From Clostridiales bacterium (GTDB lineage Bacteria > Bacillota > Clostridia > Christensenellales > Aristaeellaceae): 64,000 nt of DNA. The notes beneath the pieces are model-generated. The model searched no databases. It had not been told where the DNA came from and worked only from the letters and a program-made list of their open reading frames with translations. Numbering within the stretch: position 1 is the stretch's first letter; the number at the start of each line of letters is the position of its first letter. The translations under genes were made by a program, and so were the position numbers. The DNA is taken from contig SVHA01000001.1 in NCBI GenBank assembly GCA_015056085.1, positions 434,001 to 498,000 of the forward strand, read 5' to 3'. Shown one piece after another: positions 1 through 64,000 of this stretch.

Positions 1-1063
1 TCACCACCGGCACAAACACGCCGGACACCCGGTCGGCAATCTTGGCAATGGGCGCTTTGGTCGCCGCGGCGTCAGACACCATGCGGATGATCTGCCCCAG
101 GGTGCTGTCCTCCCCTACCCGGGTGGCCCGGCAGCGGATAAACCCGGTGCGGTTGATGGTGGCGCCGGAGACTTCGTCGCCTTCCGCCTTGTCCACCGGC
201 ACGGATTCCCCCGTCAGGGCGGATTCATCCACCGCCGTTTCGCCGGAAATCACCACGCCGTCCACAGGGATTCTCTCGCCGGGGCGGACAATGAACACAT
301 CCCCCGGCTTCACCTGTTCCAGCGGGACTTCCGTTTCCACGCCATCAATGTCTAACACGGCCGTTTCCGGCGAAAGATTCATCAGCCCCCGTAATGCATC
401 GGTGGTCTTTCCTTTGGCACGGGCTTCCAGCATCTTGCCCACGGTGATCAGCGCCAGAATCATGGCGGCGGATTCAAAGTACAGTTCGTGCATCAGGTGA
501 GCCGCATCCGCCCCGGGGGCCGTCATGCGGTACATGGTCACCACGCTGTAGAGGAAAGACACGCCGCTGCCCATGGCCACCAGCGTATCCATGTTGGGGC
601 TTTTGTTCATCAGCCCCTTGAAGCCATTGATGAAGAACTTGCGGTTGATGATCATCACGGCGATGCAAAGCAGCAGCTGCGTCAGCGCCAGGGCGATGTA
701 ATTGCCGGTGAAAAAGGCAGGCAGGGGCCAGCCCCACATGCCGTGACCCATGGACACATACATCAGCACCACAAGGAAGCCCAGGCTCGCTATCAACCGG
801 CGGCGCAGACGGGGCGTTTCCTTGTCAGCCAGGGCGTCTTCTTCTGATTTTTTCGGGGCAGCGGCGCCCTTTTCGCTGGCGCCGTACCCGGCAGCCGTCA
901 CGGCACTGATGATGGCAGCCGCATCCGCCGTGCCTTCCACGCCCATGGCGCCGGTGAGCAGATTCACCGACACGCTGCTGACGCCTTCCACGGCGCTGAC
1001 GGCCTTTTCCACCCGGGCGGAACACGCCGCACAGGACATCCCCGTTACAGAGAATTGCTTCAT
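1..1063 (-). CDS. copA: Copper-translocating P-type ATPase, 3' end beyond the window
   Basis: P1B-type ATPase that would export Cu(I) across the cytoplasmic membrane. Translated from the ATG at 1063, it opens with a heavy-metal-associated domain carrying GMSCAAC (about residues 7-13), followed by several hydrophobic segments and an actuator domain with ALTGES near residue 285. The frame is still open at position 1, so the phosphorylation (DKTG) and nucleotide-binding domains lie outside the window. It starts 10 bases after the csoR stop codon and is almost certainly cotranscribed with it from the CsoR-controlled promoter. The TGES and CxxC motifs make the family certain. Copper rather than another soft metal is inferred from the csoR neighbour. 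Confidence 0.93.
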
Positions 1064-1073
1064 GTCAGATTCC

Positions 1074-1370
1074 TCACTTCATCAGCATCTGCAGCACTTC
1101 ACACAGTTCCTGCGCCGTATCTTCCTTGCCGTTTTGCAGGTCCTGCGCCACGCAAGTGTGGATATGGTCGCTGAGCAGCGCCCGGTTGAAGGCCTTCAAA
1201 GCCGCCGCTGCCGCTGCAGACTGGGTCAGCACATCGGTGCAGTAGGCGTCCTGCTCCACCATGTTGCGGAGACCTCTGATCTGCCCCTCGAGGCGGCTGA
1301 GACGATTGCACAGCGCCCGCTTTTCCTCCGGGGTGCGCTGCTTTTTCCTGTTGGTGCAGCAAGTATCCAT
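1074..1370 (-). CDS. csoR: CsoR-family copper-sensing transcriptional repressor
   Basis: Small four-helix DNA-binding repressor (98 residues) that leaves its operator when it binds Cu(I). The start was placed at ATG 1370 because AGGAGG lies just upstream; a longer in-frame extension to 1424 would run back through the operator. The DUF156/CsoR signature is clear: [15 protein letters not shown], then a metal site made of Cys in [12 protein letters not shown] and His and Cys in SDHIHTCV. The very N-terminus adds a CC pair ([10 protein letters not shown]) whose role is unknown. It precedes copA in the same operon, and two matching pseudopalindromes sit over its promoter, so autoregulation is expected. 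Confidence 0.94.
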
Positions 1371-1422
1371 GTTATTTCCTCCTGTCAAGGCTTGTTTGCC
1401 TGTTGATTTTCCGCTTGATAGC

Positions 1423-1463
1423 ATACCCCTTCCGGGTATTGATATGATACCCCACGGGTGTAT
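1423..1463. promoter_or_regulatory. Double CsoR-type operator
   Basis: Two 17-base pseudopalindromes with the same architecture: ATACCCCTTCCGGGTAT at 1423-1439 and ATACCCCACGGGTGTAT at 1447-1463. Both have TACCC/GGGTA-like arms and a GC core typical of CsoR operators. They lie between and downstream of the -35/-10 boxes, with centres 24 bases apart. Confidence 0.8.
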
Positions 1464-1473
1464 GTTTTGTCAA
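1444..1473 (-). promoter_or_regulatory. csoR-copA promoter
   Basis: On the minus strand a perfect TTGACA -35 box (complement of 1468-1473) is followed after 18 bases by TATCAT (complement of 1444-1449). The spacer contains one of the two CsoR-type palindromes, which fits repression by blocking polymerase. Confidence 0.75.
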
Positions 1474-1483
1474 GGAATGCAAC

Positions 1484-1510
1484 AAAAAAGGGAGGGAATT
1501 TCTCCCTCCC
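1484..1510 (-). terminator. Rho-independent terminator after the five-SH3 gene
   Basis: GGGAGGG and CCCTCCC arms (1490-1509) form a hairpin that on the minus strand is followed by six U residues (complement of 1484-1489). It lies between the SH3-protein stop codon at 1550 and the csoR promoter, and so insulates the two units. Confidence 0.8.
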
Positions 1511-1549
1511 CGCAATGTATCGCAAAAGTGCTGAAGGCGCTTTTTTTGA

Positions 1550-2695
1550 TTACTTCAGGAATGCCGACATCATATACCCGGCATGACCGTTCCACAGTAC
1601 CTTCGTCCAGATGTCACCCGGCACCAGCACCACCACTCTGTCGCCGTGGGGGACGGTGGCCTGTATGTTGGCCGGATTCTTCATCGGCTCGGAACGCAGG
1701 TACACAAAGGTTCTGTCGGGGTGCATCACCGTTTTGTAGGGGATGGACGGCAGGTTGTTAAGCGACAGGTACTCGGTCATCATGTAGCCTGCCACGCCGG
1801 ATTGATTCACCACCTGGCACCATTCCGTGCCCTGGGCAAGCACCCACAGTTTGGCGCCGTTCATGTATTGCCCCAGCACCCTGCTGGTGGTGGATGCGCT
1901 CTGGCGGAAGTTGAGCACCTGGGTGGGTTTGGGGTTGTTGACCAGAGCGTAGGCTTCCGTGCTTTGGGTGGCGGAAGTCCCCTGCTGCTGATGAATGACC
2001 GGCGGGATGATTTCATCCTTCAGGAAGGAGGCGTCCACAAAGCCCTCGGCGCCCTCCACCGATACCTGACACCAGTCGTTGCCCCGGGCCAGCACCATGA
2101 CGTAGGAGCCATGCTGCAGTTTCTTCACCACATTGTAGGAGTATCCCGGGCCCTGACGCAGGTTAAGGGGCTTTTTGTCGGCAGTTTGAACCGTAGCGAC
2201 TTCCCCGGAGAAGGTCATGTTGGTTTCCCGGATGTATTCCTCCCGGAAGTATCCCCACTGGCCGTTGAGTTCCACATTGTACCAGCCGTTGGAGCGGCTG
2301 ATGAGCCTGCAGGGCACGCCGTTGTAATACTGTCCCAGCACCGTGGCGGTGTAGGAAGGTGACTGGCGCAGGTTGAGGTAGCTGGTGGCCTTGGGGTTGT
2401 TCACAATGCCCACCGCACCCCAGCTTTTATGGGGGATTCTCACAAAGGAGGTGCTCATGTAGCCCTGCTTGCCATCAGGCGTTTTGACCTGATAAAAGCC
2501 GTTTTGCTCCCCGATGATCTCCATCCATGTGCCGGGCACATAGGAGCCCAGCCAGCCACCACTGCCGCTGGGGGATTGCCGCAGATTGGTGTATCCGCTG
2601 CCCGTCACCAGACCAAATTCAGCCAGAGCCGCCGTCATCAGCACTGCGGACATCACCAGCAGCACCATCATCAGCCGGGCTATCTTTTTCATCAT
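1550..2695 (-). CDS. Secreted protein with five bacterial SH3 domains
   Basis: 381 residues. A Sec signal peptide (about residues 1-25, cut near ALAEF) is followed by five SH3b-type repeats of 55-70 residues, each with an LRQSPS-like entry, a G-x-Y/F-N-G turn and a W-x-V...GYM/F exit. No catalytic domain, LPxTG motif or membrane anchor is visible. Such repeats usually bind cell-wall peptides or glycans, so a wall-associated structural or adaptor role is an inference. Start ATG 2695 is preceded by GAGGAGG. It has its own terminator at about 1490 and is divergent from the dipeptidase gene. A larger relative with the same repeat type lies at 23045-25597. Confidence 0.85.
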   Translation of the reverse strand: MMKKIARLMMVLLVMSAVLMTAALAEFGLVTGSGYTNLRQSPSGSGGWLGSYVPGTWMEIIGEQNGFYQVKTPDGKQGYMSTSFVRIPHKSWGAVGIVNNPKATSYLNLRQSPSYTATVLGQYYNGVPCRLISRSNGWYNVELNGQWGYFREEYIRETNMTFSGEVATVQTADKKPLNLRQGPGYSYNVVKKLQHGSYVMVLARGNDWCQVSVEGAEGFVDASFLKDEIIPPVIHQQQGTSATQSTEAYALVNNPKPTQVLNFRQSASTTSRVLGQYMNGAKLWVLAQGTEWCQVVNQSGVAGYMMTEYLSLNNLPSIPYKTVMHPDRTFVYLRSEPMKNPANIQATVPHGDRVVVLVPGDIWTKVLWNGHAGYMMSAFLK

Positions 2696-2802
2696 GGGGA
2701 TTCCTCCTCGGGAAGTTCGTCACCCATACAACGGCGCAGAGAAAGATTTTCTTCCAGCGAAATCCAAAAATGCGAAACATTTTGGGGCGCACTCAGGTGG
2801 AT

Positions 2803-2831
2803 TTGCCCTTTTGGGCGATTTGGTGTATCAT
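2803..2831 (+). promoter_or_regulatory. Promoter of the D-Ala-D-Ala dipeptidase gene
   Basis: TTGCCC (2803-2808), 17-base spacer, TATCAT (2826-2831), 25 bases ahead of the chosen ATG. Sigma-A-like, with a moderate -35 box. Confidence 0.55.
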
Positions 2832-2855
2832 GGTGGCAGAAAGGAAGTGACGTTC

Positions 2856-3464
2856 ATGCTGCCGCAAGGCTTTATTGATTTGGCTGAGGCTATTCCCGGC
2901 ATCCGGACGGACGTCCGCTATGCCACGTGCCGCAACCTGACAGGGCATCCCCTCGCCGGGTATCGGGCAGGAAAGGCCATCGCCACCCTGCAAGTCGCCG
3001 AGGCGCTGAAAACCTGCTTTGACGAGGCCACCCAGATGGGCTGCGGGCTGCTGATTTTCGATGCCTACCGCCCGCAAAAAGCGGTGGATGATTTCGTCAG
3101 GTGGAGTCAGCAGCCGGAGGACGAAACCCAGCGAAAAGCGTATTATCCCACACTCCGCAAGGAAGACCTGTTCCCCCTGGGGTACATCGCCGCAAAGTCG
3201 GGGCACTCCCGGGGCAGCACCATCGACCTGACGCTGACGGACGCATCCGGTCAGCCGCTGGACATGGGCACGGACTTTGACTTCATGGATGACCTGAGCC
3301 ACCACGGCGCTATGGGGCTGACGGAACATCAGCAGGAAAACCGCAGACTGCTTTTGTCCATCATGGAAAAGGGCGGCTTTGTACCCTACGAAAACGAGTG
3401 GTGGCATTATCGCCTCAGGAATGAGCCCTATCCCGACACCTATTTTGACTTTGACATCCTGTGA
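2856..3464 (+). CDS. ddpX: D-alanyl-D-alanine dipeptidase (VanX/DdpX family)
   Basis: Zinc metallopeptidase of family M15D that hydrolyses D-Ala-D-Ala. 202 residues from ATG 2856, chosen for the AAGGAAG site upstream; a longer in-frame start would run through the promoter. The zinc/catalytic signatures are intact: SGHSRGSTIDLTL (the SxHxxGxxxD motif) in the middle and ENEWWHYRL (catalytic Glu, zinc His) near the C-terminus, plus FDAYRPQKA. No vanH/vanA/vanS homologs are nearby, so this is more likely a peptidoglycan-turnover or nutrient-salvage enzyme than a resistance gene. A D-Ala-D-Ala carboxypeptidase is encoded 3.4 kb away. Confidence 0.9.
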   Translation: MLPQGFIDLAEAIPGIRTDVRYATCRNLTGHPLAGYRAGKAIATLQVAEALKTCFDEATQMGCGLLIFDAYRPQKAVDDFVRWSQQPEDETQRKAYYPTLRKEDLFPLGYIAAKSGHSRGSTIDLTLTDASGQPLDMGTDFDFMDDLSHHGAMGLTEHQQENRRLLLSIMEKGGFVPYENEWWHYRLRNEPYPDTYFDFDIL

Positions 3465-3579
3465 GTGTATTTTCTGTGTGTTTTCCTCCCGGAAAGCCCC
3501 GCAAAAGAGGAAAATCATGGTAAAATAGACGCAGGTGAATCAACACCCCCTCTACTGCTTGAATGAAAGGATGATCCCG

Positions 3580-4962
3580 ATGCTGGACCAGAACATCGCA
3601 AGGGAAGTGCTGCAGGAAGCTGTGCGTACCGGCGGCGACTTTGCGGAAATCTTTATGGAAGACAGGATCGACCACAATATCGCCATGCGCTCCCGCCTGA
3701 TTGAAAACGTGGGCAGCAACCGCCTCCACGGCGCAGGTATCCGTGTGCTCAGCGGCACCAACGCCGTGTATGTCTACACCAATGATACCTCCCGGCAGGG
3801 GCTGATGAACTGCGCCCGTCAGGCCGCCGCTGCCGTGAGAAGCGGCAAGGGCTGCATCGTGGCGCCCTTCATCGCCAGGGATGCTTCCCGGCCTGAAGAA
3901 TTCCGCCTCCTGCCCACGGACGTCAAGGCCGATGTGAAGGCCGACAAGGTGCGTCAGGCAGAAGCCGCCGCCCGTGCCGTTTCCAATGAAATCGTGCAGG
4001 CGTCTGTCAACTACACAGACAGCGTGCAGGACGTGCTGATCTGCAACACCGAGGGCACCTTCGTCACTGACCGCCGCGTGTGGACGAGAATGTCCTGCGG
4101 CGTGGTGGCCAGCGACGGCGTGGAAAACCAGTCCGGCAGCGAGAGCCCCGGCGCCATGATGGGCTTTGAACTGTTTGACGAGCGGGTTGACCCCGAACAG
4201 GTGGGCCGCACCGCCGCCACCCAGGCCGTCACCATGCTCCATGCCCCTGTGTGCCCCGCCGGCATCATGCCCGTGGTGATCGACAACGGCTTTGGCGGCG
4301 TGATCTTCCACGAAGCCTGCGGTCATTCTCTGGAAGCCACCAGCGTGGGCATCGGCGCCAGCGAATTCTGCGGCAAACTGGGCCAGCGTGTAGCCCCCGA
4401 CTGCGTCACCGCCATTGACGACGGCACCCCCGCCAACGAGTGGGGTTCCCTCCACGTGGATGACGAAGGCACCGCCACCACCAAGCTGGTGCTGATCGAA
4501 AACGGCATCCTCAAAAATTACATGATCGACCGCCTTGGCTCCCGCCGGATGAATATGCCCATGACCGGCTCCGGCCGCCGCCAGTCCTACGCCTTTGCCC
4601 CCACCAGCCGGATGCGCAACACCTATATCGCCCCCGGCACCGACGACGAGAAGGAAATGATCGCCACCATGGGCGACGGCCTGTATGCCCGCAAGATGGG
4701 CGGCGGCTCCGTCAACCCCGCCACGGGCGAATTCAACTTCGCCGTCAACGAAGGTTATCTGGTCAAGGACGGCAAGATCGCCCATCCCGTCAGAGGCGCC
4801 TCCCTTATTGGCAGGGGCAGCGAAGTGCTCATGCGCATTGACCGGGTCGGCAGCGACCTGCAGTGCGCCCAGGGTATGTGCGGCTCCCTCAGCGGCTCTG
4901 TGCCCACCAACGTGGGTCAGCCGATGATCCGTGTGTCCAGCCTCACCGTGGGCGGACGCTGA
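3580..4962 (+). CDS. tldD: TldD-like metalloprotease subunit
   Basis: 460-residue member of the TldD/PmbA (U62) family, whose heterodimers degrade unfolded peptides and in some species mature ribosomal peptides. The zinc-binding HEACGH motif characteristic of the active TldD subunit is at about residues 246-251, followed by the usual glycine-rich C-terminal half. Start ATG 3580 is spaced about 8 bases from AAAGG; an upstream in-frame start at 3535 lacks such a site. The partner gene begins 17 bases after the stop, so the two form one operon. No RiPP precursor or modification gene is visible next to it. Confidence 0.92.
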   Translation: MLDQNIAREVLQEAVRTGGDFAEIFMEDRIDHNIAMRSRLIENVGSNRLHGAGIRVLSGTNAVYVYTNDTSRQGLMNCARQAAAAVRSGKGCIVAPFIARDASRPEEFRLLPTDVKADVKADKVRQAEAAARAVSNEIVQASVNYTDSVQDVLICNTEGTFVTDRRVWTRMSCGVVASDGVENQSGSESPGAMMGFELFDERVDPEQVGRTAATQAVTMLHAPVCPAGIMPVVIDNGFGGVIFHEACGHSLEATSVGIGASEFCGKLGQRVAPDCVTAIDDGTPANEWGSLHVDDEGTATTKLVLIENGILKNYMIDRLGSRRMNMPMTGSGRRQSYAFAPTSRMRNTYIAPGTDDEKEMIATMGDGLYARKMGGGSVNPATGEFNFAVNEGYLVKDGKIAHPVRGASLIGRGSEVLMRIDRVGSDLQCAQGMCGSLSGSVPTNVGQPMIRVSSLTVGGR

Positions 4963-4979
4963 GAAAGGGGTTGAAGAGA

Positions 4980-6320
4980 ATGGATATGAATCTGTTTACC
5001 GACCTGCTGCTGCAAAAGGCAAAGGAAGCCGGCATCGATCCGGCGGAAGTGTATTATAACGCAGCGGACAGTTTCCGGGCCGGCGCCCGGGAAGGCGAAA
5101 TCGAGAGCTATCAGGTGTCCACGTCTGCAGGACTTTCCCTGCGGGGCAGCGTGGGTGGTAAGATGGGCTACGCCTCCACCCAGGCCTTCGACGAGGACGC
5201 CATCACCCAGCTGATTCAGGGCGTGAAGGAATCCGCCGCCCTGGTGGAATCCGCCGAGCAGGATGAAATTTTCGAAGGCGAAGAATCCTACCCCGTGCTG
5301 CCCGAAAGCGACAGCGACCTGGAAGGCATTTCCGCCGAAGAAAAATTGAACCTGTGCCTGGAAATCGACAAGAAGACCAAGGCGGGCGACCCCCGCATTG
5401 CCCAGGTGCAGCGGGCCATGGTGGCCACCGCCAAGGGCACGCTGCTGCTGAAAAACTCCTACGGCCTGAACCTGAAGGACGAAGGCTCCACGGCTTCCGC
5501 CATGGTGAGCTGCATTTCCCGGGACGAAGGCGCTTCCGAGATTGGCTTCGGCTTTGCGGTGGGCAACCGCTTTGACAGCCTGGATGCGGACAAAATCGCC
5601 GCTGACGCCGTCAAGATGGCCACCGAGCGCCTCCATTCCACCAGCCTGCCTACGGGCGAATACCGGGTGATCTTCAATCACGAGGCCATGAGCGACCTGC
5701 TGGGCGTGTTCTGCAGCGTCTTCTCCGCCGACCGGGCCCAGCAGAATCTCTCTCTGCTGGCGGGCAAGGAAGGGCAAACCATCGCCAGCGACGTGGTGAC
5801 CATCATGGACGACCCGTTGCTTCCGGGCGGCCGCTCCACCAGCACTTTTGACGCCGAAGGCACCGCCAGCCGCACCAAGGCCATCGTGGACAAGGGCGTG
5901 CTGACCACCCTGCTTCACAACCGCAAGACGGCCCGCAAGCAGGGCGTGGCCTCCACCGGCAATGCCGTGCGCGCCGGATACACCTCCCCCGTGGCGGTGG
6001 GCCCCACCAACTTCTTCATCAAGCCCGGCGAAAAGACGCTGGACGAGCTCATCGCCCAGGTGGAAAACGGCGTGGTGATCGAGGACCTGGGCGGCCTGCA
6101 CGCCGGCGCCAACGCTGCCAGCGGCGACTTCTCCCTCATCGCCAAGGGCTACACTGTCAAGGACGGCCAGCGTGACCACGCCGTGAGCCAGATCACCGTG
6201 GCGGGCAACTTCTATCAGCTGCTGAAGAACATCCGCTGCGTCGCCAATGACATCATCTTCTCCAACAGCGTGTGCAGCCCCTCCGTGGATGCCGGCGTGC
6301 TGAAACTCTCCGGGCAGTGA
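4980..6320 (+). CDS. pmbA: PmbA/TldE-like partner subunit
   Basis: 446 residues, the second member of the TldD-PmbA pair. It shares the family fold (N-terminal half RAGAREGEIESYQVSTS, C-terminal half with GGLHAGANAASGDFS) but has no HExxxH motif, which is what distinguishes TldE/PmbA from TldD. Start ATG 4980 follows GAAAGGGG; an in-frame extension back to 4863 would overlap tldD. The substrate cannot be told from the sequence. Confidence 0.92.
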   Translation: MDMNLFTDLLLQKAKEAGIDPAEVYYNAADSFRAGAREGEIESYQVSTSAGLSLRGSVGGKMGYASTQAFDEDAITQLIQGVKESAALVESAEQDEIFEGEESYPVLPESDSDLEGISAEEKLNLCLEIDKKTKAGDPRIAQVQRAMVATAKGTLLLKNSYGLNLKDEGSTASAMVSCISRDEGASEIGFGFAVGNRFDSLDADKIAADAVKMATERLHSTSLPTGEYRVIFNHEAMSDLLGVFCSVFSADRAQQNLSLLAGKEGQTIASDVVTIMDDPLLPGGRSTSTFDAEGTASRTKAIVDKGVLTTLLHNRKTARKQGVASTGNAVRAGYTSPVAVGPTNFFIKPGEKTLDELIAQVENGVVIEDLGGLHAGANAASGDFSLIAKGYTVKDGQRDHAVSQITVAGNFYQLLKNIRCVANDIIFSNSVCSPSVDAGVLKLSGQ

Positions 6321-6374
6321 TTTCTTCCCGGAAAGCACAGGTTTGTCCCCTCAACTTCACAAGGAGATACGGAC

Positions 6375-6785
6375 ATGAAGAAAGTTTGTCTGGCATGGCT
6401 GATGATTCTCCTGCTTGTGACCCTCTGCGGCTGCAATCACGGTTACATCAACAGTTATGCCGCCACCATCATGAGCACTTCCTGCAAAGGCGATGAAGCC
6501 AGCATGAAGTTTGATTCCTTTCAGGGAAGTTATCACTTCAAACTGCAAAGGGAGAGTGAAAAGGACAACGACCTTGAATGTGAAGCCGAACTGGAAAAAG
6601 GCACCATGAATGTGTACATCGGCACGGAAGGTGAAAAGGAACTGCTTTTCACCATCGCCGGCGGTGAATCCTTCGAGGAAGACCTGGTGCTTCAGGGAAA
6701 GTACGCTGAGGCTGACGCGTTCTACATCATCCTTGAATCGGAGGGCGCCTGCTCTGGCGGCGACTTCGAATTTGAAATCGACTGA
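6375..6785 (+). CDS. Small lipoprotein of unknown function
   Basis: 136 residues. The N-terminus KKVCLAWLMILLLVTLCGCN has a classic lipobox (LCGC), so Cys19 or the adjacent Cys would be lipidated and the protein held on the outer face of the membrane. The remaining 115 residues are acidic and soluble, rich in E/K/D, without a family I recognise. AAGGAGAT sits 7 bases ahead of the ATG. It follows pmbA by 54 bases and may be cotranscribed with tldD-pmbA. A strong terminator follows. Confidence 0.75.
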   Translation: MKKVCLAWLMILLLVTLCGCNHGYINSYAATIMSTSCKGDEASMKFDSFQGSYHFKLQRESEKDNDLECEAELEKGTMNVYIGTEGEKELLFTIAGGESFEEDLVLQGKYAEADAFYIILESEGACSGGDFEFEID

Positions 6786-6802
6786 ATCCTATAACACAAA
6801 AA

Positions 6803-6836
6803 AAAGCCGGTCTGTTTGAACACAGACCGGTTTTCC
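6803..6836. terminator. Bidirectional terminator
   Basis: CCGGTCTGT (6807-6815) and ACAGACCGG (6822-6830) form a perfect 9-bp stem with a six-base loop. An A-run lies on the left and TTTT on the right, so it can end both the lipoprotein transcript and the convergent dacA transcript, whose stop codon lies a few bases away. Confidence 0.88.
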
Positions 6837-6837
6837 T

Positions 6838-8004
6838 TTACCGCCAGTTCTTCAAGATGCGCTCCAGCCCCTCGATGAAACCGGGGCGAGGCACATCCGT
6901 GGCAGCGACGCAGTTGATCTTCGCCACCACCTGACCTTCCAGCAGCACACGGGCCACGCCCATCACATCCCCCGCCTTCACCGGCGCCTGTACGTTTTCC
7001 TTAAGTTCCAGTTCGATGGTGACGTCCTTCTGCTGACCGTTTTTCAGCAGCATCGACAGGCCGCTGCCCAGCGCCAGAGGCACTTCTTCAGCGCTGCCGC
7101 CCTTGACCGGCAGGGTTTGCCCCAGCAGGTCGCCCCGGTTGCACACCGTGATGCGCCGATAGGTAGCAAAGCCGTAATCCAGCATGGCCCGGGCTTCATC
7201 AAAGCGGGTCTGGCTCACCGGCGTGCCCAGCACCACCGCCACGAGGCGCATCCCGTTTTTCTCCGCCGTGGCGGAAAGGCAGTACTTCGCTGCGTCGGTG
7301 GAGCCTGTTTTCAGTCCGTCGCAGCCCTCATAAAACCGCACCAGCCGGTTGGTGTTGGTCAAATCCGTGACCCGGCCGCCGGGATGGGTCAGCTGATCCA
7401 TCCAGATGCTGGAATACTCCATGTATTTGGGGTGGCGGATGACCTCGCAGCTGAGGGTGCACACGTCCCGTGCGGTGGTGTACTGCCCCTCCTGCGGGTA
7501 GCCCGTGGCATTGACGAAATGGGTGTTGGTCATGCCCAGTTGCGCCGCCCGCTCGTTCATTTTTTCCGCAAAGAGAGCCTCCGTGCCACACAGATGCTCC
7601 GCCAGAGCCACAGCGGAATCATTGGCGCTGGCCATGATGGTGGTCATCAGCAGGTCTTCGAGGGAATAGGTCGCTCCTGCGTCCAGCAGCGCCTGAGAGC
7701 CCTTCATGGCGGCGGCGTTCTGGCTGATGGTGACGCTGTCCGTCAGGGCAACCTGCCCCTGTTCCACCGCTTCCAGCACCAAAAGCGCCGTCATCAGTTT
7801 GGTGATGGACGCCGCTTCCCGGCGCTCGTCAGCATTCTTCTCAAAGATGACAGCGCCGGTGGACGGCTCTGCCAAAACGGCGCTGGGTGAAGTCAACAAA
7901 AGCGGCTGACCTTCCTCCATAGGCTGGCCCGCCGCTTTTGCACCCAGCGGAATCATCAGCCCTGCACACACAAGCAGCGCCGCCATTTTCCGCAACATGG
8001 TCAT
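6838..8004 (-). CDS. Serine-type D-Ala-D-Ala carboxypeptidase (PBP5-like)
   Basis: 388-residue low-molecular-weight penicillin-binding protein that trims the terminal D-Ala from peptidoglycan stem peptides. Signal peptide over residues 1-25. The three S11 active-site motifs are present: SITK (SxxK), SAND (SxN) and KTGST (KTG). A C-terminal PBP5-like beta domain follows (LPVKGG...VTIELELKENVQAPVKAGD), but no obvious amphipathic membrane anchor beyond GLERILKNWR at the very end. Start ATG 8004 has GGAGGAAG just upstream. It lies 83 bases downstream of the SDR gene on the same strand and may be read through from it. DacA versus DacF is not resolvable. Confidence 0.9.
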   Translation of the reverse strand: MTMLRKMAALLVCAGLMIPLGAKAAGQPMEEGQPLLLTSPSAVLAEPSTGAVIFEKNADERREAASITKLMTALLVLEAVEQGQVALTDSVTISQNAAAMKGSQALLDAGATYSLEDLLMTTIMASANDSAVALAEHLCGTEALFAEKMNERAAQLGMTNTHFVNATGYPQEGQYTTARDVCTLSCEVIRHPKYMEYSSIWMDQLTHPGGRVTDLTNTNRLVRFYEGCDGLKTGSTDAAKYCLSATAEKNGMRLVAVVLGTPVSQTRFDEARAMLDYGFATYRRITVCNRGDLLGQTLPVKGGSAEEVPLALGSGLSMLLKNGQQKDVTIELELKENVQAPVKAGDVMGVARVLLEGQVVAKINCVAATDVPRPGFIEGLERILKNWR

Positions 8005-8087
8005 GATGCTTCCTCCTTCATGGTTCCTCAAGGGGATGATGTATCCTCATGATGGCCGGAAAGCACCGTTGTTATGCGATTTTTTGA

Positions 8088-8825
8088 TCAGATGACCAGT
8101 CCGCCGCTGACCCCCAGCACCTGCCCGGTGATGAAGGCAGCGTCCTCCCCTGCCAGGAAAGCCACTGCCCGGGCGGTTTCCTCCGGGGTGCCGATGCGGC
8201 AAAGAGGCGTTTCATCCGCAAGCGCCGCCCGGTCTTCTGCCGTCAGAGCACGATTCATGTCCGTGTCGATGACACCGGGGGTGATGCAGTTCACCCGCAC
8301 GCCGCTGGGGCCCACTTCTTTGGCGAGAGCCTTGGTCAGGCCGATCACCGCCGCCTTGGTGGCGGAATACGCCACCTCGCAGGATGCGCCCACCTCGCCC
8401 CACATACTGGACACATTCACGATGGCACCGCTCCTGCGGGAGATCATCCCCGGCAGCACTTCCCGGCAGGCATAGAAAACACCGGAGATGTTCACGCCCA
8501 GCAGAGTCTGCCACTCTTCGTCCGTCATGTCGGTCATCAGACCCACATGGGAAATGCCGGCGTTGTTCACCAGCACGTCAATGTGATGGTAGGTATCCAG
8601 CACCTTCTTAACCGCCTGACGCACCTGCTGGCTGTCGGACACATCCACCTGATGAAAGGCGACGTCCATGCCAGCCTGACGCAGTTCCCGGGTCAGCGCT
8701 TCCGCCTTTTCCACCTGATTGCGGCAGAAAAACACCACAGTATCGCCCTTTTGGGCAAACAGTCTCACACAGGCTTCGCCGATGCCCCGGCTGCCGCCGG
8801 TAATCAGCACCACTTTTCTTGCCAT
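8088..8825 (-). CDS. SDR-family oxidoreductase, FabG-like
   Basis: 245-residue short-chain dehydrogenase/reductase. The Rossmann TGGSRGIG motif lies near residues 9-16, NNAG follows at about 85, and the catalytic Ser...Tyr-x-x-x-Lys is complete (VSSMWGE then YSATK). The C-terminal FITGQVLGVSGG matches the 3-oxoacyl-ACP reductase (FabG) branch. Start ATG 8825 is used; GTG 8831 is an alternative. The ATG is 2 bases after the punA stop, so it is translationally linked to the nucleoside operon rather than to fatty-acid genes. Substrate therefore uncertain. Confidence 0.85.
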   Translation of the reverse strand: MARKVVLITGGSRGIGEACVRLFAQKGDTVVFFCRNQVEKAEALTRELRQAGMDVAFHQVDVSDSQQVRQAVKKVLDTYHHIDVLVNNAGISHVGLMTDMTDEEWQTLLGVNISGVFYACREVLPGMISRRSGAIVNVSSMWGEVGASCEVAYSATKAAVIGLTKALAKEVGPSGVRVNCITPGVIDTDMNRALTAEDRAALADETPLCRIGTPEETARAVAFLAGEDAAFITGQVLGVSGGLVI

Positions 8826-8827
8826 GG

Positions 8828-9646
8828 TCACATCGCCTCAATGGTGGCATCCAGCAGGGAACGGAAGGCGCTCTTGGTGCGTCCCGCCACTTCGATGACC
8901 TCTTCCTCGCTCAGCAGCTGATCCAGAATGCCCGCAGCCATGTTGGTGATGCAGCTCACGCCCAGGATACGCATCCCGCAGTGGCGTGCCACAATGACTT
9001 CCGGCACAGTGGACATACCCACGGCGTCGGCGCCCAGAATCCGTGCCATGCGGATTTCCGCCGGGGTTTCATAGGTGGGGCCGTTGAACCACATATAGAC
9101 GCCCTTGCGGACATTTTTGATGTTCAGGCGCTTCGCCTGTTCTTCGCACAGGGCGGACAAATCCCGGTCAAAGGTGCGGGTCATGTCGGGGAAGCGCACG
9201 CCGAATTCGGAAATGTTGGGCCCGGTGAGGGGATTCTTGCCGGAGAAGTTGATGCAGTCGGTGAGGATCATCAGCGTGCCGGGCTCAAAGTCCAGGTTCA
9301 CGCCGCCGGCAGCATTGGTCACCAGCAGCGTCTTGACGCCCAGGAGTTTCATCACCCTGACGGGCAGCGTCACCTGCTCCATGGTATACCCCTCATAGGA
9401 GTGGAAGCGACCCTGCATCATGCACACCCGCTTGCCGTGGAGTTTTCCCGTCCACCAGCGTCCGGCATGGCCGGGAGCCGTGGACTGGGGGAAGCCGGGG
9501 ATGTCCTTGTAATCAATATAGCGGGCGTCCTCGAGGGCTTCCACATAGTCGCCCAGGCCGGAGCCAAGGATGACGCCGATGTCGGCCTCGCCCACCTTTT
9601 CCCGAATGACGTCAGCCATTTTCTGATAATCCTGATACTGCATCAT
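8828..9646 (-). CDS. punA: Purine-nucleoside phosphorylase
   Basis: 272-residue trimeric-type PNP that cleaves inosine and guanosine with phosphate to base plus ribose-1-phosphate. Family motifs include GSGLGDYVEAL at the phosphate site, TNAAGGVN, and VGMSTVPEVIVARH followed by TNMAAGI. Start at the first of two adjacent ATGs (9646), spaced from AAGGAG; longer in-frame starts overlap deoB. Together with deoB upstream it converts purine nucleosides to base and ribose-5-phosphate. Confidence 0.94.
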   Translation of the reverse strand: MMQYQDYQKMADVIREKVGEADIGVILGSGLGDYVEALEDARYIDYKDIPGFPQSTAPGHAGRWWTGKLHGKRVCMMQGRFHSYEGYTMEQVTLPVRVMKLLGVKTLLVTNAAGGVNLDFEPGTLMILTDCINFSGKNPLTGPNISEFGVRFPDMTRTFDRDLSALCEEQAKRLNIKNVRKGVYMWFNGPTYETPAEIRMARILGADAVGMSTVPEVIVARHCGMRILGVSCITNMAAGILDQLLSEEEVIEVAGRTKSAFRSLLDATIEAM

Positions 9647-9677
9647 GGTTATATCTCCTTGTGTGATGATTTTGGGG

Positions 9678-10838
9678 TTACAGCAAATCTGCGAAGGATT
9701 CGCCGCCGAAGCGGTCCGGCAGGCCCAGCCACTGGGCACAGGTGGCGGCCACATCCGCATAGGTGGCCCGGGTGCCCAGATCCACCACCTTGTCCATCTT
9801 CTTGTGCCACACCAGCAGGGGAATGTATTCCCTCGTGTGGTCCGTGCCGGGGAAGGTGGGGTCACAGCCGTGGTCGGCGGTGATGATCAGCAGGTCGTCC
9901 TCGCCCATCAGGGACTGGATCTCCGGCAGTTTTGCGTCGAAGTATTCCAGCGCCGCCGCAAAGCCCTCGGGGTCGTTGCGGTGGCCGTACTGCATATCGG
10001 TATCCACCAGATTGGTGAAGCAGATGCCGTCAAAGGGGCGTCGCATATAGTCGAGCCATGCCTCGATGCAGGCAGGGTTGCCGCTGGCATGGTTGGAACC
10101 CGTCAGACCCCGGTTGTCGAAGATGTCCTCAATCTTGCCCACGCCCAGGGATTCCAGACCGGCTTCCTGGGCAGCGTCCAGAATGGTGCGGCCAAAGGGC
10201 GGCACAGCGTAGTCCCGGCGGCCCGCCGTGCGGGTGAAGTGACCTGCCTTTTCACCCACAAAGGGACGAGCAATCACACGGCCCACGCAAAGGTCGCCCG
10301 TGAGCATTTGCCGGGCAATGCGGCACATCTCATAGAGTTCTTCCCGGGAGAAGACAGCCTCGTTGCAGGCAATCTGGAACACGCTGTCGGCAGAGGTGTA
10401 CACAATAGGCGTGCGGTTGCGGATGTGCTCTTCGCCCAGTTCATCCAGAATGGCCGTGCCGGAGGACGGCTTGTTGCCGATAGTCTTGTGACCGATGGCT
10501 TCTTCATACCGGGCAATGAAATCCGCCGGGAAGCCGTTGGGGAAAGTCGGGAAGGGCTTGTCCAGCTTCACGCCGGAAAGTTCCCAGTGGCCGGTGGTGG
10601 TGTCCTTGCCGGCGGACTTTTCCATGGCCCGGCCATAGGCGCCGCACACGGCATTCTTGTCGGGATAGGAAGTGCCTTCAATCAGGCCCAGGCCCATTTT
10701 CGCCATGTTGGGCAGTTGGGGGGCGCACTTTTCCACCACATGACCGATGGTGCAGGCGCCCACGTCGCCGTACTGGTCCGCATCGGGCAGATAGCCCACA
10801 CCGGCGCCGTCCAGCACTGTCAGAAAGACTCGCTTCAT
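9678..10838 (-). CDS. deoB: Phosphopentomutase
   Basis: 386 residues, normal length for DeoB. It interconverts (deoxy)ribose-1-phosphate and -5-phosphate, feeding nucleoside sugars into central metabolism. It belongs to the alkaline-phosphatase superfamily: the metal site begins with VFLTVLDGAGVGYLPDA at the N-terminus and ITADHGCDPTF with DHTREYIPLL near the C-terminus. ATG 10838 has GGAGG 11 bases upstream. First gene of deoB-punA-SDR, which has its own promoter at 10883-10911. Confidence 0.96.
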   Translation of the reverse strand: MKRVFLTVLDGAGVGYLPDADQYGDVGACTIGHVVEKCAPQLPNMAKMGLGLIEGTSYPDKNAVCGAYGRAMEKSAGKDTTTGHWELSGVKLDKPFPTFPNGFPADFIARYEEAIGHKTIGNKPSSGTAILDELGEEHIRNRTPIVYTSADSVFQIACNEAVFSREELYEMCRIARQMLTGDLCVGRVIARPFVGEKAGHFTRTAGRRDYAVPPFGRTILDAAQEAGLESLGVGKIEDIFDNRGLTGSNHASGNPACIEAWLDYMRRPFDGICFTNLVDTDMQYGHRNDPEGFAAALEYFDAKLPEIQSLMGEDDLLIITADHGCDPTFPGTDHTREYIPLLVWHKKMDKVVDLGTRATYADVAATCAQWLGLPDRFGGESFADLL

Positions 10839-10882
10839 ACTGTTTCAAACCTCCTGTCGGGGGGATTATTTTCCGTACTGTT

Positions 10883-10911
10883 ATTGTACACCATTTTTTG
10901 CAAATTGAAAA
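10883..10911 (-). promoter_or_regulatory. deoB operon promoter
   Basis: Minus strand: TTTTCA (complement of 10906-10911), 17-base spacer, TACAAT (complement of 10883-10888). The -10 box is close to consensus. Confidence 0.6.
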
Positions 10912-11005
10912 GTGCCGCCAAACTTTTCCCCTGCCCTTGCTTTTCAGGGAAAAATGGCGTATGCTGACGGAGGATGATTTGCTCGCCCGAAGGAGGCTTT
11001 TGCCC

Positions 11006-11650
11006 ATGAAATTGATGTTTGATGACCTGCACGCCCGGATGCCCTGGGAGGACATTGACAACGTGGTGTTCGACGTGGGCAATGTGCTGCTTTTGTACAG
11101 CCCGGACAAACTGATGCACGACCTGCTCCCCGGACAGGAAGCCCTCTACCCCGCCCTTTTGCACCGGGTGTTCCTCTCCCCCTACTGGACGGAGATGGAT
11201 CGGGGGATGATGACCCCCGAAGAAGCCATCGCCCCCATGAGCAGCGGCCACCCTGAACTGGAAGATGCCGTCCGCACACTGATGCTGAACTGGCGGGACC
11301 TCAAGGATGTGATCGCAGAAGGCGTGGCTACCTTGCGCAAATGCAAAGAGATGGGCAAGAAGGTGTATGTCCTGTCCAACTACAACGACCAGGCCTTTGC
11401 CTACATCCGCACGAAGTATGACTTCTGGGGCCTGGTGGATGGCTTTGTCATTTCCGGGCAGGAGCATCTGGTCAAGCCCGACCCGGCCATCTATCATGTG
11501 CTGGAAAAGCGGTTTGATGTGACCCTTGAGCGCACGCTGTTCATTGACGACAGCCACGTAAACATTGAAGCCGCCATGCATTGCGGTTGGCAGGGCATCC
11601 ACTACCATCAGCCGGGGCAGCTTTCCGCCTTTTTCGATCTGAAGGCATAA
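11006..11650 (+). CDS. HAD-superfamily subfamily IA hydrolase (YihX-like)
   Basis: 214-residue phosphatase-like protein. HAD motif I appears as VVFDVGNVLL, motif II as VYVLSN, motif III Lys in HLVKPDPAIY, and motif IV as LFIDDS, so the catalytic set is complete. The FDVGNVL form is typical of the YihX/haloacid-dehalogenase branch acting on small sugar phosphates. Start ATG 11006 was chosen because AAGGAGG lies 9 bases upstream; in-frame starts at 10898 and 10961 lack such a site. Divergent from deoB. Substrate unknown. Confidence 0.85.
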   Translation: MKLMFDDLHARMPWEDIDNVVFDVGNVLLLYSPDKLMHDLLPGQEALYPALLHRVFLSPYWTEMDRGMMTPEEAIAPMSSGHPELEDAVRTLMLNWRDLKDVIAEGVATLRKCKEMGKKVYVLSNYNDQAFAYIRTKYDFWGLVDGFVISGQEHLVKPDPAIYHVLEKRFDVTLERTLFIDDSHVNIEAAMHCGWQGIHYHQPGQLSAFFDLKA

Positions 11651-11708
11651 AATCCCGGAAAAGCCCGAAAAACTTGATGTTTTTTTGCTTCAAAGGGCGG
11701 TTTTTCCC

Positions 11709-11737
11709 TTGACAGTGCCTAATGGATATGGTAGAAT
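11709..11737 (+). promoter_or_regulatory. rplU operon promoter
   Basis: Perfect TTGACA (11709-11714), 17-base spacer, TAGAAT (11732-11737): a strong sigma-A promoter, as expected for ribosomal protein genes. Confidence 0.85.
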
Positions 11738-11826
11738 ATTTCGGTAAGCCGCACGGGAGAGGTCTGTCACAATGTGCATCCGCACTACCTCAGATTCCGG
11801 CGAGTAATAATAGGAGGTGCTTGTCC
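11738..11826 (+). ncRNA. Putative L21 autoregulatory leader
   Basis: An 89-base untranslated leader separates the strong promoter from rplU and can form short GC hairpins, for example ATGTGCATCCGCACTA around 11773-11788. Its place and size match the L21 leader element known from Firmicutes upstream of rplU. I could not run a covariance model, so the identity rests on context. Confidence 0.55.
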
Positions 11827-12135
11827 ATGTACGCGATTATCAGCGCAGGCAACAAGCAGTACCGGGTTTCCCAGGGCGATGTGATTTACATCGACAAGGT
11901 CAATCAGGAGAATGATACCGTCCTCACCTTTGACGCTCTGCTCATCGGCAACGATGGCGAAGTCAAGGTCGGCAACCCCATCGTCGAAGGCGCGAAGGTG
12001 GAAGCCAAGATCCTCGGCCAGGTGAAGGGCGAGAAGATCAAGATCTACAAGTACAAGGCTAAGAAGGACTACTCCAAGCGTCAGGGCCATCGTCAGCCCT
12101 ACACCAAGGTGGAAATCACCGCCATCAACGCCTGA
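11827..12135 (+). CDS. rplU: Ribosomal protein L21
   Basis: 102-residue 50S protein. Begins MYAIISAGNKQYRV, the L21 signature, and ends in the basic KAKKDYSKRQGHRQPYTKV stretch. AGGAGGTGC precedes ATG 11827. The last base of its stop codon is the first base of the prp start codon. Same rplU-prp-rpmA order as in other Firmicutes. Confidence 0.98.
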   Translation: MYAIISAGNKQYRVSQGDVIYIDKVNQENDTVLTFDALLIGNDGEVKVGNPIVEGAKVEAKILGQVKGEKIKIYKYKAKKDYSKRQGHRQPYTKVEITAINA

Positions 12136-12479
12136 TGACGAAGATTGTGCTCTACCGCACTGCTGATGGTCTCTACACCGGATTTTCCGTGAATGGACAC
12201 AGCGGATACGCGGAGGAAGGCAGCGACATCGTCTGCGCCGGCATCTCTGCCCTGACCATTTCCTGCGTCAACGCCATGGAAACGGTGGCAGGCGTCCTGC
12301 CGGAAATCAAAGGCGGCGAGGATGGTTTCCTGGAAATGCATCTTCCCCAGCCCATCGGGAGCATTTCTGCTTCCCGGATGCACGACGCACAGGTGCTTCT
12401 CAGAGCGCTCCACCAGGGTCTGTCCTCTCTGGCAGACGAATACAAAAAGTATATCAGGCTTGAGGTCCTGACAAAGTAA
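12135..12479 (+). CDS. prp: Ribosomal-processing cysteine protease Prp
   Basis: 114 residues. Prp removes the N-terminal extension of L27 before it enters the ribosome. The catalytic His is in GHSGYAEEG and the catalytic Cys in DIVCAGISAL, the two conserved Prp motifs. ATG 12135 overlaps the rplU stop by one base, so translation is coupled. The L27 encoded next carries the matching cleavable extension. Confidence 0.93.
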   Translation: MTKIVLYRTADGLYTGFSVNGHSGYAEEGSDIVCAGISALTISCVNAMETVAGVLPEIKGGEDGFLEMHLPQPIGSISASRMHDAQVLLRALHQGLSSLADEYKKYIRLEVLTK

Positions 12480-12523
12480 GGACCCGGCCGCTCCATTGAC
12501 TAACTGAATCGGAGGGAATCACA

Positions 12524-12823
12524 ATGATGAAGCTCAATCTTCAGCTGTTCGCTCATAAGAAAGGTATGGGTTCCACCCGTAACGGCCGCGACAGCGAATC
12601 CAAGCGCCTTGGCCCGAAGCGTGCCGATGGCCAGTTCTCCCTGGCTGGCAACATTCTGGTCCGTCAGCGTGGCACCAAGATCCACCCCGGCACCAACGTG
12701 GGCCGCGGCAAGGATGACACCCTGTTCGCTCTGGTGGACGGCATTGTCCGTTTCGAGCGTAAGGGCCGCGACAAGAAGCAGGTTTCCGTCTACCCCGTGG
12801 AAACCGCTGCTGCCGCCAAGTAA
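12524..12823 (+). CDS. rpmA: Ribosomal protein L27 with Prp-cleaved N-terminal extension
   Basis: 99 residues. The N-terminus [20 protein letters not shown] contains the [11 protein letters not shown] Prp cleavage site known from Firmicutes; mature L27 would begin at Ala10, leaving the segment that reaches the peptidyl-transferase centre. The rest ([25 protein letters not shown]) is standard L27. GGAGGG lies about 10 bases upstream of two adjacent ATGs. obg, which usually follows, is absent here. Confidence 0.97.
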
Positions 12824-12840
12824 GCGTTAAGCGATCAGAC

Positions 12841-12884
12841 AAAGCCGTCTGCCCGATGCTCACCTGCTCGGGCGGGCGGCTTTT
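12841..12884 (+). terminator. Terminator of the rplU-prp-rpmA operon
   Basis: AAAGCCG-C-GCCCGA pairs with TCGGGC-G-CGGCTTT across a short loop, followed by TTTT at 12881-12884. Confidence 0.85.
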
Positions 12885-12922
12885 ACCTTTTCCCCATTTT
12901 CCTTTCAGGAAGGGATGATACC

Positions 12923-13618
12923 ATGGTCGGTACTCTCATCAATGTTGCAGCGATCCTTCTGGGCACGGTCATCGGCCTGTGCGCCCGCAAGGGCATCCCC
13001 CAGCGCCTGCAGGACACGGTGGTGAATGGTCAGGGGCTGTGCGTGATCCTCATTGGTCTGAGCGGTGCGCTGAAAACCGCTGACGTCACCGGCATGATCA
13101 TTTGCATAGTGACAGGCGGACTGCTGGGCGCATGGATGAACATCGAGGGCAGGCTGAATCAGCTGGGCTGCTTCCTGGAGCGCAAGCTGACGCCGGAAGG
13201 CGCCCCTTCAGGCACCATCGCCAAAGGGTTTGTGACGGCGTCGCTGGTGTACTGCGTGGGCGCCATGGCGATTGTGGGCGCGCTGGACTCCGGTCTGAGG
13301 GGCGACCATTCCACGCTGATTTCCAAATCTGTACTGGACGGCGTGATGAGCATCTTCTTCGCCAGTTCCCTGGGCATCGGCGTAGGGCTTTCTGCCGCCT
13401 CGGTGCTGGTGTATCAGGGCATCTTCGCCCTTCTGGGCATGTGGCTGGAGCCCATCCTCACCGCTGAAATCATCAACGAAATGAGCGCCATCGGCGGTCT
13501 GCTCATTGCCGGCATCGGTCTGAACCTGATCTACGAAAAGCACATCCCCGTGGGGAATCTTCTGCCCGCCATCTTCCTGCCCATGGCATATCTGCCCATC
13601 CGGGCGCTGTTTGGGTGA
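12923..13618 (+). CDS. DUF554 family integral membrane protein (YdfK-like)
   Basis: 231 residues with about seven hydrophobic segments. Begins VGTLINVAAILLGTVIGL and contains GFVTASLVYCVGAMAIVGAL, SKSVLDGVMSIFFASSLGIG and GLLIAGIGLNLI, all typical of DUF554. The function of the family is unknown; transport has been suggested only from its fold. AGGAAGGG is 7 bases ahead of ATG 12923. Stands alone between two terminators. Confidence 0.88.
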   Translation: MVGTLINVAAILLGTVIGLCARKGIPQRLQDTVVNGQGLCVILIGLSGALKTADVTGMIICIVTGGLLGAWMNIEGRLNQLGCFLERKLTPEGAPSGTIAKGFVTASLVYCVGAMAIVGALDSGLRGDHSTLISKSVLDGVMSIFFASSLGIGVGLSAASVLVYQGIFALLGMWLEPILTAEIINEMSAIGGLLIAGIGLNLIYEKHIPVGNLLPAIFLPMAYLPIRALFG

Positions 13619-13633
13619 CAAAACACGACCTTG

Positions 13634-13662
13634 AGCCGCACATCACTTGTGCGGCTTTTTTT
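13634..13662 (+). terminator. Terminator after the DUF554 gene
   Basis: AGCCGCAC (13634-13641) and GTGCGGCT (13649-13656), seven-base loop, followed by a run of T. Confidence 0.9.
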
Positions 13663-13714
13663 GTGCTGATTTGGGCACACTACCGCCATCATCCTTGTTT
13701 CCGGGAGGGATTTG

Positions 13715-16700
13715 ATGGTTTGGTTGGTTGTTGCCCTCATGGCGTCTGCTGCGTTTCTTTGCGTGATGCTCTGGCGACACAGGGGGATTTTCTCCGGCAG
13801 GGCGCATTTGCAGTGTCCGTCCGGGTTGATGGCACTGATGCGCCGGGCGCTTTCCGTCAAGGGGGAACACATCGCGCTGGATGCGCTGCACCTCCATGCC
13901 CAGCAGATGGTGCTGTGCGTGACCCTCGCCCGGAAGCGCATGGCCCGTCTGCCTTCCCTGCCCTGCCAGCGGGGCGGAGAGATTCGCCTGCTGCACCGCC
14001 TGTCGCCCCTGCCGGAGGACATGACTGCCCAACTGACCGCCATGATGCCGAAAGACGCCACCTGGCGGGAACGGGAGCAGTTTCTGCCGGCACTGACGGT
14101 GCTGCTGTCCCGGCAACTGATGGACATCATCGGCGAAATCCTCCTGCAGGTCAAGGACGCCCGACGAGGGCGCCGCATGGCTGCTTCCCGGAGGAAGTTG
14201 GCGGCGCTTTCCCCTGAAAAGGCATCCCCCGCCCTACTGTGCAGCCTGTATGCCGCTCGGAAAACCAAAGGGCAGGATATTTTGCCGCTGGAAACGGCCT
14301 TCCGCCTGAAGGAGGGCGAGGCCGTGCAGATCTATCGCCAGCAGCAGAGCCGCCTCGCCGGGGCGATTCAGCAAATCGCCCAGCAGTTGGCCTTCCTGCA
14401 AGGACAGGACGCCCTCGCCCTTGCCCTGACGGACTGCCCGCTGGATGCACTGCTGAATCAGGACGAAACCTACCCCCGCATGACGGCGGCATCAAAGGGG
14501 CTGTATCTGCGCAAAGCGTCCCATCTGGCGCAGCTTTTCCGCAAAGAGGAAGCCGCTGTCGTGCGCTGCGCCCTGCAGCTGTCCAAGGAGCAGCCCACCG
14601 GCGATCCCCGCCGCCATGTTGGGTATTATCTGCTGGAACAGGAGGGGCAATCCGCACTGCGCAGGGCGCTGAAATCCCGCCGGGGAGGACTCGCGCTGTT
14701 TGCGGCGCATCACCGGCAGATGATTTCCCTTCTGCTTCGCTGGGGGCTGTCCCTGGCTGCCCTCATGGTGTTCCTGCTCACCGGTCACAGCCTGTATCTG
14801 GCGCCCTTTGCCCTCATCGCCGCCGGGGACGGCTTTCATCTGCTGCTCAAGCAGCTGCATCAGGATGACCCGATGCCGGAAATGGCATTATCCCCGGAGG
14901 ATCCCGCCCTGCGGACGCTGGTGGTGCTGCCCCAGGTGCTGTGCGACCATCATGACGCCATCCGGGCGGCGAGGCAACTGCTGATGGCCCAGACGGCCCT
15001 GGCGCCCTACCCGTTGGATTGCCTTCTGCTGGCGGATTTTGCGCCAGCCATGACGGCCCACGCCGCCGGGGACGAGGACGTCATGCTGGCTGCCAAAACG
15101 GCCTTGTCCGCATTGCAGGACGCCTGTGACGGCGTGCGGTTTTGGTATGTGCAGCGCAGCCGTGCCTTCCACCCCGACACCCGACTGTACGAAGCCCCCG
15201 ACGACGCCACCGGGGCGATGCTGGACGCTGCAAGGCTCATCTGCCACGGCGAAACCAGCCACCCCCTGACGGCCGGAAGCGAGGTCGCCGGGGCGCTCCA
15301 TCGGCGCTACACCTGGATATACGCCCTGACGCCGGACGCATTGCTGTCTCCGGGGAGTTTCCCCGCTGCGGCGGGTGTACTGGCGCACCCCCTTTCCGCC
15401 CGGACAAAAACACCCCATGGCTGGCACGGCGTGACCATGGCCGGGCCTGTTTGCCGTCCCCATCTCTTGGCGGCAGAGAGCCTGATGCGCCGTCTGGCCC
15501 AGCGCAGGGACAACTTCGGCGGTTTCAGCGGCGTGGGGCTGATTCGCCCCGAAGGGCTGCTGGAAGGCACAGAGGGCTACTTTACCGCCGGAAAGGCGCC
15601 TTCTCCCCTGCTGGCAGGGATGATGTGCGGCAGTTGCGTCGCCGGGGAGGCGTGCTATCTTCCCCTGCCGGACAGCGCCGAGGAAGCGCTGCAATCCCAG
15701 CAGCAAAGCGCCGCCCGGGTGTGGCGTCTTGCCAAATGGACGCTGCCCTGGGTGCACACGCCCCGGGGCATTCACTCAAATCCCCTGCCCCTTTTGAAGC
15801 GCTTTTCCCTGCGGCAAGTCCTCCGCACCGGAGTGCTGCCCCTGTGCCTGTGGGCGCTGGTACTGGGGGCGTGCTGGCACGCCAGCCTGCCGCTTTTAAT
15901 TTTTGTGCTGCTTCTCCCGCTGATTCACCGGCCTTCACCCCTGCGTTTCGCATGGGAAACAGTGTGCTTGCCCTCCCGGGCACTTTTCTCGCTGATGGGT
16001 CTCCTGGGCGGGCTGATGCCCCGGCTGTTCCGGCGGCCTTTGTCTGACGAAAACATCCGGATTTGCTCCCTGTGGGCGCAAATTGTGACCGCTGCGGGGG
16101 CGGCGGCCCTGTCTTTCGCAAGGGGTGAAATGTTCTTCCCCGGCGCTGCTGCGGCGATTCTGTTCACCCTGTCGCCGGTGGTGATTTCCCTGCTGCACCG
16201 CCCGGCAGACCCCGCCGCCGACCCCGATGACGCCGATGAATCCCTGCTGACGGAAACGGCGACCGCTGCCTGGAACGCTCTGCAGCATCACACAAATGCC
16301 GGAACACCCCTGTCCGCCTGGACAACTTCCGGGGAGGCTGTTGATGTCGCTTGTGACGTGAAAACCATGGCGCTCTACGGCCTGGCCTGCGTCAGTGCGC
16401 TGGAAATGGGCCTTGCCAGTGCAGACGAAGCGGGACTTCTTTTGCAGCAATGGCTGGAAGCACTGGAACATCAGCCCCGGCACATGGGCTTGCCGCTGGA
16501 AAGCCCGATCTCAGGCGAGCCCTATGCAGACAGCCGGAACTGCGGATTGTGCTATCTGGCGCTGCGTATCGCCGCTCAGGCGCTGCGGGGGCATCTTGCC
16601 GCCTGCGACGCCTCTTTGCGGCCGCTGCCCGCAAGGCTGGACGCCTTTGCCGCCGCCATGGAGTTGTCTGCCTTGTATGACGCTCCCTCCGGCACGTTTT

Positions 16701-19700
16701 TCGAGCGAATCTCCCCAAAGGAAGCCCCTTCCGGGCATATTTTCCTGCTGGCAGACCAAGGGTTGTGCCTGTCCTTTGCGGCGCTGATGCAAGACAATAT
16801 CCCGACCAATCATCTACATCACCTGCTGGCGCTATCCATCCGGGCTGGGCGCCACCGGCCGCTGATGAGCCTCCACGGTTCGCCGGAAAGCCTGCTGGTG
16901 CCGTCTCTGGTGCTGCCCCTTTTGCGCTGCACCCTGCCGGGAGACGCCTTGCAGCATCATCTGCACCTGCACAAGCGCCGCAAACACGGCGCGCTGTGGG
17001 GCCGGGGCGAGTGCTTTTCCAGCGAATTGACCGCCGGATTTGTCCATCGGATGGTGCAGTCGGGGGACGCTTTCTGCGCTCTGATACCCCCGGAGGACGC
17101 CGCTGTATTTGCGCCCCACATCAGCGCCATGGCCCTGTCCTTGGACGGCACTGATGCCGCCGCCGAGTGCCTGCAGCAGTTCCGCTCCATGGGGCTGATC
17201 ACCCGCAGCGGCGTGGGGGACGCCATCGATTTTGCCCCGGAGGGCAGCGCTGCCCCCTATGCGCTGGTGCCGGTGGAATCCTCCGCCCATCAGGCGATGA
17301 TCCTCTGCGGCGTGTGCAACGCCCTCACCGGCGGCGCACTGCGCCACTGCCTGCTGGCCATCCCCCGGGCGGAAACCGTTTCCCTGCTGCTGATGCAACT
17401 GCATGCTGATTGCACCCTGCCCCTGCCCATGGCAAAATTGCGGCCTTCCCCCCAGCGCGAGCCGTCCTTCCGGCGCATCGCCCGGAGTAATATCGTACCC
17501 ATGGACGCCCATATTCTCGGCGGAAAACAGGCCAGCATGATCATTCACGCCGGCGGCAGCAATGCCCTGAGGATGCACAGCCAGCCCCTCACCGCCTTTT
17601 CCGGCGACCCTGCCCGAATAGAAGGCGTCCAGTTCTATCTCGTCAGTGGCGGGCACACCTTCCGCCTGACGGACCCCACCCTCCCCGGAGAGACCGTGTT
17701 CAGCGAAGGCACCGCCGTTTTCAACCGCCGGATGGGCAGCCTTGCGTCCACTTTGACGACCTTCACCGACCCGGTCACCCGCAGCCTTGTGTTCATGGCG
17801 GAAATCACCGCCGGAGACGAGGACGCCATCATTGAAATCGCCAGTTGCCTCCTGCCGGATGTGAGCAGCGAAGTCACCAGCCCCCGGGAAGGTGTGCTTC
17901 ATCTGCACGGCCCGTGCCCCTGCTTCTGCCGCTTTCAGGCCAGCCTGTCCCCGGCGGCATTTGCCCACCAGACGGACGCTCATCTGTTCCTGGGCAGCGG
18001 AAGCCTCGCAAGCCCCGCCTCCCTGAAGGATGATCTGACGCAGGGGGTGTCCGGCGCCACCCAGGAGGTGTGCCTGGCCTTCCGGGCGAGGTTTCATTTG
18101 CCTGCCCGCCAGCGCCTGACCATCACCTGGCACATCAGCCCGGAAGACGCAAATGTTGCCGCATCCCCTGCCCGGTCTGTCATGGGCGCCCGGGCGCTGT
18201 GCGATCATCTGGGAATCAACCAGGCACAGGCGCAAGCCATGTATCACCTGTGCGGCAGCGTGTTCTGGCGGCATCAGCCCCACCAGGGCGCTGATCAGCC
18301 CCTCACCGCGCCCATGTCTGCGCTGGAGGAAAAGGGCATTCCGGCCCATCTGCCGCTGATTTGTCTGGCGATCTCCTCGCCGGAGGGCTTCCCGCTGATG
18401 GAGGACGCCCAGCGCATGGCGGAACTGTGGGCCCTTTCCGGGTTTGATGCCCATCTGGCGGTGCTGTGCCACGGCTTGCAGCCGCTGACCCTGGCCGCGC
18501 GGGCGCAGGAGCACCTTTTCTCCAGCCGATGCACCATCTTGGGCGATTTGTCCGAGGAAGAAGCCGCCACGCTGCTGGCGGTGTCCCGGCTGCTGCTGTC
18601 GGAAGGTCACGGCAACCTGATCCATCAGCTTGGCGCCCTTGAAACGCCTCTGCCTGTCTCCCTTTGCCCCGAAGCCGCCCCTGGAAAAATCACCCCGCCG
18701 GAGCATCTGCTCTTCGGACAGGGCGTCGGCGGCTTTGAGGAAGGTACAGGCCACTACCTGACGCACCTCACCCCCGGCTATCAGCCGCCTGTGCCCTGGC
18801 GCAACCTGCTGGCCCATGATCGCTTCCGCACGCTGGCGGACACAAACGGCCTTGGGCCCTCCGCCGCCCGGGAAGTGGTCAGCGCCGGAGAAAGTGCCTA
18901 CATTTTTGACGGAACCGGCGTATTTTCCGCCACGCCCGCTCCCGCCGGGGCGCACCTTTCCTGGGACGTCCGCCACGGGCCGCAGGTTTCCACCTGGCAC
19001 ACGGCTACGTCCCGCCTGGACGCCACCTTCACCGCCGCGCCGCTGCTGCGCCATCCCTGCGGGCTGCGCACACTGCACCTGAAAAACCTCTCTCCCGACC
19101 CGGTGACGGTGACGCTGCTCATCACCGCTGATTTCACCACTTCCACACCTGATGTGCACCTCACGCCCTTCCCCCACGCCGTCATCGCCCATACCCCGGA
19201 AGAGACCCATCTGCGCTTTGTGGCTTTGGCGGAAGGCGAAGGCGAAACCTTCACCACCCTGCCTGTGTTGCTGGCAAGGCATTCCGGCCAGCCGGACATC
19301 CGGGACGAGCATCTTGCCTGTCGGGGCAGCGTGGCGGCCATCCGCCTGACAAGGGAACTGCTGCCCGGCAGAAGCGAGACCGTCTCCTGGCTGATGGGCA
19401 GCGCCATGGTGGCAGACGACGTCGAATGGCTCCTGCGCAGCATCCGACAAACGGGCGTTTCGGCGCAGTTGCGGATGCTGAAGCGCCAATGGGTGCGCCG
19501 CATCAGCGGATTCACCCTACCCACAGAGGATGAAGCCCTCGCTTTGCTCGCCACCTGGCTGCCGGTGCAATACCTCCACAGCGATCACCCTTTGTCCCTC
19601 CCCGCCCGGACGTTGACGGACGGAAAAGGCGCCCTGTCCCTGCTGCTGCTCACTGCCCGGGACCATCTGGCGGACCCGCTGCTGGGCTGGCTGTGCGGCG

Positions 19701-20386
19701 TGTACGCACACATCACCGGCGACACGGACTGCTGGCAGGCGGAAGTCCCCGCAGGGGCCTTCCTGCCCGATGCGCCCCGGCAAACGCTGCTGGACGCCTG
19801 CATCAGCGCCCTTTCCACCCCGGAAAGCGACGCAGTGCCGCTGCTTCAGCAGCACCTGTCGAAAAGGATGCTCCGCACCGTGATGCCAGGGGTAAATCTG
19901 CCTGATTTGCCCGACGCTCCGACGCCGGAAAACGAATGCCTCCCACGGGCGCTGTATGCGCTGATAGACCCCGCCGACCCCAAACGCAGGGAGGGCCTTC
20001 TGCGCACGCTGAATGCCCTGACGGACGAAACCTTCGGCTTGCTGCGGGCTTCACCGGGCCAGCCTCAAAGCACCCTCGACGCTGCCTGGATGCTGCTGGC
20101 GCTGCGCCAGTGCGGCCTGGATGACGCCGCTGACCGCCTGCTGGCAATGCTCAACCCCATTCATCACACAGACGATCCTCTGCGACTGTCGGAATACCGC
20201 CGGGAACCGTATCTGCTCTCGGCCACGGTGTTTGCCGACGCGCCCCACCACGGTCAGGCCGGCAGCGTTTTGTCACCCGAAGCGGCTGCGCTGATCTGTC
20301 TGGCAGAGAGTGGGGTGAAGGTGGATGTTGGGAACGTAGCGGAAGAAGAAGCAGCAGCAGCCACGCCGGTGTCATCCGGGAAATGA
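13715..20386 (+). CDS. Giant NdvB-family (cyclic beta-1,2-glucan synthase-like) protein, apparent pseudoenzyme
   Basis: 2223 residues in one unbroken frame. The layout follows cyclic beta-1,2-glucan synthase. It has an N-terminal TM, then a region containing the family's HVGYYLL at about 301, then a TM pair near 337-380. A GT84-like domain begins with RTLVVLPQVLCDHHDA (about 400-680), followed by further TMs at 702-810. A glucoamylase-like helical domain lies near 845-1080, GH94-type beta-sandwich parts near 1240-1400 and 1660-1850, and a GH94 tail ends in MLNPIHHTDDPLRLSEYRRE. The usual catalytic motifs are replaced: DADT by LTPDALL (about 540), TGKGIYDV by SGVGLIRP, and no DWNDGM or GGWTWYTGSAGW. 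Membrane-bound. The role is unknown; scaffold or regulator of a glucan pathway is conjecture. ATG 13715 follows GGGAGGG. Confidence 0.82.
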   Translation: MVWLVVALMASAAFLCVMLWRHRGIFSGRAHLQCPSGLMALMRRALSVKGEHIALDALHLHAQQMVLCVTLARKRMARLPSLPCQRGGEIRLLHRLSPLPEDMTAQLTAMMPKDATWREREQFLPALTVLLSRQLMDIIGEILLQVKDARRGRRMAASRRKLAALSPEKASPALLCSLYAARKTKGQDILPLETAFRLKEGEAVQIYRQQQSRLAGAIQQIAQQLAFLQGQDALALALTDCPLDALLNQDETYPRMTAASKGLYLRKASHLAQLFRKEEAAVVRCALQLSKEQPTGDPRRHVGYYLLEQEGQSALRRALKSRRGGLALFAAHHRQMISLLLRWGLSLAALMVFLLTGHSLYLAPFALIAAGDGFHLLLKQLHQDDPMPEMALSPEDPALRTLVVLPQVLCDHHDAIRAARQLLMAQTALAPYPLDCLLLADFAPAMTAHAAGDEDVMLAAKTALSALQDACDGVRFWYVQRSRAFHPDTRLYEAPDDATGAMLDAARLICHGETSHPLTAGSEVAGALHRRYTWIYALTPDALLSPGSFPAAAGVLAHPLSARTKTPHGWHGVTMAGPVCRPHLLAAESLMRRLAQRRDNFGGFSGVGLIRPEGLLEGTEGYFTAGKAPSPLLAGMMCGSCVAGEACYLPLPDSAEEALQSQQQSAARVWRLAKWTLPWVHTPRGIHSNPLPLLKRFSLRQVLRTGVLPLCLWALVLGACWHASLPLLIFVLLLPLIHRPSPLRFAWETVCLPSRALFSLMGLLGGLMPRLFRRPLSDENIRICSLWAQIVTAAGAAALSFARGEMFFPGAAAAILFTLSPVVISLLHRPADPAADPDDADESLLTETATAAWNALQHHTNAGTPLSAWTTSGEAVDVACDVKTMALYGLACVSALEMGLASADEAGLLLQQWLEALEHQPRHMGLPLESPISGEPYADSRNCGLCYLALRIAAQALRGHLAACDASLRPLPARLDAFAAAMELSALYDAPSGTFFERISPKEAPSGHIFLLADQGLCLSFAALMQDNIPTNHLHHLLALSIRAGRHRPLMSLHGSPESLLVPSLVLPLLRCTLPGDALQHHLHLHKRRKHGALWGRGECFSSELTAGFVHRMVQSGDAFCALIPPEDAAVFAPHISAMALSLDGTDAAAECLQQFRSMGLITRSGVGDAIDFAPEGSAAPYALVPVESSAHQAMILCGVCNALTGGALRHCLLAIPRAETVSLLLMQLHADCTLPLPMAKLRPSPQREPSFRRIARSNIVPMDAHILGGKQASMIIHAGGSNALRMHSQPLTAFSGDPARIEGVQFYLVSGGHTFRLTDPTLPGETVFSEGTAVFNRRMGSLASTLTTFTDPVTRSLVFMAEITAGDEDAIIEIASCLLPDVSSEVTSPREGVLHLHGPCPCFCRFQASLSPAAFAHQTDAHLFLGSGSLASPASLKDDLTQGVSGATQEVCLAFRARFHLPARQRLTITWHISPEDANVAASPARSVMGARALCDHLGINQAQAQAMYHLCGSVFWRHQPHQGADQPLTAPMSALEEKGIPAHLPLICLAISSPEGFPLMEDAQRMAELWALSGFDAHLAVLCHGLQPLTLAARAQEHLFSSRCTILGDLSEEEAATLLAVSRLLLSEGHGNLIHQLGALETPLPVSLCPEAAPGKITPPEHLLFGQGVGGFEEGTGHYLTHLTPGYQPPVPWRNLLAHDRFRTLADTNGLGPSAAREVVSAGESAYIFDGTGVFSATPAPAGAHLSWDVRHGPQVSTWHTATSRLDATFTAAPLLRHPCGLRTLHLKNLSPDPVTVTLLITADFTTSTPDVHLTPFPHAVIAHTPEETHLRFVALAEGEGETFTTLPVLLARHSGQPDIRDEHLACRGSVAAIRLTRELLPGRSETVSWLMGSAMVADDVEWLLRSIRQTGVSAQLRMLKRQWVRRISGFTLPTEDEALALLATWLPVQYLHSDHPLSLPARTLTDGKGALSLLLLTARDHLADPLLGWLCGVYAHITGDTDCWQAEVPAGAFLPDAPRQTLLDACISALSTPESDAVPLLQQHLSKRMLRTVMPGVNLPDLPDAPTPENECLPRALYALIDPADPKRREGLLRTLNALTDETFGLLRASPGQPQSTLDAAWMLLALRQCGLDDAADRLLAMLNPIHHTDDPLRLSEYRREPYLLSATVFADAPHHGQAGSVLSPEAAALICLAESGVKVDVGNVAEEEAAAATPVSSGK

Positions 20387-20416
20387 GAAGTCTTGTGATG
20401 CTGTAAACTTATCCCC

Positions 20417-20443
20417 AAGCCTCCTTACGCAGGGAGGCTTTTC
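20417..20443 (+). terminator. Terminator after the NdvB-like gene
   Basis: AAGCCTCC (20417-20424) and GGGAGGCTT (20432-20440) with a seven-base loop and a short TTTT tail. Confidence 0.7.
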
Positions 20444-20463
20444 AAATACACCTGTGTAAACCC

Positions 20464-20494
20464 ACAAATAAACGAGGGCAGTCAACGACTGCCC
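20464..20494 (-). terminator. Terminator of the pucR-ctpA unit
   Basis: GGGCAGTC and GACTGCCC form a perfect 8-bp stem with a three-base loop (20476-20494). On the minus strand it is followed by CGTTTATTTG, a weak U-tract. Confidence 0.65.
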
Positions 20495-20513
20495 CCGAAA
20501 GGTGTTTTCCTGA

Positions 20514-21782
20514 TTATTCTGCGTTCTTGATTTTTTCCTGCATCACTTCCAGGGCACGGGCCAACTGGGGATCCGCCAAATCAGCGAATTCATACATACC
20601 GTTGTCGCCGGCGGGCAGGGGCACTTCCACATCGGGGGTGATGCCGATCTTGTGCACAGCGTTGCCGTTGGGGGTGTAATACTGGGCGACGGTCATCTGC
20701 ATACCGGCGCCGTCTTCACCCACAGGCAGCACCACCTGCACGATGCCCTTGCCGTAACTCTGCACACCCACCACGGTGGCGCCCGCCCGGTCCTTGAGGG
20801 CGCCGGTGAGGATTTCAGAGGAAGAGGCGCTGTTTTCATTCACCAGAATCACCAGCGGCACGTCCACGGAGCCATCCTTGGTGCGGTAATATTCCCGGCT
20901 GCCGTTTTTGTATTCCAGATAGCACAGGGTGCCCTTTTCCAGGAACAGATCGCCGATGGTTTCAGCGTCATCCACCCAGCCGCCGGGGTTGTCCCGCAGG
21001 TCAATCATGATGCCCTTGGCGCCCTGGTTGATAAGCTTGTTGAGTTCTTCCTCAAAGCGTGTGGCGCAATCGCCGGCAAATTCATACAGGAAGATGTAGC
21101 CCACTTCATCGGTGAGCATGGTGGCCTCGATGCGGTTGACGGTGATCTGCGCCCGGGTCATGGTCACGACCCGCTCTTCGGTGCCACGCAGGAAGGTCAC
21201 CACCACGTCCGTGCCGGGGGTGCCCCGCATGATGTCCACGGCGTCCTCCAGATTGGTAGCGGAAACGTACATATCCTCCACCATGTAGAGGATGTCGCCC
21301 TTGTGGACGCCCGCCGCCTGGGCAGGACTGCCGTCAAACACACGGCTGATCGTGCACAGACCGGTGAGATAATTGGCCGTGATCTGCATACCCACGCCGG
21401 CGTATTCGCCTTCGTCGTCTTCCCACATGGCGGCATAATCTTCCGGGGTGTAATAGAAGGTGTAGGGGTCGCCCAGACCTGCCAGCACGCCCATGGCTGC
21501 GCCTTCAAGCATCGCCTGATGGTCCACTTCCTCATAGAAATAGAGGTCGGCCTGTTCCATCAGGTCCAGCAGCACATCAAACTGCTGATACTGCTCGTAT
21601 TCCTCCCTGGAGATGGTCACTGTGTCGCCCTTGGGGGCGTTGGGGAGGGTCTGGGTGTTTTCATCCACCATGGAAGTGAAACTGCGGGACAGCGCCTGGC
21701 CCAGCATGGGCAGCGCTGCGCAGCCGGTGAGCAGGCACATCGCCAGTGCCAGGCAGAGCGCCAGTTTCCATTGCTTTTTCAT
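20514..21782 (-). CDS. C-terminal processing protease, S41 family lipoprotein
   Basis: 422 residues. N-terminal LALAMCLLTGCAAL is a lipoprotein signal (LTGC). An N-terminal helical region with YFYEEVDHQAMLEGAAMGVLAGLGDPYTFYY is followed by a PDZ domain (GVGMQITANY...VHKGDILYMVEDM) and the S41 protease domain. Catalytic Ser is in NENSASSSEI and Lys in SYGKGIVQ, so the serine-lysine dyad is intact. CtpA-type enzymes degrade or process exported proteins. It lies 36 bases downstream of the PucR-type regulator and is probably cotranscribed. CtpA versus CtpB (which acts in sporulation) is not decidable here. Confidence 0.92.
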   Translation of the reverse strand: MKKQWKLALCLALAMCLLTGCAALPMLGQALSRSFTSMVDENTQTLPNAPKGDTVTISREEYEQYQQFDVLLDLMEQADLYFYEEVDHQAMLEGAAMGVLAGLGDPYTFYYTPEDYAAMWEDDEGEYAGVGMQITANYLTGLCTISRVFDGSPAQAAGVHKGDILYMVEDMYVSATNLEDAVDIMRGTPGTDVVVTFLRGTEERVVTMTRAQITVNRIEATMLTDEVGYIFLYEFAGDCATRFEEELNKLINQGAKGIMIDLRDNPGGWVDDAETIGDLFLEKGTLCYLEYKNGSREYYRTKDGSVDVPLVILVNENSASSSEILTGALKDRAGATVVGVQSYGKGIVQVVLPVGEDGAGMQMTVAQYYTPNGNAVHKIGITPDVEVPLPAGDNGMYEFADLADPQLARALEVMQEKIKNAE

Positions 21783-21818
21783 GTTTTCATCCTCCCTGCC
21801 AAAAGGCAGTCCTGAAAA

Positions 21819-22853
21819 TTACTTGTGCGCGCCCCTGTCGCCGCCGCACTTTTTCAGTTCCATGAGAATCTTGAAGGTGACGGCGTCCTTGAAAGAGCGC
21901 AGGTCCAGCCCTGTCTGCCGCTGCACCTTGTCCAGGCGGTACACCAGCGTATTGCGGTGGATGTACAATTGGCGGGCGGTGTCGGACAGATTCAGGTCCT
22001 TCTTGAAGAACATATCGATGGTATAGAGCATTTCTTCGTTGAAGAGGCGCTGGGTCTTGCGGTTGAACAGCAGGCTGTGATAATAAGCGCCCAAATCCGG
22101 GGGAAGTTCCATCAGGAAGCGCTCCAGAATCAGCCGGGAGAACATATAGATGCTGTCCTCGGGCTGGAAGATGCGGCCCACTTCGATGGCACGGCGGGCC
22201 TCTGAGTAACTCTCCTGCAGTTCGGCCATGGCGTGGCAGCTTCTGCCGATGCCCACGGTCATCTGATGGGCCGTTTCGCCCATGAGGGTCTCCTGCAGCG
22301 CCTGGGCAAACTGCGCCAGTTCGTCGGAGGATTCCACCGTTTCCATGTCCTTGATGAGCACCACGGTGTGCCGGTCCATGTCGATGAGGACGTCCTTTTC
22401 TTCCAGGGGCGTGATGTCCCTGAGGAGGTCAAAGGCCCGTTCCTTGTCCGTCTGCACGATGTGAAACACCATCACGCAGCGGCGCAAATCCGTGGGCAGC
22501 TGATACTCGTGGCTCAGCGCATCCAGTTCGCTGCCGGTCAGGTCGCCCCTGAGGGTGCGGCGATACACGTCATAACTGTTTTCCGTGTGGGTTTCGCCGG
22601 TACCCAGGGTGGCAGCCATGGCAGAAGCCATCAGCAGCAGGTCTCTGCCGCCGGGGAGATTCTCCGGGCAGGCCAGAACCAGCGCAGGCTGACGGACCGC
22701 CAGATACATCTGCCCGCCGGCAGACACAGGCTCCGTCTCGGACAGTTCCATCAGCACCGGCAGGCTGTCGGAATCCTTCTCCAGCAGCGTGATCGGCGCA
22801 GACAGGCGGCTGAGCACCCGCTCCAGCTGGTCCATGGTATGTTTATCGATCAT
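21819..22853 (-). CDS. PucR/CdaR-type transcriptional regulator
   Basis: 344 residues. The C-terminus carries the PucR helix-turn-helix (LNLSDTARQLYIHRNTLVYR followed by LDKVQRQTG), preceded by a GGDEF-like CdaR module (VGIGRSCHAMAELQESYSEA). The N-terminal 110 residues are a poorly conserved sensory region. Members activate uptake or catabolic genes in response to metabolites; no ligand can be inferred. ATG 22853 follows AAAGGAG. It precedes a CtpA-type protease in the same transcript, an unusual partner for this regulator type. Confidence 0.85.
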   Translation of the reverse strand: MIDKHTMDQLERVLSRLSAPITLLEKDSDSLPVLMELSETEPVSAGGQMYLAVRQPALVLACPENLPGGRDLLLMASAMAATLGTGETHTENSYDVYRRTLRGDLTGSELDALSHEYQLPTDLRRCVMVFHIVQTDKERAFDLLRDITPLEEKDVLIDMDRHTVVLIKDMETVESSDELAQFAQALQETLMGETAHQMTVGIGRSCHAMAELQESYSEARRAIEVGRIFQPEDSIYMFSRLILERFLMELPPDLGAYYHSLLFNRKTQRLFNEEMLYTIDMFFKKDLNLSDTARQLYIHRNTLVYRLDKVQRQTGLDLRSFKDAVTFKILMELKKCGGDRGAHK

Positions 22854-22893
22854 ATCGGTGGCTCCTTTCCCGGAAGAAAGTATCTTGTTGCTT

Positions 22894-22922
22894 ATTATAC
22901 CACAGATATTTCAGGATGAAAA
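22894..22922 (-). promoter_or_regulatory. Promoter of the pucR-like gene
   Basis: Minus strand: TTTTCA (complement of 22917-22922), 17-base spacer, perfect TATAAT (complement of 22894-22899). Confidence 0.7.
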
Positions 22923-22988
22923 GGCATCCGCCGCCGAAAAACGGGCTTTTTTTGTGAATTCTTCACAAAATCGTGGTGATTTGCGGCG

Positions 22989-23026
22989 AAAAAAGCGGCC
23001 CGGACGCAGGGAAGCGTCTGAGCCGC
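22989..23026 (-). terminator. Terminator of the seven-SH3 gene
   Basis: Minus strand GCGGCTCAGACGC pairs imperfectly with GCGTCCGGGCCGC, followed by six U (complement of 22989-22994). It sits 19 bases beyond the stop codon. Confidence 0.85.
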
Positions 23027-23044
23027 TGTGGGAATCAGCCATGA

Positions 23045-25597
23045 TCAGGGGGTATCGGACACAACGGTGCAGGGGTTGCTGGTCACCGTGCCGGAGAAGC
23101 CGGAGCCGTCCTTGGCCTGCACGGACAGGGTGATGGTCTTGCCCGCCATGTCGGATGTGACCTGCAGGGTGCTGGCCGTGCCCTGAATGTTGCCGTCCAC
23201 CCGCCAGATGAAGGTGACGTCCTGGGTGTTGAGGTTGACGGTGGGGGTCAGGGTCACGCCGGTGTAGACGCTGGTGTGCAGCGCTACCGTGCCCGCCAGA
23301 GGCTCCACCTGTTCGGGAACGGGCACGATGCCCGTCTTGCTGCTGATGGCGGTGCCGGCATAGCTGCCGGTGCCTTCAGCGATGCAGTACAGCTGCTGAC
23401 CGGCGTCGGTTTCCTTCACCTGATAGGTCTTTTCATTGCCAACCACAGTGGTGCCGGAAAGCCAGGTATAATTGACCGTGGCTTCAGCGGGGGTCACATC
23501 AGCGGTGAGGGTATCCCCCACAGAGGGAGAGGCCACATTGCCGGACAGCGTCACGCCGGTGACGGACTCAGGTGCTTCCGGCTTCGTCTGCACGGGAACA
23601 ATCCAGCCGCTGGTGGCGCTGCCGGTATAATACCCGGTGGCCTTGACGGTCACACGGATCTTCTGGCCCACGTTGGCATTCTTGATGGTATAGGTTTCAT
23701 CGGTGGACAGGAGCGTGCCGTTTTCGTTGACCCACTCATAGGTGACCGTGGCGCCGGCGGGGGTGACGGTGGCCTTCACCGTCTGGCCCACAGCGGGCAC
23801 GGAATCATCCACTGCCACGCCGGTAATCACCTGCACCTGGGGATCATCATCGGGACTGCCGGCAATGGCTTCGGACACATTCACCGCCGGAACATACCCC
23901 GTCAGGCTGCCCACCCGCAACTTCATCCAGCCATTGACTTCATACAGCGCCGTGACCGCCGTGCCCACAGGCAGGGAGGTGATGGTGGAGTAGCTGGTAC
24001 CGGCGCCGGTGCGGAGGGTGACCGGCTGGCCGTTGCCGCTGTAAATGTACATCAGGGTGCCCTGATTTTCAGGGGTCTGGCTGCCGCCGGGCTTGGTGGT
24101 GGAGAGGTACTTGTTCATCATGTAGCCGGTCAGCGTGCCGTAGCGGATGCGGTCCCAGACGCTGCCATGGCTGAGCACCGTGACTTCCGTGCCCACAGCC
24201 AGCTGCGCCATGGAAGTATAACCCGTACCTGCACCGGAGCGGACATTGACGGACCGACCGTCTTCGCTGACCACATAGGCGGTATAGCTGCCGGTAGAGG
24301 GCGTCTGGCTGCCTTCTGAAGGCTTGGTGGTGCTGACGTAGTTGCTCATGATGTAGCACTGGTCGCCTTTATAGTAGATCAGATGCCAGCCGGAGGTGAC
24401 ATTGGCCTGCAGCACGCTGACCGGCGTGCCGTAGGGCAGATTGTAAAGCACATCTGCCTTGGAGGAGGGCGCCTTGCGTACCCGCACAGGCAGACCGTTG
24501 GCGCTGACGATATACCCGGTGAAGGAAGTGGAGGTATCCGGCGTCTCATCGGGCAGATTGCCGCCGGGCTTGCCCACCTGGGTCTTGTCGGTGGTCAGGA
24601 AAATGTTCATCATAAAGCCGGTCTGGTTGCCCACGGTGATCTTACTCCATCCGGCCAGGGGGTTATTCACCAGCACCGTGACCTTGGTGCCCACCGCGTA
24701 GGAGCCCAGGATGTCAAACCCGGTGCCCATGCCGGAGCGCAGTTTCACGGGGAAGCCGTTGTCAGAGGTGACATAGGCCGTGTAGCCCGTGGAAGGCGTG
24801 GAGGGCGTGGAAGGCGGAGATTCCGGCTGGGAAGGCTGGGTGGTGGTGAGGAACTTGGTCATCATGTAGCCCGTCTGGGTACCGGCCTTGACACGGGACC
24901 AGCCGGCGCTGTTCTGGCTCAGCACGGTGACCTGGGTGCCCACGGCATAGCTGCCCAATTTTGCAGCGTTGACGCTGGCTGTCTGGCGCAGGTTGACGCT
25001 CAGGCCGTTTTCACTGGTGACCCAGGCGGTGAAAGAGCCGGTGGAGGGCGTTTCAGGCGCAGAAGCGCCGGGCTTGACGGTGGTGATGAACTTGGCCATC
25101 ATGTAACCGATCTTGCCGCCGATGTCCACCTGATACCAGGCGTCGCCCTTGGCCTTGATGGTCAGCTGGGTGCCCACGGCATAGCTGCCCATGATGCCGG
25201 ATGTGGTGCTGGCGGAAGCGCGCAGATTCACGCTGCGTCCATTTTCACTGGTGACCCAGGCGGTGATGTTCAGCGTGCCCACCAGGCCGCTCTGGCCTTC
25301 TTCGGGCGTTCCGTTAATGTCCAGATAGCGGGTCATCATGTAGCCCTGCTTGTTGTCCGGCGTCTTGACATAGCACCAGTCGCCGGCCTTGGCCAGCACT
25401 TCCACTTCCGTGCCGGTGTTGTACTTGCCCAGCACAGTGGCTTCCTTGCCGGGCAGGGCGCGCAGTTTCAGCCAGCCGCCCTTCACCGTGGCATCCACCG
25501 TGCTGGCAACAGCCACATCATCCGCAAAGGCCGCAGGCAACGGCAGCGCCGTCAGCAGCAGCACCATTGTCATCAGTATAGACAACCACTTCTTCAT
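23045..25597 (-). CDS. Large secreted protein with seven SH3 and three Ig-like domains
   Basis: 850 residues from ATG 25597 (GGAGGGATGGGACA just upstream). Signal peptide ends near PAAFADD. Seven SH3b repeats follow at roughly 75-residue intervals, each with an SVNLR-like start, a GSYAVGT turn and GYMMTKFL-like end, joined by Pro/Ser/Thr-rich linkers (ETPSTGS, PESPPSTPSTP). The C-terminal third holds three Ig-like units beginning ITGVAVDDSVPAVGQ, VTGVTLSGNVASPSVG and LAGTVALHTSVYTG. No enzyme domain, sorting signal or anchor is visible. Probably bound to the wall through the SH3 array, displaying the Ig-like tail; this is inference. Confidence 0.85.
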   Translation of the reverse strand: MKKWLSILMTMVLLLTALPLPAAFADDVAVASTVDATVKGGWLKLRALPGKEATVLGKYNTGTEVEVLAKAGDWCYVKTPDNKQGYMMTRYLDINGTPEEGQSGLVGTLNITAWVTSENGRSVNLRASASTTSGIMGSYAVGTQLTIKAKGDAWYQVDIGGKIGYMMAKFITTVKPGASAPETPSTGSFTAWVTSENGLSVNLRQTASVNAAKLGSYAVGTQVTVLSQNSAGWSRVKAGTQTGYMMTKFLTTTQPSQPESPPSTPSTPSTGYTAYVTSDNGFPVKLRSGMGTGFDILGSYAVGTKVTVLVNNPLAGWSKITVGNQTGFMMNIFLTTDKTQVGKPGGNLPDETPDTSTSFTGYIVSANGLPVRVRKAPSSKADVLYNLPYGTPVSVLQANVTSGWHLIYYKGDQCYIMSNYVSTTKPSEGSQTPSTGSYTAYVVSEDGRSVNVRSGAGTGYTSMAQLAVGTEVTVLSHGSVWDRIRYGTLTGYMMNKYLSTTKPGGSQTPENQGTLMYIYSGNGQPVTLRTGAGTSYSTITSLPVGTAVTALYEVNGWMKLRVGSLTGYVPAVNVSEAIAGSPDDDPQVQVITGVAVDDSVPAVGQTVKATVTPAGATVTYEWVNENGTLLSTDETYTIKNANVGQKIRVTVKATGYYTGSATSGWIVPVQTKPEAPESVTGVTLSGNVASPSVGDTLTADVTPAEATVNYTWLSGTTVVGNEKTYQVKETDAGQQLYCIAEGTGSYAGTAISSKTGIVPVPEQVEPLAGTVALHTSVYTGVTLTPTVNLNTQDVTFIWRVDGNIQGTASTLQVTSDMAGKTITLSVQAKDGSGFSGTVTSNPCTVVSDTP

Positions 25598-25944
25598 TGT
25601 CCCATCCCTCCACAAGTTGATTTTTCAGGGGGCGCTTCACGACGGGCCTGTCAGCAGGGATCCGCCCTGAAGGAATTCTCATTTTGGGGGCCAAAAGGCC
25701 CATTCATCCGCTGCCCATCCGGGCCAGGGTGCATTCCGGCTGCACGCAGCCTTCTCTACCATCCATATTCGTTCCAGCACCCGGATTATCCTTTTTCTGT
25801 TTGGCCTCAATTACTCTGGCAAGCCATTTTTGTGATGGATTGCCCCGGCGGACGCTCCGTTTCAGCCCTTTGTCCATATAACGGCGCAGGGTGGCGATTT
25901 CTTCCTGCACTCTTAGGCAAATGCTGAAAAATCCGCAAAAAAGA
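25598..25944. other. Intergenic stretch without a supported gene
   Basis: About 350 bases between the SH3 protein and rpsT. It is visibly lower in GC than its surroundings in parts. A minus-strand reading frame (about 25704-25958) contains an Arg/Lys-rich stretch but begins inside the rpsT terminator and has no convincing ribosome-binding site. I see no tRNA or known riboswitch. The promoter of the SH3 gene should lie here but no clear boxes were found. Confidence 0.4.
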
Positions 25945-25972
25945 AAAACCCCTTCCATCAGGAAGAGGTTTA
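25941..25972 (-). terminator. rpsT terminator
   Basis: AAACCCCTTCC / GGAAGAGGTTT (about 25946-25971), four-base loop, followed on the minus strand by TTTTTCTTTTTT. It begins about 20 bases past the rpsT stop. Confidence 0.85.
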
Positions 25973-25990
25973 ACGCGAAAACCGATTGGC

Positions 25991-26257
25991 TCAGATGGCA
26001 GCGGCCTTGTTCAGCTGCTTGGCCAGGCGGGCCTTCTTGCGATTGGCGGCGTTCTTGTGGATAACTCCCTTGGCAACAGCCTTATCAATCGCGGAGGTGG
26101 TCGCGGTCAACTGCACATTGGCGGTCGTGGGATCAGCGGCGACGGCAGCGTCGAACTTCTTCACAGAAGTACGGACAGCGCTCTTCACCATGCGGTTGCG
26201 CAGATTCTTCTTCTCGCTGACCAGCACGCGCTTCTTAGCGGACTTGATGTTCGGCAA
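25991..26257 (-). CDS. rpsT: Ribosomal protein S20
   Basis: 88-residue 30S protein. Starts with TTG, giving (M)PNIKSAKKRVLV, the S20 signature; AGGAGGTGAAAACA sits directly upstream of this TTG, and no ATG is available at the right place. The rest (NRMVKSAVRTSVKKF, GVIHKNAANRKKARL) is standard. A TTG start is common for rpsT and reduces its expression; S20 is autoregulated in several bacteria. Monocistronic, with its own promoter and terminator. Confidence 0.96.
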   Translation of the reverse strand: MPNIKSAKKRVLVSEKKNLRNRMVKSAVRTSVKKFDAAVAADPTTANVQLTATTSAIDKAVAKGVIHKNAANRKKARLAKQLNKAAAI

Positions 26258-26380
26258 TGTTTTCACCTCCTGCTCGACATACTTTTCTGGATACCGGGGG
26301 CGCGGGAAGCAATACCACGCCGCCGATGAAATCTCGTACGGGTCTGGCTGTTTTCCCACAGCATTAAACCAGCGCCTACA

Positions 26381-26409
26381 ATCATACCATGATTATTCCG
26401 AAATTGCAA
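26381..26409 (-). promoter_or_regulatory. rpsT promoter
   Basis: Minus strand: TTGCAA (26404-26409), 17-base spacer, TATGAT (complement of 26381-26386). The leader to the TTG start is about 120 bases, long enough for autogenous control, but I recognise no known leader in it. Confidence 0.7.
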
Positions 26410-26450
26410 GACTTTTCTTGAAAAAAAGTTGCAAGTTTCCCGCATCTTTT

Positions 26451-26765
26451 TCACCCCGGGTTGACTTGCGGATTTTCCAGCCCGATGGGGGTCACATCCA
26501 CCCTGCTGCCACTCACGCCCTCAAAACTGTACAGCCCCACGAGGCTGTCCCGGGGGATTTTTCTCAGCACGTCTCTGACGATCTCCACGTCTTTTTCCAG
26601 TGCCTGCAGGCTCAGTCCGCACCCCACGGCGATGGCTCTGGGGGTGGTAACGATGGACGTGGCAATCCCCCGGCGGCGCATCAGGCTGTCCGCCTGCATT
26701 ACCTGCTGCCGGGACCTGAAGGCTGCCAGCACCCAGGGCCCCTTCAAAAACAAATCATCCCGCAT
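26451..26765 (-). CDS. DUF3343 protein (putative Se/S-carrier-like)
   Basis: 104 residues. The pattern FRSRQQVMQADSLMRRRGIA...VTTPRAIAVGCGLSLQ is the DUF3343 signature, including the CG pair thought to carry sulfur or selenium. AAGGAGGT lies 7 bases ahead of ATG 26765. It is divergent from a cysteine-desulfurase-like gene, with only 72 bases between the two starts, so the pair may share a promoter region and a sulfur- or selenium-transfer job. The C-terminal 30 residues (SFEGVSGSRVDVTPIGLENP) extend past the usual short domain. Confidence 0.8.
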   Translation of the reverse strand: MRDDLFLKGPWVLAAFRSRQQVMQADSLMRRRGIATSIVTTPRAIAVGCGLSLQALEKDVEIVRDVLRKIPRDSLVGLYSFEGVSGSRVDVTPIGLENPQVNPG

Positions 26766-26837
26766 GGAAGTTCTACCTCCTTCTTTCCTATATTATCTTA
26801 TCCTGAAGGAGCCAAATGTGTGTCAGGAGGAAGCGCC

Positions 26838-27998
26838 ATGGCAGGTCAATCAACCTATATTTATCTGGACAATGCCGCTACCACGTTCCCCAAGCCGCCG
26901 CAGGTCATTTCCGCCATGGCGGGGGCGGCCCGCCTGATGGGCGGAAACCCCGGCAGGGGCGGACACCGGCTGAGCCTCCGGGCGGGTCGAATCATCCACG
27001 CCTGCCGGGAGGAAGCCGCCCTGATGCTGCACATGGATGCGCCGGAGAGAATCATCTTCACCAAAAACTGCACGGAGGCCCTCAACCTGGCCATTTCCGG
27101 CATACTTTCACCATTGCCGCCGGGGAAAGAGGTGATCTGCTCCCACGGCGAGCACAACGCCGTCATGCGCCTGCTGGACAGATATGTGTCTTCCGGGCGC
27201 ATCCGGGTGAAAATGCTCCTGCCGGAAGATGACGGCGTGTTGTTGCCTCAAACGTTGCAGGACGCCCTCACGCCGGACACGGCGCTGGTGATTCTCTGCC
27301 ATGCCAGCAACGTCACCGGGGTGATTCAGCCCGCTGCCGAAATGGGGAACATCTGCCGACGGAGGGGGATTCCCTTTGTGGTGGACGCCGCCCAGACGGC
27401 GGGGGTGCTGGATGTGTCTCCCGACGCCCTGCAGGCTGACATGGTGGCCATGCCGGGGCACAAGGGACTGTTGGGCCCCATGGGTACGGGCCTGCTGGCG
27501 CTGGCGGCCACTGCATCCCCCGAGCCGCTGATGCTGGGCGGCACCGGCAGCGTGTCCGAATCCCTGCGTCAGCCGGAAATGCTGCCCGACCGCTATGAAT
27601 CCGGCACGCTGAATCTCCCCGGGCTGGCGGGGCTTTTATGTGGCATCCGGTTTGTCCGCCGACGCAGGGAGGAGATTCACCAGTATGAAGTCTGGCTGAA
27701 CGAGCGCTTTGCCGCCCGGATGGCGGAAATGCGATGCGTGCGCCTCCTTGCGGGAGGAAATGCGCCCCGGGTGGGCATCACTTCCCTTGTGCCGCAGCAG
27801 ACCGACCCCGGCGCATTGGCGGACGCCCTTGACCAGTGCGGCGTAGCCATTCGCAGCGGGCTGCACTGCGCTCCCGCCATACACCGTTGGCTGGGCACGC
27901 TGTCCTCCGGCGCAGCCAGGTTCTCCTTCGGGCCTTTCAACACAAGGCAAGAGGTGGATGACGCCGCCCTGATTGTCCGGCGTCTGCTGAAACGGTAG
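26838..27998 (+). CDS. Cysteine-desulfurase-like PLP enzyme (EF2568-type)
   Basis: 386-residue class V aminotransferase-fold enzyme. IYLDNAATTFPKPPQV at the N-terminus, HGEHNAVMR, and the PLP lysine in MPGHKGLLGPMGTGLL identify the group called EF2568-type, related to NifS/SufS and often encoded near selenium-dependent molybdenum hydroxylase genes. The C-terminal active-site loop reads IRSGLHCAPAIHRWLGT, supplying the reactive Cys. AGGAGG is 6 bases upstream of ATG 26838. The divergent DUF3343 gene suggests it passes S or Se to that carrier. Converges on the next gene with only 3 bases between the stops. Confidence 0.87.
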   Translation: MAGQSTYIYLDNAATTFPKPPQVISAMAGAARLMGGNPGRGGHRLSLRAGRIIHACREEAALMLHMDAPERIIFTKNCTEALNLAISGILSPLPPGKEVICSHGEHNAVMRLLDRYVSSGRIRVKMLLPEDDGVLLPQTLQDALTPDTALVILCHASNVTGVIQPAAEMGNICRRRGIPFVVDAAQTAGVLDVSPDALQADMVAMPGHKGLLGPMGTGLLALAATASPEPLMLGGTGSVSESLRQPEMLPDRYESGTLNLPGLAGLLCGIRFVRRRREEIHQYEVWLNERFAARMAEMRCVRLLAGGNAPRVGITSLVPQQTDPGALADALDQCGVAIRSGLHCAPAIHRWLGTLSSGAARFSFGPFNTRQEVDDAALIVRRLLKR

Positions 27999-28001
27999 TC
28001 C

Positions 28002-28844
28002 TCACAGTTCCTCGTCCCCGGCGGGGGTCAGCAGACTCCCCACGCCCAGCAGCAGGCAGACCGCTCCCATCAGCAGAGACCACCCGCTGCCGGAAACCAA
28101 ATAAAACAGCATCAGCGCCGTGCCGTACCCCATGTACCGCGGCGCTTTTTCTTGTTTCATCAGCCCGTTTTTAAGGGGAATCCCGTGGAGAATTTGATGC
28201 TTGCGCTGCCCCAGCGCCACCAGTTGTTCGTCGGTGGCCGGGTGCGCCCTGCCCGCCAATTGTTCCAGCTGCTGGCGGGGAATCAGCCGCAGGGGAATGG
28301 CCGCCTTTTCCGTATAAGTCGCCGTTTTTCCGGGAATCTTCCCCAGCGGGCAGACAACGCCCCGCTGCGCCCCGGTTTTTCTCACCGCCCGCAGGCAGGA
28401 AGCGGCGTCTCCCGGTGACATATCGCTCTGGCTGGTCTGGCGCAGGCACATCACCAGCACCGTTCCTTCCCCCCGGGGCGTCGTCAAGCGGCACAGAGCG
28501 CCGTCCTCTGTCACCTGCTGAAGGGTCAGCGGATACCGCTGTGCTAATAACTCTGCCGCCATGCGGTGGGCTTGTTCTGCGGAGGACAGGAGCATTTCTT
28601 CCAGATACATCTCTCCGCCCAGGCGGATGCGCAGCGACGTTTCCCTTTTCAGCAGCCTGCGCTGGCGGACAGACGCCAGCAGCATCTGCCCCAATGTGCC
28701 CAGCGCCAGCCCCGCCAGCAGTGCCGGGACGCCGATCCCCCACAGGTGCATGAACCACAGAATCGCCAGAAGGTACATCATCAGCCGCAATCCCACGCCG
28801 TCCAGCCATTTTCCCAGACGATTTTTCCGTAAATATATCTCCAT
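28002..28844 (-). CDS. Membrane protein with a possible Mrr/restriction-endonuclease-like domain
   Basis: 280 residues from ATG 28844 (AAAAGGGG upstream). Two TM segments near the N-terminus (MMYLLAILWFMHL, LLAGLALGTLGQMLLA) and two at the C-terminus (GTALMLFYLVSGSGW, LLMGAVCLLLGVGSLL) enclose a soluble domain. That domain (RMAAELLAQRYPL ... GEGTVLVMCLRQTSQS ... AQRGVVCPLGKIPGKTATYTEK ... LIPRQQLEQL) has the spacing of Mrr-type restriction-like folds used in membrane proteins, but the usual catalytic D...ExK is not visible. I cannot assign a function. Divergent from nadD. Confidence 0.6.
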   Translation of the reverse strand: MEIYLRKNRLGKWLDGVGLRLMMYLLAILWFMHLWGIGVPALLAGLALGTLGQMLLASVRQRRLLKRETSLRIRLGGEMYLEEMLLSSAEQAHRMAAELLAQRYPLTLQQVTEDGALCRLTTPRGEGTVLVMCLRQTSQSDMSPGDAASCLRAVRKTGAQRGVVCPLGKIPGKTATYTEKAAIPLRLIPRQQLEQLAGRAHPATDEQLVALGQRKHQILHGIPLKNGLMKQEKAPRYMGYGTALMLFYLVSGSGWSLLMGAVCLLLGVGSLLTPAGDEEL

Positions 28845-28880
28845 GCAAAATTTCCCCTTTTCCTCAGGCCCAAAATCAGT

Positions 28881-28886
28881 TATAAT
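28881..28886 (+). promoter_or_regulatory. -10 box of the nadD-yqeK-rsfS unit
   Basis: Perfect TATAAT 37 bases ahead of the ATG at 28923. No good -35 match at the expected distance. Confidence 0.5.
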
Positions 28887-28922
28887 AGCAGCGTACAGAA
28901 GCTGCAAAGGAGGTCGGTCCCC

Positions 28923-30188
28923 ATGGCGAAGGAGCGCATCGGTGTGATGGGCGGAACATTCAACCCCATTCATGCCGGTCATGTGCAGATGGCCCTGTGC
29001 GCCATGGAAACGGCTAAACTGACCTCCGTGCTGGTGGTGCCCAGCGGCAATCCGCCCCACAAATCAGGCGTGGCCCCTGCGGAGGACCGCTGGCGGATGG
29101 TCTGCGCCGCCTGTGCGCCCCACAAGCAGCTCACGCCCAGCCGGGTGGAAATCGACCGTGCCGGGCTGATCTATACAGTGGATACCTTGTCCATTCTGAA
29201 GGAAAAGCATCCCCAGGCGGAGTTTTTCTACATGATCGGTACGGACACGCTGATGGAACTGCGCACCTGGCGCCGCATCGACGACGTGCTGAAAATGTGC
29301 ACCTTTCTGGTGTGCCCCCGGCAGTGCAAACACACCCCCGAACAACAGCAGCAGGAAGAACTGCGCCTGACCCGCCTGGGCGGCCAGTTCATCCATGTGG
29401 ACGCCCCCATGGTGGATATCTCCTCCACGCAGGTGCGCAGCGCTCTTTCTTCCGAAGACGACGCTCTGACCGCCTGTCTGCCGCCGCCGGTGCTGGCGTA
29501 TTGCCGCCTGTCCGGCCTGTACGGCTCGCCTGACCGCCCGGACATCCCCAAGGCATGGCTGGGGCTGGTGTTCCGGGCGCTGACCCCCGCACGGTACGCC
29601 CACACCCTGTCGGTAGCCCATTCCGCCAGGCGTCTGGCGATCATTCACGGCGCAAACGTGGCTGATGCGGAAATCGCCGGGCTTCTCCACGACTGCGCCA
29701 AGTGTATGCCGCTGGAAGATATGCAGCGTCTCGCCCGATACGCTCATCTGCCGGACGATCCGGAGATGCTTGCTTCCCCGGCGCTGCTTCACGCCGGCGT
29801 GGGCGCATACCTGGCCCAGCACATCTACGGCGTGAGCCGTCAGGAGATTCTCGACGCCATCGCCTGCCACACCACCGGCAAGCCGGACATGACGACCCTT
29901 GACATGATCGTCTATCTGGCGGACAAGATCGAACTGACCCGCAGCCCGTATCCCCTTTTGGAAAAGGTCCGGCAGCAGGCAGAGACGTCGCTGGCCAGGG
30001 CGATGCTCCTGAGTATGGAAGGCACGGCGGATCACGTCAAAAAGGGCGGAAAGAAACTGCATCCATCCTCCCTTCGCACCCTCAAGTGGCTGAAAAAGCA
30101 GGTGCGTCAGGAAGAAAAACAGGCCGCCAAGGAAGCCGCCAAATCAAAAAAGGCAACCAAAAAGCAGAAAAAGCAAACCAATGAATAA
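28923..30188 (+). CDS. nadD: Fused nicotinate-nucleotide adenylyltransferase and YqeK HD hydrolase
   Basis: 421 residues joining two normally separate enzymes. Residues 1-200: NadD, which makes deamido-NAD, with GVMGGTFNPIHAGH, GNPPHK, FYMIGTDTL and ISSTQVR. Residues 215-390: an HD domain of the YqeK type (symmetrical Ap4A hydrolase) with RYAHTLSVAHSA, LLHDCAKCM, HAGVGAYL and HTTGKPDM followed by YLADKIE. The last 35 residues are almost all Lys/Gln/Glu/Ala, a charged tail. In Bacillus nadD and yqeK are adjacent separate genes, followed by rsfS; the same order with a fusion is seen here (rsfS starts 11 bases on). AAAGGAGG precedes ATG 28923. Confidence 0.93.
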   Translation: MAKERIGVMGGTFNPIHAGHVQMALCAMETAKLTSVLVVPSGNPPHKSGVAPAEDRWRMVCAACAPHKQLTPSRVEIDRAGLIYTVDTLSILKEKHPQAEFFYMIGTDTLMELRTWRRIDDVLKMCTFLVCPRQCKHTPEQQQQEELRLTRLGGQFIHVDAPMVDISSTQVRSALSSEDDALTACLPPPVLAYCRLSGLYGSPDRPDIPKAWLGLVFRALTPARYAHTLSVAHSARRLAIIHGANVADAEIAGLLHDCAKCMPLEDMQRLARYAHLPDDPEMLASPALLHAGVGAYLAQHIYGVSRQEILDAIACHTTGKPDMTTLDMIVYLADKIELTRSPYPLLEKVRQQAETSLARAMLLSMEGTADHVKKGGKKLHPSSLRTLKWLKKQVRQEEKQAAKEAAKSKKATKKQKKQTNE

Positions 30189-30199
30189 GGAGATTTCAA

Positions 30200-30565
30200 A
30201 TGCAGGACAACACGATCGTACAACAGCTTTCCCAGGCACTCTATGATAACAAGGGCCGCAACATTGTGGCGCTGGATGTTCACGAACTGACGGTGATCTG
30301 CGACTGGATGGTGATTGCCAGCGGACGCAATGCCAATCAGGTCAAGGCTTTGGCTGATGATGTGGACGAATGCGCCGCCAAGCTGGGCCTGCCCCTGCGC
30401 CGCAGTGAAGGACAGACCGACGGCCGCTGGGTCATCCTGGATTACGGGCACATCATTGTGCACATTTTCCACCAGGAAGACCGGGAATACTACAACCTTG
30501 AGCGCCTGTGGGAAGACGGCAACAATCGTGTCGTGCTGCCCTTTGATCAGACCATCCCGGATTGA
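30200..30565 (+). CDS. rsfS: Ribosome silencing factor RsfS
   Basis: 121 residues. RsfS binds L14 and blocks subunit joining when nutrients are scarce. Diagnostic sequence: DVHELTVICDWMVIASGRN, DGRWVILDYGHIIVHIFH and REYYNLERLWEDG. AAGGAG precedes ATG 30200. Last gene of nadD/yqeK-rsfS. The stop codon is only 2 bases from the first hairpin of the repeat chain at 30568. Confidence 0.96.
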   Translation: MQDNTIVQQLSQALYDNKGRNIVALDVHELTVICDWMVIASGRNANQVKALADDVDECAAKLGLPLRRSEGQTDGRWVILDYGHIIVHIFHQEDREYYNLERLWEDGNNRVVLPFDQTIPD

Positions 30566-30567
30566 CT

Positions 30568-30750
30568 AGGGGCTCCGCCCCTGGACCCCGGTCGGGGGCC
30601 CTGCCCCCGACACCCCTGCCAAAGGGCTTTGCCCTTTGGAAACCCAGCAGGGGCTTTGCCCCTGCACCCCAGTTGGGGGCGCTGCCCCCAACACCCCCGC
30701 AAGGGCCATTGGCCCTTGACCCATCACCCCAAGCCCCGAAGGGCTTGGGG
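30568..30750. repeat. Chain of GC-rich hairpin repeats, copy 1 (behind rsfS)
   Basis: Seven successive palindromes with short loops: AGGGG/CCCCT, GTCGGGGG/CCCCCGAC, AAAGGGC/GCCCTTT, GCAGGGGC/GCCCCTGC, GTTGGGGGC/GCCCCCAAC, CAAGGGCC/GGCCCTTG and CCCCAAGCCC/GGGCTTGGGG. Spacers such as ACACCCC and TGACCCATCA recur in the other copies. The chain begins 2 bases after the rsfS stop. Related chains occur at 33872-33999 (same orientation) and 35000-35207 (inverted). Confidence 0.92.
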
Positions 30751-30810
30751 GATTATTTGTTAAGGGGATTATCCTTTCTTATTGTTGGGACGAGTAACAA
30801 CGGAGGGGAC

Positions 30811-30858
30811 TCCGAAGGGGTCCAGGGGGCGACCGGAAAGGCCCCTGGTTCATCCGGC
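30811..30858 (+). repeat. Mosaic repeat element a, short form
   Basis: TCCGAAGG...GTCCAGGGGG-CGACCGGAAAG-GCCCCTGG...TTCATCCGGC. Same arms as elements e and f but without their inner block of about 60 bases. Core here is CGACCGGAAAG rather than CGATCGGAAAG. Confidence 0.85.
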
Positions 30859-30901
30859 AAAGGGACGTTACAGGTAAAAGCATAGAAATGGAACAATCTT
30901 T

Positions 30902-30972
30902 TGTGCAAGGTGAGGGTTTCGCCCTCACGGGCGACCAAAGGGCTTTCCGATCGCCCATTGACCCTCTTCGGG
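30902..30972 (-). repeat. Mosaic repeat element b
   Basis: Read on the minus strand it is the short form: arms flank CGATCGGAAAGCCCTTTGG, ending in the GTGAGGG-TTTC-CCCTCAC hairpin and CTTGCAC. Nearly identical to elements c and d at 34.0-34.3 kb, except that the outer arm has changed (CCCATTGACCC). Confidence 0.85.
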
Positions 30973-31106
30973 AACACCCTTTCTTACTATTCGAAGCAAG
31001 CAACAGAACAAATGAGTAACCAACAGCAAATTCCCATTCCCTGCCCCACCCTCCCTCAAACCAGCGAAAGTCCCCTCAAATTCCCCGAAAAAAGTGCAAA
31101 AAACCG

Positions 31107-31135
31107 TTGACAGGCAGGGGTTTAGGTGGTATAAT
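31107..31135 (+). promoter_or_regulatory. rplJL promoter
   Basis: Perfect TTGACA (31107-31112), 17 bases, perfect TATAAT (31130-31135): a consensus sigma-A promoter. Confidence 0.92.
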
Positions 31136-31302
31136 GTGTAACGGTTTTGAAGAAACCTGTGCCGTAGACAGCCGGTATCCGCAAGGATGTAATGGAGTTC
31201 GCTCCGCCTGCCGAGGTGTGATGGATATAGCTTTTGCTCATCCCTTGCGCCTGCGCAAGGGTTTTCTTTTACTCCCAAGCCATTAAGGAGGTGCAAGAAT
31301 CA
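31136..31302 (+). ncRNA. L10 leader (autoregulatory, with terminator-like hairpin)
   Basis: The transcript before rplJ contains GCCGTAGACAGCCGGT and later CCTGCCGAGG, the two halves of the L10 leader that mimic the L10(L12)4 binding site on 23S rRNA. A terminator-type hairpin, CCCTTGCG/CGCAAGGG at 31242-31261 with a following TTTTCTTTT, lies just before the rplJ ribosome-binding site, so transcription attenuation is a likely output. Confidence 0.85.
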
Positions 31303-31800
31303 ATGAGCAAGAATCGTGATCTGAAAGTTCAGGCAGTTGCGGAAATCGTCGAGCAGCTGAAGAACGCTGAATCCGTGGTGATTTGCAGCTACTCCGGTCT
31401 GACCGTGGAGCAGGTGACTGCCCTGCGTAAGGAGTGCCGCGAGAACGAAGTGAACTACTGCGTTCTGAAGAACCGTCTGGTGAAGCGCGCTCTGGATGAA
31501 CTCAACATCACCGGCCTGGATGATCTGCTCAACGGCCCCAACGCTTTCGTGTTCGGTGGCAAGGACGTGACCAACGCCCCCAAGATCATCAACTCCTTCA
31601 TCGAGAAGAACAAGCTGGCCAGCCTGAAGATCACCGGCGGCATCATGGGCACCGAAGCCCTGGATGTGAAGGCCGTGAAGGATCTGGCTGCCACCCCCAG
31701 CCGCGAAGAGCTGCTGGCCACCCTGGTGGGCTGCCTCATCTCCCCCGTCTCTTCCCTGGTGTCCGTGCTGGACGAAATCGCCGAGAAGAAGGCTGCGTAA
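31303..31800 (+). CDS. rplJ: Ribosomal protein L10
   Basis: 165-residue stalk-base protein. Begins MSKNRDLKVQAVAEIVEQLK; SYSGLTVEQVTALRKECREN and LKNRLVKRAL are conserved L10 segments, and the C-terminal helix (LVSVLDEIAEKKAA) binds L7/L12 dimers. AAGGAGGTG is upstream of ATG 31303; a longer in-frame start would run through the attenuator hairpin. rplK-rplA, usual upstream neighbours, are replaced by the repeat region. Confidence 0.97.
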   Translation: MSKNRDLKVQAVAEIVEQLKNAESVVICSYSGLTVEQVTALRKECRENEVNYCVLKNRLVKRALDELNITGLDDLLNGPNAFVFGGKDVTNAPKIINSFIEKNKLASLKITGGIMGTEALDVKAVKDLAATPSREELLATLVGCLISPVSSLVSVLDEIAEKKAA

Positions 31801-31892
31801 TCAACCATTGGTTGCGCTCTGCATGATCCCCGCGGCATAAGCCGCAAACACACACTACAAAACAAAAAGATCAACTATGGAGGTTGAATACA

Positions 31893-32264
31893 ATGACCAT
31901 CGAACAGATTCTGGAAGCTATTGAGTCTATGACTCTGATGCAGGTTAAGGAACTGGTTGACGCCCTGAAGGAAAAGTTCGGCGTGACCGGTGCGATCGCT
32001 GTTGCTGGTGGCGCTGCTCCCGCTGCTGCCGCTGCTGCTGAAGAAGAGAAGACCGAGTTTGACGTCGTGCTGAAGGACGCCGGCTCCGAGAAGATCAAGG
32101 TTATCAAGGTTGTGCGCGAAGTCGTGTCCGGCCTGGGCCTGAAGGAAGCCAAGGAAATCGTCGAGTCTGCTCCCAAGACCATCAAGGAAGGCGTGTCCAA
32201 GGAAGACGCCGCCAAGATCGTCGAGCAGTTCAAGGCTGTTGGCGCCACCTGCGAAATCAAGTAA
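31893..32264 (+). CDS. rplL: Ribosomal protein L7/L12
   Basis: 123-residue stalk protein that recruits translation factors. N-terminal dimerisation domain ([20 protein letters not shown]), Ala/Gly hinge ([17 protein letters not shown]) and C-terminal factor-binding domain ([20 protein letters not shown]). ATG 31893 is preceded by GGAGG. Ends in a strong terminator; rpoB is not downstream in this window, an unusual break of the rpl-rpo block. Confidence 0.98.
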
Positions 32265-32278
32265 TTTTCGCTTTCAAT

Positions 32279-32308
32279 GCGGATTCCCGAAAGGGAGTCC
32301 GCTTTTTT
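32279..32308 (+). terminator. rplJL terminator
   Basis: GCGGATTCCC/GGGAGTCCGC, GAAA tetraloop, six T residues. Confidence 0.92.
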
Positions 32309-32356
32309 GTCGGATACTGGCAATCAAACTGGCAACAAATTTTCCCATTTTGGCCA

Positions 32357-32392
32357 TTGCAAATACGGTATATATGATATACAATATTTGCA
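32357..32392 (+). promoter_or_regulatory. Promoter overlaid by a 35-bp dyad operator (solute-binding protein gene)
   Basis: TTGCAA (32357-32362), 17 bases, TACAAT (32380-32385). The same stretch is a large dyad centred at 32375: TGCAAATA (32358-32365), GTATAT (32368-32373), ATG, ATATAC (32377-32382), TATTTGCA (32385-32392), with only the two-base steps between arms unpaired. A repressor covering both promoter boxes is the simplest reading. Confidence 0.8.
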
Positions 32393-32469
32393 TGGTTTCT
32401 GGCGCCCCACATCCAATGATTCATCCCGCCCACGAGACGGCGGATGAAATATAAAAAGGAGGGTTTCCC

Positions 32470-33807
32470 ATGAAGAAGCTTGTGTCCCTGGTTCTGGCTC
32501 TGCTGATGGTGTTCGGCATTGCCTCTTCCCTGGCCGAAATCGAAATGACCACGGAAGAAATCACCCTGACCTATGCGGCCAAGGAAGAAGACTATGACCT
32601 GACCTGCCAGCTGGCTGATCAGTTCATGCAGCAGTATCCCAACATCACCGTTGAGGTTCTGGAGATGGATGAATCCACCTACGACACCTCCATCGGTAAC
32701 CTGGCCGCCGAGCAGAAGCTGCCCGACGTGTTCTGGATGAGCAATGTGTGCGACGCCGTCGCCAATGGCTGGGCTCTGCAGCTGGATGAGTTCTATGCCA
32801 ACGATCCCGACGCTGCCAAGATTTCCCCCACCATCCTGAAGTATGCCCAGATTGGCGGCCGCCGTTACTCCGTGCCCGCCAAGTCCCGCCCCATCTTCGC
32901 CGTCATCAACAAGACCCTGTTCGAAACCTACAATGTCGAAATCCCCAGCCCCGACTGGACCTTCGAAGAGTTCAAGGCTGCTGCTGAAGCGACCGCTCAT
33001 CCCGAGAACTACCACTTCGGCTACGGCCACAACACCACCGTTGAGTACTTCATCCCCCGTTTCAACTGGGACGGCGAGAGCTACACCCTGGACGAGACCT
33101 GGATCATGATGGAAGAACTGATGGCTGACTGGACTGCCCGCAAGGTCGCTGAAAACATGACCCCTGAAGAGAAACTGGCTGTCTGGGGCGACGAAGGTAC
33201 TGTTGCCAAGGATCGCGGCGCCTGCGCTACCATCATGATGTCCTTCGAGTGGGGCGCTGAAGCCTTCATCGACGGCAGCATGGAACAGCAGACCGGCTGC
33301 GAATACCTGATCTACCCCGTTCCCTCTCCCTTGGACATCAACCCCACCGACATGATGTTCGCCTGCATCTCCCGCGGCACTCAGTATCCCAACGAAGCTT
33401 GGATGCTGGCCAAGTGGATGACCTGGGGCAAGGAAGCTACCATCCTGCGCAACACCTGGTACAACGAGAACGAAATCCTGACCAACGCTCTGCCCATGAT
33501 CGAAGACGAGGCTGTCTGGGCCGACACCAAGGCGAAGGTTCATCCCGCTCTGCAGGACTTCGTTGAGTATGCCAAGCCCATGTCTCCCTCCATCGACTCT
33601 CATGCTCCCAACTGCATCTGGGTCAACGTGAACTACTACTTCGGCGGCGTGCCCGGCAAGTTTGCTTCCGGCGAAACCACTCCCGCTGATATGGCTCCCG
33701 AACTCCGCGCCCAGTACAACGGCCTGCGTGATGACTGGTTCGAGCAGTGCTCCGATTTCGCCACCGCCACCGATCTGGACATCGCCACCACTTCTGACGC
33801 TGAGTAA
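32470..33807 (+). CDS. Extracellular solute-binding protein, sugar ABC family 1
   Basis: 445 residues. Signal peptide LVLALLMVFGIASSLAEIEM without a lipobox Cys, which is odd because Gram-positive binding proteins are normally lipidated. The mature part has the family-1 pattern: ITLTYAAKEEDYDL, FMQQYPNITVEVLEMDE, KLPDVFWMSN, RRYSVPAKSRPIFAVINKTLFE. GGAGGG precedes ATG 32470. No permease or ATPase genes are adjacent, so it must serve a distant transporter, or act as a sensor or wall-free binder. It has its own promoter with a dyad operator and a strong terminator, and GCT/GAA-rich codon use like the ribosomal genes, suggesting high expression when on. Confidence 0.88.
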   Translation: MKKLVSLVLALLMVFGIASSLAEIEMTTEEITLTYAAKEEDYDLTCQLADQFMQQYPNITVEVLEMDESTYDTSIGNLAAEQKLPDVFWMSNVCDAVANGWALQLDEFYANDPDAAKISPTILKYAQIGGRRYSVPAKSRPIFAVINKTLFETYNVEIPSPDWTFEEFKAAAEATAHPENYHFGYGHNTTVEYFIPRFNWDGESYTLDETWIMMEELMADWTARKVAENMTPEEKLAVWGDEGTVAKDRGACATIMMSFEWGAEAFIDGSMEQQTGCEYLIYPVPSPLDINPTDMMFACISRGTQYPNEAWMLAKWMTWGKEATILRNTWYNENEILTNALPMIEDEAVWADTKAKVHPALQDFVEYAKPMSPSIDSHAPNCIWVNVNYYFGGVPGKFASGETTPADMAPELRAQYNGLRDDWFEQCSDFATATDLDIATTSDAE

Positions 33808-33839
33808 CAGCATCTTTCCGGGGTAATCCCCCGGTCCCG

Positions 33840-33871
33840 CCCCTGCCACTCACCCGGCAGGGGTTTCTTTT
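33840..33871 (+). terminator. Terminator of the solute-binding protein gene
   Basis: CCCCTGCC (33840-33847) and GGCAGGGG (33856-33863), then TTTCTTTT. The repeat chain begins directly after the T-run. Confidence 0.9.
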
Positions 33872-33999
33872 GCGGGGCGTTGCCCCGCACCCCACCAGGG
33901 GGCTATGCCCCCTGGACCCCCTGTTGGGGGCGCCGCCCCCAACACCCCCGCAAGGGTCTTCGACCCTTGACCCATTACCCCAAGCCCAAGGGCTTGGGG
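33872..33999. repeat. Chain of GC-rich hairpin repeats, copy 2
   Basis: GCGGGGC/GCCCCGC, CAGGGGGC/GCCCCCTG, GTTGGGGGC/GCCCCCAAC, CAAGGGTC/GACCCTTG, then CCCAAGCCC/GGGCTTGGG. Loops are three bases except the last. Same order and spacers as the second half of copy 1; the CAAGGGTC stem differs from copy 1 by a paired change. Confidence 0.92.
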
Positions 34000-34040
34000 G
34001 ATTGTTTGTATGTGGGTTTTTCCTTTGAAGGTAGGTTTTT

Positions 34041-34109
34041 GTGCAGGGTGGGGTTTCGCCCTCACGGGCGACCAAAGGGCTTTCCGATCGCCCTTTGGAA
34101 ACCTTCGGA
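34041..34109 (-). repeat. Mosaic repeat element c
   Basis: Minus strand: TCCGAAGGTTTCCAAAGGG, CGATCGGAAAG, CCCTTTGGTCGCCCG, then a hairpin. Short form without the inner block. Confidence 0.88.
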
Positions 34110-34204
34110 TGCAAGTAGTCTTATTTGGCCCTTGACCCATCACCCCAAGCCCAAGGGCTTGGGGGATTGTTTGTATGTGGGTTTCTCCTTTGAAAGTATG
34201 TTTT

Positions 34205-34275
34205 TGTGCAAGGTGAGGCTTTCGCCCTCACGGGCGACCAAAGGGCTTTCCGATCGCCCTTTGGAAACCTTCGGA
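34205..34275 (-). repeat. Mosaic repeat element d
   Basis: Almost identical to element c; within this span the arms TTTCCAAAGGG and CCCTTTGG pair around CGATCGGAAAG. Confidence 0.88.
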
Positions 34276-34363
34276 GTCCCATCTCTTGTTTAGGGTTGTA
34301 ACCTGCTTGTTGGAGGAACGGTTTTTCCTTTGTTGCTTGTTCAAAATTGCCGGTAGGGGTCAA

Positions 34364-34470
34364 GCCGAAGGGGTCCAGGGGAAACGAACTGCCCAGTGGG
34401 CAGTCGCCGAAGGCGAGTTTCCGGAGCGAAGCGGAGGCGGACCGATCGGAAAGCCCCCTGGTACTCCCAG
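34364..34470 (+). repeat. Mosaic repeat element e, long form
   Basis: Arms GGGTCCAGGGG and CCCCCTGG enclose an inner block of about 60 bases with hairpins ACTGCCCA/TGGGCAGT and CGCC/GGCG, then GTTTCCGGAGCGAAGCGGAGG, then the CGATCGGAAAG core. The inner block is shared, with one visible change, with element f and is missing from a-d. Confidence 0.9.
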
Positions 34471-34499
34471 CAAAACCGAGCAACAGGTATCGGACAAGT

Positions 34500-34840
34500 A
34501 ACTCTACAACAGTTCCGGCGTGCGGCGCACCGTCGCCGCACACGGACTCCATCGGAGCGACCCCGAAACGGGCCGCCCCCGCGAGGCGTTTGAGGGTCAG
34601 TCAACTCAATAACCCTCACAAGACCGGGGGAAAGGGGGGAGTCCAGAGGGGGTGTCTCCGGGTGGGATGAATTGAGACACCCCCTCTGGCCCTCTTTGGT
34701 TCTTTCTCAGGCCTGAGAAAGAACACCCAACAAGCGCTATCCCTTGCAAGAATTCATACCCGCCGCACCGCAGGCTCCCCCACCGTCTGTCGGCGGAGCC
34801 CCTCCGGGGAGGGGGCTTTTGTTTGTGCAATGCTAAAACT
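34500..34840. ncRNA. Uncharacterised structured intergenic region (possible RNA)
   Basis: No supported gene. It contains a perfect 16-bp stem at 34643-34658/34674-34689 (CCAGAGGGGGTGTCTC with a 15-base loop), a perfect 26-base palindrome at 34699-34724 (GTTCTTTCTCAGG and its complement), and a terminator-like AGCCCCTCC/GGAGGGGGCT with TTTTG at about 34796-34820. Strand and function are unknown. Confidence 0.4.
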
Positions 34841-34847
34841 ACTTGCA

Positions 34848-34955
34848 TCCGAAGGTTTCCAAAGGAAACGAACTGCCCAGTGGGCAGTCGCCGAAGGCGA
34901 GTTTCCGGAGCGAAGCGTAGGCGGACCGATCGGAAAGCCCCCTGGTTCATCCGGC
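34848..34955 (+). repeat. Mosaic repeat element f, long form
   Basis: TCCGAAGGTTTCCAAAGG, inner block (34864 to about 34925) as in element e, CGATCGGAAAG, CCCCCTGGTTCATCCGGC. Its left arm equals that of c/d and its right end equals that of a, so it is a visible hybrid of the two arm types. Confidence 0.9.
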
Positions 34956-34999
34956 ATATACAAGTCGATTCCATAAGACTACCCAAAAACAAAACCACC

Positions 35000-35207
35000 C
35001 CGGAAATCCTTCAGGATTTCCGGGTGATGGGTCAAGGGCCAATGGCCCTTGCGGGGGTGTTGGGGGCAGCGCCCCCAACTGGGGTGCGGGGCAACGCCCC
35101 GCAAAAGGGGTGTCGGGGGCAGCGCCCCCGACTGGGGTGTGGGGCAAAGCCCCACAAAAGGGGTGTCGGGGGCAGCGCCCCTGGTGGGGTGTGGGGCAAA
35201 GCCCCAC
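35000..35207. repeat. Chain of GC-rich hairpin repeats, copy 3 (inverted)
   Basis: Eight hairpins: GGAAATCC/GGATTTCC, CAAGGGCC/GGCCCTTG, GTTGGGGGC/GCCCCCAAC, GCGGGGC/GCCCCGC, GTCGGGGGC/GCCCCCGAC, GTGGGGC/GCCCCAC, a partial GGGGGC/GCCCC, and GTGGGGC/GCCCCAC. The order is the reverse complement of copies 1 and 2 (GGGTGATGGGTCAAGGGCC versus GGCCCTTGACCCATCACCC). The last stem ends one base from the GH3 stop codon. Confidence 0.92.
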
Positions 35208-35208
35208 A

Positions 35209-37299
35209 TCAAACTTCGATTTCCATGCGGAGAGGTTCGTCGCCGCAGAGCTGCACAGACTTCTCGTCGGGCTGACACAGACCGGCAAACACTTCCCACT
35301 GGGCGCCGTCCTGAACACGCTCGCCCTCATCATTGACGACGGTGAAGGCATTCTTGTCCAGTTTCACTTCCACCAGCGTGGTTTCACCCGGCCAGAGCAT
35401 CCCGGTGCGGGCAAACCCCACCAGTACGGGCCTGGGCGGCGCAAAGCTGCTGGTCATGTTGCGGGCATACACCTGCACCACCGTTTCGCCGGCCTTATCA
35501 CCCGTATTGCTGATGGACACCGTGGCGGCATCCTGCCTGAGGGTGAAGCCGTCAGCATGGAAGGTGGTATAACTCAGGCCGTGGCCGAAGGGATACAGCA
35601 CATCGCCGGTAAAATAGCGATAGGTGCGGTTCTTCATGCTGTAATCCTCAAAGTCGGGCAGATCCTCCGTCTTATGATAGAACGTGACAGGCAGCTTGCC
35701 GGAAGGATTCACCTCGCCAAAAAGGATGCGGGCCAGCGCCGTACCGCCGGCCTGACCGGAATACCACGCCACCAGCTGTGCATCGCCCTGGGGAACATTC
35801 AGCGAAGAGCCCACAGCCAGCACCGTCACCAGCGGCTTACCCGTTGCTTCCATGGCATTGAGCAGCGTCTGCTGGCATTCAGGCAGCATGAGGGTGGTCT
35901 TGTCGCCGGAAGCGGAATAGTTGCTCTGATCGCCCTGCTCACCTTCCAGCGTTTCATCCAGACCCACGCAGGCGATGACCACATCCGCATGATTGGCACA
36001 CTGAATGGCCTCGGACAGGCGGTCATTGGCGGCACACATGAATTCCACCGTAGGATTGAGCAGGCCGCAGCCCTCGGAATACAGCACACGGATGCCGTGC
36101 TGGGCGCAATACGCCCGGATGCCCGCCAGCAGTGTGGTCATGCGGCTGGACGTGCCGTAATAATTTCCCCGCATGGCGCCGATGCTGTTGGCATTGGGGC
36201 CCACCACAGCCACCGTCTTGACCTTGTGGGGATCCAGGGGCAGCACGCCGTTGTTCTTCAGCAGCACCATGCTCTTTTCCGCCATTTCCCGGGCCAGAGC
36301 GTCGTGCTCATCGGTGTCATTGGCGGTATAGGGGATGGCGTTGTACTCGCAATCTTCATCAAACAAGCCCAGCAGGAAGCGGGTGGTGAAGGCACGCTCG
36401 CAGGAGGCAGTGATCTGCTCTTCGGTCACCAGGCCATCCTGATACGCCTGGAGCATATTGAGATACGTGCTGCCGCAGTTGACGTCGCAGCCGTTTTCCA
36501 GCGCCAGGGCAGCGGATTCCGCAGGCGTGGAAGTCACCTTGTGGGTCTGATGGAAGTTGCAGATGGCCCAGCAGTCGCTGACCACATGGCCCTGATAAGC
36601 CCACTTGCCCCGCAGGATGTCCTTCAGCAGCGTTTTGGAACCGCAGCAGGGCTCGCCGTTGACACGGTTGTAGGCACCCATGATGGCTTCCACGTCGGCT
36701 TCCTTCACGGCGGCTTCAAAGGCGGGGAGATACGTCTCCCACAGGTCCTTCTGATTGATGATAGCGTCGAATTCGTGGCGATTGGCCTCGGGGCCGGAAT
36801 GAACGGCGAAATGCTTGGCGCAGGCGGCTGCCTTCAGGTAGCCGGACTTTCCGTCGCCCTGCACGCCCTTGATGTACCCCACGCCCAGGCGGCTGGTGAG
36901 ATAAGGATCCTCGCCGTAGGTTTCATGGCCGCGACCCCAGCGGGGGTCACGGAAGATATTCACGTTGGGGCTCCAGAAGGTCAGGCCCTTATAGAGGTCA
37001 CGGTCACCCAGGGCGCTGTGAGCGTTATACTTGGCGCGGCCTTCGGTGGCGATGACGTCGCCCACCTGCTCCATGGCCTTTTCATCAAAGGCAGCGGCCA
37101 TGCCGATGGCCTGGGGGAACATGGTAGCGGTGCCACAGCGGGCCACGCCGTGAAGGGCCTCGTTCCACCAGTTGTAAGCGGGCACGCCCAGGCGCTCAAT
37201 GGCAGGCGAATTAAACCGCAGCTGGGTTGCTTTTTCTTCCAACGTCATCTGGCTGACCAGTTCCCGGGCCCTCGCCTGTGCTTCCTGACGGGAAATCAT
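35209..37299 (-). CDS. Glycoside hydrolase family 3 (beta-xylosidase/beta-glucosidase type)
   Basis: 696 residues, cytoplasmic (no signal peptide). The N-terminal TIM-barrel begins with VPAYNWWNEALHGVAR and has the substrate-binding KHFAVHSGP; the nucleophile Asp is in GHVVSDCWAI. The GH3_C domain (MAEKSMVLLKNNGVLPL) and the fibronectin-III-like C-terminal domain (YPFGHGLSYTTF) complete the usual three-domain form. The NWWNEALHGVA signature is commonest in beta-xylosidases, so xylo- or gluco-oligosaccharides are likely substrates. ATG 37299 follows GAAGG. Its 3' end abuts the inverted hairpin chain. Confidence 0.93.
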   Translation of the reverse strand: MISRQEAQARARELVSQMTLEEKATQLRFNSPAIERLGVPAYNWWNEALHGVARCGTATMFPQAIGMAAAFDEKAMEQVGDVIATEGRAKYNAHSALGDRDLYKGLTFWSPNVNIFRDPRWGRGHETYGEDPYLTSRLGVGYIKGVQGDGKSGYLKAAACAKHFAVHSGPEANRHEFDAIINQKDLWETYLPAFEAAVKEADVEAIMGAYNRVNGEPCCGSKTLLKDILRGKWAYQGHVVSDCWAICNFHQTHKVTSTPAESAALALENGCDVNCGSTYLNMLQAYQDGLVTEEQITASCERAFTTRFLLGLFDEDCEYNAIPYTANDTDEHDALAREMAEKSMVLLKNNGVLPLDPHKVKTVAVVGPNANSIGAMRGNYYGTSSRMTTLLAGIRAYCAQHGIRVLYSEGCGLLNPTVEFMCAANDRLSEAIQCANHADVVIACVGLDETLEGEQGDQSNYSASGDKTTLMLPECQQTLLNAMEATGKPLVTVLAVGSSLNVPQGDAQLVAWYSGQAGGTALARILFGEVNPSGKLPVTFYHKTEDLPDFEDYSMKNRTYRYFTGDVLYPFGHGLSYTTFHADGFTLRQDAATVSISNTGDKAGETVVQVYARNMTSSFAPPRPVLVGFARTGMLWPGETTLVEVKLDKNAFTVVNDEGERVQDGAQWEVFAGLCQPDEKSVQLCGDEPLRMEIEV

Positions 37300-37467
37300 C
37301 CTTCATCCATCCTTTGCTGATGTGATTGTGTTCAGCCGGCATATATCATCGGCTTTCCGGCGTATCACTACCGAAAAAAATTCTACCTGCAGGGCGGAAA
37401 TCCTGCCTTTCCCAAAATATAAATTGGATTCATGCATTTTTGTGTGGCGGATTTCCCGGAAAGATGC
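37300..37467. other. Divergent intergenic region between the GH3 and Cof-HAD genes
   Basis: Contains a short inverted repeat AGCCG...CGGCT with an AT-rich middle near 37336-37356 that could be an operator for the GH3 gene, and a possible minus-strand TAGAAT -10 box. Nothing else recognised. Confidence 0.3.
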
Positions 37468-37473
37468 TATAAT
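37468..37473 (+). promoter_or_regulatory. -10 box of the Cof-HAD gene
   Basis: Perfect TATAAT; no good -35 box at the right distance. Confidence 0.45.
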
Positions 37474-37532
37474 GTACGGTGAAGCGGTTTGTCCGCCAAA
37501 TGATTGATTATTGCCACGCAGGAGGTGCGCCC

Positions 37533-38330
37533 TTGGACGCCGGGATGATCGTTTTTGACCTGGATGACACCCTGCTGCGGGATGATCGCACCGTGTCTGA
37601 TGAAACGGTGCAGGTGATGCGGGAAGCAGCCCGGAGGGGCATCCACATTGTGCCCGCCAGCGGCAGAGCCCAGGCGAGTATGCAGGGCGTGGTGGAACGC
37701 CTCGGCTGCGTGTCCTGCTACATCAGCTGCAACGGCGGCGAGATCTATAATGCCGCCCATCAGCCCCTGCAGAAGGTCGCCTTTTCCACGAAGGAAGCCC
37801 TCGATATTGCTGCTTTTCTGGAGCAGGAGGACTGCTACTTTCAGGTGTACGCCGGGGACAAGTTTTTCTACAACAAGGAGTGCGGCTATGCTGAATCCTA
37901 CGCTCAGGCCACGCTGCTGAGCGGTCAGTGCGTGGGGAAACTGACGGACTTCATCCATCAGCCTACCGCCAAAGTGCTGGCCATGGACGAGCCGGAGCGC
38001 ATCGCTAAGCTGCTGGAAAAGTCCCGCAAGGTCTTTGCGGGCCGTGCCTCTGTGACCTGCTCCAAGCCGTATTTTCTGGAATTCAACCCGCCGGAAGCCA
38101 CCAAAGGCAACGCCCTTGTGTGGTGTGCCCGCCATCTGGGCGTGGACATTTCTCGGACGATTGCCTTCGGCGACAGCCTCAACGACGTGTCCATGCTTTC
38201 AGCAGCCGGGCGAGGCGTGGCCATGAAAAACGCCCGGGAGGACGTGCTGGCCATGGATTTCGCCGTGACGCACCTGACCAACGATCAGGACGGCGTGGCG
38301 GATTATATCACAAAGCACATCCTGACATAA
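37533..38330 (+). CDS. Cof-type HAD hydrolase (subfamily IIB)
   Basis: 265 residues. Motif I MIVFDLDDTLLRDD, motif III Lys in EATKGNALVW and motif IV FGDSLNDVSML are intact, and the IIB cap is present. These enzymes dephosphorylate sugar phosphates or related metabolites. The start is a TTG at 37533, chosen because GGAGGTG lies 6-7 bases upstream; the nearest ATG (37545) is too far from that site and a GTG at 37479 has none. Forty bases upstream of hprK, so possibly linked to carbon control. Confidence 0.87.
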   Translation: MDAGMIVFDLDDTLLRDDRTVSDETVQVMREAARRGIHIVPASGRAQASMQGVVERLGCVSCYISCNGGEIYNAAHQPLQKVAFSTKEALDIAAFLEQEDCYFQVYAGDKFFYNKECGYAESYAQATLLSGQCVGKLTDFIHQPTAKVLAMDEPERIAKLLEKSRKVFAGRASVTCSKPYFLEFNPPEATKGNALVWCARHLGVDISRTIAFGDSLNDVSMLSAAGRGVAMKNAREDVLAMDFAVTHLTNDQDGVADYITKHILT

Positions 38331-38370
38331 ACCCCCGACCCCTTTCATTCCTACACAAGGAGGAACGACG

Positions 38371-39303
38371 ATGATTCAGGCCGCCAGTTTCGCCAAGGCG
38401 CTGCAGCTCAAGGAACTCTCCCCTTCCAGCAAAAAGGAATGGGACCTGCGTTCCGCTGACCTGAACAGGCCCGGTATGCAGTTCTGCGGTTTTTATGACT
38501 ACTTCCCCTTTGAGCGCCCGCAGGTGGTGGGCAAGGTGGAAGTGGCCTACCTGGACGGCATGGACCCCGCCCAGCGCCGCTCCATGCTGGAAACCTACTT
38601 CTCCTATGATATGCCCTGCGTGGTGATCTGCCGTGGGCTGACCCCGCCGGACGACCTGCTGGAAATCGCCCGGGCACACGACACGGCGGTGTATCAGACC
38701 GCCATGGTGACCACCAAGTTCAACATGGCTGCCACCAACTACCTGAATCAGTGCCTGGCCCCCAGAGTCACCCGCCACGGCGTGCTGGTGGATGTGTACG
38801 GCGTGGGCGTGCTGCTTACCGGCGAAAGCGGCGTAGGCAAGTCGGAAGCGGCGCTGGAACTGGTCAAGCGAGGCCATCAGTTGGTGGCGGACGACGTGGT
38901 GGATATCTGCCGGGTGTCTGACAACCGACTGGTGGGCGAATGCCCCGAAATGGTGCGCCACTTCATGGAAATCCGCGGCATCGGCATCATTGACATCCGT
39001 GCCATGTATGGCGTGAGCGCCATCGCCGTGAGCAAAACCATCGACCTGGTGATGCACCTGGAGCACTGGGTGGAAGGCAAAGAATACGACCGTCTGGGTC
39101 TGAGCGAGGACACCATCAACATTCTGGGCGTGAAGGTCCCCTGCCAGATCACCCCCGTGAGGCCCGGACGCAACATGGCCATCATCATCGAGGTGGCGGC
39201 CCGCAACCTCTCCCTCAAGCGGCTGGGCTATTCCGCCGCCCACGAACTGGATCGCCGCATGAACGAGATGATCATGCGCAAGTCCCAGGAAAACGAAGAC
39301 TGA
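38371..39303 (+). CDS. hprK: HPr kinase/phosphorylase
   Basis: 310 residues. HprK phosphorylates Ser46 of HPr under high glycolytic flux, driving CcpA-type catabolite repression. Walker A GESGVGKSEAAL at about residues 151-162, VADDVVDI after it, and the HprK signature MEIRGIGIIDIRAMYGV are all present. AAGGAGGAACGACG precedes ATG 38371. Followed 57 bases later by a ROK glucokinase, so sensing and sugar entry are grouped. ptsH and ccpA are not in the window. Confidence 0.96.
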   Translation: MIQAASFAKALQLKELSPSSKKEWDLRSADLNRPGMQFCGFYDYFPFERPQVVGKVEVAYLDGMDPAQRRSMLETYFSYDMPCVVICRGLTPPDDLLEIARAHDTAVYQTAMVTTKFNMAATNYLNQCLAPRVTRHGVLVDVYGVGVLLTGESGVGKSEAALELVKRGHQLVADDVVDICRVSDNRLVGECPEMVRHFMEIRGIGIIDIRAMYGVSAIAVSKTIDLVMHLEHWVEGKEYDRLGLSEDTINILGVKVPCQITPVRPGRNMAIIIEVAARNLSLKRLGYSAAHELDRRMNEMIMRKSQENED

Positions 39304-39360
39304 TCCCCCTTGGTCAAGACCAATCACCATAAAGAAAATACTTTTGGGAGGTAACACATC

Positions 39361-40305
39361 ATGTTGAATGTCGGCATTGACATCGGCGGCACGGGTATTC
39401 AGTTGGGTCTGGTAAACGAAAAGGGTGAAATCGTCCAGCGCGGCGGCATCGTCACCCGCACGGACATCCCCTTCTCCCAGCAGATCGAAGCGCTGGCCAA
39501 GTGCGTGCTGGAAACCATCGAAAAGGGCGGCTACACCCTGGATGACATCACTGCCATCGGCGCCGGCATCCCCGGCGTGGCAGATCCCGCCACCGGCCGC
39601 ATCCCCTTCTGCACCAACCTGGGCTGGAAGGACGTGGACTTCAAGGGCGAAATGCGCAAGCACATCGACAAGCCCGTGTTTATCGACAACGACGCCACCG
39701 TGGCAGGTCTGGCTGAAAACGTGGCGGGCGTGAGCGCCGGCGCTGCGTCCAGCGTGTTCCTGACCCTGGGCACCGGCGTGGGCGGCGCCATCGTGCTGGG
39801 CGGCAAGGTGTGGAGCGGCCACCATGGCGTGGGCAGCGAAATCGGCCACATGATTCTGGTCGCCGGCGGCGAGCAGTGCACCTGCGGCAACAAGGGCTGC
39901 CTGGAGCGCTACTGCTCCGCCACCGCCATCATCCGCATGGCCCGTGAAGCCGTCAAGGAGCACCCCGAAACGGCAATCCTTGCCAAGGCTGAAGGTGATC
40001 CCGCCAACATCAACGCCAAGATGGTCATCGACGCCGCCAAGGAAGGCGACGCCATCGGCCTGCAGGTCTTCGACCAGTACATCCAGTATCTGGCCCAGGC
40101 CATTTCCAATGTGATCATGTTCCTGGACCCCGAAGTGATCGTCCTGGGCGGCGGCGTGAGCAAGGCCGGCGACTTCCTCCTGAATGCTGTGCGTGAAGCC
40201 CTGCCCCGTTACGTCCTGTACAAGGCCCTTCCTTATGCCCATGTGGAACTGGCGCATCTGGGCGCCGACGCCGGCATCATCGGCGCTGCCATGCTGGGCC
40301 AGTAA
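39361..40305 (+). CDS. glk: ROK-family glucokinase
   Basis: 314 residues. Phosphate-binding DIGGTGIQLGLV at the N-terminus, catalytic Asp in VFIDNDATVAG, TLGTGVGGAIVLGG, and the ROK zinc motif CTCGNKGCLE. The sequence fits a glucokinase rather than a repressor because there is no N-terminal helix-turn-helix. GGGAGGT precedes ATG 39361. Probable operon with hprK. Confidence 0.93.
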   Translation: MLNVGIDIGGTGIQLGLVNEKGEIVQRGGIVTRTDIPFSQQIEALAKCVLETIEKGGYTLDDITAIGAGIPGVADPATGRIPFCTNLGWKDVDFKGEMRKHIDKPVFIDNDATVAGLAENVAGVSAGAASSVFLTLGTGVGGAIVLGGKVWSGHHGVGSEIGHMILVAGGEQCTCGNKGCLERYCSATAIIRMAREAVKEHPETAILAKAEGDPANINAKMVIDAAKEGDAIGLQVFDQYIQYLAQAISNVIMFLDPEVIVLGGGVSKAGDFLLNAVREALPRYVLYKALPYAHVELAHLGADAGIIGAAMLGQ

Positions 40306-40322
40306 TCCTGCCCATATTTCCG

Positions 40323-40358
40323 CCCCGGCGGGGAAAATCACCCCCTGCCGGGGATTTT
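40323..40358 (+). terminator. Terminator of the hprK-glk unit
   Basis: CCCCGGCGGGG (40323-40333) pairs with CCCCTGCCGGGG (40342-40353) with one mismatch or bulge, then ATTTTTG. Confidence 0.8.
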
Positions 40359-40491
40359 TGTTGCCAAAATTGCCGTCAGATAAAGGATTTTCGGCCCTCT
40401 GTGTGGTATATGACAATTTGACAGAACATTCATTTCGGCAGGCGAAGACATTTTTCGACCTGCCTTCACGATGCAACGGGGAGGTGACGGC

Positions 40492-41490
40492 ATGACCATC
40501 CGGGAAGAACTGGAACAGCAGCAGGAGCAGTATCTGGCACCCTATGCCACCCATGGAACAAAAGGCCGGGAGCATCCCATTGCCCCCTGTGATATGCGCA
40601 CGGACTTCCAGCGGGACCGGGACAGGATCATCCACTGCAAGTCCTTCCGTCGCCTCAAATATAAGACGCAGGTGTTTCTCTCCCCTGAGGGCGACCACTA
40701 CCGCACCCGCCTGACCCACACGCTGGAGGTCTCCCAGATTGCAAGGACTCTGGCGCGCTCCCTTCGCCTCAACGAGGACCTGACGGAAGCCATCGCTCTG
40801 GGTCACGACCTGGGCCACACCCCCTTTGGCCACATTGGCGAAAGGTCTCTGGACAGCCTGATGCCCGATGGCTTCCAGCACAACAAGCAGTCCCTCCGCA
40901 TGGTGGAAGTGCTGGAAAACGGCGGCAAGGGCCTCAACCTGACCTGGGAAGTGCGGGACGGCATCCTGTGCCATTCCGGCAAGCAGCTTCCCGCCACGCT
41001 GGAGGGCCACTGCGTCCGACTGGCGGACCGCATCGCCTATCTGAATCACGACCTGGATGACGCCCTGCGCGGCGGCGTATTGAAGCCCTTTGAGCTGCCT
41101 GCCGACTGCCTGAAAGTGCTGGGCAAGGAGCACGGCGAGCGCATCAACACCATGATTCTGGACATCATCAGCGTCAGCCGGGGAAAGGCGGAAATCGCCA
41201 TGAGCCCCCTGGTGCAGTCCGCCATGGATGGCCTTAGGGAATTCATGTTTGAAAAGGTCTACCGGGACGCATGGCGTGCGGCCGAAGAGCTGCGCTGCGA
41301 CCATGTGGTGACCGCCCTGTTTGAATACTACATGAAGCATCCCGGCGAAATGCCCGAGGAGTTCCTCCTCATCGGCTATCAGGAGGGCATGGAAAGGGCC
41401 GTGTGCGACTTTGTGTCCTGCATGACGGACCGCTATGCCATTAGGGATTATCAGAAGATTTTCGTACCTTCCGGCTTTGCCACATTCTGA
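40492..41490 (+). CDS. dgt: dGTPase-like HD-domain triphosphohydrolase
   Basis: 332 residues. The HD metal site is intact: HTLEVSQIART, LGHDLGHTPFGH, and a later Asp in CVRLADRIAYLNHDLDDA; the conserved start RDRDRIIHCKSFRRLKYKTQ is typical of bacterial dGTPase-like proteins. It would hydrolyse dNTPs to deoxynucleoside and triphosphate. GGGGAGGTG precedes ATG 40492. The dgt-dnaG-rpoD order is common in Clostridia, linking dNTP balance to primer synthesis. Confidence 0.93.
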   Translation: MTIREELEQQQEQYLAPYATHGTKGREHPIAPCDMRTDFQRDRDRIIHCKSFRRLKYKTQVFLSPEGDHYRTRLTHTLEVSQIARTLARSLRLNEDLTEAIALGHDLGHTPFGHIGERSLDSLMPDGFQHNKQSLRMVEVLENGGKGLNLTWEVRDGILCHSGKQLPATLEGHCVRLADRIAYLNHDLDDALRGGVLKPFELPADCLKVLGKEHGERINTMILDIISVSRGKAEIAMSPLVQSAMDGLREFMFEKVYRDAWRAAEELRCDHVVTALFEYYMKHPGEMPEEFLLIGYQEGMERAVCDFVSCMTDRYAIRDYQKIFVPSGFATF

Positions 41491-41582
41491 GCAAAGCGGA
41501 AGTTTCCCCCACTTTGCACACAAGCGTGCAAAAAAAGAAGGATATTAACAAAGCGTGGCGAAATATAGGGCAGGTGAGCAAG

Positions 41583-43370
41583 ATGGCTACACGCTTTCCC
41601 GCCGCCTGGCTGGATGAGTTGAGAAACCGGTGTGACATCGTGCAGACCGTCTCCGGCTACGTCCAGCTCAAGCGCAACGGTCACAGATATTGGGGTCTGT
41701 GTCCCTTTCATGGTGAAAAAACGGCGTCCTTCTCCGTGGACGCCGAGAGGCAGCTCTACTACTGCTTCGGCTGCAAGGCCGGCGGCAGCGTCATCCAGTT
41801 TGTGATGGACATAGAGCGCATGGAGTTTCAGGAGGCCGTCAAATTCCTGGCAGATCAGCATCACATCCCCCTTCCCCAGATGGAGGATGATGCGGAATAC
41901 CAGCGCCGCCGCTCCCAGCGGGACAGGCTGCTGGAAGCCAACAAGGAAGCCGCCCGGTTTTTCCATCAGACGCTGTTTTCTGACGCCGGACGCCCGATGC
42001 TGGACTACCTGAAAAAGCGTGGACTGACGGACAACGTCATCCGCAAGTTCGGCCTGGGTGCAGCGCCGTCCCAGTGGGACGCATTGACGCTGTATCTACA
42101 GGAAAAGGGTTTTACGCTGGAGGAACTGCGTCTGGCAGGGCTGACAGTGGTCAAGGAGGCGGAGCCCGCCACCGATACCACTCCCGCTAAGCCCCGCCGC
42201 GCCTTTGATATGTTCCGCAACCGTGCCATCTTCCCCATCATCGACCAGCACGGCAACGTCCTTGCCTTTGGCGGGCGTGCCCTGGGCGATCAGCAGCCCA
42301 AGTATCTCAACACCTCCGACACCCCGGTGTTCAACAAGCGCCTGGGCGTGTACGCCGCCAATCTTCTTCGCAAGGAGCGGCATCTGGAGCGTGTGGTGCT
42401 GGTGGAAGGCTACATGGACGTGGTGTCCCTGACGCAGTTTGGCGTAAACGGTGTGTGCGCCACCCTGGGCACCGCTCTCACCGCTGAACAGGCCCGCCTG
42501 CTCAAGAAGTTCGCCCCCCGGGTGCATCTGGCATACGACGGCGACAAAGCCGGTCAGCACGCTATCCTGCGGGGACTGGACATTCTTCAGGCGGAAGGCA
42601 TCCCTGCCCGGGTGCTGGACTTCCCCGACGGCCTTGACCCGGATGAATTCATCCGCCAGCATGGCCCGGAGGCCTTCGCCCGCCTGCCTGCCATCACCCC
42701 GGAAAGCTACCGGATGCGCCGCCTGAAGGAACAGCATGACCTGTCCACCCAGGAAGGCCGCACCGAATACGCCCGGGCCTGTGCGGCGCTTTTGCGCCAC
42801 CTGGATCCGGTGGAACTGGAAGGCCACCTGCAGGAACTGATGGTGCAGACCGGCTTCAGCCGGGAAGTGCTGTCCGCCCAGATCGGCCTGAACGTTCCCT
42901 CCCCCGCCAACGAAGCGCCAACTTCCCCCGCCAAGCCCCCCAGGCCCCGGCCATCCGCCCCGGCCACGGAGGACCAGCGTGCCCAGGAAGTGCTGATTTC
43001 CCTGTTTGCCACAGGGCGTGTACCCTCTGACATCGCCTCCCCTGAGGATTTCGACGAGGGGCTGATGCGCAACCTGTACACAGCGCTGATGCACGGCGCC
43101 TCCCCTGCCTCCCTGGCGGAGCAGCAGCAGGCGGAAGCCGACCGGGAGCGGGTCAGCCGCATTCTCCTCACCCCCATGAGCGAGGACACCGATCAACTGC
43201 TGGCCATGGCCCGGGATTGCCTGTCCCGGCTGCGCATCAGGCGCTGCCAGGAAAAAATCAACAACGTCATGCGTGATATCAATCAGCGCACTGGCGATGA
43301 AAAACAAGCTGCCCTCAACCAGGTGCAGCAATTGACCGCAGAACTCAAGCGCCTCAAGGCCGGAAAATAA
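41583..43370 (+). CDS. dnaG: DNA primase
   Basis: 595 residues. N-terminal zinc-binding CHC2 domain ([13 protein letters not shown] and [10 protein letters not shown]), TOPRIM catalytic core with [12 protein letters not shown] and [12 protein letters not shown], and a C-terminal DnaB-interacting helical domain ([19 protein letters not shown]). A Pro/Ala-rich linker near residues 440-460 separates core and C-terminal domain. Start ATG 41583 follows GGCAGGTGAGCAAG; an upstream frame start at 41514 is unlikely. Forty-one bases before the first rpoD. Confidence 0.96.
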
Positions 43371-43411
43371 TCGGCCCTGGGAAAAGGACCGATAAAAGGA
43401 GAGGATTCCGT

Positions 43412-44497
43412 TTGACGCTTTCCCCTGATGCCCGTCAGGCCAAGCTCAACGATTTTTACGCCTACGCCCAGTCCGCTGGCTCCCTGACTTGCGGGGAGAT
43501 CATGGACCGCGTATCCGACCTTCAGCTGGACGCCGAGGAGATGGACAAGCTCCTGGCTGTTCTGGAGGCCATGGATGTCAAAATCATCAACGAGCGCGAT
43601 GGCGGCGCCCCCGCCCAGACCGAAGAGCCGGAGCCTGTGATTGACGACTCCCTGGCGGACTCAGCAGCCATTGACGACCCGGTCAGGATGTACCTCAAGG
43701 ACATCGGCAAGTTCCCGCTGCTGACCGGCGAGGAAGAACTGTCCATCGCCCAGCAGCTGGCCGACGGCACCCCTGAAGAGCAGGAAGAAGCCCGCCGCCG
43801 CCTGTCGGAGGCGAATCTGCGCCTGGTGGTGTCCATTGCCAAGCGCTATGTGGGCCGTGGTATGCTGCTGCTGGATCTGATTCAGGAAGGCAATCTGGGC
43901 CTGATCAAGGCCGTGGAGAAGTTCGACTACCGCAAGGGCTTCAAGTTCTCCACCTATGCCACCTGGTGGATCCGCCAGGCCATCACCCGTGCTATTGCCG
44001 ACCAGAGCCGCACCATCCGCATTCCAGTGCACATGGTGGAAACCATCAACAAACTCATCCGCATCAGCCGCCAGCTGCTGCAGGAACTGGGCCGTGAGCC
44101 CACCCAGGAAGAGATTGCCGCCCGCATGGGCATCACCGTGCAGAAGGTGCAGGAAATCACCAAGATCGCCCAGGAGCCCGTCTCCCTGGAGAGCCCCATC
44201 GGTGAGGAAGAAGACAGCCATCTGGGTGATTTTATCGCTGACAGCAACGCTGTTTCCCCCGATGAAGCCGCTTATTCCGTGCTGATGCATCAGCAGCTCC
44301 AGGAAGTGCTGGCGACCCTCACCCCCAGAGAACGTGAGGTCCTTGCCCTGCGCTACGGCCTGCCCGATGGCCGTGAACGCACCCTGGAAGAAGTCGGCAA
44401 GGAATTCAACGTCACCCGTGAGCGCATCCGTCAGATCGAAGCCAAGGCTGTTCGCAAGCTGCGCCAGTCCAGCCGCCTGAGCAAACTCATGGGCTGA
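43412..44497 (+). CDS. rpoD: Primary sigma factor RpoD/SigA, tandem paralog 1
   Basis: 361 residues, short primary-type sigma factor. It has region 1.1 (residues 1-60), the region 1.2 motif [17 protein letters not shown], and regions 2.1-2.4 with [35 protein letters not shown] and [16 protein letters not shown]. Region 3 and region 4.2 ([20 protein letters not shown]) follow. Starts with TTG at 43412; AAAGGAGAGG is upstream and no ATG fits. The extreme C-terminus ([16 protein letters not shown]) departs from the usual [11 protein letters not shown] ending, which the second copy keeps. Confidence 0.93.
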
Positions 44498-44568
44498 TGC
44501 CCCTCCCCTTTGGGAAAACGCCGCTGTCATCCGCTGTGCCCACCCCTGTGCTGAAAGGAGGATGCCCC

Positions 44569-45663
44569 TTGAGCCTTTCAACCGATGATCGCCAGGCCAA
44601 GCTCAACGACTTGTACGAGTATGCCAAAAAGCAAGGTACGATGGCATACAAGGAAGTGCTGGACCGTCTTAGCGAAATGTACATTGAGCCGGACCAGGTG
44701 GAAAAGGTGCTGGAGACGCTGGAAGCCCTGGGGGTTGCCATCATCAGCGAGAACGACCCTGCTGCCCCGCCGGAAACCGCCGCTGTGCCCATCGCCTCCG
44801 ATGCGGAGATCACCGATGGCATCGGCGCCGATGACCCGGTGAGGATGTATCTGAAGGAAATCGGCAAGGTGCCCCTGCTGACCGCCGAGGAAGAGCGGGA
44901 AGTGGCGGAAGCCCTGGAATCCGAAAATGAAGAAGTCCGGGACGCCGCACGGCGCAAATTGTCTGAATCCAACCTGCGACTGGTAGTATCCATCGCCAAG
45001 CATTATGTGGGCCGTGGAATGCAGTTCCTGGATCTGATTCAGGAAGGCAACCTGGGCCTGATCAAGGCCGTGGAGAAGTTTGACTACCACAAGGGCTTCA
45101 AATTCTCCACCTACGCCACCTGGTGGATCAGGCAGGCCATCACCCGCGCCATTGCCGATCAGGCCCGCACGATCCGCATTCCCGTGCACATGGTGGAAAC
45201 CATCAACCGCCTCATCCGGGTCAGCCGCCAGTTGCTCCAGCAATTGGGCCGGGAGCCTACCCCTGAAGAGATCGGCGCTGAAATGGGCCTGTCCGAAGCC
45301 AAGGTGAGGGAGATCATCAAGATCGCCCAGGAGCCTGTGTCGCTGGAGACGCCCATCGGCGAGGAAGAAGACAGCCATCTGGGCGATTTCCTGCCCGATG
45401 ACGGCTCGCCTGCGCCCTCTGAAGCCGCCAGCCTGACGCTGATGCGGGAAGACCTCAACGAGGTGCTCGCTTCCCTCTCCGACAGGGAGGAAAAGGTGCT
45501 CCGCCTGCGCTTTGGTCTGGATGACGGACGCCAGCGCACGCTGGAAGAAGTGGGCCGGGAATTCAATGTGACCCGTGAGCGCATCCGGCAGATTGAGGCC
45601 AAGGCACTGAGGAAAATCAAGCATCCCAGCAGGAGCAAAAAACTGCGGGATTATGTGGACTGA
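44569..45663 (+). CDS. rpoD: Primary sigma factor RpoD/SigA, tandem paralog 2
   Basis: 364 residues, 71 bases after paralog 1 and collinear with it from the first residues ([19 protein letters not shown] versus [19 protein letters not shown]). Regions 2.4 and 4.2 are nearly identical between the copies; most differences lie in the 1.1 region, the 1.2-2.1 linker ([19 protein letters not shown]) and region 3. The C-terminus [16 protein letters not shown] matches canonical SigA, so this is the better candidate for the housekeeping factor. It also begins with TTG (44569), spaced about 7 bases from AAAGGAGG. Confidence 0.93.
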
Positions 45664-45677
45664 CCAAACGAATCATG

Positions 45678-45713
45678 CACCCTGCCGACCAACCATTGCG
45701 GCAGGGTGTTTCT
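45678..45713 (+). terminator. Terminator of the dgt-dnaG-rpoD-rpoD unit
   Basis: CACCCTGCCG (45678-45687) and CGGCAGGGTG (45699-45708), 11-base loop, then TTTCTT. Confidence 0.82.
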
Positions 45714-45744
45714 TGCAGGAGGCACTGCCTCCCGGAGGTAGATC

Positions 45745-46428
45745 ATGCTGGATGAACGCCTGACACTGGCGGCACAACTGTATCAGCCCTGCACCCTGGG
45801 CGCCGACATCGGCACCGACCATGGGTATCTGCCCTGCGAACTGCTGAAATCAGGCGTTTGTGAGCGGATGATTCTGGCGGACGTGAGCCCGCTGGCCATC
45901 CGCCGGGCCCAGGCCCAGGTGGAAAAGGAACACCTGCAGGACCGGGCGCAGATCGTCTGCGCTGACGGTCTCAGCGCCATCACGTTTCCCTGCGGCTGCG
46001 TGTCCATCATGGGCATGGGCGGGGAAACCATGGCGGGCATCCTGATGCGGGGGCAGGACAAACTGTCCGGCGCCGTGCTGGTGCTTTCCGCCCACACGGA
46101 ATTGCATCTGGTGCGCCAGGCCATCATGGATATCGGCTACCACATCACGAAAGAGGAACTGTGCCGCTCCGGCGGGCGCTTCTATGTGTTCTGGCGGGCA
46201 GAAGCCGGCGCTGAAGCATTGACCGACGAGGAAATCCGCCACGGAAAGCTGCTGACCCAGAGCCAATCGCCCCTTTTGAAGGAATACTTCGCCTGGCGCA
46301 AGCGGGTGCTGGAAAACAAACTTACCGGCCTGAAATGCGCCGCCGTGCCGGATGAAGCTGCCCTTGCCCAAACCACCCAGGAAGCGGCCTATTACGCCGA
46401 GAAACTGAAGGAGGAATCACCATGCTGA
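45745..46428 (+). CDS. trmK: tRNA (adenine(22)-N1)-methyltransferase
   Basis: 227 residues. TrmK methylates A22 of tRNA in Gram-positives. SAM-binding GADIGTDHGYLPCEL near residue 20 and the family motif MGMGGETMAGIL near 92 are present, with a C-terminal coiled coil (LLKEYFAWRKRVLENK). CGGAGGT is upstream of ATG 45745. The 3' end overlaps the Nif3-like gene by 7 bases, the usual trmK-nif3 pairing in Firmicutes. Confidence 0.95.
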   Translation: MLDERLTLAAQLYQPCTLGADIGTDHGYLPCELLKSGVCERMILADVSPLAIRRAQAQVEKEHLQDRAQIVCADGLSAITFPCGCVSIMGMGGETMAGILMRGQDKLSGAVLVLSAHTELHLVRQAIMDIGYHITKEELCRSGGRFYVFWRAEAGAEALTDEEIRHGKLLTQSQSPLLKEYFAWRKRVLENKLTGLKCAAVPDEAALAQTTQEAAYYAEKLKEESPC

Positions 46429-47180
46429 CCGTCCGTCAGGTGTACGATTTCATCAATGAATACGCCCCCTTTGACACACAGGAAGCCTTCGACAACGCAG
46501 GGCTGCTGGTGGGCCACCCCGACACGGAAGTGACGGGCGTCCTGTTTGCCATGGACGTGACCGACAAGGTGCTGGACGAGGCCGAAAAACTGGGCGTGAA
46601 CCTCATCGTGACCCACCACCCCATGATGTTTGCGCCCCGCAAGCGTCTGGTGGAGACGGATCACGAAGCCGCCATGCTCTGCCGGATGATCCGCAGCCGC
46701 ACGGCGCTGATTTCTGCCCACACCAATCTGGATCAGGCCCAGGGCGGCGTCAATGACGCACTGGCGGGCCGTCTGGGCCTGCAAAACGTCACCATACCCG
46801 ACGAGGCAGCCTATCTGCGCCTGGGGAACCTCCCCTGCCCCATGGCCGCCGGGGAATTCGCCAAGCTGGTATCCCAGCGTCTGAGCACGGTGGTGCGGCT
46901 GATGGGCCCCGAAGACAAGGTCATCCGCAACGTGGCAGTGTGTTCCGGCTCCGGCAGCGACTACTGGCAGGCCGCCCGGGGCGCTGACGCCTTCGTGACC
47001 GGCGAAGTGCGCCATCATCATGCCCTGTCAGCCGCTGCGGAGGGCATGGTCATGCTGGAAGCGGGGCATCACAGCACCGAGGAGCCGGGCATCTTTGCCC
47101 TGGCGGATGCTTTACAAAAATGGGAAAATGCGGTACAATATAGGGTGTGCATACACAAGTCCCAGGTGGGCGCATATTGA
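46422..47180 (+). CDS. Nif3-like dinuclear metal-centre protein (YqfO family)
   Basis: 252 residues. Metal-binding motifs THHPMMF near residue 66, HTNLDQAQGGVND near 103 and, at the C-terminus, EAGHHSTE. These proteins form hexameric toroids with two metals per active site; a GTP-cyclohydrolase or phosphohydrolase activity has been proposed, but the physiological substrate is not settled. No PII/CutA-like insertion is present, so this is the short form. Overlaps trmK. Confidence 0.93.
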   Translation: MLTVRQVYDFINEYAPFDTQEAFDNAGLLVGHPDTEVTGVLFAMDVTDKVLDEAEKLGVNLIVTHHPMMFAPRKRLVETDHEAAMLCRMIRSRTALISAHTNLDQAQGGVNDALAGRLGLQNVTIPDEAAYLRLGNLPCPMAAGEFAKLVSQRLSTVVRLMGPEDKVIRNVAVCSGSGSDYWQAARGADAFVTGEVRHHHALSAAAEGMVMLEAGHHSTEEPGIFALADALQKWENAVQYRVCIHKSQVGAY

Positions 47181-47218
47181 TTATCCTGCGCCGTGAGGCG
47201 TATTTCAGGAGGTAAACT

Positions 47219-47923
47219 ATGGATCAGTTGGCAATGTTGTGGGAATACCAGCAGGAGGACATGAAGGCGGAGCGCCTGGCGAAGGAAATGCGCCGTGACC
47301 CTGTCCGTCAGAAGCTGGAAGCCGACCGCAACCTGTATCAGGAAAAGCAGAAGCAGCACAAGCAGATTGAGGCACAGGTGGCCATGATGTCCGACCGCAA
47401 GGACGCCATCCGGGACGCCATCGCCCGCTGCGAAGAGCAGCTCAAGGCGCTGACCGATCGCTTTGAAACCAATCCTCCCGAGGATCTGGAAGGCATCCGT
47501 GCCCTCCTGGCCGAAGTGAATCGCTGCAAGGACAACATCGTGTCCTATGAAAACGAAATGAAGCGCATGGTGAAGGAATCCAACGATTACGAAACCCGCC
47601 AGCGCAGCATCCGCCACGAGGCAGCCAAGGCCCGCGCCGAATTCGAGCAGCTCAAGGTGCAGTATGAGAAGGATCAGCCCGCCAAGAAGGCCGCGCTGGA
47701 CGCCCAGCGAAACGCCGTCAAGGCCAAGGCGGAAGGCATCGATGCGGCGCTGATGGAAAGGTACATGACCATCCGCAAGCACATCCTGCCGCCCATGGCT
47801 CGCCTGATGGGCGACCAGTGCAGCGGCTGCAACACCGCCCAGCCCTCCGCCCTGCTGAGGAAAATCCGCAGCGAAGGCGACATCGTGGAATGCGAGACCT
47901 GCGGCCGCCTCATCATCCAGTAA
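47219..47923 (+). CDS. Coiled-coil protein with C4 zinc ribbon (CdsZ-like)
   Basis: 234 residues. The first 170 are charged heptad-rich helices (EKQKQHKQIEAQVAMM, VNRCKDNIVSYENEMKRM) forming an antiparallel coiled coil. The C-terminus is a zinc ribbon, CSGCNT...ECETCGRLI. This architecture is widespread downstream of nif3 in bacteria and resembles CT398/FlgZ-type proteins; it is thought to bind protein or nucleic-acid partners. AGGAGGT precedes ATG 47219. Confidence 0.87.
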   Translation: MDQLAMLWEYQQEDMKAERLAKEMRRDPVRQKLEADRNLYQEKQKQHKQIEAQVAMMSDRKDAIRDAIARCEEQLKALTDRFETNPPEDLEGIRALLAEVNRCKDNIVSYENEMKRMVKESNDYETRQRSIRHEAAKARAEFEQLKVQYEKDQPAKKAALDAQRNAVKAKAEGIDAALMERYMTIRKHILPPMARLMGDQCSGCNTAQPSALLRKIRSEGDIVECETCGRLIIQ

Positions 47924-48094
47924 ACATCAGTCAGCGACAGACTTTCTGCCGCTGATTTTTTCTTGCCCCGGGAAAAAGGCGCTGTGACAAAAAAGAATCG
48001 CCCGGCCTGCATTGCGGGTCGGGCGGGTTTTGCGGAATGGTGGGAAAGTGGCTGCATTGTTTGCATACAAAGCAGCAGAAAACAACTCTGCAAC
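47924..48094. terminator. Intergenic region with a weak terminator-like hairpin
   Basis: CGCCCGGCC/GGGTCGGGCG (about 47999-48024) followed by GGTTTTG could end the plus-strand zinc-ribbon transcript. The right half of the region is clearly lower in GC and leads into the acetyltransferase pair. Confidence 0.45.
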
Positions 48095-48676
48095 TTAAAA
48101 CACCTTTTCCAACACAACCACATCAAAATCTTGTCCTTCTTCTGCCTCTTCTTCCTTGCTTCGCTTCAGTTCATAAAATCCAAGTTTACGGGCGCAGCCA
48201 AGCATCCGTTCATTTCCACTCCTTGTTTTCATCACGAAACGGCATTCGCCCAAACTGCGATAATAATTCATGAATGCCAACAGAGCCTTCGTGCCAAAGC
48301 CTTTACCCCAACAGTCCATTTCGCATATTTCTATGCCAAGTTCCCTGACAGATTGATTGTCCACAGCATTCTTTTTAGGATCAATGGACTCCCACGGCTT
48401 ATTTTCATAGTTTGCGTCCAGAAAAAAGGACGATACAGAGCCAATATGCTTTCCATCCACCTCGATTTGAAAGCGCCAGCGAATGCTCTTTTCATCCATG
48501 CTGCTGATGATTTCCTGCATATCTTTGCGCAGCTCATCCGCATCCACTTTTTTCATTGTCATTCCGGGCGCTTCTGCCTGAAACCATTCTGTTTGTTCAT
48601 TCGTCCAGCGAACTTCATCATCCACATCTGATATCTGATAATCCCGCAGCGTGATACCCTCAAACTCAATCCTCAC
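48095..48676 (-). CDS. GNAT acetyltransferase, RimJ/RimL-like
   Basis: 193 residues. ITLRDYQISDVDDEVRWTNE at the N-terminus, strands around HIGSVSSFF, and the acetyl-CoA loop region CWGKGFGTKALLAFMNYYRS identify a GNAT of the RimJ/L type. It ends in a Glu/Asp-rich segment (RSKEEEAEEGQDFDV). Start is GTG 48676, with GGGAGG upstream. Base composition is lower than the neighbourhood: the 60 bases 48121-48180 contain 24 G/C. Substrate unknown. Separated by 18 bases from another GNAT gene upstream. Confidence 0.8.
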   Translation of the reverse strand: MRIEFEGITLRDYQISDVDDEVRWTNEQTEWFQAEAPGMTMKKVDADELRKDMQEIISSMDEKSIRWRFQIEVDGKHIGSVSSFFLDANYENKPWESIDPKKNAVDNQSVRELGIEICEMDCWGKGFGTKALLAFMNYYRSLGECRFVMKTRSGNERMLGCARKLGFYELKRSKEEEAEEGQDFDVVVLEKVF

Positions 48677-48694
48677 TTGTGTTTTGTCCTCCCG

Positions 48695-49141
48695 TCAAGG
48701 CCTCCGTTTTTTCCGATACACATAGTTGATCAGTTCATCTTCCTGCGTGGTGGGAACAAATCCCGCTTTCTCAAACAGCCGCCGTGATGCGGCGTTTGTT
48801 TCATCAACGGAAATCTCGATCTGGTCACAGCCCAGTCCGAAAACGTCATTTTGAATATCCCTTGCGATTTTCAAGCCAAGGCCACGCCTCTGAAATTCAG
48901 AAAAAACGAGAATCACCATCGCCAGCACGGAATCATGCTTTTCAAGGTGAATGGTGCCTACCAGCGTATCGCCATCGTATACCTTATAGAAATACACGTT
49001 TTCTGTGCTGGTGACATATTCAAAGTAGCGGTCACTGAGGCTGATAAACCGGGCAATTTCCGGCAGGAGATAAACCTGCAGCATTTGGGGAATATCCCTA
49101 TCGGTTTGGGACTGCAGCCTTATGTAATTCAGGCCATGCAC
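48695..49141 (-). CDS. GNAT-family N-acetyltransferase
   Basis: 148 residues. Acetyl-CoA-binding loop EFQRRGLGLKIARDI and the C-terminal NAASRRLFEKAGFV are textbook GNAT features. Start GTG 49141, preceded by AAGGCGG, 31 bases after the gatB stop on the same strand. Lower GC and different codon choice than gatB suggest that this gene and the next arrived together by transfer. Substrate unknown. Confidence 0.8.
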   Translation of the reverse strand: MHGLNYIRLQSQTDRDIPQMLQVYLLPEIARFISLSDRYFEYVTSTENVYFYKVYDGDTLVGTIHLEKHDSVLAMVILVFSEFQRRGLGLKIARDIQNDVFGLGCDQIEISVDETNAASRRLFEKAGFVPTTQEDELINYVYRKKRRP

Positions 49142-49172
49142 GGTTTTTTCACCGCCTTACTCCGATCATTTG

Positions 49173-50609
49173 TTATTCCTCCTCCAGCGCCTGCTCCATC
49201 ACCTGCCGCATCAGCACTGGGTTGGCCTTACCGTCGGACAGTGCCATGGCAGCACCCATGAGGGCGTTTTTCAGGGAAAGTTTGCCCTTGCGGTAGCCTT
49301 CCAGCAGGTCAGGATGCTCTGCCATGGCCTGCTGTACCAGTTGCCGCAGCAATTCAGGGTCGCTGATCTGCTTCAGGCCCAGCCGCTCCACGCACTGCGC
49401 CGGGGTTTCCTCCCGGCCCCACAGTTCGGCAATGACTTTTTTGGCGCTGCCCTGGCTGATGTCGCCGTGGGCCGCCATGTCGGCAATCTGCGAAAGGGCC
49501 GCTTCCGACAGGAGGATGTCGCCGTCCTCGCCGTCCATCAGGCGGAACACCTCGCCCACCATGAGATTCGCCATGAGCGCCGCATCCCGGGACATTCCGG
49601 CGGCTTTTTCGAAGTATTCCGCCACTTTGCGGGTGACGGTCAGCTTGTCCGCCGTCTGGGCGGATAGGCCGTATTCCTTCATGTACCGTGCCTTGCGGAT
49701 GTCAGGCATCTCCGGCAGTTCCCTTTCCCACAGGGACAGTTCTTCCTTGGATAGCCGCAGGGCCGTCAAATCCGGTTCAGGGAAATAGCGGTAGTCGTCG
49801 GCGTTCTCCTTGCGGCGCATCAGCACCGTTTCGCCGGTACGGGCATCCAGCCGCCGGGTTTCCTGGCAGACCGCTTCGCCCTCAATCTGCATCAGCACCT
49901 GCCGGCGATACTCCGCCTCGATGGCCTTTTCCACCGCCGAGAAGGAATTCAGATTCTTCATTTCCGTGCGGGTGCCCATGGGCTGACCGGGCAGGCGCAC
50001 CGACAGATTCACATCACACCGCAGGGAGCCTTCCTGCATTTTGCAGTCGGAAACGCCGGTGTAGGCGATGATCTGCCGCAGTTTCCGCAGGTATTCCACC
50101 GCTTCCTGGGGCGCAGAAATATCCGGCTCGGAGACGATCTCAATCAGCGGCACACCGCAGCGGTTGCCGTCCAGCAGCGTGCCGCCCTCGACATGGAGCA
50201 GCTTGCCTGCGTCCTCTTCCATGTGGATGCGGGTGATGCCGATGGTCTTTTCCCCGTCGGGCGTGGAAATCACCACATGACCGCCCGTGCACAGGGGGAA
50301 ATCAAACTGGGTGATCTGATAGCCCTTGGGCAAATCGGGATAGAAGTAATTCTTGCGGTCAAAGCGGGAGTATTCATGCACCGTGCAGTTCAGCGCCATG
50401 CCCGCCAGAGCAGCATAATGCACCGCTTCCCGGTTGAGGAAGGGCAGCGCGCCTGGATACCCCATGCAGACCTCGCAGCACTGGGTGTTGGGCGGCGCAC
50501 CGTAGTCCGTCTTGCAGCGACAGAAGGCCTTGGTGCGGGTTTTCAGTTCCACATGAACTTCCAGACCCACCACCATTTCATAGCCGTGGAGAGGCTTCCA
50601 TGCGCTCAT
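49173..50609 (-). CDS. gatB: Asp/Glu-tRNA amidotransferase subunit B
   Basis: 478 residues, the tRNA-binding kinase-like subunit of GatCAB, which turns Glu-tRNA(Gln) and/or Asp-tRNA(Asn) into the amidated forms. GYEMVVGLEVHVEL, the zinc cysteines in CRCKTDYGAPPNTQCCEVC, and the YqeY-like tail domain (ALMGAAMALSDGKANPVL) are present. ATG 50609 overlaps the gatA stop by 4 bases; GGAGGGGG is upstream. Confidence 0.96.
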   Translation of the reverse strand: MSAWKPLHGYEMVVGLEVHVELKTRTKAFCRCKTDYGAPPNTQCCEVCMGYPGALPFLNREAVHYAALAGMALNCTVHEYSRFDRKNYFYPDLPKGYQITQFDFPLCTGGHVVISTPDGEKTIGITRIHMEEDAGKLLHVEGGTLLDGNRCGVPLIEIVSEPDISAPQEAVEYLRKLRQIIAYTGVSDCKMQEGSLRCDVNLSVRLPGQPMGTRTEMKNLNSFSAVEKAIEAEYRRQVLMQIEGEAVCQETRRLDARTGETVLMRRKENADDYRYFPEPDLTALRLSKEELSLWERELPEMPDIRKARYMKEYGLSAQTADKLTVTRKVAEYFEKAAGMSRDAALMANLMVGEVFRLMDGEDGDILLSEAALSQIADMAAHGDISQGSAKKVIAELWGREETPAQCVERLGLKQISDPELLRQLVQQAMAEHPDLLEGYRKGKLSLKNALMGAAMALSDGKANPVLMRQVMEQALEEE

Positions 50610-52024
50610 GCTTCGTCCCCCTCCTCCAGCGCTCTGCCCATGCGGCACAGCGTTTTTTCCATGAAAGGCGCCGCCGTCAGTTGTACCGCAAGCGTCAGGC
50701 TGTTTTTTGCCCGGCCGAAGGGCACGCTCATGGCGGGCAGGCCCGTCAGATTTTGCGACACGGTAAACCTGTCCTGCTGATATTCCGTCACCGGCTCCAT
50801 GCCTTGGCTGATTTCCCAGGGCATCACCGGCGATACGGGCGACAGCACCACATCCACCCGGCGGAAGGCGTCCAGCCACGCCTGCCGCACCTGACGCCGC
50901 ACGTTCTGCGCCCGATTGTAGAGCCCTTCGTGATACCCGGCGCTGAGAGCGCAGGCGCCCAGCATCAGCCGCCGCTTGACCTCCGCACCCAGACCCTCTT
51001 CCCTCGACAGGACATACACATCCTCCGGAGTGAGGGCGTTTTCCGCCCGGCGACCATAGCGCACGCCGTCATACCGGGCCAGATTGGAGGAAGCCTCCGC
51101 CGCCGACAGCACATAATAGGCCGCCAGGGCGTCTTGCTCGCCGGGAATGGCGATGTCAGCGACTTCAGCGCCCATGCTTTTCAGCACCTGCGCCGCATGA
51201 AGCAGATTCTGCCTGATTTCTTCGTCCATGTCGCCCTGCAAAAGCAACCCCACCCGCAGGCCGTGAATGCCTTCCTGCGGCGTAAAATCCTCCCCCTGTT
51301 CAGCCCAACAGGTGGCGTCCCGTCCATCCTTGCCGGCAATCACCGAGAGAATCATCCCGGCATCCTCCACCGTGAGGGCGAGGATGCCCACCTGCTCCAG
51401 CGAGGACGCAAAGGCCGTCAAGCCGTATCGGCTGACCCTGCCGTAGGTGGGTTTGAGACCCACTACGCCGCAGAAGGCCGCCGGCTGCCGCACGGAGCCG
51501 CCGGTATCGCTGCCCAATGCAAAGGCAGCCTCCCCTGCTGCCACCGCCGCCGCCGAGCCGCCGGAGGACCCGCCCGCCACAAGAGCGGTATTCTGCGGAT
51601 TCCTTGCAGCACCAAAAGCGCCCCGGGTGGTGGACGACCCCATGGCGAATTCGTCCATGTTCGTCTTGCCCAGCAGCACACAGCCCGCTTCCTGCAGGCG
51701 ACGCCAGACAGTGGCGTCATAGGGCGGGATGAAGTTTTCCAGTATCCGGGAAGCACAGGTGGTGGCGATTCCTTTGGTGCAAATATTGTCCTTCAGGGCC
51801 ATGGGAATGCCACAAAGGGGATGCACTTTTCCGGCCTTGCGGCGCTGATCCGCTGCCCGGGCAGCAGCGAGGGCTGCTGCCTCCGTCACGGTGAGGAAAG
51901 CGCCGATGTGCGCGTCCCGGCGTTTGATTTCATTCAGATACTTTTTCGTCAGCGCAAGGGAGGTGGTTTCGCCCCGGTCAAGGGCGGCACTGAGTGCGCG
52001 GACGGAAACTCTCGTGTCCTTCAC
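50606..52024 (-). CDS. gatA: Asp/Glu-tRNA amidotransferase subunit A
   Basis: 472-residue amidase that releases ammonia from Gln for the transamidation. The Ser-cisSer-Lys triad lies in GIPMALKDNIC (Lys), GGSSGGSAAAVAAGEAAFAL (cis-Ser and the amidase signature) and GSDTGGSVRQPAAF (nucleophile Ser). GTG 52024 was chosen because GGGAGGA sits 7 bases upstream; TTG 52030 would touch that site. 13 bases after gatC. Confidence 0.95.
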   Translation of the reverse strand: MKDTRVSVRALSAALDRGETTSLALTKKYLNEIKRRDAHIGAFLTVTEAAALAAARAADQRRKAGKVHPLCGIPMALKDNICTKGIATTCASRILENFIPPYDATVWRRLQEAGCVLLGKTNMDEFAMGSSTTRGAFGAARNPQNTALVAGGSSGGSAAAVAAGEAAFALGSDTGGSVRQPAAFCGVVGLKPTYGRVSRYGLTAFASSLEQVGILALTVEDAGMILSVIAGKDGRDATCWAEQGEDFTPQEGIHGLRVGLLLQGDMDEEIRQNLLHAAQVLKSMGAEVADIAIPGEQDALAAYYVLSAAEASSNLARYDGVRYGRRAENALTPEDVYVLSREEGLGAEVKRRLMLGACALSAGYHEGLYNRAQNVRRQVRQAWLDAFRRVDVVLSPVSPVMPWEISQGMEPVTEYQQDRFTVSQNLTGLPAMSVPFGRAKNSLTLAVQLTAAPFMEKTLCRMGRALEEGDEA

Positions 52025-52037
52025 AGCCAATCCTCCC

Positions 52038-52310
52038 TCATGTCACAGCGCCCAGGGTGTTGGGCAGACGGATGTACTCCCCTTCCCTGTCCGGGGCCTG
52101 CTGCAAAAGCGTCTCCCGGTCCAGGGAGGGCATAACCATGTCCTCCCCCAGGGGCATGGGGGGGTCTTCCTGCCAGGAATGCTCCCCGCAGGGCTTCATT
52201 TCCAGGGCAAAGTCCATGAGCCGGGCCATTTCTTCCTCATGGGCCGGATTGGCCTTGAGGCGCATCAACGCCGCCATGTCCTCCGCCGTCATCATCCGCT
52301 TTGTGTCCAT
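52038..52310 (-). CDS. gatC: Asp/Glu-tRNA amidotransferase subunit C
   Basis: 90 residues, normal for GatC, which wraps around GatA and stabilises GatAB. The N-terminal helix MMTAEDMAALMRLKANPAHE and the C-terminal belt LDRETLLQQAPDREGEYIRL match the family. Sequence conservation in GatC is low; position before gatA supports the call. ATG 52310 follows GGAGGG. A strong promoter lies 26-54 bases upstream of the start codon. Confidence 0.88.
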   Translation of the reverse strand: MDTKRMMTAEDMAALMRLKANPAHEEEMARLMDFALEMKPCGEHSWQEDPPMPLGEDMVMPSLDRETLLQQAPDREGEYIRLPNTLGAVT

Positions 52311-52335
52311 CGTGTCCCTCCTGATCATTGATTCC

Positions 52336-52364
52336 ATCATATCACCCGTGGGAGCGGATGTCAA
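52336..52364 (-). promoter_or_regulatory. gatCAB promoter
   Basis: Minus strand: perfect TTGACA (complement of 52359-52364), 17 bases, TATGAT (complement of 52336-52341). Confidence 0.85.
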
Positions 52365-52372
52365 CGGCACAG

Positions 52373-52400
52373 AAAAACTCCCCGCCGGAATGGCGGGGAG
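52373..52400 (-). terminator. Terminator of the 5'-nucleotidase gene
   Basis: CTCCCCGCC/GGCGGGGAG (52379-52400), five-base loop, followed on the minus strand by TTTTTC. It sits just upstream of the gatC promoter and separates the two units. Confidence 0.88.
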
Positions 52401-52419
52401 CGGGGTTTCGAAGGGAGGG

Positions 52420-54093
52420 TTACTCAGCGGGCTTTTCTTCCACGCCCACGATACGGCCTTCGCCGTAGGGGTTGGCGTAAGCTTCGCCCACAACGCCGCC
52501 CAGCACGTCAGTGATGTAGGTGATCAGGACCTGGTTGTCCAGCATCACTTCATCCTGCAGAACCTTGGTGCCAACGAACATGGAGAAGCCGTCACCAGCG
52601 GACTTGAGCATATAGTTGTGAGAAGCCAGGGTGTAAACCTTGGTCAGGTCGAGGTCTTCGCCGCCAACCTTGACGTTCTTGACGCGGTATTCGCCGGCCA
52701 CGCCGGTGAACATGCCGTTTTCGTCCTGGGTCACGGAGGACTCGATGTAGCTGTGCAGCTCATAGGTCAGGCCGGAAACCTGCAGCCAACCGCCGTTCTG
52801 GCCGGGGAACACGTGAGCGCCCCACTCCAGAGCGTCCAGAATCTGCTGACCGGTGACTTCCACCACGCACATGGCGTTGCCGAAGGGATGGACCAGCAGG
52901 ATGTCGTTGAGGGTGATGTCGCCAGCGTCGATCTGCACACGGATGCCGCCGCCGTTGACGAAGCCAACATCGGCGCCGGACAGGATGCGGTAAGCGTCGG
53001 CGCACAGGTCGCCCAGGTTGGTTTCAGCGTTGCGGATGATGCGGACGGGAGAGCCATCGTCAGCCACAGCAACGGGATCGTAGATGTACAGAGGCACCTC
53101 GCTCTTGGCCACGACGGTCTTGAGGGTCTCTTCCAGGGCAGCGGTAGCATCGTCCAGAGCAGCCACCACGTCGCCATTGGCCACGTAGTTGCCGGAGGTC
53201 AGCTTGCCGTCCACGCCGATGGTCACATAGCCGATGTTGGCCAGCTTGGTGCCGCAAGCAACGCGCAGGACGTCCTTGTCTTCCTTGTTCTTGACCAGGT
53301 TGCCTTCGTTGGTCTCATGGGCATGGCCGTCCAGCAGGATGTCGATGCCGGTGGTGTTCTGGATGACTTCAGCAGAGGTCCAGGGAGAGCACTCGGCTTC
53401 GTTGCCCAGATGGCCCATGGCCACGACGTACTTGGCGCCTTCGCCGCGGGCAGCGTCCACAGCAGTCTGCACGGCGGTGTACACGCCTTCGCCGGTGGTA
53501 TCCTGGCAGAAGGAGTAGATGTAGTTGCCGTTTTCATCCTGGAAGTAGGTGGGGGTGGAAGAAGTGATGGTCTTGGGGGTGGAAATGCCCACGAAGGCCA
53601 CCTTCACGCCGTCGTATTCCTTGATGATGTAGGGATCAAAGACAGTCTTGCCTTCCTTGGTGAAGTTGGCGCTGATGTAGGGGAAGGTCGCCACTTCATT
53701 GGCCAGGGTCAGGAAGTTGTCCATGCCGTAGTCGAATTCATGGTTGCCGGGGGTGGCCACGTCGTAGCCCACAGCGTTCATCAGTTCAACCAGCGCCTTG
53801 CCGTCGGTCATGGTGCCGATGGGTTCGCCCTGGATGAAGTCGCCGTTGTCCACCAGAACAACGTGGTTGTCCTTGCCGATGTTGTCGCGCAGGGAAGCCA
53901 GGCCGTCAACGCCCCAGCCCTGATCGACGCCGCAGTGGACGTCAGAGGTGAACAGGATGACCAGGTCCTTGGTCAGCGCTGCTTCAGCCGCTGCGGGAAC
54001 GTCCTGTGCAGGATCAGCAACGGGAGTGGAGCAGGCGGTGGCTGCCATGACCAGTGCCAGCAGCAGAGCCAGCAGGGAAAGAATCTTCTTCAT
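52420..54093 (-). CDS. Secreted 5'-nucleotidase/UDP-sugar hydrolase lipoprotein
   Basis: 557 residues. Signal peptide with lipobox MAATACS. Calcineurin-like metallophosphatase domain with FTSDVHCG, VDNGDFIQGEP, TPGNHEFDYG, GHLGNEAE and DGHAHET (all metal ligands intact), then the 5'-nucleotidase C-terminal domain with NGGGIRVQIDAGDITLNDIL, which binds the nucleoside. It would release nucleosides from nucleotides outside the cell, feeding the punA-deoB salvage route encoded at 8.8-10.8 kb. AAAGGAGG precedes ATG 54093. Confidence 0.93.
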   Translation of the reverse strand: MKKILSLLALLLALVMAATACSTPVADPAQDVPAAAEAALTKDLVILFTSDVHCGVDQGWGVDGLASLRDNIGKDNHVVLVDNGDFIQGEPIGTMTDGKALVELMNAVGYDVATPGNHEFDYGMDNFLTLANEVATFPYISANFTKEGKTVFDPYIIKEYDGVKVAFVGISTPKTITSSTPTYFQDENGNYIYSFCQDTTGEGVYTAVQTAVDAARGEGAKYVVAMGHLGNEAECSPWTSAEVIQNTTGIDILLDGHAHETNEGNLVKNKEDKDVLRVACGTKLANIGYVTIGVDGKLTSGNYVANGDVVAALDDATAALEETLKTVVAKSEVPLYIYDPVAVADDGSPVRIIRNAETNLGDLCADAYRILSGADVGFVNGGGIRVQIDAGDITLNDILLVHPFGNAMCVVEVTGQQILDALEWGAHVFPGQNGGWLQVSGLTYELHSYIESSVTQDENGMFTGVAGEYRVKNVKVGGEDLDLTKVYTLASHNYMLKSAGDGFSMFVGTKVLQDEVMLDNQVLITYITDVLGGVVGEAYANPYGEGRIVGVEEKPAE

Positions 54094-54151
54094 GGTAAAC
54101 TCCTCCTTTGGTATGTTGTTTTTTGGGGAACGTGCATCAGATACCATCATC

Positions 54152-54179
54152 ATTATAACATAGTCCTGTGGAAATTCAA
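54152..54179 (-). promoter_or_regulatory. Promoter of the 5'-nucleotidase gene
   Basis: Minus strand: TTGAAT (complement of 54174-54179), 16 bases, perfect TATAAT (complement of 54152-54157). Confidence 0.75.
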
Positions 54180-54244
54180 GAGAGATTGTCCAAAAACAGG
54201 CAGTTTTTTCACATTTTGAGGAAACGGAATTTCCGCCTTTGCAG

Positions 54245-54273
54245 TCATCAGCCGCCGTGAATGCACATACACT
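54245..54273 (+). promoter_or_regulatory. Sigma-E-like promoter before ldt-spoIIIA
   Basis: TCATCAG (54245-54251), 14-base spacer, CATACACT (54266-54273). The -10 box matches the sporulation sigma-E consensus CATACAnT fully, and the -35 keeps TCAT of TCATATT. It is 33 bases ahead of the transpeptidase ATG, the first gene of the run that continues into spoIIIAA. Confidence 0.6.
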
Positions 54274-54305
54274 CCACCACACAGGGCGCAAACAAGGAGG
54301 CAGCC

Positions 54306-54968
54306 ATGCACCGCAGATTCCTCATGGCACTGATGCTGTTCATTCTGGCAAGCCTGCTTGCCCTGACCCACGACGCCCATGGGGAAAGGCCGGAGGTGAT
54401 GGTGTATGTGGATGTATCCCTCAAGCGGCTGAGCGTGTGGCAGGGCATGGAGGAAATCCGCCGGTATCCCATCGCCACCGGCGCCTGGGACACCCCCACG
54501 CCCCTGGGCACCTTCCGCATCACCAGCCGCTTCAGCGGGGAAATGGGCGGCTTCGGCACCTGCTTTCTGGGGCTGAATGTCCCCTGGGGCACCTACGGCA
54601 TCCACGGCACCAACAAGCCCGAAAGCATCGGGCTGGACGCCAGCCACGGCTGCATCCGCCTGGAAGTAGCCCACGCCGAAGACCTTTACCGCCTGTTGCC
54701 CAACGGCACGGTGGTCATCATTGCGGATGGCCCCTACGGCGAATGGGGCCACTGCCTGCGGGCGCTCAAAAACGGCGACCGCAATTCCATGGTCTGCGCT
54801 CTGCAGCGGAAATTGAAGGCCATGGGGTACTACGGCGGCTGGCCGGATGGCATCTGGGGCACAGCCACGGAAAAGGCGGTGCAGGCGGCCCGCAAGGCCT
54901 TCGGATTGCCTCCGGGGGAAGGCGACTGGGCGCTGTATCACGCCTTGGGACTGACGCTGTTTGAATAG
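54306..54968 (+). CDS. L,D-transpeptidase (YkuD) with peptidoglycan-binding domain
   Basis: 220 residues. Signal peptide or anchor RFLMALMLFILASLLALTHD, then a YkuD domain with IHGTNKPESIGLDASHGCIR (catalytic His and Cys in SHGCIRL), then a C-terminal peptidoglycan-binding type 1 domain (LQRKLKAMGYYGGWPDGIWG). It would make 3-3 crosslinks or attach proteins in the wall. ATG 54306 follows AAGGAGG. Only 19 bases separate it from spoIIIAA, and a sigma-E-like promoter precedes it, so it is probably a sporulation enzyme of the mother cell acting on forespore-septum or cortex peptidoglycan (inference). Confidence 0.88.
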   Translation: MHRRFLMALMLFILASLLALTHDAHGERPEVMVYVDVSLKRLSVWQGMEEIRRYPIATGAWDTPTPLGTFRITSRFSGEMGGFGTCFLGLNVPWGTYGIHGTNKPESIGLDASHGCIRLEVAHAEDLYRLLPNGTVVIIADGPYGEWGHCLRALKNGDRNSMVCALQRKLKAMGYYGGWPDGIWGTATEKAVQAARKAFGLPPGEGDWALYHALGLTLFE

Positions 54969-54987
54969 ACTTTTCGAGGAGTGCAGC

Positions 54988-55875
54988 ATGAACTGGCAGG
55001 AAACAAAGGACCTTCTCTTTCCCTGTCTGCCGGAAGAAATCCGGGTGGAAATGGACTTGCTCATGCCCGGAGAACTGCGGGAAATCCGCCTCAGGGCGGA
55101 TCGTCCCGCGCAGCTGGTAACCTGCGACCGCACGGCGACCCTCGGCTGGCAGCCCTCCCAGGAGGCGCTGGAAACGCTGGTGGAAGCCCTGTCCGGCCAC
55201 AGCCTCTATGCCCGCAGCGACGAGACCGCCCAGGGGTATATCACCCTGCCCGGCGGCCACAGGTGCGGACTGTGCGGGCGGGTGATTTCCCCCGAAGGGC
55301 AGCGCCGCCTGAGCCGCATCGGAAGCGTGTGCCTTCGCATTGCCGCACCCTGGCCCGGCTGTGCAGACGTGCTGCTGCCCCACCTGCTGGAGGACGGCGT
55401 CGTGCGCTCCATGCTGATCATCGGGCCTTGCGGCAGCGGCAAAACCACCCTGCTGCGGGATGCGGCAAGGCAACTCTCCGAAAGCTGCGTACAGGTAGCA
55501 ATGATCGACGAGCGGGGCGAACTGGCGGCGTGCCTGCAGGGTGTACCCCAGATGGACCTGGGCCCTTCTGCCGACGTGCTGGACAACTGCCCCAAAAGGG
55601 ACGCATTTCCCTGGCTCATCCGCTCCCTGTCGCCGCAAGCAATCATCACCGACGAACTTTCCGGCCCGGAGGATTTCGCCTGTGTGTCGGACGCCGTGTT
55701 CAGCGGTGCGGCGGTGATTGCCTCCATCCACGGCGTCAGTTTGCAGGACGTTGCCCGGCGGCCGGCAGCAGCGGCCCTTTTGTCTCAGCGGGTGTTTGAC
55801 CGCTATGCCGTGCTGGACAGCCATCAACCAGGGCAAATCATCGCCCTCTACGACAAAAACGGAGGCCCTCTATGA
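54988..55875 (+). CDS. spoIIIAA: Stage III sporulation protein AA (ATPase)
   Basis: 295 residues. Secretion-type ATPase of the SpoIIIA-SpoIIQ feeding-tube channel. Walker A GPCGSGKTTLLRD near residue 149, Walker-B-like region VAMIDERGEL, and DVLDNCPKRDAF typical of SpoIIIAA. The N-terminal GELREIRLRADRPAQLV region is conserved. GAGGAG precedes ATG 54988. Overlaps spoIIIAB by 4 bases. Confidence 0.95.
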   Translation: MNWQETKDLLFPCLPEEIRVEMDLLMPGELREIRLRADRPAQLVTCDRTATLGWQPSQEALETLVEALSGHSLYARSDETAQGYITLPGGHRCGLCGRVISPEGQRRLSRIGSVCLRIAAPWPGCADVLLPHLLEDGVVRSMLIIGPCGSGKTTLLRDAARQLSESCVQVAMIDERGELAACLQGVPQMDLGPSADVLDNCPKRDAFPWLIRSLSPQAIITDELSGPEDFACVSDAVFSGAAVIASIHGVSLQDVARRPAAAALLSQRVFDRYAVLDSHQPGQIIALYDKNGGPL

Positions 55876-56372
55876 ACGTTGCGCCCGGGCCGCTGCTGGC
55901 GGTGTTTGCGGGGCTGATGTGCGCGCTGGCGGGTTTCCGGCAGAGTTTTTCCCTGGAAAGCCGCAGCCGTTCCCTTTTCAGATGGTCGGAACTGCTGCCC
56001 CATCTGCTGCTGGTGATGCAGGAAAGCGGGCTGTCACTGCCCCAGGCTCTGCGCCTGTGCGCCACTGAAGACAAATCCCCGGACAAGCTGTTGCGGGACG
56101 TGGCCTTTCATCTGGAGCAGGAGCCGCTGCTGTCGCCGGGGGCGCTCTTTGAGCGCCTCTGCCCCCGGGATGAATCCGGCGGCGTGCTCACCCGGATGAT
56201 GATGCGCCTTGGCAGCGGCACGATGCATCAGCGGTGTCAGGCGGTGGAGCAGGCCACCCGGGAAATCACGCTGATGGCGCAATCCGCAAGGGATAAAGCC
56301 CGCAAGGATGCTTCCCTGTGGCGGACGCTGGGCCTGACGGGCGGCATCTGCCTGACGCTGCTGCTGTTGTGA
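55872..56372 (+). CDS. spoIIIAB: Stage III sporulation protein AB
   Basis: 166 residues, T2SS F-protein-like. N-terminal and C-terminal TM segments (LLAVFAGLMCALAGF; TLGLTGGICLTLLLL) flank a helical cytoplasmic part. The start overlaps the AA stop (ATGA), so translation is coupled. Confidence 0.92.
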   Translation: MNVAPGPLLAVFAGLMCALAGFRQSFSLESRSRSLFRWSELLPHLLLVMQESGLSLPQALRLCATEDKSPDKLLRDVAFHLEQEPLLSPGALFERLCPRDESGGVLTRMMMRLGSGTMHQRCQAVEQATREITLMAQSARDKARKDASLWRTLGLTGGICLTLLLL

Positions 56373-56397
56373 AACCCATGACCCTCAGGAGGAAACC

Positions 56398-56595
56398 ATG
56401 CAGCTTGACTTGCTGTTTCAAATTGCCGGCGTGGGCATCCTGACCACGGTGATTTCGTCCGTCCTGTCCCGCTCCGGCCGGGAGGAACTGGCCACCCTGA
56501 CCACCGTGGCGGGGCTGGCGCTGGTGCTTTTGATGGTGGTCAATCTGCTGTCGGAACTGTTCACCAGCGTCAGGACCATCTTCCAACTGTACTGA
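56398..56595 (+). CDS. spoIIIAC: Stage III sporulation protein AC
   Basis: 65 residues, two TM helices (LLFQIAGVGILTTVISSVL; TTVAGLALVLLMVVNLL). Length and sequence typical. AGGAGG precedes ATG 56398. Confidence 0.93.
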   Translation: MQLDLLFQIAGVGILTTVISSVLSRSGREELATLTTVAGLALVLLMVVNLLSELFTSVRTIFQLY

Positions 56596-56626
56596 AAAGG
56601 ACTGCGCCGGGGGCAAAGGACGATGT

Positions 56627-57013
56627 ATGACCGCCTTGCAGATTTTTTCCATTGCCGTGTGCGCCGCTGTGCTGGTGCTGGTGCTGCGGCGCACCCGCCC
56701 CGAGAGCGCCACGGTGCTGAGCATGGCCGCCGGGGCACTTGCCCTTTTGTGCGCCCTGCCCACCCTGGGCACGGTGCTTTCCGGGCTGACGGACATGGCC
56801 CGGCTGGGTGGCGTGGCCGACGAGTACCTTTCCCAGCTGCTGAAGGTGGCGGGCGTGGCGCTGCTGATGGACTTTTCCGCCCAAACCTGCCGGGACGCCG
56901 GGGAAGAAGGGCTTGCCCTGAAAACGGAACTGGCCGGGCGGGTGATGCTGATCTCTCTGGCGCTGCCCTTCATGCAGGCGCTTCTGCAGCAAATTCTCTC
57001 CATTGCGCCGTGA
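56627..57013 (+). CDS. spoIIIAD: Stage III sporulation protein AD
   Basis: 128 residues with four TM helices; YLSQLLKVAGVALLMDFSAQ and TCRDAGEEGLALKTELAGR are conserved SpoIIIAD segments. Start ATG 56627 is preceded by GGGGCAAAGGAC. Overlaps spoIIIAE (GTGA). Confidence 0.93.
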   Translation: MTALQIFSIAVCAAVLVLVLRRTRPESATVLSMAAGALALLCALPTLGTVLSGLTDMARLGGVADEYLSQLLKVAGVALLMDFSAQTCRDAGEEGLALKTELAGRVMLISLALPFMQALLQQILSIAP

Positions 57014-58140
57014 AGACCCTGCTGGCGATCCTTGTGCTTGTGGTACTGCTCTTCTCCCCTGCCCGAGGGGAAACGCTGGAAGAGGGCATCCAGCAGGTGC
57101 TGGATACGCTGGATGTCAGCGAACTGGAACAGCATCTGCAGCAGGACGACCCCTTTGCATCCACCGGCGGCCTTGTGCCCACCATCCGGGCCATTGCCTC
57201 CGGGGAATTGACGCTGGACTTTCAGCAGGTGATGGCGGGCATCATCTCCCGGCTGTTCTCCGAGGCAAAAAATTCCCTCTGGCGGCTGACACGACTGCTG
57301 GCGCCGGCGCTGATCTGGAGCATCCTGCGCCGCCTGACAGGCAAGAGCAGCGAGGCGGGGCGGGCGGTGTGCCTGCTGGCGATCTGCGTGTTTCTGACAA
57401 GGGACCTGACGGATCACATCACCCTGTGCCGTAATACGGTCAGCAAGGTGGCCAGCGGGATGCAGGGACTGTTTCCCCTGCTGCTGACGCTGATGGCAGC
57501 CGTGGGCGGCCATGCAGCCTCGGCACTGGTGCAGCCGGCGGTGGTCACCGCCGCCGGAACCATGACCTCTCTGGTGGAAAACGTCACCCTGCCCCTGGCC
57601 CTTTTGTGCGCCACAGTCACCATGCTGTGCCGCCTGGGCAGCGGTATCCGTCTGCAGCATCTGGCGAGCCTCCTGTATCAGGCCGCCGCCTGGACGCTGG
57701 GGCTGTGCTTCACGGTGTTCATCGGGGTCATTACCACCAGGTGCGTCACCTCGGCAGCGCTGGACGGCGTGACGCTGCGCACCGCCAAGTATGCCCTGGA
57801 CAACCTGATTCCCGTGGTGGGCGGGCTGTTTGCCGACACGGTGGACACGCTGGTGGGCGCCGGAATGCTGGTGCAGGGAGCACTGGGCGTGACGGGCGTG
57901 CTGCTGCTGGGAGCATGGTGCCTGGCGCCCCTGTGCCAGACCTTCGCTGCCGCCATGATGTACAAACTGACAGCGGCGCTGCTCCAGCCGGTGTCCGATG
58001 GCGAACCGGCGGGGTGCATTCATGATTTCTCCCGGGTGCTGATGCTGCTGTTCATCATTGAACTGTGCATCGCCGCCATGTTTCTGATGCTCCTGGCCCA
58101 ACTGATTTCCGTTTCCAGCATGACGATGATGCTCCGCTGA
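57010..58140 (+). CDS. spoIIIAE: Stage III sporulation protein AE
   Basis: 376-residue polytopic membrane protein, the largest SpoIIIA channel subunit. N-terminal signal segment (LLAILVLVVLLFSPARGE), then an extracytoplasmic stretch and about seven TM helices. Start is GTG 57010 overlapping the AD stop codon. A frame extension back to 56623 is only the shadow of spoIIIAD. Confidence 0.93.
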   Translation: MKTLLAILVLVVLLFSPARGETLEEGIQQVLDTLDVSELEQHLQQDDPFASTGGLVPTIRAIASGELTLDFQQVMAGIISRLFSEAKNSLWRLTRLLAPALIWSILRRLTGKSSEAGRAVCLLAICVFLTRDLTDHITLCRNTVSKVASGMQGLFPLLLTLMAAVGGHAASALVQPAVVTAAGTMTSLVENVTLPLALLCATVTMLCRLGSGIRLQHLASLLYQAAAWTLGLCFTVFIGVITTRCVTSAALDGVTLRTAKYALDNLIPVVGGLFADTVDTLVGAGMLVQGALGVTGVLLLGAWCLAPLCQTFAAAMMYKLTAALLQPVSDGEPAGCIHDFSRVLMLLFIIELCIAAMFLMLLAQLISVSSMTMMLR

Positions 58141-58156
58141 AGGGAGGATAAGCCTG

Positions 58157-58453
58157 ATGCACACCGGACTGTTTTCTTCCCTGATGGAGCCATTAAAAGC
58201 CTTTTCCGCCCTGGCAATGGTCACATCAGCCGTGCTGACGCTTTTGCCGGAAGGCACGCTTCGCAAGACGGTTTCCATGGTGGCGGCGCTGATGATGATG
58301 CTCCTGTGGGCAGAGGGCCTCAGCGGGTATCTTCCGCCGGGATGGAACGCCGCTCCCGCCGGAGAATGCCTCACGGACACAGGCGTCACCCTGTCGGACA
58401 TATCAAGCGGGGCGCAGGAACACCTGCTTCCCCCGGGAGGTGAAGGGCCGTGA
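58157..58453 (+). CDS. spoIIIAF: Short stage III sporulation protein AF
   Basis: 98 residues instead of the roughly 200 usual for SpoIIIAF. The N-terminal two TM helices are present (FSALAMVTSAVLTLLPEG with TLRKTVSMVAALMMMLLW), but after LSGYLPPGWN only about 40 residues follow, so the extracytoplasmic ring-building domain is missing. The position between AE and AG identifies it. Overlaps spoIIIAG (GTGA). Confidence 0.8.
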   Translation: MHTGLFSSLMEPLKAFSALAMVTSAVLTLLPEGTLRKTVSMVAALMMMLLWAEGLSGYLPPGWNAAPAGECLTDTGVTLSDISSGAQEHLLPPGGEGP

Positions 58454-58800
58454 AATGGCAAGCCTCCTTCAAGGGGCTGATGCAGCGGGACGGCTGGCTT
58501 TTGGCGGCCCTTGCGGGGGCGGTCATGCTGTGCGTGATGCTGCCGATGTTTTCCGCCTCCACCCCCATGACCCAGGAGGAGCAGCGGTATGCCCGGGTGC
58601 TTTCCACCATGGAAGGCGCCGGCCAGGTGGACGTGGCCATCCGCTGCGACAAGGACGGCATCCCCGAAAGCTGCGTGGTGGTGGCCCAGGGCGCAGAAGA
58701 TGCGCTGGTGCGCCTGCGCCTGCGGGACGCCGCAGCCACCCTTCTGGGCATCGATACAAAGCAGGTCGCCGTATATCAGCGCAGAAAGGAAGGAACATAG
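58450..58800 (+). CDS. spoIIIAG: Short stage III sporulation protein AG
   Basis: 116 residues, against roughly 190-230 in other species. One TM helix (LLAALAGAVMLCVMLPMF), then a single compact ring-building motif: EEQRYARVLSTMEGAGQVDV, SCVVVAQGAEDALVRLRLRD, AAATLLGIDTKQVAVYQ. The long insertion that forms the beta-triangle in Bacillus AG is absent. Start GTG 58450 overlaps the AF stop. The homolog lines the inner ring of the channel. Confidence 0.85.
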   Translation: MKWQASFKGLMQRDGWLLAALAGAVMLCVMLPMFSASTPMTQEEQRYARVLSTMEGAGQVDVAIRCDKDGIPESCVVVAQGAEDALVRLRLRDAAATLLGIDTKQVAVYQRRKEGT

Positions 58801-58801
58801 C

Positions 58802-59308
58802 ATGGGAAAGACCGGCGATTTCATCACCAGGCACCGCAATCTCCTTCTGGTGGCCCTCACCGTTTGCACCATCGCAGCCGCCACCTGGTGGCCTACGCCC
58901 GCCCAGCCTGCCGCCGTGACGCTGCCCGTCACAGATCCCGTATCCACCGCAGAGGACACGCTGGAAGCCTATCGCCTGCGCCGGGACCAGGACGCCCTCA
59001 AGGACATGGAGGCGCTGGAAAGCATCGTCGCCCAGACGTCTCTGGATGAATCTACCCGGCAAAGCGCCGCCAATCAACTCAAGCAGCTGGTGGATTTCCG
59101 CCAGAAGCAAACGGCGCTGGAAGGCGCGCTGCTCAACAGCCGCGTTTCCCCCTGCGTAGCGGTTATGTCTCAGGGCGGTGTGACCATCGTGACGGAAAAG
59201 ACGGATTTATCAGACAGCGAAACCACGCTCATCCTCACGCTGGCAAATCTTCACGCCGATGTTTCACCTGGCAACGTTTGGGTTATAACATTGTCAGGGG
59301 AAAAGTGA
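58802..59308 (+). CDS. spoIIIAH: Stage III sporulation protein AH
   Basis: 168 residues. N-terminal TM (LLLVALTVCTIAAATWW) and a C-terminal domain (YRLRRDQDALKDMEALESIV ... LEGALLNSRVSPCVAVMSQGG) matching the YscJ/FliF-like part that interacts with forespore SpoIIQ. AGGAAGG precedes ATG 58802. Last gene of the operon. A forespore partner spoIIQ is not in the window. Confidence 0.9.
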   Translation: MGKTGDFITRHRNLLLVALTVCTIAAATWWPTPAQPAAVTLPVTDPVSTAEDTLEAYRLRRDQDALKDMEALESIVAQTSLDESTRQSAANQLKQLVDFRQKQTALEGALLNSRVSPCVAVMSQGGVTIVTEKTDLSDSETTLILTLANLHADVSPGNVWVITLSGEK

Positions 59309-59315
59309 TTTCCCT

Positions 59316-59344
59316 TTGCAAAGGCAGATGAAGTGTGGTATACT
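59316..59344 (+). promoter_or_regulatory. rseC-trxA promoter
   Basis: TTGCAA (59316-59321), 17 bases, TATACT (59339-59344), immediately after the spoIIIAH stop codon. Confidence 0.7.
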
Positions 59345-59411
59345 TCCTGCATAGGCAAACAGAAATCCACCTTCTAAGATGATTTTCCGATGATTTTCCA
59401 AGGAGGCCCCT

Positions 59412-59819
59412 ATGCGACGTACCGGTGAAGTCACTCAGATCAAAGGAAATATGCTCGAAGTCACCTTCTGCCGTCCCTCGGACTGCGAAAAGTGCCATGC
59501 CTGTCACGGCGGCGCCAAGCAGACTTCCCTGATGGTGAAGGGACAGGCCAACATCGGCGACCGGGTGGTGGTGGAAATCCCCACCCGCACGGTGATGAAG
59601 GCCTCCGTGCTGGCGTACGGACTGCCCCTCGTCGGCCTGTTCCTGGGCATGATTCTGGCGGGCGTGCTCTTCCCCGAATCCGGCGATACAGGAGCGCTGC
59701 TGGGCGCCGTCATCGGTCTGACCCTGCCCCTTTTGGGCATTGTGATCACGGAGAAAATCCGCGCATCCAGCCCCCAGTGGCAACCCCGGCTGATCGAAGT
59801 GCTTCCCCCGAACAACTGA
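59412..59819 (+). CDS. rseC: RseC/MucC-like membrane protein
   Basis: 135 residues. N-terminal cytoplasmic part with a cysteine cluster CRPSDCEKCHACHGG, then two TM helices (LAYGLPLVGLFLGMILAGVL; GALLGAVIGLTLPLLGIVI) and KIRASSPQWQPRLIEV. This is the RseC/MucC family, which is associated with SoxR reduction and Rnf in Gram-negatives; in Clostridia its role is unsettled. The Cys cluster may bind a metal or Fe-S centre. CAAGGAGG precedes ATG 59412. trxA follows 34 bases on. Confidence 0.88.
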   Translation: MRRTGEVTQIKGNMLEVTFCRPSDCEKCHACHGGAKQTSLMVKGQANIGDRVVVEIPTRTVMKASVLAYGLPLVGLFLGMILAGVLFPESGDTGALLGAVIGLTLPLLGIVITEKIRASSPQWQPRLIEVLPPNN

Positions 59820-59853
59820 TCACACAACATATTCTGACTGGAGGTTATTGACA

Positions 59854-60168
59854 ATGGCAATGGATATCAAGCAGGAAAACTTTGAATCTTTCGTTTCTCA
59901 GGACAAGGCTGTGCTGGTGGACTTCTGGGCCCCCTGGTGCGGACCCTGCCGGATGCTTTCCCCCGTGGTGGAGGAAGTTTCTCAGGAGCACGCTGAAAAG
60001 CTGGCTGTAGGCAAGGTGAACGTGGATGACTGCCCCGAACTGGCCCAGCAGTTTGGCGTGATGAGCATCCCCATGCTGATTCTCTTCAAGGACGGCCAGA
60101 TCGTGGACAAGAAGGTGGGCTATCAGCCCAAGCCTGCACTGGAAGAAATGGTCAAGAAGGCCTTCTGA
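59854..60168 (+). CDS. trxA: Thioredoxin
   Basis: 104 residues with the active site WAPWCGPCRM, the cis-Pro in VMSIPMLILFKDG, and Asp in LVDFWAPW. Cytoplasmic, no signal peptide. CTGGAGG lies about 10 bases before ATG 59854. Same strand as the thioredoxin-reductase-like flavoprotein 3 kb downstream, which would be a plausible reductant. Confidence 0.95.
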   Translation: MAMDIKQENFESFVSQDKAVLVDFWAPWCGPCRMLSPVVEEVSQEHAEKLAVGKVNVDDCPELAQQFGVMSIPMLILFKDGQIVDKKVGYQPKPALEEMVKKAF

Positions 60169-60187
60169 TGCAGCAAGGCTCCCATCC

Positions 60188-60213
60188 AAAAAGCGGCCCC
60201 GGCCGCTTTTTTT
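60188..60213 (+). terminator. trxA terminator
   Basis: AAAGCGGCC/GGCCGCTTT with a two-base gap and seven T residues. Confidence 0.9.
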
Positions 60214-60280
60214 GTGGCAAAATCGTCCTCCCGCCGCCCCTTTTTCCCCAGTAGCCCTTCCCTTCTTCCCGGAACAATGG

Positions 60281-60286
60281 TATAAT
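60281..60286 (+). promoter_or_regulatory. -10 box of the LCP-like gene
   Basis: Perfect TATAAT, 117 bases ahead of the ATG; a weak TTCCCT stands at the -35 distance. The leader between has paired GCAGCGG/CCGCAGC-like segments but no element I recognise. Confidence 0.5.
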
Positions 60287-60402
60287 AAAGGGTGTTGCAG
60301 CGGAATTCGCCAACGTACGGAAGAATTTGGCCGCCGCAGCCGTTTGATTGGTAACATCCCGCCCAAGGGCGATTGAACCAACAAAGCAAAGGAGCGATAC
60401 AA

Positions 60403-61344
60403 ATGCTCAAACGCCTCACTTGTCTGCTGCTTGCCTGCGTGTGCCTGTTTACCTGCGCAGCCGTTGCTGAAACCGAGCGTGAGCCCAACCCCATCGAGGT
60501 CATCCCCTACGATCAGCTGCCGGAACCGCACGAAGGCCAGCATCATTATCTGCTTTTGTGCGCCGGCGACAACTGGGTGGTGGATCCTGACAAACTCACC
60601 CACGTGGACGGCATGGTGCTGCTGACCCTGGACACCCGTTCCCAGCGCGTGATGATCACTTCCCTCATCCGTGACGCCCTGGTGGTGCGCCCCGACGGCA
60701 AGATCGGCCGCATCAACAACATCGCCAAGGAATGGGGCCCGGAAGCGCTGATGAAGACCATCAGCGAACACCTGGGCGTGAAGATCGAGAAGTACATCCT
60801 CTTCAGCATGAAGCAGGTGGCAAACATCATCGACCATCTGGGCGGCGTGGAAATCACCGTGGATTCCAGCGAAGCGCTGTATCTGCGCAAGTACCCCCTG
60901 GACGCCCATCAAACCAGCCCCCGCATGGGCTATGCCGGCACCTACACCTTCTACGGCCGTGCTGCGGTGATTTATATGCGCATCCGCAAGGCGGGCACCG
61001 GCGGCGATTTCACCCGCACCCAGCGTGTGCGCACGGTGCTGTCCACCCTGGCGGACACCTGCCGCAACATCACCCATGAACAGGCCGAAAGCCTGCTGGA
61101 TTCCATTGTGGAAAATAACCTGCTGACCAACATGAATATGCAGGATATGCTTCAGGCGATGGAGCAGGCCTTCTCCCTGCGCCACTGCACGGTGGAGGAA
61201 CTGCGCATCCCCCCGGAAGGCGCCTATCACCCCCTGACCTACGCCAGTATGGCTACCCAGGAACTGGACTGGAATGCCTGTAGGGCCAGTATGCAGAACT
61301 TCCTCTCCAGTTCCTTCCTGGTGCTGGACGACGAGGAAGAGTAA
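60403..61344 (+). CDS. LytR-CpsA-Psr family-like secreted protein
   Basis: 313 residues. Signal peptide RLTCLLLACVCLFTCAAVAE, then an LCP-type domain: HHYLLLCAGDNW, DGMVLLTLDTRSQRVMITSLIRD, GRINNIAKEWGPEALMKTI, FSMKQVANIIDHLGGVEI and AVIYMRIRKAGTGGDFTRTQR. LCP proteins attach glycopolymers to peptidoglycan. Unusual points are a cleavable signal peptide instead of an N-terminal anchor, WGP in place of the usual GGP, and DGMVLLT where RTDTMML is typical. AAAGGAGCG precedes ATG 60403. Confidence 0.85.
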   Translation: MLKRLTCLLLACVCLFTCAAVAETEREPNPIEVIPYDQLPEPHEGQHHYLLLCAGDNWVVDPDKLTHVDGMVLLTLDTRSQRVMITSLIRDALVVRPDGKIGRINNIAKEWGPEALMKTISEHLGVKIEKYILFSMKQVANIIDHLGGVEITVDSSEALYLRKYPLDAHQTSPRMGYAGTYTFYGRAAVIYMRIRKAGTGGDFTRTQRVRTVLSTLADTCRNITHEQAESLLDSIVENNLLTNMNMQDMLQAMEQAFSLRHCTVEELRIPPEGAYHPLTYASMATQELDWNACRASMQNFLSSSFLVLDDEEE

Positions 61345-61382
61345 CGCCTTTTGACTGAATCAACCAACGAAGGAGCCATGCC

Positions 61383-63164
61383 ATGAAGTGCCCCGAATGC
61401 GGCCAATGGAACCGCGCCTCCCTCCCCCGCTGCGTCAAGTGCGGCTGTGAACTGAATCATGAATCAGACGCGCCTGCCTGGCGGGGAAAGCTCAAGGACG
61501 ACCAGCGCGGCAAGGAATACATCCGGGTGGATGAATTCGGCGACGCCACTTCCGTGCCTGACCGACGGGATGTGCTGGCCACCGAGATGCAGGAGCTGAA
61601 AAAGCGCAAGGACGAAGGCTCCAAACAGCTGCGCCGTCTGCGTCAGGAGAGCGCCAAGCGAGGCGCTGCACCCTCCGCCATGCCCATGCGCACCACCCCC
61701 GACAAGGACACGGTGTTCCATGTGCAGGATGACCCCCGCACCACCGTGCGCATCGTCAGGGGCAGTGGCTCCTCCGGCCCCCAGCATCACGTGGAGCCCG
61801 GTGCTTCCACCCCCTGGCAAAGCTATTCCCGCACCTATGACCCGCTGGTGGATGAATTCGCCAAGGAGCAGGTGTATCCCGAGCGCAGTTTTGAAACGGA
61901 GCGCATCCAGTTCACCTCCCGGATTTCAGCCCTGCGGCGCATCATCCGCATTCTGACGCTGGTGCTGATTCTGGGTGTGGTGGGCGTGGGCGCCTTTGTG
62001 GGCGTCAATTACTATCAGCAGCATCGGGCCGCCAACAGCCTTCAAAACCGGGCGTCCATCACCGCCTCCATTCTGGATGACGCTGCCGCCCACACCATTC
62101 TCATTCCCGGCACCGACGGCCAGCAGATCTACATCAAGGAACTGCACACCTCTTACATGGTCACCGGCGGCTTTGCCACGGTGGAAGTGGCCGATCACAC
62201 CTGGTACAGCGACCTGGCCGTGGTGGATCAGGAAACCATGACCGTGTCCCTCTCCCCTTATGTCAAGACGGCCAGCGGTCAGCAAAAGCCTCTGGAGCAA
62301 ATCTCCTACGACATTTCCATCCCCCTCTCCCCCATCACGCTGGATTCCCCCGACAGCCTGCGCTCGGAAGTTTCCGTGGCCATGTATCCGCTGAAATTCA
62401 CTGTGCGCCCCGGCTCCAAGGTGATCATCAACGGCGACAACGTCTCCGATACCGTCAACGCCGACACCGGCGAACTGACCTACAACGCCACCGTTCAGCC
62501 CATCGGCGACAACGTGTTCACCGTGGCTGTCACCAGCCAGCATTGCCGCACCAATACGCTGGAGGTCGTGCTCTACCGTGAGCCCCAGGAGATCCCCCTG
62601 GACCTGTCGGCGGACACCTTCACGTCCACCAGCCTGGACTCCATCGAAATCCGCGCCACCACCATTCCCGGCGCCACCATCAAGGTGCACAGCCCCCATT
62701 CCGACCTGAAGATCACCTCGCTGGACACCACCGGCGAATTCTCCTTCATGGCCACCTTTGACCACATCGGCTACAACACCATCACCATCACCGCATCGGT
62801 GCCGGGCAAGAAGACCTCCAAGGTGGATTACACCGTCTACTATGTGCCCAACATCGACGTGTACAGCCGCAAGGCCTGGCCCCTGTATGAAAGCGAATAT
62901 GCCGAACTGCTGAGCAACATCAAAACCCGCTCTGAGCGCTCTCAGGTGTACGTGGCGGAAGGCACTGTGGCCTATGAGGTCAGCAGCAAGCCGCAGATGG
63001 TGGTGATTTACACCAGCAAGGACGGCAAGAGCCAGCCGGTGCTGCTGGAAAACCAGAGCAAGACCAAGTGGGTGGTGGGCGAGGCCTACAAGATTTATGC
63101 CGACGCCTACGGCACCTACGACAATATGCCCTGGCTGGTAGCCCGCTACACTTATCCGAAATAA
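61383..63164 (+). CDS. Zinc-ribbon single-pass membrane protein, function unknown
   Basis: 593 residues. N-terminal zinc ribbon CPECGQWNRASLPRCVKCGCE, a charged cytoplasmic linker (residues 30-190, including TEMQELKKRKDEGSKQLRRL), one TM helix (LTLVLILGVVGVGAFVGVNYY, about 197-217), and a 375-residue outer part made of beta-rich Ig-like segments (SKVIINGDNVSDTVNADTG; GATIKVHSPHSDLKI). The C-terminal 100 residues resemble no domain I can name. A cytoplasmic metal-binding head joined to an outside beta module suggests a signalling or wall-sensing protein. Follows the LCP-like gene by 38 bases. Confidence 0.75.
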   Translation: MKCPECGQWNRASLPRCVKCGCELNHESDAPAWRGKLKDDQRGKEYIRVDEFGDATSVPDRRDVLATEMQELKKRKDEGSKQLRRLRQESAKRGAAPSAMPMRTTPDKDTVFHVQDDPRTTVRIVRGSGSSGPQHHVEPGASTPWQSYSRTYDPLVDEFAKEQVYPERSFETERIQFTSRISALRRIIRILTLVLILGVVGVGAFVGVNYYQQHRAANSLQNRASITASILDDAAAHTILIPGTDGQQIYIKELHTSYMVTGGFATVEVADHTWYSDLAVVDQETMTVSLSPYVKTASGQQKPLEQISYDISIPLSPITLDSPDSLRSEVSVAMYPLKFTVRPGSKVIINGDNVSDTVNADTGELTYNATVQPIGDNVFTVAVTSQHCRTNTLEVVLYREPQEIPLDLSADTFTSTSLDSIEIRATTIPGATIKVHSPHSDLKITSLDTTGEFSFMATFDHIGYNTITITASVPGKKTSKVDYTVYYVPNIDVYSRKAWPLYESEYAELLSNIKTRSERSQVYVAEGTVAYEVSSKPQMVVIYTSKDGKSQPVLLENQSKTKWVVGEAYKIYADAYGTYDNMPWLVARYTYPK

Positions 63165-63183
63165 GTCCCTCAGGAGGTTCCCC

Positions 63184-64000
63184 ATGCCCCAATGTGATAT
63201 GCTGATTATCGGCTCCGGCCCCGCTGCCTGGAGCTGCGCCCTCACCGCTCGCCAGCGCAATCTGTCCGTGGTGGTGGCTGCGGCAGATGCCGCCTCCAGC
63301 TGGCTGCAAAAGGCCGAGCAGATCGACAATTATCCCGGTATGCCCATGGTGTCCGGCAAGGAAATGCTGCGGGTTTTCCGTCAGCAGGCAGTGGATGCCG
63401 GCGCTGTGGTGCTTTCCACCCTCGCCCGGCAGGTCATGCCAGCCGGCGACATCTACATGACCCTGTGCGGCAATGACATTGTGGAATCCCGCTGCGTGGT
63501 GCTGGCCACGGGCGCCGCAAGGCCCAAACTCCTTCCCGGCGAGGAAGACCTGCTGGGCAGCGGCGTAAGCTGGTGCGGCACCTGTGACGGAATGTTCTTC
63601 AGGGGCAAGGAAGTGGCGGTGCTTTCCGCCTGGCACGGCGGCATTGAGGAAGGCGAATTCCTCTCCGGGCTGTGCGCCAAGGTGGACTACTATTCCCTCG
63701 TGAGCCACGCACTGCCGGACAACCCGCCCTTCGCCGTCATGCAGGGCACGCCCAAATCCCTGCGCCGGGAGGATGGCCGCATCATCCTGACCACATCAAA
63801 CGGTCAGTCCGCCTACGACGGCGTGTTTATCTTCCGCCCGGCGGTTTCCCCCACGTCCCTGCTGCCCGGCCTTAATGTCAGCGGCGCCTTCATTCAGGTG
63901 GATCGCCGCATGGCCGCCAATCTGCCCAGAGTCTATGCCTGCGGCGACTGCACCGGGCATCCCCTGCAGATTGCCAAAGCGGTGGGCGAAGGCAACATCG
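63184..64000 (+). CDS. Thioredoxin-reductase-like flavoprotein without NADPH-site motifs, 3' end beyond the window
   Basis: At least 272 residues; the frame is open at the window end. FAD site GSGPAAWSCALTARQRN, QIDNYPGMPMVSG, redox centre SWCGTCDGMFF (CxxC) and the C-terminal FAD motif VYACGDCTGHPLQIAKAVGEG place it in the TrxR family. In the middle domain the NADPH signature GGGDSA is replaced by LSAWHGG, the HRR motif is absent, and the domain is clearly shorter. This is the pattern of ferredoxin-dependent flavin thioredoxin reductases known in Clostridia. Nearby trxA supports a thioredoxin-reducing role. AGGAGG precedes ATG 63184. Confidence 0.85.
   Translation, partial: MPQCDMLIIGSGPAAWSCALTARQRNLSVVVAAADAASSWLQKAEQIDNYPGMPMVSGKEMLRVFRQQAVDAGAVVLSTLARQVMPAGDIYMTLCGNDIVESRCVVLATGAARPKLLPGEEDLLGSGVSWCGTCDGMFFRGKEVAVLSAWHGGIEEGEFLSGLCAKVDYYSLVSHALPDNPPFAVMQGTPKSLRREDGRIILTTSNGQSAYDGVFIFRPAVSPTSLLPGLNVSGAFIQVDRRMAANLPRVYACGDCTGHPLQIAKAVGEGNI

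Follow-up and report, generated by a model that had tools for sequence, protein, structure and literature searches.

The first gene of the spoIIIA operon in the 64-kb stretch of DNA analysed here (the window) is ldt. Computation established its domains, catalytic residues and fold, by which it encodes a secreted YkuD-type L,D-transpeptidase (LDT) of predicted activity, together with its operon position, its match to a sigma-E promoter, its conserved linkage to spoIIIA and its co-occurrence with spoIIIAA. The linkage is no accident of one genome. We consider it probable that this secreted, peptidoglycan-binding enzyme would be produced by the mother cell under sigma-E control, co-transcribed with spoIIIAA-AH, and would perform 3-3 crosslinking around the forespore and nascent cortex. 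What is new is the operon arrangement, the enzyme being of a known kind; no earlier report of ldt-spoIIIA linkage was found in the open-access literature searched.

The coding frame of ldt (54306..54968, + strand) begins with an ATG at 54306 behind the ribosome-binding site AAGGAGG, ends with a TAG at 54966-54968 and encodes a product of 220 aa. Its domain order is signal peptide or transmembrane segment (residues 1-26), YkuD (33-139) and PG_binding_1 (160-203), the N-terminus being hydrophobic with a plausible signal-peptidase site (cleavage between AHG and ER). Pfam matches to YkuD (PF03734, 2.8e-22; 80.3 bits against a curated cut-off of 23.4) and PG_binding_1 (8.9e-10) bear out the original prediction of a YkuD-type enzyme with a peptidoglycan-binding domain. 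The catalytic residues are His100, Ser113 and Cys116; the HG...SHGCxR motif is present with its Cys nucleophile, and H100, G101, S113, G115, C116 and R118 are invariant in an alignment of 90 orthologs. The PDB structures nearest to the AlphaFold model (pLDDT 89) are 1y7m (YkuD of Bacillus subtilis, the top match) and 4a1i, and sequence searches of the PDB likewise place B. subtilis YkuD first. By profile search, the peptidoglycan-binding part resembles spore cortex-lytic enzymes (TIGR02869, 1.4e-7; PDB 6tci and 4fet); domains of this kind are widespread beyond such enzymes.

The stop codon of ldt is separated by 19 nt from the ATG of spoIIIAA, exactly as predicted, and the entire spoIIIA operon then runs to 59308, all on the + strand. 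spoIIIAA (54988..55875; Spore_III_AA PF19568, 1.3e-62; TIGR02858, 7.3e-72) encodes the ATPase with its Walker A motif GPCGSGKTT and has its own ribosome-binding site, GAGGAG, before the ATG at 54988. It is followed by spoIIIAB (55872..56372; PF09548, 2.5e-13), spoIIIAC (56398..56595; TIGR02848, 1.1e-24) and spoIIIAD (56627..57013; TIGR02849, 7.8e-20), the last two being recognised by Pfam as well. The frame at 57010..58140, with an inferred GTG start, was assigned as spoIIIAE by operon position and open-frame length only, and that at 58157..58453 as spoIIIAF only by its position between spoIIIAE and spoIIIAG, no Pfam or NCBIfam model matching it. spoIIIAG (58450..58800; TIGR02830, 2.5e-7, C-terminal part) is a short form of 116 aa in which only 35 C-terminal profile positions are matched, giving the impression that the usual protein's large central region is absent. 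The operon closes with spoIIIAH (58802..59308; PF12685, 1.8e-14).

The predicted promoter of ldt, TCATCAG-N14-CATACACT, has its -35 element at 54245..54251 (TCAT at 54245-54248) and its -10 element at 54266..54273 on the + strand. The TCAT -35 and the -10 had been predicted correctly; the distance from the -10 to the ATG is 32 nt, not 33. Scored against a published-type sigma-E consensus (-35 KMATATT, -10 CATACAMT, spacer 13-15 nt, maximum score 15), both elements and spacer agree, giving 12/15 (4/7 for the -35, 8/8 for the -10), the joint best value on the + strand of the window, and the promoter is conserved across genera. TCAT-N17-CATACAMT occurs a single time in the window, with 0 mismatches, when 0.27 occurrences would be expected even at one mismatch allowed. 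Across the 2.08 Mb genome, KCAT-N16-18-CATACAHT has four matches, the ldt promoter among them. The other three are not clearly sporulation promoters, so this pattern was rejected for mapping the sigma-E regulon and spoIVA and spoIID were taken as named positive controls. A frame resembling a YhcN/YlaJ-type spore lipoprotein (L056:1524-2105) adjoins one of the four matches. The ldt promoter resembles those of spoIVA (GCATATT-N14-CATAATCA) and spoIID (GCATGAT-N14-CATACGCT) in the same genome, and KCAT occupies the corresponding place upstream of both controls and of most of the genus's linked ldt genes. The genome's three further YkuD genes have no upstream sigma-E site above 10/15.

A separate promoter for spoIIIAA, which the original prediction had named as evidence that would speak against it, was searched for but does not occur in the window: the best sigma-E-like site directly before spoIIIAA scores 9/15, about the level of shuffled sequence. 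ldt and spoIIIA are therefore predicted to form one sigma-E transcript, and ldt has the conserved adjacency and shared strand of an operon member. The ldt promoter seems to have taken over as promoter of spoIIIA in the lineage of the window. In six linked relatives (L073, L074, L076, L078, L082 and L085) a further sigma-E-like site does lie after ldt and just before spoIIIAA, and there each gene may have a promoter to itself; spoIIIAA is also preceded by a good site in three of four genomes tested from a clade in which the genes are unlinked. yqhV of B. subtilis, which is not an LDT gene, provides a precedent for a sigma-E gene leading into spoIIIA. It lies just upstream of the operon with likely read-through into it (PMC517825), and differs in that spoIIIA has its own promoter between the two genes, where the window has none.

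The linkage was surveyed in 120 genomes of the family, with SpoIIIAA scored over the family cut-off. SpoIIIAA is present in 61 and absent in 59; the genomes without it, about half, include many that are over 90% complete, and this suggests repeated loss of sporulation within the one family. LDT occurs in 30 genomes, all among the 61 with spoIIIAA and none among the 59 without it (Fisher p 1.7e-11 by genome and 0.0016 by genus, values that are uncorrected for kinship and not independent because the genomes share it). The survey found the linkage conserved within the family, as the original prediction proposed to check: ldt lies directly before spoIIIAA in 24 of the 30 LDT-bearing genomes, from ten genera, and in the other six (three genera) LDT is on another contig. 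Among the named relatives are Candidatus Limiplasma, Candidatus Onthenecus and a large number of genomes from the ruminant gut.

In the window a divergent 5'-nucleotidase gene lies upstream of ldt; only the ten nearest of 26 linked loci share it. As the upstream genes change, conservation of ldt-spoIIIAA is more than frozen synteny, and with ten genera sharing the pair a chance adjacency was rejected. The spoIIIA operons of the family without LDT have mixed upstream genes, and no single conserved upstream partner was found for them. In L083, a serine-recombinase-like frame (L083:4718-5476, opposite strand) follows ldt at the place where its close relative L088 has spoIIIAA; it may be an inserted element or result from an assembly join. 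The linkage is not a feature of Clostridia at large: in the best 80 named loci, no ortholog from outside the lineage lies beside spoIIIAA, and those beyond the order (Caldicoprobacter, Mahella, Alkaliphilus, Clostridium acetireducens and Thermobrachium) sit among unrelated genes.

On trees of LDT the linkage label needs few changes, four on the family tree, and ldt is unlinked to spoIIIA in the outgroup families of the order. These trees are most simply read as a single gain at the root of the family, followed by losses in L083, in the L168/L169 pair and in a clade of about 14 rows, two gains being a possible alternative history. LDT is retained outside the spoIIIA operon in one clade and in two further genera.

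Promoter signals extend beyond the linked loci. In shuffle tests that treat loci as independent, so that kinship between them remains in the scores, the mean best upstream sigma-E score of linked ldt was 11.46 vs 9.80 for dinucleotide shuffles (sd 0.17), or 11.00 vs 9.04 (sd 0.37) with the upstream region redrawn from the predicted start codon. Unlinked ldt of the family scored 11.07 vs 9.77 (sd 0.21) and orthologs from the order's other families 10.67 vs 9.10 (sd 0.44), with sigma-E-like sites before the orthologs of two other families and of one unlinked clade of the family. Distant orthologs in Clostridia scored 10.90 vs 10.68 (sd 0.14), a signal that is at most weak (z about 1.5-2.4). The redrawn region gave results in agreement with all of these. 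Since orthologs outside the operon also have sigma-E-like sites, sigma-E control of ldt is probably older than its operon position.

The promoter, not the position, is thus the wider constant, and for this reason crosslinking of the forespore wall and cortex, timed together with channel building, is favoured over a channel-specific job. Sigma-E would transcribe ldt in the mother cell with spoIIIAA-AH on the same mRNA, and LDT would be exported across the engulfing mother-cell membrane into the intermembrane space of the forespore. LDTs act on tetrapeptide stems, which D-alanyl-D-alanine carboxypeptidases produce, and the genome encodes three D,D-carboxypeptidases scoring above cut-off that could do this trimming. 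A D-alanyl-D-alanine carboxypeptidase domain (Peptidase_S11) is found in the window at 7222-7899 (-). LDT would then form 3-3 crosslinks in the thin forespore peptidoglycan and nascent cortex while the SpoIIIA channel assembles in the same intermembrane space, the leading position in the operon coupling the amount and timing of LDT to those of the channel proteins. We infer the sigma-E transcription, single mRNA, export, 3-3 activity and place of action from sequence and predicted structure. The cortex of Clostridioides difficile, crosslinked solely through 3-3 bonds, and its sigma-E-controlled YkuD enzyme LdtCd3 speak for this reading (PMC11986978). The idea that the enzyme opens peptidoglycan, also raised in the original prediction, does not match the chemistry of an LDT. 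SpoIVA and SpoIID-family proteins in the genome fit a sporulating organism. Four VanW-domain proteins are also encoded, so LDT may be redundant with them.

The original interpretation is borne out in part: enzyme class, leading operon position, sigma-E-like promoter and conserved linkage are supported, and a service to the channel itself is a hypothesis. LDT as a dedicated channel factor, which would fix or strengthen the wall at the very site where the membranes are bridged by SpoIIIAH-SpoIIQ, would suit the linkage across ten genera, and a 2013 study by Rodrigues and colleagues, listed among the references of PMC6934232, is reported to have found that channel assembly in B. subtilis requires peptidoglycan remodelling. 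We regard this as unlikely, however: the clade without linkage retains LDT, which argues that LDT is not an obligate channel part; orthologs in other families of the order lie elsewhere, still with sigma-E-like promoters, and fit co-timed forespore and cortex crosslinking at least equally well; and many spoIIIA operons of the family have no LDT. LDT is missing from 31 of the 61 spoIIIAA-bearing genomes, which is not the distribution of a core component of the SpoIIIA-SpoIIQ channel, and because about half of these genomes do without it, it is dispensable in the lineage. More doubtful still is that LDT is a working part of the channel machine, local 3-3 crosslinks at the SpoIIIAH-SpoIIQ rings being needed for assembly or stability, which would account for the first-gene position of ldt.

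Ranking between these two in probability, and hence also improbable, is that a general wall enzyme with an unseen vegetative promoter landed before spoIIIA, the read-through being of little meaning. Close relatives with YkuD and peptidoglycan-binding domains in Clostridium, Alkaliphilus and Caldicoprobacter do adjoin unrelated genes, with an upstream sigma-E signal that is weak at best, but ldt has a sigma-E-like promoter, no sigma-70-like site was found upstream of it on the + strand, and LDT is missing from every family genome that lacks spoIIIAA. Some YkuD proteins act as L,D-carboxypeptidases and Braun lipoprotein LDTs anchor a protein to peptidoglycan, and in NCBIfam LDT weakly matches the L,D-carboxypeptidase ElsL (3.8e-5), yet a carboxypeptidase or anchoring enzyme in place of a 3-3 crosslinker is the least likely reading, as the closest solved relative, B. 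subtilis YkuD, is deposited as an L,D-transpeptidase and the window's spoIIIA operon holds no partner substrate gene.

B. subtilis YkuD has an N-terminal LysM domain, whereas the window's LDT has the order signal peptide-YkuD-PG_binding_1. The two share the YkuD fold (Foldseek E 1.7e-12, 38% identity over 116 columns) and SxGC motif, and ykuD is likewise a mother-cell sporulation gene. It belongs to the sigma-K regulon (PMC517825), whereas ldt is predicted to be under sigma-E and lies in the spoIIIA operon. LdtCd3 (CD3007) of C. difficile is also a YkuD-domain LDT under mother-cell control, likened here by domain and regulon and not by orthology. To our knowledge, it has no link to the spoIIIA operon. 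LdtCd3 is a member of the sigma-E regulon, and the C. difficile cortex has crosslinks that are weak in extent and exclusively 3-3; a triple YkuD mutant nevertheless has a normal, unchanged cortex, its crosslinking being attributed to VanW-type LDTs (PMC11986978), perhaps the reason why YkuD enzymes are dispensable there.

With the purely 3-3 cortex of C. difficile unaffected by YkuD deletions (PMC11986978), the question is which enzymes make the crosslinks of cortex and forespore wall in Clostridia. A YkuD-type LDT tied to spoIIIA under a predicted sigma-E promoter is a defined candidate crosslinker. In this family of uncultured gut Clostridia, ldt heads the operon for the channel between mother cell and forespore. 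This arrangement suggests that channel building is coordinated in time with crosslinking of the wall that surrounds the developing spore, and the lineage offers a testable link between the two. ldt may also mark the ability to sporulate in uncultured genomes of the family.
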